A DNA stretch of 31,649 bases. Source: a virus. Position 1 is the stretch's first letter. Each line of letters begins with the position of its first letter. The DNA is taken from IMG/VR virus record IMGVR_UViG_3300025132_000170, positions 1 through 31,649 of that record. The stretch is one strand, 5' to 3'. The position numbers and the translations under genes are program-made. Positions 1-31,649 of this stretch are shown here, one piece after another. The notes beneath the pieces were generated by a model. It ran no database searches. It saw only the letters and a list, made by a program, of their open reading frames with translations, and was not told the DNA's origin.

Positions 1-1195
1 TATCAGGACGGGTGTTTGTAGGAGACCCTGGAATAGAAGTTGGAATAAAATAAGAATCATCAAAACCTGTAACGTCACTAGCAGGAGAGGCTGTGCCATT
101 TGCACCTTTTGAACCAAAACCATTTGTTCCGGGACCAAATCCACCACCAGCACCACCATTTACTGTCAGTGTTCCTGCAGGATCAGCGAAAGTAGTTGCC
201 CCACCTGCATTACCAGCAGTAACAGGTCCACCACCATTACCAACAGCTCCTATTGAGTAAGGTACAGAATAAGGTGCTGAAATAGGAATGTCAAAATAAC
301 CAATACCCCCACTACCACCACCGCCACCGCGACCTGGACCGGTTTGTTGCTTTCCGCCTGATCCACCACCACCACCTTGCATATATACTCTTAAACGAGT
401 TGTGGCAGAAGCCGCTGTGAATGTTCCAGATGCAGGTCCTTTTTCAATGTGACTTAATGTATATCCTGTCGCTCCTGCAGAACCTGAAGATGCTCCAGTT
501 AACCTACCATCAGCATCAACAGTAATTGTAGCCGCAGTATAAGTGCCTGCTGAAACAGTTGTCGCAATAAGTTGATTTGCACCAACAGAGTCGGCGGCTA
601 ATTTTGTTTGTGTAATTGTTGATTGAGCAATTTTAGCGGCTGTAACTTGACTAGCTGAGATTTTTGCACTTGTTATCGCATTGTCTGGTATTTTTGCAGT
701 AGTAACTTGGTTTGCAGAAATTTTAGCACTGGTAATTGCATTGTCTGCAATCTGTGCAGTACCAATTGTACCCCCCAGAGTATCCAAAGCAATTTCATTT
801 AAGTTTGTACCATCAGCATATGCCGCTACAATTTTTGATTCTGCAGGGCTAAAACCTGTGCCACTAACAGTTTTAATTGTTAAGTTTGATGGATTAGTTA
901 CTGCGGTAATATCAAAAATATAAAATTTTTCTATACTGTCAGGTATGGTTACAACAGATGCACTTGATAAAGTTATTGTTGCAAATTTAATAACCATATT
1001 ACGAGCATTTGATAATGCCGCATTGCTCATTGCTAATGCTACTGTTCCACCATTTGTCAGTGTGACAGATTCCACACCAGCAATTGCTTGTTGAACTAAA
1101 TTTAAATTTGTATTGGTTTTGTCACCCCAAGTACCAGCATTCTCGCCAGTTACCATTAATTCTAATTTTAAATCAGTAGAGTATGTAGAAGTCAT
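1..1195 (-). CDS. Tail fibre / adhesin with Gly-rich distal part (3' end outside window)
   Basis: This reading frame is open for 398 codons from an ATG at 1195 and runs off the left edge, so the C-terminus is missing. An AAAAGGAT Shine-Dalgarno lies just before the start. The N-terminal part has a motif common in marine phage fibres (GENAGTWGDKTN, near residue 20). Residues about 140-200 carry repeats of AKISANQVTTAKI / AKISASQVTAAKI type, expected for a trimeric shaft. From about residue 270 the protein becomes very Gly-rich (runs of four to five Gly), resembling glycine-rich phage adhesin tips. Likely role: host receptor binding at the virion surface. The next gene upstream encodes another repetitive structural protein. 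The fibre assignment is good; receptor and exact family are unknown. Confidence 0.8.
   Translation of the reverse strand, partial: MTSTYSTDLKLELMVTGENAGTWGDKTNTNLNLVQQAIAGVESVTLTNGGTVALAMSNAALSNARNMVIKFATITLSSASVVTIPDSIEKFYIFDITAVTNPSNLTIKTVSGTGFSPAESKIVAAYADGTNLNEIALDTLGGTIGTAQIADNAITSAKISANQVTTAKIPDNAITSAKISASQVTAAKIAQSTITQTKLAADSVGANQLIATTVSAGTYTAATITVDADGRLTGASSGSAGATGYTLSHIEKGPASGTFTAASATTRLRVYMQGGGGGSGGKQQTGPGRGGGGGSGGIGYFDIPISAPYSVPYSIGAVGNGGGPVTAGNAGGATTFADPAGTLTVNGGAGGGFGPGTNGFGSKGANGTASPASDVTGFDDSYFIPTSIPGSPTNTRPD
657..776 (-). repeat. Imperfect 60-nt tandem repeat inside the fibre gene
   Basis: On the plus strand the segment GCACTTGTTATCGCATTGTC near 666 recurs as GCACTGGTAATTGCATTGTC near 726, a 60-nt period. 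It encodes 20-residue shaft repeats and could allow length variation by slippage or recombination. Confidence 0.7.
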
Positions 1196-1224
1196 AAAAA
1201 ATCCTTTTAAGTAATATACACTAT

Positions 1225-1992
1225 TTAAGCCGCCCTATCAACTTCCGTCCAAACAACTTCTGTTCCAACATTGACTTCGGACCACGCAGTTATTGTAGGA
1301 GTTCCAACAGACAATGTCAATGTCTGACCTGTTACACTTGGGTCAGCACCAACTACTGGTAAAGCTGTTCCAATAGATGTGGTCATTGCTTGTCCAGATG
1401 CTGTTACAGAAGAAACAGCATCAACTGTGCCTACTGACATAGACATAGATTGTCCTGTTACTCCTTGAACATTTGTTTGAACAAGAGATATTGAGCCTTG
1501 ACTCATTGTCATTACTTGTCCAGTAACATCAACAGGAGTTTTTAATCCTGCCGCAACAATACCAACAGACATAGACATAGATTGTCCTGTAGTTGTTTCG
1601 TTTGTTGTCTGAACAAGAGTTATTGTTCCAAGACTTGCATCAAGTTGATCTTCAGCAGGTATAACTGTGGGCGATCCATCAATCTGCAACCCAATCTGAC
1701 CTATGTTTGTAGACATAGATTGACCAGAAGCAGAATGAGAAAAATCAGTAAATCCTAAAGCTGTGCCTTGTGATAAAGCAAGTGCTTGACCAGTAGCAAG
1801 AGCAGAGTAAGCAACACCCCAAGCTCCATTACCCCAACTATCTCTGCCCCAACCTGAATTTAATTCAGCAGTTGATACAACAGAGCCAATTGCAGAGGTT
1901 AATGAACCTGCGGTTGTAACACTTATATTAGTGTTACCTTGCTCTCCCCAAGGACCATCTCCCCAAGTAAGTGAACCCCAAGTGTTAGACAT
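1225..1992 (-). CDS. Repetitive structural protein, GQSMSMSVG repeats
   Basis: The 255-residue protein has two Trp/Gly-rich segments near the N-terminus (WGSLTWGDGPWG and GWGRDSWGNGAWG), then seven copies of a unit around [ST]GQxxxxxxG (for example TGQSMSMSVG), spaced about 20-40 residues. It ends in a Trp/Val-rich tail (WSEVNVGTEVVW). Such alternating Ser/Met/Val repeats suggest stacked beta-strands. At DNA level a 23-bp stretch recurs exactly near 1436 and 1566. Its place between the fibre and other virion genes supports a tail appendage or surface protein. No enzyme motif is seen. Function is inferred from context only. Confidence 0.7.
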   Translation of the reverse strand: MSNTWGSLTWGDGPWGEQGNTNISVTTAGSLTSAIGSVVSTAELNSGWGRDSWGNGAWGVAYSALATGQALALSQGTALGFTDFSHSASGQSMSTNIGQIGLQIDGSPTVIPAEDQLDASLGTITLVQTTNETTTGQSMSMSVGIVAAGLKTPVDVTGQVMTMSQGSISLVQTNVQGVTGQSMSMSVGTVDAVSSVTASGQAMTTSIGTALPVVGADPSVTGQTLTLSVGTPTITAWSEVNVGTEVVWTEVDRAA

Positions 1993-2003
1993 AAATTACC
2001 TAA

Positions 2004-2447
2004 CTATGCGATTCTTAATATAGCCGCAGATGTTGTAAAAGCAGGGAACTGAATTGTAAATGTACCAGATGAAGCAGTTTTATCAGAGCCAAAATCAAGA
2101 ACTGCAACTGCTGTCTTTGTTGCATCAGATTGATAAATCAGAGCTCCCCTTGCAGTTAAAGTTACATTTGTAAAAGACAAATCTGCAAAATCAACAATAG
2201 CTGTATTTGTTGCCAATGATGTTCCACCATTTACTAAGGCTTTACCACCACTTGAATAGCCTGCAGGAGAAGAAGATTCACCATTAGGACTTCCACCAGC
2301 GAAGACAGTTGTTGATTTACCTAAAGTAGCCGAGTTTGTAAACAAGGCTAATTTAAATGTGTTACCACCTGGAGTTTTAAAATTGTAAGTACCCTCTAAT
2401 AAACCCTTTTTAAATGAGTTACATATTGCATTAGTAGTAATAGCCAT
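2004..2447 (-). CDS. Small virion-associated protein, beta-rich
   Basis: The 147-residue protein starts MAITTNAICNSFKKGLLEGT and has a Ser/Thr/Gly-rich middle, followed by FADLSFTNVTLTARGALIYQ and a C-terminal FTIQFP segment. From memory this pattern occurs beside fibre genes in many marine phages and is usually called a structural or hypothetical protein. A purine-rich GGAGATAA stretch precedes the ATG. It lies in the same unbroken minus-strand run as the fibre and adaptor genes. A minor tail or capsid-surface component is likely; exact role unknown. Confidence 0.65.
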   Translation of the reverse strand: MAITTNAICNSFKKGLLEGTYNFKTPGGNTFKLALFTNSATLGKSTTVFAGGSPNGESSSPAGYSSGGKALVNGGTSLATNTAIVDFADLSFTNVTLTARGALIYQSDATKTAVAVLDFGSDKTASSGTFTIQFPAFTTSAAILRIA

Positions 2448-2476
2448 TTTTATTATCTCCTTATTTAGTTAACTAT

Positions 2477-3127
2477 TTAAGGTGATGGAGATGGTACTCT
2501 TATTCGAGGAACACCTTCATCGTACTCACTCCTTCTTCTTCTTCCCATTTGTTGAAGAGCAAAGGCTTGAGTGTTTTCATTATACTTGTCTAAATACAGT
2601 TTGTATAGATCATATGGTCCTTTAAGATATCTAAAACATTCTGCTAAAACTCCGTGTAATAATAAATTTTCTTGATACTTAGATAAATAAGTTTCGGTTG
2701 TAGAATTAAAGTGAGGTGGGTCTTTGATATAATTAACTTGTATTGTGTATGTCGTGTTAGGTGTAGGAGCAAAAACAATACTAGTATTATCCCAATTAGC
2801 AAAATATTTTGGCTCTCCTTCCGCCTCTGTGGGATTAAATTCTGAAATAAAACTTGTATCTCTTTTTTCTAAGAAGTTTCTAGTACCACTGTTAATAATT
2901 TGAACTGATCGTGTAACTAATGCATCGGCAGGTAAATTTACATATCGTTGAGAAGCAACTAAACTAGAAGTCGCATATTTTCTAAGATCATCATAATCAA
3001 CATTGCCTGCTATATCTAATTCTGTGTTTCTGATAAATTGATCAATTATGGTGTCACTTAGCACATTTGAATCAACCTCTGTGTAATTTCTTATCTGTGT
3101 CAAAAAATTAGAATATGATATTGTCAT
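2477..3127 (-). CDS. Head-tail adaptor-like protein
   Basis: The 216-residue protein has an N-terminal helical part (SYSNFLTQIRNYTEVDS, then IDQFIRNTELDIAGNVDYDDLR), a beta-rich centre with FAPTPNTTYTIQVNYI, and a C-terminal helical part (YQENLLLHGVLAECFRYLKG) with an Arg cluster (GRRRRSEY). This helix-beta-helix layout matches phage adaptor proteins of the SU10 type that sit below the portal. Its stop overlaps the next upstream gene's region by 4 nt (ATGA arrangement), showing translational coupling. Family assignment is from remembered pattern, so moderate confidence. Confidence 0.6.
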   Translation of the reverse strand: MTISYSNFLTQIRNYTEVDSNVLSDTIIDQFIRNTELDIAGNVDYDDLRKYATSSLVASQRYVNLPADALVTRSVQIINSGTRNFLEKRDTSFISEFNPTEAEGEPKYFANWDNTSIVFAPTPNTTYTIQVNYIKDPPHFNSTTETYLSKYQENLLLHGVLAECFRYLKGPYDLYKLYLDKYNENTQAFALQQMGRRRRSEYDEGVPRIRVPSPSP

Positions 3128-3501
3128 CTTAAAATCACCTTAATAGAACCTGTTGAAGGTACTTCTGAAGTAGAACTATTTGAAGTTCCTACTCTTAATT
3201 GTCTTTTACTATTTTGTTGATCAGGTGTCAATGGAGGCACTAAAGAGCTTGGGCTAGAATTAAAAAGTAATGCAGGGTTAAGATCAACTATTGTTGGAGA
3301 TGATTTTTGAGGTCTAGCATTTGCTAAAGCAATAGCATCAGCAGTAATGTGTTTTTTTCTAATTTGAGGGTGTTTGGCTTCATATTCTGTTTTATGAACA
3401 AACGACCCATTCCACTCTTTTACCATTTCTCGGTAAGGAAAAGCTTGTCCACTTCTATCAGATATTGCCTGAGCATATTTTCCTCGTGCATATGAACCCA
3501 T
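3124..3501 (-). CDS. Conserved phage structural-module protein, unknown role
   Basis: The 125-residue protein begins MGSYARGKYAQAISDRSGQA, then FPYREMVKEWNGSFVH and a Pro-rich second half. I recognise this opening as a recurrent one beside adaptor genes of marine phages, but no biochemical function is known to me. It overlaps the downstream gene by 4 nt and touches the upstream gene by one nucleotide (TAATG). The composition (no signal peptide, no membrane segment, polar tail) would fit a small linker or minor virion component. Confidence 0.65.
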   Translation of the reverse strand: MGSYARGKYAQAISDRSGQAFPYREMVKEWNGSFVHKTEYEAKHPQIRKKHITADAIALANARPQKSSPTIVDLNPALLFNSSPSSLVPPLTPDQQNSKRQLRVGTSNSSTSEVPSTGSIKVILR

Positions 3502-4454
3502 TAAAAGACTCCTCTAAATTTTGTGCCTCTTATAGCGGCACGAGTACCTCTCATTTTCTCATTTTTTTGTTTTTTCACCTTAACTTCACTACCTTTCTTC
3601 ATACCAAATGTACCATAAACATTTGATGGATACATACTTTGTTGTTTTTGGGTATTTGCCATACCAAGTTGTCCATAAACATTTGATGGATTTAAAGCTG
3701 TGGGAGTTTGATTAGCATACATATATCTATATTTATGTCTTGTCCTTAATCTATCTAAAGCAGAGGCTTGTTTATCATATTCAGGGTCACCTGCTCTAGC
3801 AGGTCTAGTAGTAGTTTCAATATATTTTTGACTACCAACTTGTCTATATTGAGGATTTAAATTAGTTTGTCCCATACTTCTGCGATCTTGTATTGGAGAT
3901 TGCAAATATTCTTGTCCATAAAGTCCTCTTGTCAAAACAGCATCTTTTGGTAGATCAGTAGTCATTTTGGTGTCGGGTTTTGATCCACCATATATAGAGG
4001 GTCTAGGAGTTGTCATTTCATATAGAGGTCTTGTTTTTTCTTCCTTTTTTGTAAAAATTAATTCATTTAAATCTTTTTCAGCTTTTTCAATTTCAGATGT
4101 CAAATCTCTGTAATAACCTGTTGTTGGTGCAGGTTTTGATCTATCCTCAATAGCAAACTGATATGTGGGTGAAAAAGTTTTTGATTTTAAACCCTCTTGT
4201 ATTTCAGCAAATTGTTTATCTGTTGGTTCTGCAAATTGTTTCTCAATGGACGCAATGTAAGCCTCTCTTTGATCAGTTGGCATATTCATAGTTGCCTTGT
4301 ATTGAATGTCTGCTCTTTTATCAAAAGTTTTTTGCTCATCAGAACCTAATCTTGAACGATAATTGCTTATGGTTTTAAACAATTCTGGTCTTGATTTTTC
4401 AAGTGCAGAGAGATATCCCCCAGATTGTAATTTAGCTATTCTTAAACCCTTCAC
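3501..4454 (-). CDS. Basic virion-module protein with GMxKxG motifs and GxKFxGxF C-terminus
   Basis: The 317-residue protein is Lys/Arg-rich. Residues 1-110 are clearly paralogous to the next upstream gene: both have MKGLR, a Gly-Gly near residue 12, then TFDKR...Q...NMP..Q..AY/FI and F.P.Y. The region near 255-285 holds two copies of PSNVYGxxGM. The protein ends with the peptide AAIRGTKFRGVF, a tail also seen on two other proteins here. It shares one nucleotide with each neighbour (TAATG). Likely a minor internal or DNA-contacting virion protein; this is inference from charge and context. Confidence 0.65.
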   Translation of the reverse strand: MKGLRIAKLQSGGYLSALEKSRPELFKTISNYRSRLGSDEQKTFDKRADIQYKATMNMPTDQREAYIASIEKQFAEPTDKQFAEIQEGLKSKTFSPTYQFAIEDRSKPAPTTGYYRDLTSEIEKAEKDLNELIFTKKEEKTRPLYEMTTPRPSIYGGSKPDTKMTTDLPKDAVLTRGLYGQEYLQSPIQDRRSMGQTNLNPQYRQVGSQKYIETTTRPARAGDPEYDKQASALDRLRTRHKYRYMYANQTPTALNPSNVYGQLGMANTQKQQSMYPSNVYGTFGMKKGSEVKVKKQKNEKMRGTRAAIRGTKFRGVF

Positions 4455-4936
4455 TAAAAAACACCTTTAAAATTCAATCCCTTAATAGCATCACCTCCAC
4501 CTCTAGTGAGACCACCATCAACCATTTTTTTTGTTTTAATTTTTTTAATGTCTTCTTTAAGTCCACCATCTTTTGCCATACCTAATTGTTTATAAATATC
4601 TGTTTCAATTGTTGGTTTTTTCTTTTTTGTAGCACTTGCATATCTATAAACAGGTGTGAATTTATCACTACTAAGACTTTTTGTTGTTTCGGATATTAAA
4701 TCCTCATTAGGTGAAGAATATTTTGATGCCATATCTTCAATAAATGCTTTTTGTTGTTCTTCAGGCATATTTTGATATGCGGCAAATTGATAACCACCTC
4801 GTTTGTCAAATGTTGCTAAATTTTCACCTTTAAATTGACTTCTTAATTTTTCTACACCAGAGGCTAAACCAGGGTTTAACTCTCTTAGTTTTTTTAAGTA
4901 GGCTGGTCCGCCTGTTTGATATCTTAGTCCTTTCAT
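4454..4936 (-). CDS. Shorter paralogue of the 3501-4454 gene
   Basis: The 160-residue protein repeats the N-terminal half of its neighbour (MKGLR, TFDKRGGYQFAAYQNMPEE, FTPVYRYA), lacks the long middle part, and keeps one IYKQLGMAKDGG motif and the C-terminal DAIKGLNFKGVF. The two genes therefore arose by tandem duplication followed by an insertion or loss of about 150 residues. Charge is strongly positive toward the C-terminus (KKIKTKKM). Role unknown; same inference as for its paralogue. Confidence 0.65.
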   Translation of the reverse strand: MKGLRYQTGGPAYLKKLRELNPGLASGVEKLRSQFKGENLATFDKRGGYQFAAYQNMPEEQQKAFIEDMASKYSSPNEDLISETTKSLSSDKFTPVYRYASATKKKKPTIETDIYKQLGMAKDGGLKEDIKKIKTKKMVDGGLTRGGGDAIKGLNFKGVF

Positions 4937-4937
4937 T

Positions 4938-5627
4938 TTACACTCCTTGTGGGTAATAGGTTTGAGGGGTTATATATACAGATGTTCTCTGACCATCTTC
5001 GTTTAAAGCTCGTGACAATTCATCTTCGTAGATCATTTTGTTTTGTTGTGTTAATTGAGGATTTAACTTCATACTAATGTAATAAGCTAATCCTGCTACC
5101 ATACAAGGTATAAAACGAAAAACTACATCGGCTGTATTAGTATATGCTCCTGAATCTTCAATTCTTTTTATGTAGTAATATTTTAAATATGTATATGTTG
5201 ATGCATCAGGAACTTGATATAAAGTAATGGTTGGTGTTGTTTGTCTATCGACATAGTACTGAGAAGGTTGACCTTGCGACCCTTTGTTAGGTAAAGCGGC
5301 ATACTCACTTCTACTAATTTTTGTTAATGAAACATCATTCGTAGTGCTATTTGTTCCTGTAGTCGTACTTACATATGCCTCTAAAATGTCGTTGGCATCG
5401 GTTGGTGCCGTGTAAGTCTGAGTTCCTGCTGTCAATAATTGTTCGTGTAGAGCGACTTTCCATAAATGAACTCCTCGGTTTCCCCATTCTGAGAAAAGAA
5501 TATTTAAACTTCGTCTTGCCGATTGTAGATCGTGTCCACTATTTGTTCTAGCTCCACACCTTTCGTAAGCCTCTTGTATGATATCATCAATGTTGAGATC
5601 AAAACTTGTTGTTCCTGAAGTAGCCAT
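4938..5627 (-). CDS. Head-closure / adaptor-like structural protein
   Basis: The 229-residue protein opens with a helical segment (IDDIIQEAYERCGARTNSGHDLQSARRSLNIL, given here as two parts: residues 14-26 and 27-45), then WGNRGVHLWKV, a beta-rich centre, and an Ala/Tyr-rich helix (FIPCMVAGLAYYISMKLNP) with a charged tail. This resembles small connector proteins that close the head below the portal, such as gp4-like proteins of short-tailed phages. It sits in the structural run, with 1-10 nt gaps to its neighbours. Assignment is by architecture and position. Confidence 0.6.
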   Translation of the reverse strand: MATSGTTSFDLNIDDIIQEAYERCGARTNSGHDLQSARRSLNILFSEWGNRGVHLWKVALHEQLLTAGTQTYTAPTDANDILEAYVSTTTGTNSTTNDVSLTKISRSEYAALPNKGSQGQPSQYYVDRQTTPTITLYQVPDASTYTYLKYYYIKRIEDSGAYTNTADVVFRFIPCMVAGLAYYISMKLNPQLTQQNKMIYEDELSRALNEDGQRTSVYITPQTYYPQGV

Positions 5628-5635
5628 TTTTCATC

Positions 5636-6016
5636 CTAACTTCTGTGAATTTTGTTTGGGTCTTTGACACCTTGAATTGCCATACCACCAAATTTCTTTT
5701 TTTTTGTATTAAGAGTTTTTGCTCTGTAATCAGATATATCTAATCCACCTTTTTTACCATCTATATTTACATTTGCTTTTTCTAATTCTTTTTTAAATTT
5801 ACTTCCATACTTTTTTTCTTTGTATTTATTTATTAATTTTTTTCCAATATTTGATGCCCCTCTTAAAACTCTTGGTGCTACTCTCAGTAAACCACCAAGA
5901 TATGCTTTGTTGCTCATAGCCTCTTCAATCGCTTGACCTCTTTTTTCTTCATAACTTGTTAGCTTGCCGTCTTTATCAAGATCGGCTTTTTCTGGATTTT
6001 TAAGTGTATTTTTCAT
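5636..6016 (-). CDS. Small basic protein, possible EF-hand-like N-terminus
   Basis: The 126-residue protein starts with ADLDKDGKLTSYEE (residues 11-24), a Dx[DN]xDG-like calcium-loop motif. It then has a short hydrophobic/Arg segment (LGGLLRVAPRVLRG) and a Lys-rich stretch. It ends in KKKKFGGMAIQGVKDPNKIH, another Gly-Gly C-terminal motif of the sort that recurs in this module. Function unknown. It is packed between two other basic proteins with gaps under 10 nt, so an internal virion role is possible. Confidence 0.6.
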   Translation of the reverse strand: MKNTLKNPEKADLDKDGKLTSYEEKRGQAIEEAMSNKAYLGGLLRVAPRVLRGASNIGKKLINKYKEKKYGSKFKKELEKANVNIDGKKGGLDISDYRAKTLNTKKKKFGGMAIQGVKDPNKIHRS

Positions 6017-6018
6017 AA

Positions 6019-6648
6019 TTAAAGTATATCCTTATAATAGTTCTTTGCAAACCCTCCCTTAGCAAAATCAAAACTACCCTCAACACTTAATTGTCTTGAA
6101 ATTTTTCCTGTCTTATTATCTTTAGCAATTTGTCCTCGCACTCTACCAAATCTACCACCAATACTGCCAGTTACACCTTTTGATTGTTTTTTATCTTCGT
6201 AATAAGGAGTTTTAGTATCAGTAAATTCTTTGAACAACTCAACAGAAACATTAGGGAATTTTTTATTTTTTTTTACTAATTCTAGAGCACCCCTTTTAAA
6301 ACTTCGTTTTACATCCCCTAAATTTACTTCACTATAATCATATTTTGGTTTAAGTGAAAATTTTTTTTTTGGTTTTACTATAAATTTACCATTATCTGCA
6401 AATGTTTTTACATTAGTCGGTTTACCACCTACTCCTTGAGCTTTAGCTCTTTTTCTTCTAACCGCACTCTTTCTCTCTGACTCTGACATTCTTCGGGCTT
6501 TAGCTAATGGTACACATTTAGGGTATTTTCTTTTTTGATCTGCTTTTAGTTTGCTACGACCACATTTAGCATAAGACCCATCTTTTTTCTTTGAGCCTAT
6601 ATCTACCCATTTTTGTGCAAACCATTTTTTTAAGCCACTCTTAGCCAT
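6019..6648 (-). CDS. Basic protein with DUF5872-like N-terminal Cys motif
   Basis: Residues 10-75 carry WVDIGSKKKDGSYAKCGRSK, then KYPKCVPLAKARRMSESERK and AVRRKRAKAQGVGGKPTNVK. This Cys-containing basic module is recurrent in phages and giant viruses and is, as I recall, filed as DUF5872. The rest (about 130 residues) is Lys-rich and ends FAKGGFAKNYYKDIL. Two Cys (about residues 29 and 45) may bind metal. Nucleic-acid contact inside the virion is plausible from the charge but unproven. The next gene upstream overlaps by one nucleotide. Confidence 0.65.
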   Translation of the reverse strand: MAKSGLKKWFAQKWVDIGSKKKDGSYAKCGRSKLKADQKRKYPKCVPLAKARRMSESERKSAVRRKRAKAQGVGGKPTNVKTFADNGKFIVKPKKKFSLKPKYDYSEVNLGDVKRSFKRGALELVKKNKKFPNVSVELFKEFTDTKTPYYEDKKQSKGVTGSIGGRFGRVRGQIAKDNKTGKISRQLSVEGSFDFAKGGFAKNYYKDIL

Positions 6649-7238
6649 TAGGTTATGTCTGTAAGTTTAAACTCCGCATAGTAATTATTAGCAGATTCAT
6701 TAGATAAATTTTCACCATCAACATTAACAGATATGGGTGAACCCATTACATTGTGACCACCAACTTTAAAGTTTGGCATTGCATCCATAAGTTTTTTTAC
6801 ATCGCTTGTATTAAGACCTCTGCTTTTTATGGCTTCGTTACTTTTACGAAACTCCATATCTGACATAGCACCCGCACCTTTAACTCTAAAGTTAGGGACT
6901 GCCTCCATCTGTGTATCAAACCCTCTATTTCTTTGAGCTTTGGTGCCTGTTCTACGTCCTTGGTTTTTTCTAAGCTTTTCTTGCATTTTTGTGTCAAAAT
7001 ATGACTGACCAAATCTACGAAATTTGTCAGACTTTCTTTTTTGTCTTTCCTCTTCTATTTTAGTCATACCACCTACTCTAACAGGTTTAGGACCTTTAAA
7101 ATCTTTTCTTTTTACACCACTAGGGTCTTTAATTTTACCTGCACAAATTTTTGATGCATATGCGTTTGCATAAGCACTTGGGTATACCTTAAATTTAGCC
7201 TTAGCCGCTTTTTTGCCTCTTTCACATAATTTAGTCAT
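6648..7238 (-). CDS. Basic protein with YPSAYANAYASKIC motif
   Basis: The first 45 residues (LCERGKKAAKAKFKVYPSAY, ANAYASKICAGKIKDPSG) form a motif that recurs in cyanophages, marine phages and large DNA viruses, with Cys near positions 5 and 32. The remaining 150 residues are polar and carry two internal repeats, AVPNFRVKGAG and AMPNFKVGGHN, each about 40 residues apart. So this is a modular protein: a conserved basic head joined to a variable repeat tail. It overlaps the upstream oxygenase gene by 8 nt. Role unknown. Confidence 0.65.
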   Translation of the reverse strand: MTKLCERGKKAAKAKFKVYPSAYANAYASKICAGKIKDPSGVKRKDFKGPKPVRVGGMTKIEEERQKRKSDKFRRFGQSYFDTKMQEKLRKNQGRRTGTKAQRNRGFDTQMEAVPNFRVKGAGAMSDMEFRKSNEAIKSRGLNTSDVKKLMDAMPNFKVGGHNVMGSPISVNVDGENLSNESANNYYAEFKLTDIT

Positions 7239-7869
7239 TACTTACTTTACCATCCTTAAGAATATCAGTAAACCCTATCCAACCTGTCACAATATACTTT
7301 TCAGATGTATGTGTAACTTTACTTCTATGTAAGTGACTATTCCAAGCTGACCAAAATAAGGTAAGCCCTTTTATGGCAGGAACATAGAGTTGTTGGTTGG
7401 CAAACTCAGTGCCTCCATCAGCTATTGAATTTAAGTAAGTCATATAAACAAGATATCTATTGTTCTGAACTTTTGTTCCCACAAAACTATTTTCACAATG
7501 CCAATCTTTGTAGCCACCACCTTTTTTATAATACTGTATATTTATTTTTTCATATAAGCCAAATTTTTTTATATTGTTTAAATGTGGGTATTTTTTTAAA
7601 TATAATTTTAGACAATCACCTAATTCGGTAACATATTTTTTTCCGAGTTCTGAGTGTTCTGAAAGTCGGACATCTTCAGAATCCTTGATTTTTTTGTTAA
7701 TACGTTGCTTACCTCTATCATAAACAACACCTTTGATTTTTTCTGATTTTTTACAGAATTCTACAAGTTCATCACAAAGGTCATTATCAATAAAATAACC
7801 ACCAATAAGAGATGAGTGAGGAACAAGTAATTCATTTCTTTCTTTTTGAGGCACAATGAGCTCTTTCAC
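7231..7869 (-). CDS. 2-oxoglutarate/Fe(II)-dependent oxygenase, prolyl-4-hydroxylase-like
   Basis: The 212-residue protein has the core of the P4H-like dioxygenase fold. The first metal pair is H124-x-E126 (DWHCEN), where most family members have HxD. The distal histidine is H181 (SHLHRSK), and K191 lies exactly ten residues later, the spacing used for the 2-oxoglutarate carboxylate in prolyl hydroxylases. GGTEFANQ and IKGLTLFWSAWNSHLH are also family-typical. Likely reaction: hydroxylation of a protein or small substrate with O2 and 2-oxoglutarate. Substrate unknown; its position among structural genes suggests a virion or host surface target, which is inference. Confidence 0.8.
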   Translation of the reverse strand: MKELIVPQKERNELLVPHSSLIGGYFIDNDLCDELVEFCKKSEKIKGVVYDRGKQRINKKIKDSEDVRLSEHSELGKKYVTELGDCLKLYLKKYPHLNNIKKFGLYEKINIQYYKKGGGYKDWHCENSFVGTKVQNNRYLVYMTYLNSIADGGTEFANQQLYVPAIKGLTLFWSAWNSHLHRSKVTHTSEKYIVTGWIGFTDILKDGKVSND

Positions 7870-7981
7870 TAAAACCTTTTGGTTTCTTACAATTTATACT
7901 AGATTTTCTTTTTTTACTCCACTTCTTTTTTTGTGGAGGGTTTTCAATTTGTTTTCTTGTTTGTGATCTTGTTATTGGCAC
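7832..7981 (-). CDS. Small basic Cys protein, GTG start (49 aa)
   Basis: A GTG at 7981, overlapping the last codons of the M15 peptidase gene by 10 nt, opens a 49-residue frame ending at 7832 and overlapping the oxygenase start by 38 nt. It reads PITRSQTRKQIENPPQKKKW followed by a Lys/Arg stretch and SINCKKPKGFSERAHC. The C-x2-PKGFSE-x-AHC motif is a recurrent marine-phage micro-protein signature as I remember it, with two Cys and one His that could bind metal. An AGG lies 8 nt before the GTG. Without it this stretch would be a gap in an otherwise packed operon. Confidence 0.6.
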   Translation of the reverse strand: MPITRSQTRKQIENPPQKKKWSKKRKSSINCKKPKGFSERAHCASKRKK

Positions 7982-8433
7982 GGAATATACCTCGTTTTGC
8001 CATTTTGGTCTTTGTAAGCTTTTAAAAATTGTTTTCTGTTTTTTTCACTTGAATAAGAAACGTGAATCCATCCACTGTTAGGGTCTGACTCTTTGTAGAA
8101 CTCTAAAATAAGCTGATCAAAATCGTAGTTTTTATTTATATGTTCAGCTAATTTTTTATTATCTAACCCTTGAATTTCAAAATCTGCCGCCTCTCCTTTA
8201 CAATGTTGTGATTTAGCACTTGATCCTATTCTTTTTGAGAGTTCAACACTACGAAATCCAGAAGATATAGTCACAGGCATTTCAAAACGATCTCTTATTG
8301 GTTGTAATACTTTTTCACATAATTTTTTAAGACACAATATTTGTTGCTGATTAGGTTTGTTATTAATACCTAAACGAGTTGCAGTTTGTGACTTTGTCAT
8401 TTCTGATAATGTAAAATTAGGTGTTAGCTTCAT
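7972..8433 (-). CDS. Peptidase M15 (D-Ala-D-Ala carboxypeptidase-like) endolysin
   Basis: The 153-residue protein matches the single-domain M15A family. Residues 1-15 are the usual FTLSEM start. ISSGFRS (56-62) precedes the zinc ligands H77 and D84 (SQHCKGEAADFEI) and H124 (GWIHVSY), with E111 as the likely catalytic base (LILEFY). Such enzymes cut peptide cross-links of peptidoglycan during lysis. Cytoplasmic until released, since no signal peptide is seen. Two small membrane ORFs lie just upstream with overlaps, a lysis-cassette arrangement. Confidence 0.85.
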   Translation of the reverse strand: MKLTPNFTLSEMTKSQTATRLGINNKPNQQQILCLKKLCEKVLQPIRDRFEMPVTISSGFRSVELSKRIGSSAKSQHCKGEAADFEIQGLDNKKLAEHINKNYDFDQLILEFYKESDPNSGWIHVSYSSEKNRKQFLKAYKDQNGKTRYIPCQ

Positions 8434-8569
8434 TGTTAATTTTTCTCATAAAAAAGTTTATTGGAGCAGAAATGGTTGCCCAAATCGCCCAAACAGAAAA
8501 GAAAAATATAAAAATAAAAATAAATACTGTATATACTAAAAAATCCAACAAAGCATCAATAAGGTACAT
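8417..8569 (-). CDS. Small membrane protein next to endolysin, holin candidate (50 aa)
   Basis: ATG at 8569 opens a 50-residue frame whose stop overlaps the endolysin start by 17 nt. Residues about 9-36 are almost wholly hydrophobic (DFLVYTVFIFIFIFFFSVWA, then IWATISAPI), followed by a short positive tail (NFFMRKIN). One transmembrane helix with a cytoplasmic basic tail fits a small holin or lysis regulator. No clear Shine-Dalgarno is present, but the start lies inside the preceding membrane ORF, allowing coupled translation. Evidence is topology and position only. Confidence 0.5.
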   Translation of the reverse strand: MYLIDALLDFLVYTVFIFIFIFFFSVWAIWATISAPINFFMRKINNEANT

Positions 8570-8649
8570 AATACAAGTACTATAAAGTCTTTATTAGTTT
8601 TATACAAGTTTTTTATATTTTCTATGTGAAATTTAATTTTATCTAGCAT
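8536..8649 (-). CDS. Tiny membrane protein overlapping the 8417-8569 ORF (37 aa)
   Basis: ATG at 8649 has an AAGGAG Shine-Dalgarno 9 nt upstream, inside the end of the preceding gene. The 37-residue product has a charged N-terminal half (MLDKIKFHIENIKNLYKTNK) and a hydrophobic end (DFIVLVLCTLLMLCWIF) that could span a membrane. It overlaps the next ORF by 34 nt in another frame. Together the two look like a lysis-associated membrane pair; alternatively one may be a leader that couples translation of the other. Confidence 0.5.
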   Translation of the reverse strand: MLDKIKFHIENIKNLYKTNKDFIVLVLCTLLMLCWIF

Positions 8650-8963
8650 CTCCATCTTCTCCTTGCTTGACATATTCTTTTATTAGGTGTCTTGCGACAG
8701 TTAACATTGTGCATTTTCATTTGACCTAAACTTCTAGCACAATATGACTTTCTTCTTTTTGCTCTAGACTTAGTTGGTTTTTTTTCAGTAACTGCTGTTT
8801 TAAGCTTTGAGCCTGGATTTAACCTTCTATAAGCTTTTACACCTGCTTCGGTCATACCCGCACCTGATTTAGTTGGTCTAAAGTTTTTTTTATTTCGAGA
8901 AGGCATTCCTCCCTTCTTTAGACCAAACAAATCAAGATCGCCGTAATAAAGCATACTATCCAT
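8643..8963 (-). CDS. Basic Cys protein, DUF6321-like
   Basis: The 106-residue protein begins with LFGLKKGGMPSRNK (a Gly-Gly motif of the kind repeated in this module). It continues with GMTEAGVKAYRRLNPGSKLK and an Arg/Lys-rich part containing KSYCARSLGQMKMHNVNC, then ICQARRRWRC at the C-terminus. The SxCARxxGQM...RRRWRC pattern fits small viral proteins grouped as DUF6321, as I recall. Four Cys could bind zinc. Very high positive charge suggests contact with packaged DNA. It overlaps the next upstream gene by 8 nt. Confidence 0.65.
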   Translation of the reverse strand: MDSMLYYGDLDLFGLKKGGMPSRNKKNFRPTKSGAGMTEAGVKAYRRLNPGSKLKTAVTEKKPTKSRAKRRKSYCARSLGQMKMHNVNCRKTPNKRICQARRRWRC

Positions 8964-9570
8964 AATATACTGTAGCAGAAGTTACTGTTCCTGCAGGCAT
9001 TTTTATATAAGAACCCAAGGTTGAGTTTTTTCTAAATAAAATACCCGCATCAGGAATGTAAGGCTCAATGTAATCTTTTGTGGTAGTTGCAACAGTATAG
9101 AAGAATAAAACATCTCCTGTTGGACTACCTAAAGCAAAAGAAACATCACCAATAGTGCCACCTGTAGTAATTTGAGCCCCTTTGACTCTATTTGCTCCTG
9201 CAAATATTACACCTGCAGTTTCAGCAGAATTACCTGCTGAAGTGTTAGTGCCTACCGCTCCACTAGTAGCGATTTGTGTTACAGTAGCAAAATATTTGGT
9301 TGTAGAAACAGTATTTGCATTTGGTCCAGCAATCGTTTCAGATTGAACTGCACCATTAGCATCTGTACCTGTTATTGTAAAATTCACACCAGATATATTT
9401 CCTGAAGATGTAAGAGTAATCAATGTGACAGTATTTGTACCTGCAAAAGTAGCGGCAGTACCCGCTAAAGTCATATCTCCTGCACCACCTAAAGTTTGAG
9501 CCGCCGCAACGCTAGTCGCACTAGCGGCGGCTGGTTTAAAAGATTTGACCTGTAATTGATATTCACCCAT
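8956..9570 (-). CDS. Virion structural protein, Ala/Thr/Gly-rich beta protein
   Basis: The 204-residue protein is low in charge and rich in Ala, Thr, Gly and Val, for example MTLAGTAATFAGTNTVTLIT and SGNISGVNFTITGTDANGAV. It looks like an all-beta domain without Cys, signal peptide or catalytic motif. Position between capsid-side and tail-side genes suggests a head decoration or tail surface protein. The neighbour upstream ends 10 nt away. I know no specific family; call rests on composition and context. Confidence 0.6.
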   Translation of the reverse strand: MGEYQLQVKSFKPAAASATSVAAAQTLGGAGDMTLAGTAATFAGTNTVTLITLTSSGNISGVNFTITGTDANGAVQSETIAGPNANTVSTTKYFATVTQIATSGAVGTNTSAGNSAETAGVIFAGANRVKGAQITTGGTIGDVSFALGSPTGDVLFFYTVATTTKDYIEPYIPDAGILFRKNSTLGSYIKMPAGTVTSATVYYG

Positions 9571-9579
9571 TTTTTACTC

Positions 9580-10317
9580 CTATCTATCAGATGCGGCAAA
9601 CATATAATCAAGTGTTGTAATTTTAGTTCCAGTAGCATTACCTGATAAAGACATTGCCGCTATCGTTAAAATTTCATCACTAGGAATATTAGCTGTGTGA
9701 GTAGCAACTAATTTTCTGTTGACAAAAAATTCAACTTGTCCAGTATGGTTAGAATCTTTAGGACCTTGAACTCTAATACTTAATGTAACATCAGTATCAT
9801 TGGTCATATCAATACCAGAATCTGTTGAAGTTTCTGTACCATCTTTTTCAGTTTTACACAGAATGGATGCATCGCCATCATCTTTTTGAAACACAATTCT
9901 ATCTGCCGCTGTAAGCATAGCTTCAGGGTTAGTTGCAAAATTTACAGTAAATCCAAAACATAGATCAGTATCAGTTACATCAGATGTTCTAACTTTTGTT
10001 TCAAACCAAAGGTCTTTATTTTCTTGAACTTGAAATATCTCATTCTTTTGAATAGAAGCACCATCATTGTCTGTAGTGCCTGCTGAAGATAGGTTTACTA
10101 AACCATTCAATTGATCATCTGCAATCGCTACTGATGCTCCTGAGTCTTTTACAACTGTCCATCTATGACCTGTAGCAGAGTCAAAAGCAACTCTATCAAA
10201 ATCATCAAAATAAACAACATAATCAGGATTTTTATCAATTGGTAAATCCTTAAACCATTTTTTATTGTCATTTACACCCGCAAATAAAATCGGACCTGTA
10301 AAATGTACGCCTGCCAT
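9580..10317 (-). CDS. Virion structural protein, lectin-like jelly-roll candidate
   Basis: The 245-residue protein has YFDDFDRVAFDSATGHRW near residue 36, ENKDLWFETKVRTSD near 100 and LSIRVQGPKDSNHTGQVEFF near 180. The DLWFETKV and VEFFVNRKLVATHTA stretches resemble strands of concanavalin-A-like (laminin G-type) sandwiches that occur as phage surface proteins. It is the first minus-strand gene after the reversed cassette and has AGGAGAAAACT before the ATG. A capsid or tail surface carbohydrate-contacting role is possible; family assignment is tentative. Confidence 0.6.
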   Translation of the reverse strand: MAGVHFTGPILFAGVNDNKKWFKDLPIDKNPDYVVYFDDFDRVAFDSATGHRWTVVKDSGASVAIADDQLNGLVNLSSAGTTDNDGASIQKNEIFQVQENKDLWFETKVRTSDVTDTDLCFGFTVNFATNPEAMLTAADRIVFQKDDGDASILCKTEKDGTETSTDSGIDMTNDTDVTLSIRVQGPKDSNHTGQVEFFVNRKLVATHTANIPSDEILTIAAMSLSGNATGTKITTLDYMFAASDR

Positions 10318-10336
10318 AGTTTTCTCCTAGGTTAAA

Positions 10337-10379
10337 AAATGTAGTCCTCTAGGGTGGTCAGCCAAGCCTGTCTACATTT
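10337..10379 (-). promoter_or_regulatory. Structured leader before the 9580-10317 gene
   Basis: An 8-bp perfect inverted repeat (AAATGTAG 10337-10344, CTACATTT 10372-10379) encloses 27 nt. Inside the minus-strand transcript, AGG/CCT and TGG/CCA can pair around a CTGA loop, giving a stacked imperfect hairpin. It lies 20 nt upstream of the first gene of this minus-strand block, so it may be a 5' leader, transcript stabiliser or processing site. Confidence 0.45.
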
Positions 10380-10438
10380 AGTTTATATAATCTTGGTTAT
10401 TTAATTGTACTCTTTATAAAAAAAAAGTAAATATTCTG

Positions 10439-10472
10439 TTGACATCACATTTAGATGTGATATATATATAAT
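10439..10472 (+). promoter_or_regulatory. Promoter with palindromic operator (site 1)
   Basis: TTGACA at 10439-10444 is a perfect -35 box. A TATATA/TATAAT-rich stretch follows at 10461-10472. Between them lies a palindrome, ATCACAT-TTAG-ATGTGAT (10444-10461), whose arms match over 7 bp. Bound protein there would block RNA polymerase. It drives the plus-strand cassette starting at 10499. Three related sites occur elsewhere in the window. Confidence 0.75.
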
Positions 10473-10498
10473 ATAATATTAATTTTACGGAGAAAAAA

Positions 10499-10807
10499 AT
10501 GAATAAAATACAAACAGCAAAAGTTAATACAAAACTTCAAAGAAAAATTGATGGTGAATTTATTCACGATATTCCTGGATATGAAGGGTATCACGGAATA
10601 GTTACTAATCTTGTGAATGGAAATGTATATAGATTTATGAGATACGATTTAAATGGCAATATGGGTTCTTACTATGTCTTAAAAAATCATTCTTCTGGAG
10701 AATTCGTTATGAACACACCAGAAAATACAAAATGTAATTTATTATGGGGTAAGGTTACAACTTTTGGCTCTATGTCTTGTATAAAAATTTTTGTATCTCA
10801 AAACTAA
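10499..10807 (+). CDS. Small protein of unknown function, first gene of reversed cassette
   Basis: The 102-residue protein is translated from an ATG behind ACGGAG with an A-rich spacer. It contains IPGYEGYHGIVTNLVNGNVY (residues 25-44), faintly like the IxGYEGYYxVSN of NUMOD4 modules in homing endonucleases, but no nuclease domain is present. No membrane segment is seen. It is preceded by an operator-bearing promoter and followed by a predicted pseudoknot that starts right after its stop codon. Early expression is likely from the promoter type; function unknown. Confidence 0.7.
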   Translation: MNKIQTAKVNTKLQRKIDGEFIHDIPGYEGYHGIVTNLVNGNVYRFMRYDLNGNMGSYYVLKNHSSGEFVMNTPENTKCNLLWGKVTTFGSMSCIKIFVSQN

Positions 10808-10839
10808 ATGGTTAAGGGGCTATACCATAAATTAGCCCC
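10808..10839 (+). promoter_or_regulatory. Predicted intercistronic H-type pseudoknot, copy 1
   Basis: Stem 1 pairs ATGGT (10808-10812) with ACCAT (10824-10828). Stem 2 pairs GGGGCTA (10816-10822) with TAGCCCC (10833-10839). Loops are TAA, T and AAAT. The order ABA'B' is that of an H-type pseudoknot. It begins immediately after the upstream stop codon, 22 nt before the next start. A related element with a different second stem occurs at 11048-11077. Confidence 0.55.
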
Positions 10840-10860
10840 CAAAAAACAACGGAGAAAAAA

Positions 10861-11055
10861 ATGATTGATATTTTAAATGATATAAAAAAATTGGAAGATA
10901 TTGAGTTGGCTATTTCAGAATTGTATCTATGTCAAAATCGCAATGAGATGGACAGACAAAATAAAGCTACAACAGAATATATCCATTCAAAAATTAAGAA
11001 ATTAATAATTGAAAAAAGATCACAGATCAATAGATTTGAAATAATCAATGGTTGA
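10861..11055 (+). CDS. Small helical protein, unknown function
   Basis: The 64-residue protein starts at an ATG preceded by AACAACGGAGAAAAAA. It is predicted to be mostly helical and charged, with ILNDIKKLEDIELAISELYL at the N-terminus and IHSKIKKLIIEKRSQINRF at the C-terminus, possibly two packed helices. One Cys (residue 24). Its last codons (AAT GGT TGA) form the first strand of the second predicted pseudoknot. No known family recognised. Confidence 0.65.
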   Translation: MIDILNDIKKLEDIELAISELYLCQNRNEMDRQNKATTEYIHSKIKKLIIEKRSQINRFEIING

Positions 11056-11077
11056 TTGGTCACACCATAAGTTGACC
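11048..11077 (+). promoter_or_regulatory. Predicted intercistronic H-type pseudoknot, copy 2
   Basis: Stem 1 is again ATGGT (11048-11052) with ACCAT (11064-11068). Stem 2 is GGTCA (11058-11062) with TGACC (11073-11077), different in sequence from copy 1 but still paired. Loops are TGATT, C and AAGT. The upstream stop codon lies inside loop 1. The next gene starts 22 nt later behind the same ACGGAG leader. Confidence 0.55.
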
Positions 11078-11098
11078 TCATAACAAACGGAGAAAAAA

Positions 11099-11326
11099 AT
11101 GGTAAATACTAAAGAATATTATTATGAACAAGAGTGCAGAGATATCTCTGAACTAATTCAAACATATGTTGGTAAAACGAAAAACCCACATACTAAGATC
11201 ATTGAAATAACTAACAAGGTTCAAGATAAACTTAGTGAACCTACATTTCACGATTTTGATGATATAGAAGATATGGTTAAAGATTATTGTATTGAGAAAC
11301 ATCTTGAGAAAAGTTGGGATAAATGA
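11099..11326 (+). CDS. Small acidic protein, unknown function
   Basis: The 75-residue protein has the shared leader ACGGAGAAAAAAATG at its start. It is charged and probably helical (YYYEQECRDISELIQTYVGK, then FDDIEDMVKDYCIEKHLEK), net acidic, with two Cys. No membrane segment or known motif. Its stop overlaps the next start by 4 nt (ATGA), so the two are translationally coupled. Possibly a small host-takeover or inhibitor protein by analogy with early phage genes, but nothing in the sequence proves this. Confidence 0.65.
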   Translation: MVNTKEYYYEQECRDISELIQTYVGKTKNPHTKIIEITNKVQDKLSEPTFHDFDDIEDMVKDYCIEKHLEKSWDK

Positions 11327-11562
11327 CAAAAAAATATATACACATAAATCAACATAAAATAAGAAGTAATTTAAAAAATAAATTAAATGAACCTGTAATA
11401 ACAGTTAAAACCAGTAAACAAAATATTTATGGTCACGAAGTCACCATTCTTGGTGAATCAAAAATATTGTATGGAGGAAACGATAAACCAATTCTTAGTT
11501 GTGGAGCTAGAGTGGTTATAGAAACACATAGTGATGTTTTAATAGATGGAAAAAAAATATAA
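11323..11562 (+). CDS. Small basic beta-rich protein, unknown function
   Basis: The 79-residue protein overlaps the previous gene by 4 nt. The first part is basic (KKYIHINQHKIRSNLKNKLN). The rest is strand-like with Gly turns: PVITVKTSKQNIYGHEVTIL, GESKILYGG, PILSCGARVVIETHSDVLID. That pattern fits a small beta-barrel. It ends 8 nt before the next operator-promoter. No family recognised. Confidence 0.65.
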   Translation: MTKKYIHINQHKIRSNLKNKLNEPVITVKTSKQNIYGHEVTILGESKILYGGNDKPILSCGARVVIETHSDVLIDGKKI

Positions 11563-11570
11563 AACTTTAG

Positions 11571-11612
11571 TTGACATCACATTTAGATGTGATATTAATT
11601 AGATAATATTAA
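11571..11612 (+). promoter_or_regulatory. Promoter with palindromic operator (site 2)
   Basis: TTGACA (11571-11576) is followed by the same ATCACAT-TTAG-ATGTGAT palindrome (11576-11593) as at 10444, then an A/T-rich -10 region (TATTAAT, GATAAT). The match to site 1 is exact through the end of the palindrome. It drives the short gene at 11628. Confidence 0.7.
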
Positions 11613-11627
11613 TCAATAAGGAAAAAT

Positions 11628-11786
11628 ATGAAAGATATCAAACTCAATAAAAAAGAAGTTCAAGTTTTGCAAGACATCATTGCATATTGGATACTTAAAG
11701 TTAATGATGAAAACTGGGTTTTTGATAATGGAGACCGATACCATCATCAAGTTGATAAAATACTAGATAAATTAAAAATCTGGTAA
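11628..11786 (+). CDS. Small protein with own promoter (52 aa)
   Basis: ATG at 11628 follows AAGGAAAAAT, a good ribosome-binding site. The 52-residue product reads MKDIKLNKKEVQVLQDIIAY, then WILKVNDENWVF and a helical end HHQVDKILDKLKIW. It has a helix-loop-helix look and no Cys. It is flanked by an operator-promoter and a strong terminator, so it is a complete one-gene transcription unit. Function unknown; a small regulator of host or phage functions is possible. Confidence 0.7.
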   Translation: MKDIKLNKKEVQVLQDIIAYWILKVNDENWVFDNGDRYHHQVDKILDKLKIW

Positions 11787-11817
11787 AAAAAAAGGGGACT
11801 TTCGTCCCCTTTTCTTT
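11786..11817. terminator. Bidirectional Rho-independent terminator
   Basis: GGGGAC (11794-11799) pairs with GTCCCC (11804-11809) around a TTTC loop, extended by AAAA/TTTT. It is followed by T-rich sequence on the plus strand and a run of at least eight T on the minus strand. It separates the end of the plus-strand cassette from the end of the capsid gene, serving both directions. Confidence 0.9.
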
Positions 11818-11838
11818 AACGGAAAAAAATAAAAAATA

Positions 11839-12750
11839 TTAAGCCGCACCAGGTGAGCCAAAAATTCCTCTTGGATCAGAAAATCCGAAAGAATATCTTT
11901 CTCTCGCCTTAAACCTAACATTACCAGTATCAAAGTCACCTTCGATAGCAGTTTTGATAGGGCTTCTAACGAATTGTTTCAATCCATTAGGTGCATCCGT
12001 CATAATAAAGAAAGCATCAGTATCTGTCAAGTAATGATTTACTCTATAACCTTGAGGGATCATTCCCATTGAAGCCATAGCATTAATGTCATTATCTGCA
12101 GTTGCCACTCTTTGTGGTGATGTTAAAATTCTTTCCGCTGTGAACTGAAGTTCTTTTGGAATAATTAGTTTAACACCTTGCATTGCAATTTTTAGACCTC
12201 TCTCATCAACAAAAGCGGCAATATCAATTAAAGATTGCTCTAATGAAGTTTCGGATAAGTCAGCGGCAGTTGCTAGTTCGTTTGCAAATACACCACCAGT
12301 AGCTAGAGGGTGAGCAGTAGAACAAAGTTCCACACCATCACCACCAGCAAAGCTTGAATTGAATGCATTGTTAAGTACATTCGCCGCTTTAACTTGTTTA
12401 GTGTTTGCCATTGAACGAGCTAATGCTCTAGTATAACGAGCCGCTAATCTGTCATACAGATTATCTTCAATTGCTTCTTCAGTGATAGCAAATGCCATAG
12501 CAATAGTTTCGTGAGTATATCTAGCAGTGAAAGATTCAGTTGCTTGATCAAATGTGACCCCTGCACCTTCTTCTTTAACTGGAGCACTCGCAAAACCAGT
12601 AAGCATTACTTCTTCTTCAAAAGCTCTATCAGATGCTTCTGCTACAAAGATTTCTGCGTGTTCGTTTTCGTATCTATTATATTCTAAGCCAAAGAGAGCA
12701 TTTAAACCTGGTTCTAACTCTTTGACCAATTGTGATCTTGAAATAGCCAT
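11839..12750 (-). CDS. Major capsid protein
   Basis: The 303-residue protein has features of Mu gpT-like marine phage capsid proteins. An N-terminal arm LVKELEPGLNALFGLEYNRY comes first, then EEAIEDNLYDRLAARYTRAL and the hallmark STAHPLATGGVFANE (around residue 142). A C-terminal ARERYSFGFSDPRGIFGSPG ends the protein. It would form the icosahedral shell by HK97-fold hexamers and pentamers. It sits next to a decoration-like protein and downstream of scaffold and portal genes, a typical head module order. The gene ends just before a strong terminator. Confidence 0.88.
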   Translation of the reverse strand: MAISRSQLVKELEPGLNALFGLEYNRYENEHAEIFVAEASDRAFEEEVMLTGFASAPVKEEGAGVTFDQATESFTARYTHETIAMAFAITEEAIEDNLYDRLAARYTRALARSMANTKQVKAANVLNNAFNSSFAGGDGVELCSTAHPLATGGVFANELATAADLSETSLEQSLIDIAAFVDERGLKIAMQGVKLIIPKELQFTAERILTSPQRVATADNDINAMASMGMIPQGYRVNHYLTDTDAFFIMTDAPNGLKQFVRSPIKTAIEGDFDTGNVRFKARERYSFGFSDPRGIFGSPGAA

Positions 12751-12761
12751 ATATTACCTCT

Positions 12762-13340
12762 CTATGTTAGACCGCCACTTTGGCGATAAAAGTGATTATT
12801 AATTCTAACTAAGACATTAGCATTAGCTGAAGTAGTATCGTCATTGTTAGGGTCTTGGCTTATATCAACTGCCATTACCATAAATGTTGACGCACTATCA
12901 CCTGTGCTTACATCTAGTTGAACTTTTGAAATACCTGTAACAGTATTACCAGTTACATTAGTTACAGAATAGTTCTTAAACAATTCTGATCTAGTGAATG
13001 CCGCATCGGCATCCATAAGAAACAATGTATCAGGATCATCAATTACATTTGCAACAATGTCATCTGCATTGATTGAACCTGGGTAAAAATTACTAAAGGT
13101 AGGTTTTTGTGTTGTTGGGTCTGTATAAAAACACCCATTGAATACACCGACAACGTGATCTGAAGTACCTGCACTATGTCTAGCTACATTACCTGTAGAA
13201 GTAGGGACAACTAAGTCACCTTGAAATATTGCAGTACCTTCATTTTGTTTTATCGTATATCTGTTTTGGGCATTATTCCACGGAGCACCATTCAACGATC
13301 TGTATGGTCTTAGACCAAACTTTTCAGCTACATTAGCCAT
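12762..13340 (-). CDS. Head decoration-like structural protein
   Basis: The 192-residue protein begins with FGLRPYRSLNGAPWNNAQNR and later has AIFQGDLVVPTSTGNVARHS and VVGVFNGCFYTDPTTQKPTF. The FGLRPxRxLxG...YxI...IFxGDxV pattern is, from memory, a marine phage head protein lying beside the capsid gene. It looks all-beta. Likely decorates or stabilises the capsid; alternative is a capsid-associated fibre. It is 11 nt from the capsid gene, with GGAGATAAC before its start. Confidence 0.7.
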   Translation of the reverse strand: MANVAEKFGLRPYRSLNGAPWNNAQNRYTIKQNEGTAIFQGDLVVPTSTGNVARHSAGTSDHVVGVFNGCFYTDPTTQKPTFSNFYPGSINADDIVANVIDDPDTLFLMDADAAFTRSELFKNYSVTNVTGNTVTGISKVQLDVSTGDSASTFMVMAVDISQDPNNDDTTSANANVLVRINNHFYRQSGGLT

Positions 13341-13398
13341 ATGTTATCTCCTTTGATAATTAAATTAAACAAATATAGCGATGGCTTTTATCAAAAAA

Positions 13399-13869
13399 TT
13401 ATGATTTACGACCACCACCAAAAGTTACACGAGATTGTCTGTTAATATTAACAGGCATCTCAGGTCGTTGTTCCCTCAGAATGTCATTATCAACGGCTTT
13501 AACTTGGTCAGCAGTAATATTTTGAAAATACTGCTTGCGTTGTTCTACAATTTCTTCAGGTATTCTCGCCAACACGAGACCACCAACCCCAATTAACCCC
13601 TGATATTGACCTTGTCGGATAACTGGGTAATCGTGATCTCCCAAAGTATTTTTTACTTCTTCTGATCTTACAAATTCCCAACCTTCTCTGAGTTTTTTAG
13701 ATACATTAGCTGTATCCTGTGAACCCATAAATTCGGTTCTTATCCAACGATGCACATAACCTTTCGGTGCAGGAGGAGCATCTAGACTTGACGGAGGACT
13801 CCAAGGTTTTGTTCTTTTAGTATCTTTATCCCTTGTGTCGCGTGAGGTTCTTTTAATGTTTTCGTTCAT
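13399..13869 (-). CDS. Head-module protein, unknown role
   Basis: The 156-residue protein has an Arg/Lys/Asp-rich start (RTSRDTRDKDTKRTKPW), then PPSSLDAPPAPKGYVHRWIR, REGWEFVRSEE and GLIGVGGLVLARIPEEIVEQ. It ends VTFGGGRKS. This conserved pattern lies between scaffold and capsid genes in many marine phages; I know no demonstrated function. The GVGGLVLA stretch is short and not a membrane helix. A head-assembly accessory role is the best guess. The gap to the upstream scaffold gene is one nucleotide. Confidence 0.65.
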   Translation of the reverse strand: MNENIKRTSRDTRDKDTKRTKPWSPPSSLDAPPAPKGYVHRWIRTEFMGSQDTANVSKKLREGWEFVRSEEVKNTLGDHDYPVIRQGQYQGLIGVGGLVLARIPEEIVEQRKQYFQNITADQVKAVDNDILREQRPEMPVNINRQSRVTFGGGRKS

Positions 13870-13870
13870 T

Positions 13871-14851
13871 TTACTTCCTTACGTGTTTTGCATATTCTTC
13901 TAGTGGCACTCCTAATTTTTTGGCAATAGCCACCTGTGATTGAGTGAGTTTCACAGTTTTGCGACCCATCTGTTTTCTACCAGCAGATGCCACAGTTTGA
14001 ATCGGTTTATTATCATTAGCAAACTTCTGAGGAAAGTATCCCCTCATTTGTTTGTCAATCTCATTGTAATATTCCTCTGACTCTGAGTCAAACCCTTGCT
14101 CTATCAAATCTTGATGGATGCCAAAAGCAGTGTTTGTCATAGCCTTATCATTACCGAACCAAGTGTTTTTTTGTGCCCACTCTTGAGCTTTTTCGCTTGG
14201 TGGTGGTGGAGGATTTTGTTGCTGAATTGGTTGTTGTTGCACTAATTGTTGATTAGGAGTTTCTTCTTGCTTTGTTTGTTGTACTTTTTTTTCTTTTTCT
14301 TGTTTTTGTTGCTCTGCTAATATTCTTGACTTTTCTTTCTCTACGGCAAGACTAGTTAATTTATCATTAGCATCCATAATGCCTTGAGTGTCATTATTCT
14401 CTATAGCCAATTTAAGGTTGTGTTTTACTTGTTCTCTTTGAGCATCAATTCTTGCATCAAATTCTTTGACATAATTATCATCAACAATAGCTGATTTTTT
14501 TTCTACATCAGAGTATTTTTTTTGTAAACCTTTTGCATAATCTAAAGCGGCTTTTTCTCTTCTTTCCGCTTCTCTATATTTTCTTGTGAGTTGATCAATT
14601 CTTTTTTGAACATTGTCAGATATTTTATTTAGATTATCCTGTTCAGGTTCTTCTTGCTTTTCTTGCTTTTCTTCGGTTTCAGGTTCTTGTTCTAGTTTTT
14701 TTGCCTTTACAGAGGCTTTTATTGGATCATTGTAACCAAGGTCAACTTCACCAATTTCAGGTTTTGTGTTTGGTTCTTGTTTTTCTTCAATTTGAATGTC
14801 AGTTTCCTGAGCATCATCTGTGTCAAGTTCTACTTTGTTTTCTTCTGCCAT
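13871..14851 (-). CDS. Capsid scaffolding protein
   Basis: The 326-residue protein is acidic at the start (LDTDDAQETDIQIEEKQE). A long coiled-coil follows (about residues 75-200, KRIDQLTRKYREAERREKAA then QKEKEKKVQQTKQEE), then a Gln/Pro-rich linker. A C-terminal domain has EWAQKNTWFGNDKAMTNTAF and YNEIDKQMRGYFPQKFAND. That C-terminal NxWFG...I...L...G...YxxID pattern is typical of phage scaffolds. It would guide capsid assembly and leave before DNA packaging. Position upstream of the capsid gene agrees. Confidence 0.82.
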   Translation of the reverse strand: MAEENKVELDTDDAQETDIQIEEKQEPNTKPEIGEVDLGYNDPIKASVKAKKLEQEPETEEKQEKQEEPEQDNLNKISDNVQKRIDQLTRKYREAERREKAALDYAKGLQKKYSDVEKKSAIVDDNYVKEFDARIDAQREQVKHNLKLAIENNDTQGIMDANDKLTSLAVEKEKSRILAEQQKQEKEKKVQQTKQEETPNQQLVQQQPIQQQNPPPPPSEKAQEWAQKNTWFGNDKAMTNTAFGIHQDLIEQGFDSESEEYYNEIDKQMRGYFPQKFANDNKPIQTVASAGRKQMGRKTVKLTQSQVAIAKKLGVPLEEYAKHVRK

Positions 14852-14860
14852 AATTACTCC

Positions 14861-15292
14861 CTAGAATAATGCGAGGATATCCCTCGGTTCGTTAATAGTG
14901 CCGATGATTTCATCGTCATTAAGAATACGATGTTCACCATATTTAGTTTTAAAACGAGCACCAGCGTATCGTCCATATATGACAAACTGACCCTCTTTAC
15001 ACCAAGCTCCAGATGGAAATTTTTGTTTATCTTTAAAACATAAATCACCCATTTTTACTACAAGTCCAACAACAGTTGTCATTTGAATAGTTTCTTGAGT
15101 TTTTTCTGATAGATAAATACCACCTTTAGTTTTTTCTTTAGGTTGATATGGTCTGACTAAAAGTCTATATCCAACAGGGTTTGGTATAATTTTAAGATAT
15201 TCTTCCGTTTCTTTTTCACCTTTCGGAACTAAAGGTTCTTCCTCATCATTTTGTGGAACGACAAGTTTTTTATTAGGTTTGATCAATGTCAT
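14861..15292 (-). CDS. groES: GroES-like co-chaperonin (Cpn10)
   Basis: The 143-residue protein has an about 38-residue N-terminal extension and then a Cpn10 domain: PNPVGYRLLVRPYQPKEKTK (start of the barrel), GGIYLSEKTQETIQM (mobile-loop region), VVGLVVKMGDLCFKDKQKFP, YGRYAGARFKTKYGEHRILN and DDEIIGTI. It would cap a host GroEL ring, as T4 gp31 does, to fold the capsid protein. Its place just upstream of scaffold and capsid genes supports that partner. No GroEL is in the window. The start overlaps the next upstream gene by 20 nt. Confidence 0.85.
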   Translation of the reverse strand: MTLIKPNKKLVVPQNDEEEPLVPKGEKETEEYLKIIPNPVGYRLLVRPYQPKEKTKGGIYLSEKTQETIQMTTVVGLVVKMGDLCFKDKQKFPSGAWCKEGQFVIYGRYAGARFKTKYGEHRILNDDEIIGTINEPRDILALF

Positions 15293-15479
15293 CTACATTA
15301 TCCTCTCTATTTTGCAGGTCTTTTAAATCCTGTAGCAATGACTCTAAGCCATTGAGCTTGCCCTTAGCATAATGTAGTTGTTCTAGTTTGTCTATACCAT
15401 AGCAAATGTGATCCTTAGTTTTTGCTATTTCTTTTTTTATGTAATGTCTTATTGTTCGAACTGTGTCTATATCAAGCAT
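15273..15479 (-). CDS. Small coiled-coil protein, unknown function
   Basis: The 68-residue protein is helical and charged: VRTIRHYIKKEIAKTKDHIC, then LEQLHYAKGKLNGLESLLQD, with heptad-like leucines over about 30 residues. It probably forms a dimeric coiled coil. It overlaps the groES start by 20 nt and its own start lies within the end of the next upstream small ORF (ATGCTTGA overlap). No family with a known role recognised; a head-assembly helper is possible from position. Confidence 0.65.
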   Translation of the reverse strand: MLDIDTVRTIRHYIKKEIAKTKDHICYGIDKLEQLHYAKGKLNGLESLLQDLKDLQNREDNVDDIDQT

Positions 15480-15597
15480 AATTACGAAGGTGAGATTTTG
15501 GTCCTAGTTTTTTTCTGTGTCTCTTACCTACAGCTTTATATCTTCTTTTTGTCTTCTTTGCAATTACTATTTCTATTTTGTGAAATCTTTTTACCAT
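15472..15597 (-). CDS. Very basic micro-protein (41 aa)
   Basis: ATG at 15597 opens a 41-residue frame ending in an 8-nt overlap with the next gene's start. It contains IVIAKKTKRRYKAVGKRHRK and KLGPKSHLRNYA, a ribosomal-protein-like or nucleic-acid-binding charge pattern. The Shine-Dalgarno is weak. It shares 62 nt with another possible ORF in a different frame (15536-15688), so only one may be made. Its coupling overlap with the downstream gene favours it. Confidence 0.45.
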   Translation of the reverse strand: MVKRFHKIEIVIAKKTKRRYKAVGKRHRKKLGPKSHLRNYA

Positions 15598-15688
15598 AAC
15601 AAACCACTGGTGACTTATACTCAAGCACCCTTATTTTTCTTGAAAATTTTTCACCACTGCAATCTTTAATTCTAAATATGTTTGACAA
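15536..15688 (-). CDS. Possible small protein with TTG start (50 aa)
   Basis: A frame with a protein-like composition runs to a stop at 15536: SNIFRIKDCSGEKFSRKIRV, then LEYKSPVVCYGKK and a polar end. No ATG is available; TTG at 15688 with GGGG 8 nt upstream is the best start. The frame is also open upstream to about 15745 (FGTYLKIDGVTNL), without a usual start codon. It could be a real non-ATG gene or the remnant of a longer one joined by frameshift to the 15672-15794 ORF. Confidence 0.35.
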   Translation of the reverse strand: MSNIFRIKDCSGEKFSRKIRVLEYKSPVVCYGKKISQNRNSNCKEDKKKI

Positions 15689-15794
15689 GTTTGTAACCCC
15701 ATCTATTTTCAGATAAGTCCCAAACCCTTTTTGTAGCAGAAGGTATTTTCACAATAAGATTATTAAATTTTATTAATTTTTTTGTTAATAACAT
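15672..15794 (-). CDS. Small protein behind the pqqA-like gene (40 aa)
   Basis: ATG at 15794 has a perfect AAGGAG with 6-nt spacing, one of the best ribosome-binding sites here. The 40-residue product reads MLLTKKLIKFNNLIVKIPSA, then TKRVWDLSENRWGYKLVKHI. It is basic with no membrane segment. It begins 17 nt after the hairpin that follows the pqqA-like gene. No similarity recognised. The good start signal argues that something is translated here. Confidence 0.45.
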   Translation of the reverse strand: MLLTKKLIKFNNLIVKIPSATKRVWDLSENRWGYKLVKHI

Positions 15795-15810
15795 ATCACT
15801 CTCCTTAATA

Positions 15811-15834
15811 GTGAGGGGACTATGTCCCCTTCAC
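15811..15834 (-). promoter_or_regulatory. Hairpin directly after the pqqA-like gene
   Basis: GTGA-GGGGAC (15811-15820) pairs with GTCCCC-TCAC (15824-15834, one bulged T) around a TAT loop. On the minus-strand mRNA it begins 1-2 nt after the stop codon of the 24-codon gene and lacks a T-run. It is therefore more likely a 3'-end stabiliser or attenuator than a full terminator. Confidence 0.65.
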
Positions 15835-15835
15835 C

Positions 15836-15910
15836 TTATTTTTCAGCACAGGCATAGCTGTTGATTTCTAGACCAACAGAAATTTCTGTAATTATTGGTT
15901 TAGACCACAT
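15836..15910 (-). CDS. pqqA: PqqA-like peptide, pyrroloquinoline quinone precursor (24 aa)
   Basis: ATG at 15910 follows AAAGGAGATAATT, a near-ideal ribosome-binding site. The 24-residue product begins MWSKPIITEISVGLEI and continues N17, S18, Y19, ending at K24. It matches PqqA in length and in key positions: MWxKP at the start, G13, E15 and Y19 four residues later. In PqqA the radical SAM enzyme PqqE joins this Glu to this Tyr, and the pair becomes the PQQ cofactor; in Klebsiella PqqA they are also residues 15 and 19. No pqqB, C, D or E is in the window, so processing would need host enzymes. A stable hairpin follows the stop codon. Similarity is from memory of family sequences; function in the phage is inference. 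Confidence 0.8.
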   Translation of the reverse strand: MWSKPIITEISVGLEINSYACAEK

Positions 15911-15975
15911 AATTATCTCCTTTGTTAGAAGTGCTGGTTGTCATTGTGACCGCAGTCCACTACAGTCATTTTAAT

Positions 15976-16344
15976 TTATTTTTTTAATTGTGCAATACTC
16001 TTTAGCCCAAATGATCCCGCAATTGAAGCGAGAATGCCCCAAGATATCCAATCAGGACAATCGTTTTTTAAAAATAAAAAACCCTCTTTCATATAAGGTT
16101 GCAAAGCAGGTATGAAGGATGCCAAAATTATAGAAATGAAGGCTAGGGTCCAAGCCTCGTCTTTCCACGAATTATCTGATGCCGACATAGCTTTTTCCTC
16201 CCAGGAACCATCCTGTTCAATTTTAGATTTTGTCGCTTCTAATTTAGTTAACTCAACCTGACTTTTTAACTGAGCTTTTTTTTGTTTTCCTTCAATCCAG
16301 GTTTTAGCTAAGTTTGCTACTGGACCAATAATCGCTGTAAACAT
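15976..16344 (-). CDS. 3-TM holin-like protein (gene-transfer-agent holin type)
   Basis: The 122-residue protein has an N-terminal amphipathic segment (FTAIIGPVANLAKTWIEGKQ) and a charged coiled region (LKSQVELTKLEATKSKIEQD). DNSWKDEAW follows, then hydrophobic helices at about 64-82 (AWTLAFISIILASFIPALQ) and 99-117 (WISWGILASIAGSFGLKSI). This matches the layout of the GTA-type holin family in alphaproteobacterial phages. It would open the inner membrane at lysis. The M15 endolysin lies 8 kb away. The start shares one nucleotide with the upstream gene (TAATG). Confidence 0.75.
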   Translation of the reverse strand: MFTAIIGPVANLAKTWIEGKQKKAQLKSQVELTKLEATKSKIEQDGSWEEKAMSASDNSWKDEAWTLAFISIILASFIPALQPYMKEGFLFLKNDCPDWISWGILASIAGSFGLKSIAQLKK

Positions 16345-16946
16345 TACATCTCCTTTTTATAAATAATTTTACTGTCGCCTTTTTCAGCAACATTAAAATT
16401 ATAAGTCTTTAGAAGCATATCTACAATACCTAGACTAATCAGTTGATAGTCATCAATTATTATAATAGAGTCACTCTCCATTCTAGGAATAAAAAATACA
16501 AGTTCGTTTAGTACATCTTTCGTTGTATGTGGTCCATCAAGATGAACAACCTTGTACAAACCATAAATCATTAATTGTTTTTCAAAAACAAACTGATGAC
16601 CCTCACCCATTGTTTTAAAATAATAATCATCTGTCATATGAAAAAAATTAAACTCAGGGTAATTTTTATATAATTCTGTTACTGTCTGTTGCATCATTTC
16701 AGAATCATAGCCTGCCGCTATAATATTATCAGGATTGTCATAATGTTGATAAGCTAAATTTCCATAAGGGTCAACAGCGATATGTTTGTAGAGAGCAGGT
16801 TCTTGTAACCTAACTGCATCCATTATTGTTTTTGTTCCTAATCCCTCACGCAAACCGATCTCGCAAGTTAATGTGGCTCTATCTATCTTAATTTTTTTGA
16901 TATGTTTTGTTATTAAATTATATTCTTCTGAATCGCCTTTAATCAT
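16344..16946 (-). CDS. SAM-dependent methyltransferase-like protein
   Basis: The 200-residue protein looks like a class I methyltransferase of the Methyltransf_24 type. Motif I is LTCEIGLREGLGTKTIMDA (about 26-44), the acidic end of beta-2 is HIAVDPYG (55-62), and VHLDGPHTTKDVLNEL (about 134-149) and SIIIIDDYQ (about 160-168) follow. Such enzymes often act on glycans or small molecules; the substrate cannot be told. Placed between portal and holin genes and coupled to both neighbours, it may modify the virion or host surface. No target-recognition domain for DNA is present. Confidence 0.7.
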   Translation of the reverse strand: MIKGDSEEYNLITKHIKKIKIDRATLTCEIGLREGLGTKTIMDAVRLQEPALYKHIAVDPYGNLAYQHYDNPDNIIAAGYDSEMMQQTVTELYKNYPEFNFFHMTDDYYFKTMGEGHQFVFEKQLMIYGLYKVVHLDGPHTTKDVLNELVFFIPRMESDSIIIIDDYQLISLGIVDMLLKTYNFNVAEKGDSKIIYKKEM

Positions 16947-17146
16947 TTTAAATAAGGAATGGTATCAATTATTACTTCAACAGAATGTATCAAAATTTCT
17001 ACAACAAGTAAAATTAAAATTATATTTAAAATTTTTTCTTTATAATCTATTTTAAAAAATACCTGAAAATTTTTTTCCCTTAACTTGTATTTTTGAAATG
17101 CCTTTAATGTCACTTTTTGCTCCCATCTCCCTATGTGGACACCCAA
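16943..17146 (-). CDS. Possible small membrane protein, TTG start (67 aa)
   Basis: A frame from TTG at 17146 ends with an ATGA overlap onto the methyltransferase-like gene. The last 40 residues are a clear membrane helix plus tail: KIDYKEKILNIILILLVVEI, then LIHSVEVIIDTIPYLK. The first 32 codons overlap the preceding gene in another frame, so the true start may be later at a non-ATG codon. The 95 nt that belong to no other gene, and the coupling overlap, favour a real small membrane protein, possibly a lysis accessory. Confidence 0.4.
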   Translation of the reverse strand: MGVHIGRWEQKVTLKAFQKYKLREKNFQVFFKIDYKEKILNIILILLVVEILIHSVEVIIDTIPYLK

Positions 17147-17621
17147 CCATTTTTCCTTTTTTCATACCCATAGTTTCTTGCGTAGTCAACCCTGTTTCCT
17201 CTTTTGTGGGTTTATATGCAACAAATTTAGAATCAAAGTTTGGAGATGTTCCTTCTTGAGCCTCAAAATCTCTTACCGCTTGGTTCATTAAATTTTTAAA
17301 ACGAGAATCAAAATCTTTTCTAAATAAACCTGTTACTGCTTCTTTGATCACTTTATCTTTGTTTTGATTAAATTGATTACCAAAAAATTTCACAAACCTT
17401 TCACCCTTAGTTTCTCCACCTTCTTGTAACTTTACAGGAGGAACTTGAGAGTTAGGTCCTTTTTTTGGTGGTGGTCCAAAAGCCTTTCCTAATTTAGCTT
17501 TCTCTACACCTTTTATCAGGTCCTTGTTCCGTGATGCGTAGAACACTTGTTCGCCTTTCTTGTTACCATATTGGCTTTTCATTGAACTCATTATCTTTTT
17601 TCCTTTTTTAGTCAGGGGCAT
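17052..17621 (-). CDS. Basic virion-module protein with KGKKIM...FYASRNK start and GKKFSGIF C-terminus
   Basis: The 189-residue protein starts MPLTKKGKKIMSSMKSQYGN and KKGEQVFYASRNK, a module recurrent in phages and large viruses. A Gly/Pro linker, a helical middle with FVKFFGNQFNQNKDKVIKEA, and the tail TMGMKKGKMVGCPHREMGA, SDIKGISKIQVKGKKF, SGIF follow. The final peptide resembles the ends of the 3501-4454 and 4454-4936 products. CPHRE adds a possible Cys/His site. It overlaps the portal gene by 14 nt. Possibly packaged with or near the portal; role unproven. Confidence 0.65.
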   Translation of the reverse strand: MPLTKKGKKIMSSMKSQYGNKKGEQVFYASRNKDLIKGVEKAKLGKAFGPPPKKGPNSQVPPVKLQEGGETKGERFVKFFGNQFNQNKDKVIKEAVTGLFRKDFDSRFKNLMNQAVRDFEAQEGTSPNFDSKFVAYKPTKEETGLTTQETMGMKKGKMVGCPHREMGAKSDIKGISKIQVKGKKFSGIF

Positions 17622-19983
17622 TATTCATATCCTTAATAGCTTTTGCTCGAGCCACATCTAATTTTTCATCAGCCACTCTTATTCTTTCTTTTGCCGAGTC
17701 TTCAGCATCTTCTCTTTTCATTCTATCTAAATCAATGCTTTGAGAAAACTCATTCATCTTTCTCTCTTCAACATCCATATGCTCTGCAAATTTTCTTTGT
17801 AAATCAAGTGCTCGTAAATCAACTTCTTGTTGCTTTATTTGAAGAAGCGGATCATTTTTATCTTTATCCATAGCTTGCTCCAACTGTTGTAACTCTTGAG
17901 TTAATGATGCTACTCTTTCTGCTACCATAGCCTCAGTAATTGATTGATAAGCAGGCATATTTACTTTTTGTAACTCTTGATACTCTGGACTTTTTTGCAT
18001 CTCAACAATAACTTGAGCTCTTGCCTTAAATGATATGTGTTCGGATATGTGAGCTTGTAACAATGCATACACCATTGGATTAATTTGAACCATACGACTA
18101 CGCATAAAGGCACTATGAGCCATAATATGGGCATCGTGATTCTGTGTTGGAAATGCTTTTGGTATTTCCATCCTTAATGCTTCTGCATTTTCAATAGCAG
18201 GGTCTAGTGGTTGAGGAATTTTTTCAGGTTTTAATAAAGTATCTACTTGTTTTGTACCTAAAGCGGCATAAACTCGTCTATAAGCCTCTCTTATGTTATG
18301 AATTTGTGGATTACTCTGAGCAATCTGTAGTTGAGTTTGAGCTAGAGTCACTCTTTGTGCCATTGAAAAGACATTAGGATCAGCAACAGGTATTACATCA
18401 ACCTCTTCGCTAAAATCAGCCACTTTTACTAGTCTATTACCACCATATGTCGCATAAGGATAGATTGGTGGTAGATATGTACCGAAAACTTTGGCTAATA
18501 ATCTAAATTCTTGTCTCATTGCATAGTAACATCTTTTGTGAATAGCACTCATTACCCTAGAACCACGCTCCAAGAGAGCAATTGTTGTTCCTACGGCTCT
18601 GTTTTGTGTATCATTACCGATTGCCATATCGGCAATTGCCGCAAATCGTTGTCCTGCAGTTACACAATATTGCAAAAGACCGAATAATGTCTGATCTGGA
18701 CCTTTAAATGGTAAAAATTGAAACTGATCTTTAATGTTTCCGCCAGGAGCATCCACATCTCTGAACTCTCCAGGCTGAAAAGGTTGCTCTTCATCTCTAA
18801 TTCTTATGCCTCTTGACTTAAAACCAGCAGGTAAATTAGCTAAAGTCCCTGCATCAAGCAATTGTCTTAATGCCGCAGTAGCCGTTTTGCTCAAACCACC
18901 GATCATATGTATCAAACCAAAGCCATAAAACCCTAAACCTGGTAAAAATTTAAAATGCACAAAAAATTCTTTGCGTTTATAGGTTTCATCAAAGGGTGCA
19001 TAGTTTCTGTAAATACTTAAAACTTGTTGAGAACCCTCATCAATTGTTACAATGTAAGGAACTCTTACATTTTTTGGTGCATCCTCAATTTCATATTCAT
19101 CTAAATCAAGATCAACGTGCATTTCAAGAATGTTAAATTGATAATCTGTTTCTGAGGGTTGATTTATACCTTCAATTGATTGATATTTTTCTTGAATTTC
19201 ATCATCATCTTGTCGGCTCGGTATAATAGGAACATCTCTGTAAAACCCATTTCTTTGTTTTTTTAATAAATCATTCTCACTCATTTTAATAACGTGAGTA
19301 ATTCTTTCGCAATCTTTTAAATCAGTAGCATAATAAGGCACAACTAAATCTTCAGCAGGCACAAATTTACTTACAGGTCTTTGCATTAAATCATCATAGT
19401 AAACTTTTTTAAATGCAGAACCTGTTAAAGGTAAATAGAAAAGTAGTTGATCAAAATCAGGTGTGTACTCTTCCATCTGATCCATTAGCATATAATTCAT
19501 AAATTCTTGAACTCTTTGAGCTTGCTCTTCTTTAGAAAAATTTCTTTCTCCAACAATTTGTGTTTTTACAGGACCATCTGATGGTAACAATTCTTTGTAA
19601 GCTTGAGCCTGAAACTGAGTAACGGCTTCTGATAAAAGAGGATGTGTTACACCTGAAGCACCTTTGAAAGGTTGTCCATCTTCAGAATACTTAAATCCTA
19701 ACAGGTCAAGTCCTGAAATATATGACTTCTCCCATTCTTGTCTTGATTCTTTATCTTTTCTGTAATCACTAATTAACTGACCTGATATTCTTGTTAACAC
19801 TCGGTCATCCATATCAGAAGCTAAGTTCTCATAAAATTTTTCTATAAGTTGTTCTTCAATGTTTTCTACAGGTGGTTGATCAGCTTCGGCTTGCGTGTCA
19901 ACAACCTCTACATCTACTTCTTCTTTTTTTGAACCTTCTTTATCAAGATCATCTTCTAGTGAATTATCTTTTTCTACTGCCAT
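17608..19983 (-). CDS. Portal protein
   Basis: The 791-residue protein has the size and features of P22-like marine portal proteins: an acidic start, LISDYRKDKESRQEWEKSYI (about 65-85), LPLTGSAFKKVYYDDLMQRP (near 185), PFDETYKRKEFFVHFKFLPG (near 330), LSKTATAALRQLLDAG (near 365) and a long C-terminal coiled coil (LQELQQ... near 700 to the end). It would form the dodecameric ring through which DNA enters the head. It lies downstream of terL and one small gene, the normal order. The long helical tail is consistent with a portal barrel. Confidence 0.85.
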   Translation of the reverse strand: MAVEKDNSLEDDLDKEGSKKEEVDVEVVDTQAEADQPPVENIEEQLIEKFYENLASDMDDRVLTRISGQLISDYRKDKESRQEWEKSYISGLDLLGFKYSEDGQPFKGASGVTHPLLSEAVTQFQAQAYKELLPSDGPVKTQIVGERNFSKEEQAQRVQEFMNYMLMDQMEEYTPDFDQLLFYLPLTGSAFKKVYYDDLMQRPVSKFVPAEDLVVPYYATDLKDCERITHVIKMSENDLLKKQRNGFYRDVPIIPSRQDDDEIQEKYQSIEGINQPSETDYQFNILEMHVDLDLDEYEIEDAPKNVRVPYIVTIDEGSQQVLSIYRNYAPFDETYKRKEFFVHFKFLPGLGFYGFGLIHMIGGLSKTATAALRQLLDAGTLANLPAGFKSRGIRIRDEEQPFQPGEFRDVDAPGGNIKDQFQFLPFKGPDQTLFGLLQYCVTAGQRFAAIADMAIGNDTQNRAVGTTIALLERGSRVMSAIHKRCYYAMRQEFRLLAKVFGTYLPPIYPYATYGGNRLVKVADFSEEVDVIPVADPNVFSMAQRVTLAQTQLQIAQSNPQIHNIREAYRRVYAALGTKQVDTLLKPEKIPQPLDPAIENAEALRMEIPKAFPTQNHDAHIMAHSAFMRSRMVQINPMVYALLQAHISEHISFKARAQVIVEMQKSPEYQELQKVNMPAYQSITEAMVAERVASLTQELQQLEQAMDKDKNDPLLQIKQQEVDLRALDLQRKFAEHMDVEERKMNEFSQSIDLDRMKREDAEDSAKERIRVADEKLDVARAKAIKDMNNAPD

Positions 19984-20453
19984 TAAGTAATCCTTGTTTT
20001 TTTATTTTTACCAAGTTTGCATCTCGCTTTTACAAACTTTCCTTCTTTTGCTCCCATCTTTTCATAATACATAGGAAACATCTTTTGCATTGCTCCTTGT
20101 TGTCTTAAGGATTCATTCTTAGCTCTTATTTCTGAAATTAAATCAGGAGTGTTGAAGCGTGGTGCGGGAGGAGCTTTAAATGCTCCAAAAGGATCGCCAC
20201 CCAAAAGCTCATAAGTTTTTAATGCTTTTTCACCAAAACTCATTTCATCATCATCTTTTTCTTTTTCAACTAGGTTTTTTTTATCAAAAGCTTTTCTATC
20301 TTCAATATCTCTTTGCTTTCGCTCCTTTTTATATTTTTCAACCGCTTTACTACGTCTTTCTTTTTCTTCGGCAAGTTTATCTTTTGCACTTTTACTTGCT
20401 GAACTTAAATAACCTGTAATAGCCGCTCCGCCATATGGATTGAATTTTGTCAT
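19983..20453 (-). CDS. Charged coiled-coil protein between terL and portal
   Basis: The 156-residue protein has a strongly charged helix (KSAKDKLAEEKERRSKAVEK, YKKERKQRDIEDRKAF; about residues 21-60), then FGEKALKTYELLGGDPFGAF, PPAPRF, and a basic end GKFVKARCKLGKNKKTRIT. That last peptide recurs, as I recall, at the C-termini of other small marine phage proteins. No catalytic motif. Its stop or start touches each neighbour within 4 nt. Could be a packaging or portal accessory factor; unproven. Confidence 0.6.
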   Translation of the reverse strand: MTKFNPYGGAAITGYLSSASKSAKDKLAEEKERRSKAVEKYKKERKQRDIEDRKAFDKKNLVEKEKDDDEMSFGEKALKTYELLGGDPFGAFKAPPAPRFNTPDLISEIRAKNESLRQQGAMQKMFPMYYEKMGAKEGKFVKARCKLGKNKKTRIT

Positions 20454-20456
20454 AAC

Positions 20457-21932
20457 TTAATAATACCTATATTCTTTCGGTGGTAAATCAGTTTCATCTC
20501 TGTAATCTGAGTATAACTCAATAAAATTACCTTGCCTATACCTTAACACAGCTTGGGTAGTTGAATCAACATAATCATCGTTTGCTCCGTGAGGAAAAGC
20601 GGCACACTCTTCTATGACATCATCGGCAAACTTTTCTCCATAAGGAAACCATACTTGACCACTTTCAAAAATAGGTGCAACAGAATTAACTCTTGTATGT
20701 TTATCATTACCTTTACTCGGTACAAAAGGAATGACAGGTATCCCTGCTCGTCTAAATTCTTGGGTCAAAGGTTCACCACTTGCTTTTTGTTCTATGACAA
20801 TTGTTTCAGGCTCCCAATATTTGTAGGCTTCCATAGCTACATTTTTTAAATCTGGAAAATCATACTTACCTCTTATGGCATCAAGTAAAATTAAATTAGG
20901 TGTCACTTCATCAGGATGAAATATACCCCAAGTGGTTATAGCCGAATAATCGGCAGTTTCTTTTTTACTAAATGCAGTATCATAGCTTTGTATGACGTGA
21001 CTTAAATTAGGTACTGTTTCACCCTTCCAAGGTTTCCACCATTCTCTTTTTAAAATTGCACCTTCTTCAGAAGTTGGGTTTTGCATATACTGTGCTGACC
21101 AATTTCTTACAGGTAAAGTTGCTTTTATTTTTTCTAATTCTTCCAACGACCAATACTCTTTCCAAACAGGGTTGCCTGAATCTAGAATCGCAGGAAAAGA
21201 AATTTGTCTCCATTGATCGGCTTTGACTTCACTTTGTGATTTAATTAATCGTCCTGTCAAATCATCCTCAGCCCATCTTGTCATAACTAATAAAATTGAA
21301 CCACCCGGTTGTAGCCTTTGTCTTGGTCCTGATGTATACCAATCATAAGCTCTTTCCATTGCCATATCGGACATTGAATCTTGTTCCGTGTGTGGATCAT
21401 CAATAATCAGTAAGTCTGCACCACGACCCGTGATGGACGCTCCCACTCCAGCGGCATAATACTCACCTCCGTGATTTGTTTCCCAACGACCTTTTGCTTT
21501 AGAGTCCTCACGAAGTTTCACATCACCAAAAATTTGTTTGTACTGTGGAGAATCAATAATGTTACGAACCTTAGAACCAAACCTAACAGCAAGTTCAGTA
21601 TTATGAGAAACTTGCATAATTTTTAATTTAGGATTCTTTCCTATCATCCAAGCAGGAAAATAAATAGATGCAAATTCTGATTTAGTATGCCTAGGAGGCA
21701 TATTTATTATGAGCCTCCCTTTTTTTTCAGAAGCAATTTTTGTAAACTCTTTAGCTATGATTTGATGATGACCCCATTTACTTGGTTCTTTTTCTTTACG
21801 ACATATAAAATCTTCCCACATCTCTTGGACAAAGTATAAAAAATTATCCTGACAAAGTTTTATGTGTTCAATAAAAAGCTTTTCTACTTTTAGCCTTAAT
21901 TTGTCTGTCGTTAATAAATCAACATTATTCAT
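20457..21932 (-). CDS. terL: Terminase large subunit
   Basis: The 491-residue protein carries both terminase activities. The ATPase has a Walker A-like loop MPPRHTKS (78-85), Walker B LLIIDDPH (174-181) and the coupling motif LLVMTRW (214-220). The RNase H-like nuclease has D318 (VIQSYDTAF), E381 (IVIEQKASG) and D453/D456 (NDDYVDSTTQ). It cuts concatemers and drives DNA into the head through the portal. A candidate promoter with a palindrome lies 30-60 nt upstream. Full length for the family. Confidence 0.95.
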   Translation of the reverse strand: MNNVDLLTTDKLRLKVEKLFIEHIKLCQDNFLYFVQEMWEDFICRKEKEPSKWGHHQIIAKEFTKIASEKKGRLIINMPPRHTKSEFASIYFPAWMIGKNPKLKIMQVSHNTELAVRFGSKVRNIIDSPQYKQIFGDVKLREDSKAKGRWETNHGGEYYAAGVGASITGRGADLLIIDDPHTEQDSMSDMAMERAYDWYTSGPRQRLQPGGSILLVMTRWAEDDLTGRLIKSQSEVKADQWRQISFPAILDSGNPVWKEYWSLEELEKIKATLPVRNWSAQYMQNPTSEEGAILKREWWKPWKGETVPNLSHVIQSYDTAFSKKETADYSAITTWGIFHPDEVTPNLILLDAIRGKYDFPDLKNVAMEAYKYWEPETIVIEQKASGEPLTQEFRRAGIPVIPFVPSKGNDKHTRVNSVAPIFESGQVWFPYGEKFADDVIEECAAFPHGANDDYVDSTTQAVLRYRQGNFIELYSDYRDETDLPPKEYRYY

Positions 21933-21962
21933 TTTTTTTTCTAGACTTTATTCTACTATATG

Positions 21963-21997
21963 TTAGTATTCAACTTAACCTATACTGTCAACCGACA
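21963..21997 (-). promoter_or_regulatory. Candidate terL promoter with palindrome
   Basis: On the minus strand TTGACA (21991-21986) is followed 17 nt later by TACTAA (21968-21963), a fair -10 box, 31 nt before the terL ATG. The -35 box lies in a 7-bp perfect palindrome, TACTGTC-GGTT-GACAGTA (21997-21980 region), of the same 7-4-7 build as the other operators but with different sequence. Confidence 0.5.
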
Positions 21998-22110
21998 GTA
22001 ACATATTTTGTCTGACCAGGCAAAAATTTAAAAAAAACACAATCCATTTTGGTTTTAGTTTTGAGCCTTCTAATCCAAGCACACCGAATATAAGATCGGA
22101 TAATATGCAT
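21988..22110 (-). CDS. Micro-protein coupled to the nuclease gene (40 aa)
   Basis: ATG at 22110 overlaps the stop of the upstream nuclease gene (TAATG), a coupled arrangement. The 40-residue product is basic: MHIIRSYIRCAWIRRLKTKT, then KMDCVFFKFLPGQTKYVTVG. It has two Cys and no membrane segment. Its stop codon lies within the palindrome of the candidate terL promoter. No family recognised. Coupling and the otherwise unexplained 120 nt support it. Confidence 0.5.
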   Translation of the reverse strand: MHIIRSYIRCAWIRRLKTKTKMDCVFFKFLPGQTKYVTVG

Positions 22111-22514
22111 TATGTTAAATTTTGCTTATTTACCACGTCCAACAGCAATTGTTCTAAGTTTTTTTTACTAAATGGTGCAGATGCAAGCTCCTTGATGCCT
22201 GGATCAAGTACATCGTCTACCCATTTTGGGTTAATCTGCAGAATTTTCAGGCTTTTCTGCAAGGGGGAGAAAAGCAAGATGAAAACTTTACCACCTGCGG
22301 CAAGCCTATCGGTATGCCAATTTATTTGGTATTTTGACAGACCACAATTCTTAATCTCTTTTGATTTTAATTCAAGCCAAAAATCTACACCATTTATACA
22401 GCCATTTACATCAGGTATGCCATTGATTGTATTGGACTCAATTCTCATCAAGTGCCAATTGTTTTTTGTTTTCTGTAATTGGTTAAGATGTATCCAAAGT
22501 TCTGACTCTTTCAT
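22110..22514 (-). CDS. PD-(D/E)XK nuclease, VRR-NUC / resolvase-like
   Basis: The 134-residue protein has the active-site pattern of PD-(D/E)XK nucleases: E26 (RIESN), P34-D35 (GIPD) and E48-x-K50 (FWLELKSK), followed by SKYQINWHTDRLAAGG, typical of small resolvase-like members. Likely cleaves branched or damaged DNA during replication or before packaging. I chose ATG 22514, right after the stop of the preceding gene; a TTG at 22562 would add 16 residues and overlap it. It lies between terS and terL, where it could trim packaging substrates. Confidence 0.75.
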   Translation of the reverse strand: MKESELWIHLNQLQKTKNNWHLMRIESNTINGIPDVNGCINGVDFWLELKSKEIKNCGLSKYQINWHTDRLAAGGKVFILLFSPLQKSLKILQINPKWVDDVLDPGIKELASAPFSKKNLEQLLLDVVNKQNLT

Positions 22515-22515
22515 A

Positions 22516-22812
22516 TTAGTTTTTTCTATCTCTCCAATCTCTAGCTTCACCTCTTGGTTCAACTATTTCTTTATAACAAGTGTAATTACTATGAGAGGTT
22601 ATAACTGTTTCTTCCTTATCGGTACAAGTATAAAAACATTTAACTGCATCCTCTCCAAAGAATGGTTCTACTCTTATCTCTTTTGTCAATCTACAGTTTA
22701 CAAAATACTGATTCAATTTATCATACAATCTTCCCTTAGATAACAACCCAAAGCTTTTCGTAAAAAGCAGAAAAAGTAAAAATGCAAATGAGGAAAAATA
22801 AAAAACTTTCAT
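22516..22812 (-). CDS. Exported or membrane-anchored Cys protein
   Basis: The 98-residue protein begins with a hydrophobic segment (MKVFYFSSFAFLLFLLFTKS), a signal peptide or anchor. A domain with four Cys follows (C40, C59, C63, C79), suggesting two disulfides in the periplasm. The C-terminus is charged (EPRGEARDWRDRKN). Its start codon is inside one arm of a 13-bp inverted repeat, with only a short AGG before it, so translation may be restrained. Could act at the cell envelope, for example in superinfection exclusion; this is speculation. Confidence 0.6.
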   Translation of the reverse strand: MKVFYFSSFAFLLFLLFTKSFGLLSKGRLYDKLNQYFVNCRLTKEIRVEPFFGEDAVKCFYTCTDKEETVITSHSNYTCYKEIVEPRGEARDWRDRKN

Positions 22813-22846
22813 ACCTAAATGTTTTATACAAAATTAGGTATGAAAG
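22806..22846 (-). repeat. 13-bp perfect inverted repeat over a start codon
   Basis: CTTTCATACCTAA (22806-22818) and TTAGGTATGAAAG (22834-22846) are exact inverted copies around a 15-nt loop. On the minus strand the second-read arm holds the AGG and ATG of the 22516-22812 gene, so the mRNA hairpin would hide its translation start. It might also be a protein-binding site. Confidence 0.75.
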
Positions 22847-22876
22847 CAAGGAAGGATTAGTGATCAGTATGGTCTA

Positions 22877-23107
22877 TTAATTATTTTTATCCCTTATTTC
22901 TGCAAAATCATCGATCATATACATAGCATCTTTAAGAGTGTTTGCTCCATCGTGCCAATCAATTTCGGTAAGTTCGCTATCAAACATTTTAACCTCTTGA
23001 CCGATATTCCAATGTACATAAGGTTTATTTATATCACGGTCTTGTCTATCAATTATATAACCTTTGTATTCATAACGACCATTAAATATTTTTATTTTTT
23101 TCTCCAT
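22877..23107 (-). CDS. Small operator-controlled protein, unknown function
   Basis: The 76-residue protein contains YEYKGYIIDRQDRDINKPYV, HWNIGQEVKMF and NTLKDAMYMIDDFAEIRDKN, which looks like a short beta-sheet followed by a helix. Its start has the same AACAACGGAG leader and A-rich spacer as the plus-strand cassette genes. Its promoter holds the same palindrome type. So it belongs to the same regulon although 12 kb away and on the other strand. No family with known role recognised. Confidence 0.65.
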   Translation of the reverse strand: MEKKIKIFNGRYEYKGYIIDRQDRDINKPYVHWNIGQEVKMFDSELTEIDWHDGANTLKDAMYMIDDFAEIRDKNN

Positions 23108-23124
23108 TTTTTTCTCCGTTGTTT

Positions 23125-23148
23125 GTGTGAAAAATCATTTCCTCACAC
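23125..23148 (-). promoter_or_regulatory. 5' leader hairpin before the 22877-23107 gene
   Basis: GTGTGA (23125-23130) pairs with TCACAC (23143-23148) around 12 nt. In the minus-strand mRNA it lies just upstream of the ACGGAG ribosome-binding leader, the same place that the pseudoknots occupy in the plus-strand cassette. Confidence 0.45.
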
Positions 23149-23151
23149 TTA

Positions 23152-23180
23152 TATAATATCACATCTAATATGTGATGCAA
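23152..23180 (-). promoter_or_regulatory. Promoter with palindromic operator (site 3)
   Basis: Minus strand: TTGCAT (23180-23175) as -35, then the palindrome ATCACAT-ATTAG-ATGTGAT (23176-23158) and an A/T-rich -10 region (TATTATATAA). Arms are identical to sites 1 and 2; the spacer is 5 rather than 4 nt. It overlaps the very end of the upstream terS gene and serves the gene at 22877-23107. Confidence 0.65.
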
Positions 23181-23188
23181 GTCTTTTT

Positions 23189-23698
23189 TTATTTTTTCTC
23201 AGGAGTTACATCAATAATATTGGTAGAATCTGCAATTTTTGTTTCAAGCTCCTCTAACCTTTTTTCAAGTTGATCTCTTGTCATACCCTCTAATGTGCTG
23301 TGTGTAATTTCTTTTTTGTCTACGAACATTCCTGCCATCTGACCTGCTCTATATTCTGCATTAATAGCACCTGTATATTGACCTTTAATTTCTGCTCCGT
23401 TCCTCAATCTTTCAAATACTTTATATCTTTTTAATTTATCTTTTTCATACTTTTCTATTTCTTGTGACAATCTTTTTTCTAAATATCTACAGATATGAGG
23501 ACTTTGATCAGGGTTTGTTAGCCTACTTGCAAGAGCATATGGTTTACCTTCGTTACCCTCACTTGTATAACCTGCTTGCAAAGCGGCATCTGCCTTTGAT
23601 ATAGAACCCCAATTGGCTACCAATATGTCAACAAATTTCATTTGCTTCGGTGTCAACTCATTTGTTTTTTTTAATATGTTTGGTTTTCTTGGCATCAA
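23189..23698 (-). CDS. terS: Terminase small subunit
   Basis: The 169-residue protein fits Terminase_2-type small subunits. LTPKQMKFVDILVANWGSIS is followed by KADAALQAGYTSEGNEGKPY, a helix-turn-helix-like DNA-binding part (about residues 16-55). SRLTNPDQSPHICRYLEKRL comes next, then an oligomerisation region with REGMTRDQLEKRLEELE-type helix near residue 140. It would recognise phage DNA and present it to terL. Here terL is about 1.2 kb away, separated by four small genes. It overlaps the SET gene by 4 nt. Confidence 0.8.
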   Translation of the reverse strand: MMPRKPNILKKTNELTPKQMKFVDILVANWGSISKADAALQAGYTSEGNEGKPYALASRLTNPDQSPHICRYLEKRLSQEIEKYEKDKLKRYKVFERLRNGAEIKGQYTGAINAEYRAGQMAGMFVDKKEITHSTLEGMTRDQLEKRLEELETKIADSTNIIDVTPEKK

Positions 23699-24015
23699 TT
23701 ATCGTAATTTAATAATATTTCTTCATCTTTTTTTATTTTTTTTATTGTGACTATATTAAAAATAATGTAATCGTCCCAATTTTCTTTTATAAACAATTCA
23801 CAATTGTTATCTTCACTATGGTTTACAAAACCTCCGAGTGGCGTCCTAACATATCCATAAATCATAGGTACTTTTATATGACTAGAACCTAAATCCAATC
23901 CTTCTTCTAAATTATCCATCGCAAAAATTCCGTGTCCATCAATTTTACTCTCTGCAATCTTCAAATTATTAGGTAATGGATTGTAATAAAACCTATTCAT
24001 TTTCAAGTGTGTCAT
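23695..24015 (-). CDS. SET-domain protein (lysine methyltransferase-like)
   Basis: The 106-residue protein is a minimal SET domain: SKIDGHGIFAMDNLEEG (24-39) is the N-terminal part, GGFVNHSEDNNC (61-72) is the GxxxNHS SAM-binding and pseudoknot motif, and IKKDEEILLNYD (94-105) the C-terminal DExLxxYD part. SET proteins use S-adenosylmethionine to methylate lysines, in bacteria and phages on unknown proteins. No pre- or post-SET zinc sites are seen. Coupled to terS by a 4-nt overlap. Substrate unknown. Confidence 0.8.
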   Translation of the reverse strand: MTHLKMNRFYYNPLPNNLKIAESKIDGHGIFAMDNLEEGLDLGSSHIKVPMIYGYVRTPLGGFVNHSEDNNCELFIKENWDDYIIFNIVTIKKIKKDEEILLNYDN

Positions 24016-24035
24016 ATTATTTTAAATTATCACAG

Positions 24036-24197
24036 TTTTCCTAAAATTACTATAATATAGTTTCTTACAAATAAAAATATAAAAAAAAGGTCTATATATC
24101 GCCTCAAAAATTGTATTTTTCCTATTTTTTAGGAATTTTTCCTAAAATTTTCCTAAAACTTTTTGTCTTTTTTCCTAGTTTTCTGCTTATTTTCCTA
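24036..24197. repeat. Phased TTTTCCTA iteron-like array in a divergent intergenic region
   Basis: The 282-nt gap 24016-24297 lies between diverging genes. It holds six TTTTCCTA copies on the plus strand at 24036, 24117, 24137, 24148, 24170 and 24190. The last five start 20, 11, 22 and 20 nt apart, close to whole helical turns. An inverted copy TAGGAA lies at 24130-24135. The 14-mer TTTTCCTAGTTTTC occurs twice. The region is very T-rich. This looks like an origin or a multi-site regulator region. Confidence 0.6.
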
Positions 24198-24297
24198 GTT
24201 TTCCCAAAATATTACTCTATTTTACCTTTTTACTTTTATTTTTTTTTTCTAAGTAAACATATTATAGAAAAACAACAATATTGATGTATGATAGATT

Positions 24298-24543
24298 ATG
24301 GATTTATATACTCTAGAGTTCCTTGCGGCGTGTTCCGCTATTATTAGCATCTATGTCTATGGTAATGGATCACCGATTGCTCCGTTAATTGGTATGGTAT
24401 CTCAGGTCATTTGGATATGGTGGTGCATTGAAATGGAATTGACAACGATGTTTTTGTTATGTCTTACAATGGTAATGGTTCACATACGCAATTTTAGACG
24501 GATGAAGACAGCTAAATTTTTGTCAAGATGGTATCGTAAATAA
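24298..24543 (+). CDS. Small two-helix membrane protein
   Basis: The 81-residue protein has hydrophobic segments at about 6-24 and 27-60 (YGNGSPIAPLIGMVSQVIWI, then WWCIEMELTTMFLLCLTMVM), with a basic tail (RNFRRMKTAKFLSRWYRK) that should stay in the cytoplasm. The NGSPxAPxxGxxSQxxWxxW stretch faintly recalls PnuC-like transporter repeats, but the protein is far shorter. It has no clear Shine-Dalgarno. It runs to the right, away from the iteron-like array, and overlaps the convergent gene by 32 nt. Function unknown. Confidence 0.6.
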   Translation: MDLYTLEFLAACSAIISIYVYGNGSPIAPLIGMVSQVIWIWWCIEMELTTMFLLCLTMVMVHIRNFRRMKTAKFLSRWYRK

Positions 24544-24976
24544 TTACAGGTTCAGTATTATGTATTTCTTCTCTAAGCACATCTAACTTACGTCTTATGT
24601 GTTTTTTTGATTCAGGATCAATATCGTGATCTAATAGACAATATATTCTATGATATTCGGACCATCTGATTTGTTTTTTATTAAAATACATTACTCTTCT
24701 TTTAAGAGCATTTATGTAATGCTGTTTCATTTCATCGGCATCTAGTAAAGCCCATTCACAAACAATTTCATAGTCCCGTGAGCCGTGGATGATCCAGTTA
24801 TGGGCATTTATCTTTTGTAATGAAGCTTTTCTATCGGAAGCATTTATGAGAGTATCGTCAAAAGCATTAAGGACAACGGCTCTCCATAACTTATTTTCAG
24901 GTTCTAAAGTTTTATCAATCATAGACCTGGTAAAACCGAGTCCCATCATTTTAAATAAGTGAGGACTTGATGACAT
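24512..24976 (-). CDS. Conserved phage protein, unknown function
   Basis: The 154-residue protein has LWRAVVLNAFDDTLINASDR, KINAHNWIIHGSRDYEIVCE and WALLDADEMKQHYINALKRR. The LWRAVVLxAFxDxL...AHxWI...F..VCxxA pattern is, from memory, frequent in marine phages near replication genes but of unknown role. It is globular, without membrane segments. It touches its upstream neighbour (one shared nucleotide) and overlaps the convergent membrane-protein gene by 32 nt. Confidence 0.65.
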   Translation of the reverse strand: MSSSPHLFKMMGLGFTRSMIDKTLEPENKLWRAVVLNAFDDTLINASDRKASLQKINAHNWIIHGSRDYEIVCEWALLDADEMKQHYINALKRRVMYFNKKQIRWSEYHRIYCLLDHDIDPESKKHIRRKLDVLREEIHNTEPVIIYDTILTKI

Positions 24977-25200
24977 TAGTGAGCAAAATTTTTTATGAGC
25001 TCGTCTATGATAAGTTTATAATTTTTGATGATTTTTGGTGTCGCTTTTTTTTCTTGTTTTAATATCATATAATCAATGTAGAGTTTTTCAATTAATTCTG
25101 TTTTCTCATAACCATTCATTTTATTAGGATCAACAAGTAATTCAGTATCCTCTGATTCAAGAACATTTTGCCAATCGAACCGATCATTTGTCATTATCAT
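24976..25200 (-). CDS. Small acidic helical protein
   Basis: The 74-residue protein reads RFDWQNVLESEDTELLVDPN in the first part and then MILKQEKKATPKIIKNYKLI and IDELIKNFAH. It is acidic at the start and basic-amphipathic later, probably helical. No known motif. Its stop shares one nucleotide with the following gene's start, so the two are coupled. It has no obvious promoter; function unknown. Confidence 0.6.
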   Translation of the reverse strand: MIMTNDRFDWQNVLESEDTELLVDPNKMNGYEKTELIEKLYIDYMILKQEKKATPKIIKNYKLIIDELIKNFAH

Positions 25201-25236
25201 AGTATAGACTCTTACAGTTAAAGTTTCTATAAGCTG

Positions 25237-25572
25237 TTATTTATATATTTCTGAGTCGTAGCCGTTGATGTTGAATCTTCGTTGTTGTTGGTACTTGATG
25301 TTCCGACTTTTGAACGTAGGTAGTTGGCTATCGCAGTTTGGACAAACAAACCTTAAATTACAAAGTCTATTATCTTTTTTTACACCATTTATATGATCAA
25401 GCACAAGAGATAATTTTTTTTGTTGCCATTTTCCATCATTGCCGCAAATTTGGCAACAGTAGGGGATAAGCTTATCAGCAATGATTCTGGACTTGAGCCG
25501 AGAGTAATTTTTATAATTAGAGTTACATACAAACAATTTTTCGTTAGGAATCTTTGTATGTTGGTTTGCCAT
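25237..25572 (-). CDS. HNH endonuclease-like protein
   Basis: The 111-residue protein has a zinc knuckle pair (C40/C43, CQICG, and C77/C80, CPNC) around a beta-beta-alpha core with LDHINGVKKDNRLCNLRFVC (58-77). D59-H60 and N72 are the expected catalytic positions. The usual His after the second CxxC (CPNCHSQ) is Asp here (CPNCDSQ), which could lower activity. Possible roles: free-standing homing enzyme, nicking during replication, or defence against other phages. Start ATG is behind AAATAAGATGGC; not overlapping. Confidence 0.75.
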   Translation of the reverse strand: MANQHTKIPNEKLFVCNSNYKNYSRLKSRIIADKLIPYCCQICGNDGKWQQKKLSLVLDHINGVKKDNRLCNLRFVCPNCDSQLPTFKSRNIKYQQQRRFNINGYDSEIYK

Positions 25573-25573
25573 C

Positions 25574-25768
25574 TTATTTTTTTAAGAAATGTTTTCTATC
25601 CTCTAAATATTCTTTCATCCGTCCTCTAATGATATCGGCAATTGATATACTTAAGCCTAAATTTTTACTTTGAGAAAAAGCAATTGCTGATAGTTGTTCT
25701 TTCATTTTAACAGGCATATTTAAATTATAGGTTACTGTCGGTTCTTTTATTTTATGAGGTCTAGGCAT
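25574..25768 (-). CDS. Ribbon-helix-helix DNA-binding candidate
   Basis: The 64-residue protein has the layout of Arc/CopG-type regulators: a strand with alternating polar and hydrophobic residues (PTVTYNLNM, 10-18), helix one (VKMKEQLSAIAFSQS, 20-34) and helix two after a Gly/Ser turn (SIADIIRGRMKEYLEDRKH, 42-60). Dimers of such proteins insert the strand into the DNA major groove at palindromes. It may act on one of the palindromic operators in this window. Next genes are HNH and a zinc-finger protein. Confidence 0.6.
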   Translation of the reverse strand: MPRPHKIKEPTVTYNLNMPVKMKEQLSAIAFSQSKNLGLSISIADIIRGRMKEYLEDRKHFLKK

Positions 25769-25769
25769 A

Positions 25770-25964
25770 TTAGCACCAATACTTTATGTCATCGTTTAGA
25801 GTAGCTAAACCTGAACTGTTTATATTGTCTCGAGCATCATCCTTGTGCCCTGATCCGTGGCACGTGGTACAAGTCGTTGAATTATCCATAGCTGATAATT
25901 TTGTTTTGTCTAATTTTACATAGCCATTGCCTAAGCAATCTTCACAAATTAAAAATGTTTTCAT
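25770..25964 (-). CDS. Orphan DnaJ-type zinc finger protein
   Basis: The 64-residue protein holds two CxxCxGxG motifs: CEDCLGNG (7-14) and CTTCHGSG (32-39), one zinc-binding pair of the DnaJ central domain, with no J domain. Phages often carry such mini-domains, sometimes fused to DNA polymerase. It could bind unfolded protein or act as a redox or protein-interaction module. Its start overlaps the end of the methyltransferase gene by 4 nt. Confidence 0.75.
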   Translation of the reverse strand: MKTFLICEDCLGNGYVKLDKTKLSAMDNSTTCTTCHGSGHKDDARDNINSSGLATLNDDIKYWC

Positions 25965-27256
25965 TTATTCTCCTCTGCCACAATTATTGATTTAAAAAGT
26001 TGATAGGCAATCTGTGGCACGATTGAATTACCTAACGACTTTATTCTTCCGACTCTATCTTTGTCCAGTTCATAGGATACCCCATTAGGAACTCCACAAA
26101 GGTTGGATTCAGTCTCCCACCAACTTTGGGTGGGTTTTTCTCCTGCATTAAGTCCCCCACTATTGAGTCTCTGTTCTTCTGACTTTTGGGAAAGCTGGTG
26201 TTCTTCCAATCGCTGGTCGTGGGAGTATTGTATATTTTTTTGATCTTGTCTGGGTTGAATACTGCGGCTGTCAAATTGTTCTGACGATTCTCTCGCCATC
26301 TTTTCGTTGCTTTGTTTGAATCTTGAGTTGTAGGAGTTGGATATAACCCAACGCCAGTATTTATTTTTTCCTCCCTCTGAACTGCGTGCCGAAGAGCATA
26401 ATGCAGATTGATCCCCTTTTTTTTCTTTTCCTCTGCTCTCTTCTCCCAATTCTCTATGTCCTCTGTTGGACTTGTCATTCCATCGTTGGTGTTGGGTGTC
26501 GGATACATTAATGTCGCTACTGTTTCCTCCAGTTTTGCTCCTAATTTTCCTCTGTTGTCCACTCTCTTTTTTACTGTTTTTAAGTTTTCGGTCATTGCAG
26601 ATGAGGCTCTCGGTGTCGGATACAACTTTATCGCTCTGTTTAATGTCATCTGAAGGTGTTTGCCTGTCTTTGGATTGTAAGCTCTCTCGTTTGGCTTCAG
26701 TGGTAATCCATCCTTGTTTGTTAATGTTTCCACTATTTTCTCTCCTGCCTCTTGTGCCGATGGAGTTGGATACATTGTGTCCGATAATCCAGACTCTTTT
26801 TCTTTGATGCCAACCACCGATGCCTGAAGCTGGAATAACAAGACATTGGACTTGGAAACCCTCGGCTTCCAGGTCATCTTGCACCTGTCTGAGCACCAAG
26901 CCGTTTTGGATGTTAACAAGTCCGTCAACATTTTCTCCAATAAACCACCTCGGTTTGAATTCGGCAACGACTCTAATAGTTTCATCCCAGAGATATCTAT
27001 CGTCATCTCTTCCTTTTTGCTTGCCTGCAACGGAGAAAGGCTGACAGGGGAATCCTCCTGAAATAATGTCAACTGCTTCAAATGTATCTCTTTTAACATC
27101 TCTAATATCTCCTATTATCGGAATGCCTGGAAAATTTTTTTGTAACACTTTGTGACAAAATTTATCTTTCTCCACAAACCCTATTGTTTCAATATTATTA
27201 TATTCTGCCGCTAAAGAAAAGCCACCAATACCAGAAAAAAGGTCAAGCAGTTTCAT
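25961..27256 (-). CDS. dcm: DNA cytosine-5 methyltransferase
   Basis: The 431-residue protein has the m5C motifs in order: I DLFSGIGGFS (5-14), IV GGFPCQPFSVAG with catalytic C71 (67-78), VI ENV (108-110), VIII QRKRVW (151-156) and X GNSIVPQIAYQLF (409-421). Between VIII and X lies a long, low-complexity, polar target-recognition region (about 165-385) with repeated VSDT / VSNS / ISNS segments. It would methylate cytosine in phage DNA, probably against restriction; site unknown. Nearly all of residues 53-405 is also read in the +1 frame as a second gene. The start overlaps the stop of the next gene (TAATG). Confidence 0.92.
   Translation of the reverse strand: MKLLDLFSGIGGFSLAAEYNNIETIGFVEKDKFCHKVLQKNFPGIPIIGDIRDVKRDTFEAVDIISGGFPCQPFSVAGKQKGRDDDRYLWDETIRVVAEFKPRWFIGENVDGLVNIQNGLVLRQVQDDLEAEGFQVQCLVIPASGIGGWHQRKRVWIIGHNVSNSIGTRGRRENSGNINKQGWITTEAKRESLQSKDRQTPSDDIKQSDKVVSDTESLICNDRKLKNSKKESGQQRKIRSKTGGNSSDINVSDTQHQRWNDKSNRGHRELGEESRGKEKKGDQSALCSSARSSEGGKNKYWRWVISNSYNSRFKQSNEKMARESSEQFDSRSIQPRQDQKNIQYSHDQRLEEHQLSQKSEEQRLNSGGLNAGEKPTQSWWETESNLCGVPNGVSYELDKDRVGRIKSLGNSIVPQIAYQLFKSIIVAEENK
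26041..27099 (-). CDS. 352-aa protein embedded in the dcm gene (+1 frame), YPTP repeats
   Basis: This frame is open from an ATG at 27099 to 26041, wholly inside dcm on the same strand. The product starts MLKEIHLKQLTLFQEDSPVS and has MTWKPRVSKSNVLLFQLQAS. Five repeats follow: MYPTPSAQEAG, LYPTPRASSAM, MYPTPNTNDGM, LYPTPTTQDSN and YNTPTTSDWKN. It ends GGRLNPTFVEFLMGYPMNWT. I recognise PTPxAxD repeats followed by LNPxFVExLMGxPxxWT as a separate conserved protein linked to phage cytosine methyltransferases. Each YPTP in this frame reads as VSDT, VSNS or ISNS in dcm. Probably assists or modifies methylation; function unknown. No Shine-Dalgarno stands out. Confidence 0.72.
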   Translation of the reverse strand: MLKEIHLKQLTLFQEDSPVSLSPLQASKKEEMTIDISGMKLLESLPNSNRGGLLEKMLTDLLTSKTAWCSDRCKMTWKPRVSKSNVLLFQLQASVVGIKEKESGLSDTMYPTPSAQEAGEKIVETLTNKDGLPLKPNERAYNPKTGKHLQMTLNRAIKLYPTPRASSAMTENLKTVKKRVDNRGKLGAKLEETVATLMYPTPNTNDGMTSPTEDIENWEKRAEEKKKKGINLHYALRHAVQREEKINTGVGLYPTPTTQDSNKATKRWRENRQNNLTAAVFNPDKIKKIYNTPTTSDWKNTSFPKSQKNRDSIVGDLMQEKNPPKVGGRLNPTFVEFLMGYPMNWTKIESEE

Positions 27257-27384
27257 TATTTCATAAGTTCCTTATCAATTTTTTTACAATTGTTTTCAAA
27301 ATCTTTTTGAGAATACTTTTTCCGTTTTATATGTAGCCACATCCATTGGTAAAGTAACTCTTTTTTTTTAGGCGACATTTTCAT
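27256..27384 (-). CDS. Small basic protein upstream of dcm (42 aa)
   Basis: ATG at 27384 overlaps the stop of the preceding gene (ATGA), and the stop at 27256 overlaps the dcm start (TAATG), so it is coupled on both sides. The product is basic: MKMSPKKKELLYQWMWLHIK, then RKKYSQKDFENNCKKIDKEL. A second in-frame ATG at 27378 would shorten it by two residues. Helical, with no known family. Coupling is the main evidence. Confidence 0.6.
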   Translation of the reverse strand: MKMSPKKKELLYQWMWLHIKRKKYSQKDFENNCKKIDKELMK

Positions 27385-27590
27385 TCTTTTTCTTTCGTTA
27401 CACATTTTTGTTTGTATTTCGTATACCCACCAGGTAAAGTTAATGCAGGATTCTTAGGGTCTGCCTTTGACCAACCCTTGTCAACCCAGACACAAGTATA
27501 TTGACGTTCATTGTTTTTTTTCTGTACAAAAAAATCAGCATTGCTCCAGGTATATAAATTAATCATTAAACCTACTATTAGTGTTTCCAT
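27381..27590 (-). CDS. Small possibly exported two-Cys protein
   Basis: The 69-residue protein has a hydrophobic start (METLIVGLMINLYTW) and a polar part with YTCVWVDKGWSKADPKNPAL and GGYTKYKQKCV. Two Cys (C33, C63) could form a disulfide after export. The two genes upstream have the same design: short hydrophobic N-terminus and two Cys. Function unknown; could be periplasmic proteins acting on host envelope or against other phages, which is inference. Confidence 0.55.
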   Translation of the reverse strand: METLIVGLMINLYTWSNADFFVQKKNNERQYTCVWVDKGWSKADPKNPALTLPGGYTKYKQKCVTKEKE

Positions 27591-27592
27591 TT

Positions 27593-27826
27593 TTACTCCT
27601 TATCTTTTATTTGATCCCATTTATTTAGTTTATATTTTTGAAACCATACAGAGGGCTTGTTACATTTTGCCGCTCTGAATTGTCTCAATGGATATTTTTC
27701 TTCGTAATGTTCTACCAACTCAAAAACAGCTTTACCACAATCAGTAACCCAATGGTATGGATAATGTTTCATATATAGTTTGTTGTTTAACTCAAACCAA
27801 AGTGTGATGATAAAAAAATCAAACAT
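27593..27826 (-). CDS. Small possibly exported two-Cys protein
   Basis: The 77-residue protein starts MFDFFIITLWFELNNKLYMK and contains HWVTDCGKAVFELVEHYEEK and FRAAKCNKPSVWFQKYKLNK. Cys at 30 and 55 are 25 residues apart, the same spacing as in the next gene upstream. The hydrophobic start could be a weak signal or anchor; an alternative start at M19 would remove it. No family recognised. It overlaps the upstream gene by 8 nt. Confidence 0.55.
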   Translation of the reverse strand: MFDFFIITLWFELNNKLYMKHYPYHWVTDCGKAVFELVEHYEEKYPLRQFRAAKCNKPSVWFQKYKLNKWDQIKDKE

Positions 27827-28025
27827 CTATGCCAAGCCTTTCTTTTGCTTTTTCTCTAATTAAAAAAGTTTCTTTATCGTAACAACCCCAACCTGTGACA
27901 TCATTACCATTTTGTTCTTCATAGATATCAACCTGCTCCCAGATTTGTGTTATGTCACAATGATCAACTTCACCATAAATATGCTCCAAGCCATTGGATA
28001 AAAAAAATATAACAATCCATTTCAT
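27819..28025 (-). CDS. Small possibly exported two-Cys protein
   Basis: The 68-residue protein has a hydrophobic N-terminus with a Lys (MKWIVIFFLSNGLEHIYG), compatible with a signal or anchor. The rest has two Cys 25 residues apart (C23, VDHCDITQIW; C48, GWGCYDKE) and an acidic centre. The spacing parallels the downstream gene, so the two may share a fold. AAGGAGTATTT precedes the ATG. Function unknown. Confidence 0.55.
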   Translation of the reverse strand: MKWIVIFFLSNGLEHIYGEVDHCDITQIWEQVDIYEEQNGNDVTGWGCYDKETFLIREKAKERLGIDV

Positions 28026-28034
28026 AAATACTCC

Positions 28035-28250
28035 TTAAAATCGTGGTTCGTGTAAATTACCATTAAGAATCATTTCTTCATAATAATCGGCTTCTTTATC
28101 ATACCACAGAGCTTTACTGTAATCGCCTTTTACTCTACACATTCGAGCTTGATGACGAGAATCGTTCATTTCTTGTTCGCAACTTGCTAATCTCGGATCA
28201 ATCATTATCTTGTCTACAAAAAACATAAAAATGATCTTCAAAATCTTCAC
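28035..28250 (-). CDS. Small Cys-containing protein, start uncertain
   Basis: The 71-residue reading from 28250 begins MKILKIIFMFFVDKIMIDPR, hydrophobic and overlapping the upstream gene by 53 nt. A start at the internal ATG (28202, MIDPRLASCEQEM) would give 55 residues and an overlap of only 5 nt. The body is helical and charged (ASCEQEMNDSRHQARMCRVK, SKALWYDKEADYYEEMI) with two Cys. If the long form is made it would be membrane-anchored. No family recognised. Confidence 0.5.
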   Translation of the reverse strand: MKILKIIFMFFVDKIMIDPRLASCEQEMNDSRHQARMCRVKGDYSKALWYDKEADYYEEMILNGNLHEPRF

Positions 28251-28476
28251 ACTTTCTTACTGTAAGTGCTTTCATCTTACGACCATTAAATTCAAATTTT
28301 GATCCTTCAACCACAGGTAGAGTTGTTGGCATTGAAATGTGTACACCTTTTTCATAATCCTCAAAAGGCTTTGAATCATCTCTAAAGCCTGGAGAATAAT
28401 TTTTATTGTCAATAAAAACTAAGAAAGGTGACCATCTTAAATTATTTTGTTGAGCAGTATTATCCTTCTTTAACAT
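28198..28476 (-). CDS. Small protein of unknown function
   Basis: The 92-residue protein contains LRWSPFLVFIDNKNYSPGFR, KGVHISMPTTLPVVEGSKFE and FEDHFYVFCRQDND. It looks like a small beta-rich domain without membrane segments. It follows the ribbon-helix-helix gene with a 17-nt overlap, so both are expressed from the operator-bearing promoter at 28715-28743. It may act in the same regulatory unit; function unknown. Confidence 0.6.
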   Translation of the reverse strand: MLKKDNTAQQNNLRWSPFLVFIDNKNYSPGFRDDSKPFEDYEKGVHISMPTTLPVVEGSKFEFNGRKMKALTVRKCEDFEDHFYVFCRQDND

Positions 28477-28678
28477 AGGACTCTTTACCTTTCTCTAATA
28501 ATTTTTGTGAAAGACCATCATAGCTTGACCCATCTTTATCAGCTTGAAATTTAATATATTCATCAATGAGCTTACTGATCATATTATTAGGTCTTCTATA
28601 TTTGACATCACACAAACCTCGCAGTTTGTAATAACATTCTTTTCGGATGGCAACTGTATGCCATTTACTTGTATCCAT
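28460..28678 (-). CDS. Ribbon-helix-helix regulator candidate behind an operator
   Basis: The 72-residue protein has a strand SKWHTVAIR (4-12), helix one KECYYKLRGLCDV (13-25) and helix two after RPNN (SKLIDEYIKFQ, 35-45), the layout of Arc/CopG-type DNA-binding dimers. The C-terminal 25 residues are charged. It is the first gene after a promoter that contains one clean arm of the ATCACAT...ATGTGAT palindrome, so autoregulation and control of the other sites is plausible. AAGGAAAATTT precedes the ATG. DNA binding is not shown by sequence alone. Confidence 0.6.
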   Translation of the reverse strand: MDTSKWHTVAIRKECYYKLRGLCDVKYRRPNNMISKLIDEYIKFQADKDGSSYDGLSQKLLEKGKESYVKEG

Positions 28679-28714
28679 AAATTTTCCTTATATAAAAAAT
28701 TAGTATTAGTTTAA

Positions 28715-28743
28715 AATATATATGACTAAATGTGATATTGCAA
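28715..28743 (-). promoter_or_regulatory. Promoter with degenerate operator (site 4)
   Basis: Minus strand: TTGCAA (28743-28738), 17-nt spacer, TATATT (28720-28715). The spacer holds ATCACATTTAG, identical to the left half and loop of sites 1 and 2, followed by a degenerate right arm (GTCATAT). It lies 37 nt before the ATG of the ribbon-helix-helix gene. Confidence 0.65.
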
Positions 28744-28748
28744 GAGAA

Positions 28749-28777
28749 TTGACATCTTTTATGTATTTTTTTATAAT
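28749..28777 (+). promoter_or_regulatory. Consensus sigma-70 promoter
   Basis: TTGACA (28749-28754), 17-nt spacer, TATAAT (28772-28777): a perfect sigma-70-type promoter, 25 nt before the plus-strand ATG at 28802, with AAAGGATG before the start. It diverges from site 4, with only 5 bp between the two -35 boxes. Confidence 0.8.
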
Positions 28778-28801
28778 TAGCTTAGAAAGGATGTAAATAG
28801 T

Positions 28802-28990
28802 ATGGAAGAATTGTTAACAACTAATCCACTATTAGCTGAAAAAATGTCATTGGAAAATCAATGGAATGCTCAATATGCTCAGAATGGTATCTATACTACT
28901 GAGATGAAAAGTCTTGAGGATAAAATTGAAACTTTGAAAAAAGCTTTAATCTTGTATGACATAAAAAAAGCTAAAGAAGATATTAAATAG
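28802..28990 (+). CDS. Small helical protein from a strong promoter
   Basis: The 62-residue protein is charged and helical: MEELLTTNPLLAEKMSLENQ, then MKSLEDKIETLKKALILYDI with heptad-like leucines, ending KKAKEDIK. It is probably a short coiled coil. It has the best sigma-70 promoter of the window and ends in an 8-nt convergent overlap with the polymerase gene. Strong early expression suggests a host-takeover or regulatory peptide, but this is inference. Confidence 0.65.
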   Translation: MEELLTTNPLLAEKMSLENQWNAQYAQNGIYTTEMKSLEDKIETLKKALILYDIKKAKEDIK

Positions 28991-30854
28991 CCTCACCGAA
29001 ATCTTTTCCCAAGGCTATATCTACTTTATTGGGAACTTTCAGTTCTACGGCACTCTCCATCACACTTTTTATTTTATCAACATCTTTATCATCACTAACT
29101 GAGAAACATAATTCATCGTGTATTTGTATTAATGGTAAAAACCCATTGTCATAACAATCAAGAATTGCTTTCTTAGTTTGATCTGCGGCACTACCTTGAA
29201 TTAATCTGTTCAATGCTTTGTATGTAAATGCTCTTTTTATATTAGATGCACCATATTTAGCTGAAGCATTCTCAAAAGTTTCAGGAGTGTGAATGCCAAA
29301 ATCTTTAGTTTCCCACATATCAAATCTACATTTTCTACCAAGCTTAGTTCTAATTGTCCCCTCATTGTTAGCTTTATTCATACAACGATCAGATAACAAT
29401 TTCACAAATGGAGCTTTTCTGTTAAATTTAGAAATTAGTTCACTTGCTTCTTCAAAAGCTAAACCAAGCATATTAGCTAATTTATTTTTTCCCATACCAT
29501 ACATTAATCCTAAACCGATTGTTTTTGCTTGCTTACGATCTATACCAACTAAATCAGCAACTGTTTGATGAAAGTCGGCATCGGCTTTTGCATAAGCTTC
29601 AACTAATTCTTGAGAACCTTCATAACCCTCACCGATACTTGAGGCATAGTGAACCACGAGCCGTGGTTCTTGTTGCGAGTAATCAAAGCTACCCCATTTT
29701 TCACCCTCTTCAGGCAGAAACAAACCTCTTATTAATGGTCCAAATTCTTTATTTCTAGCAGGCAGTTGTTGTAAGTTAGGACTAGACATACTAAGCCTAC
29801 CACTTACTGTACCTCCGTTATCGGATCGTAATTGATTTATCTCTCCGTGAACTCTACCTTTGTGTTCAAATCGCATTATTGAATTAAGAAAAGTATTATG
29901 AAATTTATTGACCTCTCTAGCCTTTACTATAAGTTGTGAAATTTTTTCATTTGAGTTTACTAACCAGTTTTGTGTAAAACTTGGCTCATTACTTTTTGCA
30001 GTTTTCGGATATTCAATTCCTAGTTTATCAAAAGCAAAAGCTATTTGCCTAGCCGCCCATATATCTATGTCTTTACCGACCAACTTTTTTATGTTTAACA
30101 AAATTTGTTTTTCTTTTTGTAAGAAATTTTTTTTTAGAATTTCTGCTTTTTCTATGTCAACTCTTATGCCTTTCATTCGCATTTCTATAAGTATTGGTAA
30201 AAGTTTTTTTTCTAACTCCCATATTGTTTCTAAATTTTGCTGATGTATTTCGTGTTTAAATCTTTGCCAAAGAAGGTAAGTGAGTCTTGCATCTTGCTCT
30301 GCATAAAATCCAACGTGTTCAGCAGGTAACTTCCACATTTCTTTTTTAGGGTCAACTCCGTGAGCTTTAGCGGCTTCATTTAAATCAGTTTCGGCTTTGA
30401 GTTCACCAATATAATCACGAGCCAGAGCATTCAATTTATATGTATACCTATTCTCATCAATTAATGCACCTGCTATCATTGTGTCAACGATCTCACCTTT
30501 TACATCTATTCCATAGGCTTTTAACCAGCCGACATCATATTGAGCATTATGAAAAATTTTACGACAAGGCAAAGCACATACATCTTTGATATACTTTAAT
30601 ACCTGCTCTTTTATTAGATTACCACCACCAAAATGAGCAAAAGGATAATAACCCTCCCAACCCTCAGTAGCTACAGCGAAACCAATTATCTCTCCTTTGT
30701 TTGTTGCCCATCCTGCCCCTAAACCTTCATTAATGCCATCGTCTTTAGTTTCTAGATCAATAGCTATCTCTTCGGCATAAGATAAATCTTTATACTCACT
30801 TGGTGCTGACCAAATATGTTTTTTAAAATTAAATGTTAATTGTAAACTAGTCAC
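28983..30854 (-). CDS. polA: DNA polymerase I family (PolA) with 3'-5' exonuclease
   Basis: The 623-residue protein has the proofreading exonuclease motifs D33-L-E35 (IAIDLET), HNAQYD (102-107) and Y184-x3-D188 (YAEQDA). The polymerase has motif A SFDYSQQEPR (D391), motif B RKQAKTIGLGLMYG (K444, Y452) and motif C IHDE (D580, E581). The residue equivalent to E. coli Phe762 is Leu448, a variant that environmental surveys link with slower or temperate lifestyles. No 5'-3' exonuclease domain. It replicates the phage genome; primase and helicase must lie outside the window. Overlaps the next upstream gene by 8 nt. Confidence 0.95.
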   Translation of the reverse strand: MTSLQLTFNFKKHIWSAPSEYKDLSYAEEIAIDLETKDDGINEGLGAGWATNKGEIIGFAVATEGWEGYYPFAHFGGGNLIKEQVLKYIKDVCALPCRKIFHNAQYDVGWLKAYGIDVKGEIVDTMIAGALIDENRYTYKLNALARDYIGELKAETDLNEAAKAHGVDPKKEMWKLPAEHVGFYAEQDARLTYLLWQRFKHEIHQQNLETIWELEKKLLPILIEMRMKGIRVDIEKAEILKKNFLQKEKQILLNIKKLVGKDIDIWAARQIAFAFDKLGIEYPKTAKSNEPSFTQNWLVNSNEKISQLIVKAREVNKFHNTFLNSIMRFEHKGRVHGEINQLRSDNGGTVSGRLSMSSPNLQQLPARNKEFGPLIRGLFLPEEGEKWGSFDYSQQEPRLVVHYASSIGEGYEGSQELVEAYAKADADFHQTVADLVGIDRKQAKTIGLGLMYGMGKNKLANMLGLAFEEASELISKFNRKAPFVKLLSDRCMNKANNEGTIRTKLGRKCRFDMWETKDFGIHTPETFENASAKYGASNIKRAFTYKALNRLIQGSAADQTKKAILDCYDNGFLPLIQIHDELCFSVSDDKDVDKIKSVMESAVELKVPNKVDIALGKDFGEAI

Positions 30855-31554
30855 TTGTTTTTATTTCACCTGTAGATGTAAGAATAGGCTGATTAGGATC
30901 AGTAGTTGGTTCTGGTAGCATAAATTCTGTTTTACCAACAAAAAATAAATTACCTGAAACAGTAATTCTCTCTTCATCTATTTCATAATAAGGATATACT
31001 GTGTGACACAAATTTGCAGGGAAAATATAACCTGATCCCTCATAAGTTTTATCAACAAGTTTTGTTGCTGAACGTATGTCATTATCTTGACCCATATGAA
31101 TAAAATCTAAAGCACCTGCAGAGATGGAATTAGATTCTGCACCTGGACTAATCTTTGCCTGATCTTCAAAAATAAAAGGAACTTGCACAAATATTACAAA
31201 TGAAAATACACCAAAATGTTTATGCACTGGGTTAAATTCGTGTTTTTTCATAAAGTTAACCCACAAGTTAGCTAAATATAAAGCGACAGGAGTTTGTCTT
31301 TGTACTGCTTTTATTTTTTGTCTTTGCACATAATCACGCAAATCTTGTTTTTCAAATATAAAATTATCTAAAAATTTATACAACTCTGGAAAATTAGGGT
31401 CTAAAACATATTCATCTCTTATGTTACCAGCTAGATGCATATTCCACTTCAATTGTTTATTTGTCCGATCTACTTGAGATATTCTTAATTTAAGTTCATC
31501 AAAAATTTGTGCGGGTAATGTAAACTTTTTCAGATATGGATATTCATTACTCAT
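30847..31554 (-). CDS. 2OG-Fe(II) oxygenase-like protein (2OG-FeII_Oxy_5 type)
   Basis: The 235-residue protein shows the pattern of this family: LWVNFMKKHEFNPVHKHFGV (97-116) with H111 and H113, then SFVIFVQVPF, and the distal part YIFPANLCHTVYPYYEIDEE with H184 and R196 (RITVSGN), which would bind iron and 2-oxoglutarate. The H-x-H pair in place of H-x-D is common in this group as I recall. Likely hydroxylates an unknown substrate. Its start overlaps the preceding gene, and the polymerase follows with an 8-nt overlap. Confidence 0.72.
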   Translation of the reverse strand: MSNEYPYLKKFTLPAQIFDELKLRISQVDRTNKQLKWNMHLAGNIRDEYVLDPNFPELYKFLDNFIFEKQDLRDYVQRQKIKAVQRQTPVALYLANLWVNFMKKHEFNPVHKHFGVFSFVIFVQVPFIFEDQAKISPGAESNSISAGALDFIHMGQDNDIRSATKLVDKTYEGSGYIFPANLCHTVYPYYEIDEERITVSGNLFFVGKTEFMLPEPTTDPNQPILTSTGEIKTSD

Positions 31555-31649
31555 AGTCTCTTTCTATTATCATATCAATATAATGTTTAGCTTTTTCTAA
31601 ATCATCTTTTCCATTTTTATTTTTATGCCTACAAATATACTTTATAACA
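31547..31649 (-). CDS. DUF3310-like protein, 5' end outside window
   Basis: The frame is open from the right edge and ends at 31547. The 33 visible residues read VIKYICRHKNKNGKDDLEKA, then KHYIDMIIERDYE. The VIKYxCRxKxKNGxxDLxKAxxYI pattern is the C-terminal half of DUF3310 proteins, common in phages near replication and nucleotide genes. It overlaps the next start (ATGAGTAATG). Function unknown in the family. Confidence 0.75.
   Translation of the reverse strand, partial: VIKYICRHKNKNGKDDLEKAKHYIDMIIERDYE

Follow-up and report, generated by a model that had tools for sequence, protein, structure and literature searches.

The stretch of DNA analysed here (the window) corresponds to a virus record of 31.6 kb, and its minus strand carries a short ORF encoding a PQQ precursor peptide, within a late module and upstream of the GroES and capsid genes. 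The features of this locus are the following:

15836..15910, minus strand (start 15910, stop 15836): pqqA, 24 codons, PQQ precursor peptide MWSKPIITEISVGLEINSYACAEK, assigned by family models, synteny and selection
15911..15932, minus strand: upstream region of pqqA with the Shine-Dalgarno motif AAAGGAG and the ATG 6 bases further; a GGAG-type site is found in all related phage copies
15976..16344, minus strand: small protein of phrog_2524, encoded immediately upstream of pqqA and bounding the slot on that side (annotation, synteny)
15672..15794, minus strand: conserved 40-aa ORF (MLLTKKLIKFNN...), which borders the slot downstream and whose homologue follows phrog_2524 without pqqA in the relative L026 (comparison of relatives)
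14861..15292, minus strand: phage GroES (Cpn10), same module, downstream of pqqA (domain match)

A preliminary description of this DNA had placed at 15836-15910 a 24-codon PqqA-like ORF with an excellent ribosome-binding site, and both points are borne out, with the precision that the strand is the minus one: the 5' sequence reads acttctaacAAAGGAGataatt-ATG and AAAGGAG stands six bases ahead of the start codon. The agreement in length and MWxKP start on which kinship with PqqA had been argued extends to two curated models, both matched over their full length. Indeed, when the profile searches proposed at that time were run, the peptide scored 39.1 bits against the equivalog TIGR02107 (cut-off 20, E 4.6e-10, profile positions 1-21 of 21) and 33.3 bits against PF08042 (cut-off 21.1), and a PF08042 search across the whole window returned a single location, this ORF. 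PqqA peptides contain a Glu and a Tyr with three residues between them, the pair that PqqE cross-links; Glu15 and Tyr19 were correctly recognised at these positions, with Gly13 before them, and they are present in the window as in all 21 phage copies described below. It had also been remarked that pqqA is not beside pqqB-E, and the window indeed holds none of these genes. The window pqqA thus lies outside the usual pqq operon, a location which is a habit and not a strict criterion, since cellular orphan pqqA copies also exist. As relatives found through their portal protein carry the same peptide in the same place under strong purifying selection, the ORF is not a chance one and, judged on its sequence, is a true phage-borne member of the PqqA family.

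The closest known phage is Pelagibacter phage HTVC023P (TerL 74%, portal 66% and DNA polymerase 71% identity), and the TerL, portal, DNA polymerase, GroES and capsid matches occur in order, the head and replication genes being collinear. By these matches, the window is part of an HTVC023P-group pelagiphage and, the HTVC023P genome measuring 60.9 kb, it probably holds about half of the phage genome. The "late head/lysis operon" of the preliminary description stands for the head module and is only approximate for lysis, the endolysin lying further off at 8433..7972.

Several other genes of the window deserve mention. The GroES co-chaperonin (14861-15292) is conserved beside pqqA and is also present in HTVC023P, HTVC027P and DSL-LC04. 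A gene for a C5 cytosine DNA methylase (PF00145, 178.9 bits) is overlapped over most of its length by a 352-aa ORF in another frame, in which YPTP motifs recur and to which no Pfam family corresponds; the pair lies at 25961-27256 and 26041-27099, both on the minus strand, and both ORFs look protein-like. The window also contains two distinct 2OG-Fe(II) oxygenase genes (PF13640 and PF13759, at 7231-7869 and 30847-31554) and a gene for a small SET-domain protein (PF00856, 33.9 bits, 23695-24015).

Conservation and occurrence of pqqA among phages

Relatives were collected through the portal protein rather than the peptide, as a precaution against bias, and also through a degenerate DNA pattern. 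pqqA occupies the same slot in 15 portal-found IMG/VR stretches. Considering only relatives in which the slot is covered, it is present in all those with a portal identity of at least about 79%, in three of the seven with 70-73% (present in L028, L029 and L041, absent from L026, L034, L037 and L038) and in none of the others, HTVC023P included. Both slot neighbours are there in L026 and pqqA is cleanly missing. Its absence from HTVC023P and from some closer relatives makes pqqA an accessory gene. The same variable region of L026 (13700-15040) contains a different pair of accessory genes, which by eye resemble a glycosyltransferase and a sulfotransferase gene.

Selection was assessed on the window copy together with 20 more (21 in all), of which a few came from pattern scans. 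None is broken (0/21), Glu15 and Tyr19 are invariant with both codons varying silently, and the protein varies at positions 6 and 8 only. The preliminary description had expected an unbroken ORF and an unchanged Glu15/Tyr19 pair in related phages if its reading held, and this is what the copies display. For the 9 distinct DNA sequences, pN is 0.017 and pS 0.277, giving a pN/pS of ~0.06, a large contrast although the summed pairwise values are not independent. The gene therefore has the attributes of a phage auxiliary metabolic gene, being of a host metabolic type, located in a true phage genome and under selection.

A scan of IMG/VR with the degenerate DNA pattern (MWxKP...E[VI]xxY) yielded at least 120 contig stretches, with a few contigs recurring among the portal matches. 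A PqqA-like ORF was found in 118 of these, 13 belonging to the alphaproteobacterial type of the window and 105 to a second type, and phage genes were recognisable in 71 of the 120 listed stretches by matches to markers from no more than seven reference phages. Among the matches listed, pqqB, pqqC, pqqE and xoxF were found in none of the fetched stretches (0/120). In whole viral records, where absence is counted by contig, PqqE above the cut-off was found in none of 50 pqqA-bearing records and PQQ alcohol dehydrogenase in none of 36. Because many unrelated aquatic viruses carry pqqA without the rest of the pathway, supplying the peptide alone seems to be a frequent strategy of viruses that has gone unnoticed.

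A megablast of the window gave no match, nor did a tblastn of its peptide against phage records; only the second peptide type reached phages of methylotrophs, with 12 matches by tblastn against 50,697 phage records. Nine of these are phages of Methylophilales/Methylophilaceae (Venkman, P19250A, MEP301, MEP401, MEP402 and four Melnitz records), a tenth is a phage from a spring metagenome and the remaining two belong to the entry "Acinetobacter phage MD-2021a". The latter was excluded, as the opened record (CAKLQF020000010.1, L380) turned out to be chromosomal DNA of a bacterium, carrying pqqBCDE, mod and ppk. pqqA is unannotated in Venkman, P19250A, MEP301, MEP401 and MEP402, and in Melnitz it is covered by a "hypothetical" on the opposite strand. 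Each methylotroph phage peptide tested passes TIGR02107, and a purine-rich site (aaggagg in Melnitz) precedes the ATG. The papers covered on these phages make no mention of pqq genes. OM43 methylotrophs depend on XoxF, often their top-transcribed gene (PMC5120137).

Cellular relatives and candidate host

Cellular genomes, one per species, were scanned with the core of the window-type peptide, and many alphaproteobacterial PqqA were among the matches listed. Among these, the nearest peptide is MAWTKPMISEISVGLEINSYACAEK with its variants, whose last 16 residues are identical to those of phage PqqA. It is encoded by ~1.3 Mb genomes of uncultured marine alphaproteobacteria of single-cell and metagenome origin (AG-911-L17, AG-404-M02, AG-901-J22, AG-896-A16, TMED13, MED657 and others). 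In most of them, pqqABCD share a locus with a full pqqE and a full PQQ alcohol dehydrogenase that looks like XoxF, each present once, and most also have additional orphan pqqA copies elsewhere. In the genus of AG-911-L17, pqqA is found in 13/13 genomes, with at least two copies in 11 of them, so that the candidate cells also multiply the peptide gene alone. As a side observation, genomes of this kind (G001-G011, loci L356-L373) have up to five near-identical pqqA, mostly dispersed and next to housekeeping genes, for only one full pqqE, and an orphan cellular pqqA in which GLE is changed to ALE (MAWTKPTISEISVALEINSYACAEK) was seen in L252 and in L356 (at 7307, minus strand).

Considering their nearest peptide, their xoxF-pqqABCDE locus and their extra pqqA copies, these ~1.3 Mb alphaproteobacteria are the leading candidates for the host or for the origin of the gene, and the host of the window phage is probably an uncultured marine member of this kind with xoxF and several pqqA. 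The preliminary description had asked whether likely hosts lack pqq genes; those in which the nearest PqqA occurs possess the whole pqqABCDE set as well as xoxF. Composition gives this link weak support, and the terminase of the window phage was found in none of the candidate host genomes. The only genome positive in that search, the MAG "Maricaulis sp. isolate IN14" (G013), was rejected as a host: it is a mixed bin, as indicated by its many related phage terminases and by the position of its pqqA on a phage contig (L224). This MAG contains several different HTVC023P-like phage contigs, e.g. L224 and L381-L386. As a lead only, the candidate host genus may be akin to "Clade X", an unplaced alphaproteobacterial clade to which the surface ocean's most abundantly expressed xoxF5 has been ascribed (PMC11996626).

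Proposed role of the phage peptide and comparison with known systems

XoxF methanol dehydrogenases require PQQ, and the PqqE/PqqD pathway consumes one PqqA per PQQ. Since one peptide is used each time, encoding nothing but the peptide is the cheapest means of raising the PQQ supply, or of keeping it up, as host transcription declines. We propose, with a probability of roughly 0.78, that the phage supplies substrate peptide to host PqqD/PqqE and thereby sustains PQQ for an XoxF-type methanol dehydrogenase; in this proposal we infer the expression and processing of the peptide, the increase in PQQ, the fitness benefit and the host. Briefly, extra PqqA would be made during infection along with the late proteins, host PqqD would bind it and the radical SAM enzyme PqqE would cross-link Glu15 to Tyr19, after which host proteases, PqqB and PqqC would complete PQQ. 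The latter would load the periplasmic methanol/alcohol dehydrogenase (XoxF type), and electrons and C1 units would flow until lysis. A phage shutting down host transcription while still requiring energy from the oxidation of methanol or alcohol would in this way top up the component that is consumed and leave the enzymes to the host. The proposal draws on family membership, conservation, selection, the absence of other pqq genes from the phage contigs and carriage by isolated phages whose methylotroph hosts depend on PQQ.

More broadly, we lean towards the view that feeding a ribosomal-peptide cofactor pathway with its substrate peptide alone is widespread among phages: a solo pqqA would have been acquired many times over by different phages of aquatic bacteria that depend on PQQ, may keep methanol dehydrogenase charged with its cofactor in the infected cell, and would have escaped annotators because the gene has only 23-25 codons. 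In Acetobacter, overexpression of pqqAB raised PQQ by 29% and, as cited in the same source, pqqA alone raises PQQ in Gluconobacter (PMC7936290). The full pqq operon gave an eightfold PQQ, compared with the modest rise obtained with pqqAB only (PMC7936290), which implies that the enzymes can also be limiting.

Selection for a complete, cross-linkable peptide makes three other readings less likely. Short peptides can serve as competitive ligands, and the phage product could be a decoy which occupies PqqD/PqqE or the protease and lowers host PQQ, for example so as to redirect metabolism. Such a decoy should need neither an intact Glu/Tyr pair nor a tail of full length. In fact Glu15, Tyr19 and YACAEK, the tail sequence, are strongly selected and match the cellular peptide, and the candidate hosts themselves carry extra near-identical pqqA; we consider this reading unlikely. 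PqqA is also one among many RiPP precursors modified by radical SAM enzymes, so that the peptide might be the substrate of another phage- or host-encoded enzyme, with a product other than PQQ. The equivalog-level match, the lack of any PqqE-like gene above the cut-off in the 50 pqqA-bearing viral records and the final 16 residues identical to pqqABCDE-linked cellular PqqA make this very improbable.

The dispersed orphan pqqA of the candidate host genomes offer a capturable source and carriage among the relatives is patchy, as would suit a host gene captured by chance and carried without benefit. Against such a neutral passenger, which appears very unlikely, stand the pN/pS of ~0.06, the 21 unbroken copies, the maintained ribosome-binding site and the spread of pqqA over several phage groups that are not related to one another, every isolated one among them infecting PQQ-using methylotrophs. 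Finally, host DNA mis-sorted into viral contigs does occur, as in the bacterial "Acinetobacter phage MD-2021a" with its pqqBCDE, but it has a negligible probability as a general explanation: it is refuted for the window, whose pqqA lies between phage head genes as in the 15 portal-found contigs, and for the isolates, whose complete genomes contain the gene.

We therefore retain the feeding of host PQQ synthesis, already suggested in the preliminary description, as the preferred reading. Several points nevertheless weigh against it: the closest isolated relative, HTVC023P, obtained on Pelagibacter HTCC1062, has no pqqA, the host link is drawn from peptide similarity, with weak support from composition and no phage terminase in the candidate host genomes, and the PQQ gain from pqqAB only was modest, as noted above.

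The preliminary description knew of no described phage pqqA, a statement which does not survive comparison with the literature. PqqA was annotated in 2020 in the T4-like Lake Baikal phage VP_266 (PMC7678222), viral pqqA, pqqE and pqqD were listed in 2026 from reservoir sediments (PMC13188868), and isolated methylotroph phages hold unannotated copies. As a kind of gene, phage pqqA is therefore not new; in the searched open-access literature, the pattern of a solo pqqA in many lineages appears unreported. As far as this literature shows, the novelty lies in the pqqA of an HTVC023P-group phage with an alphaproteobacterial peptide, in the evidence of selection and in the overlooked pqqA of isolated methylotroph phages with laboratory hosts.

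In the surface ocean, the genes for XoxF methanol dehydrogenases rank with the most highly transcribed (PMC11996626, PMC5120137). If phages supply the PQQ precursor, marine C1 oxidation would be influenced through a 75-base gene skipped by gene callers. Phage pqqA also bears on whether substrate or enzymes limit PQQ synthesis in streamlined methylotrophs, and the feeding idea is directly testable since isolated phage-host pairs (Venkman, Melnitz, MEP301 and P19250A) carry the gene.

Compared with known systems, the window peptide shares with PqqA (TIGR02107, PF08042) its length, MWxKP start, Gly13, Glu15 and Tyr19, and differs in being phage-encoded and solitary, without adjacent pqqBCDE. HTVC023P belongs to the same phage group, whereas its matching slot is devoid of pqqA. 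The orphan pqqA of the ~1.3 Mb marine alphaproteobacteria (AG-911-L17, TMED13) also stand alone and encode nearly the same peptide, but they are chromosomal, start with MAWTKP and reside in cells with xoxF and pqqABCDE. Lake Baikal VP_266 (PMC7678222) is likewise a case of phage pqqA, in phages of methylotrophs and with a proposed role in methanol oxidation; its phage populations also have methanol dehydrogenase, whereas the window has pqqA alone, in an unrelated pelagiphage-like lineage and with a peptide of alphaproteobacterial type.
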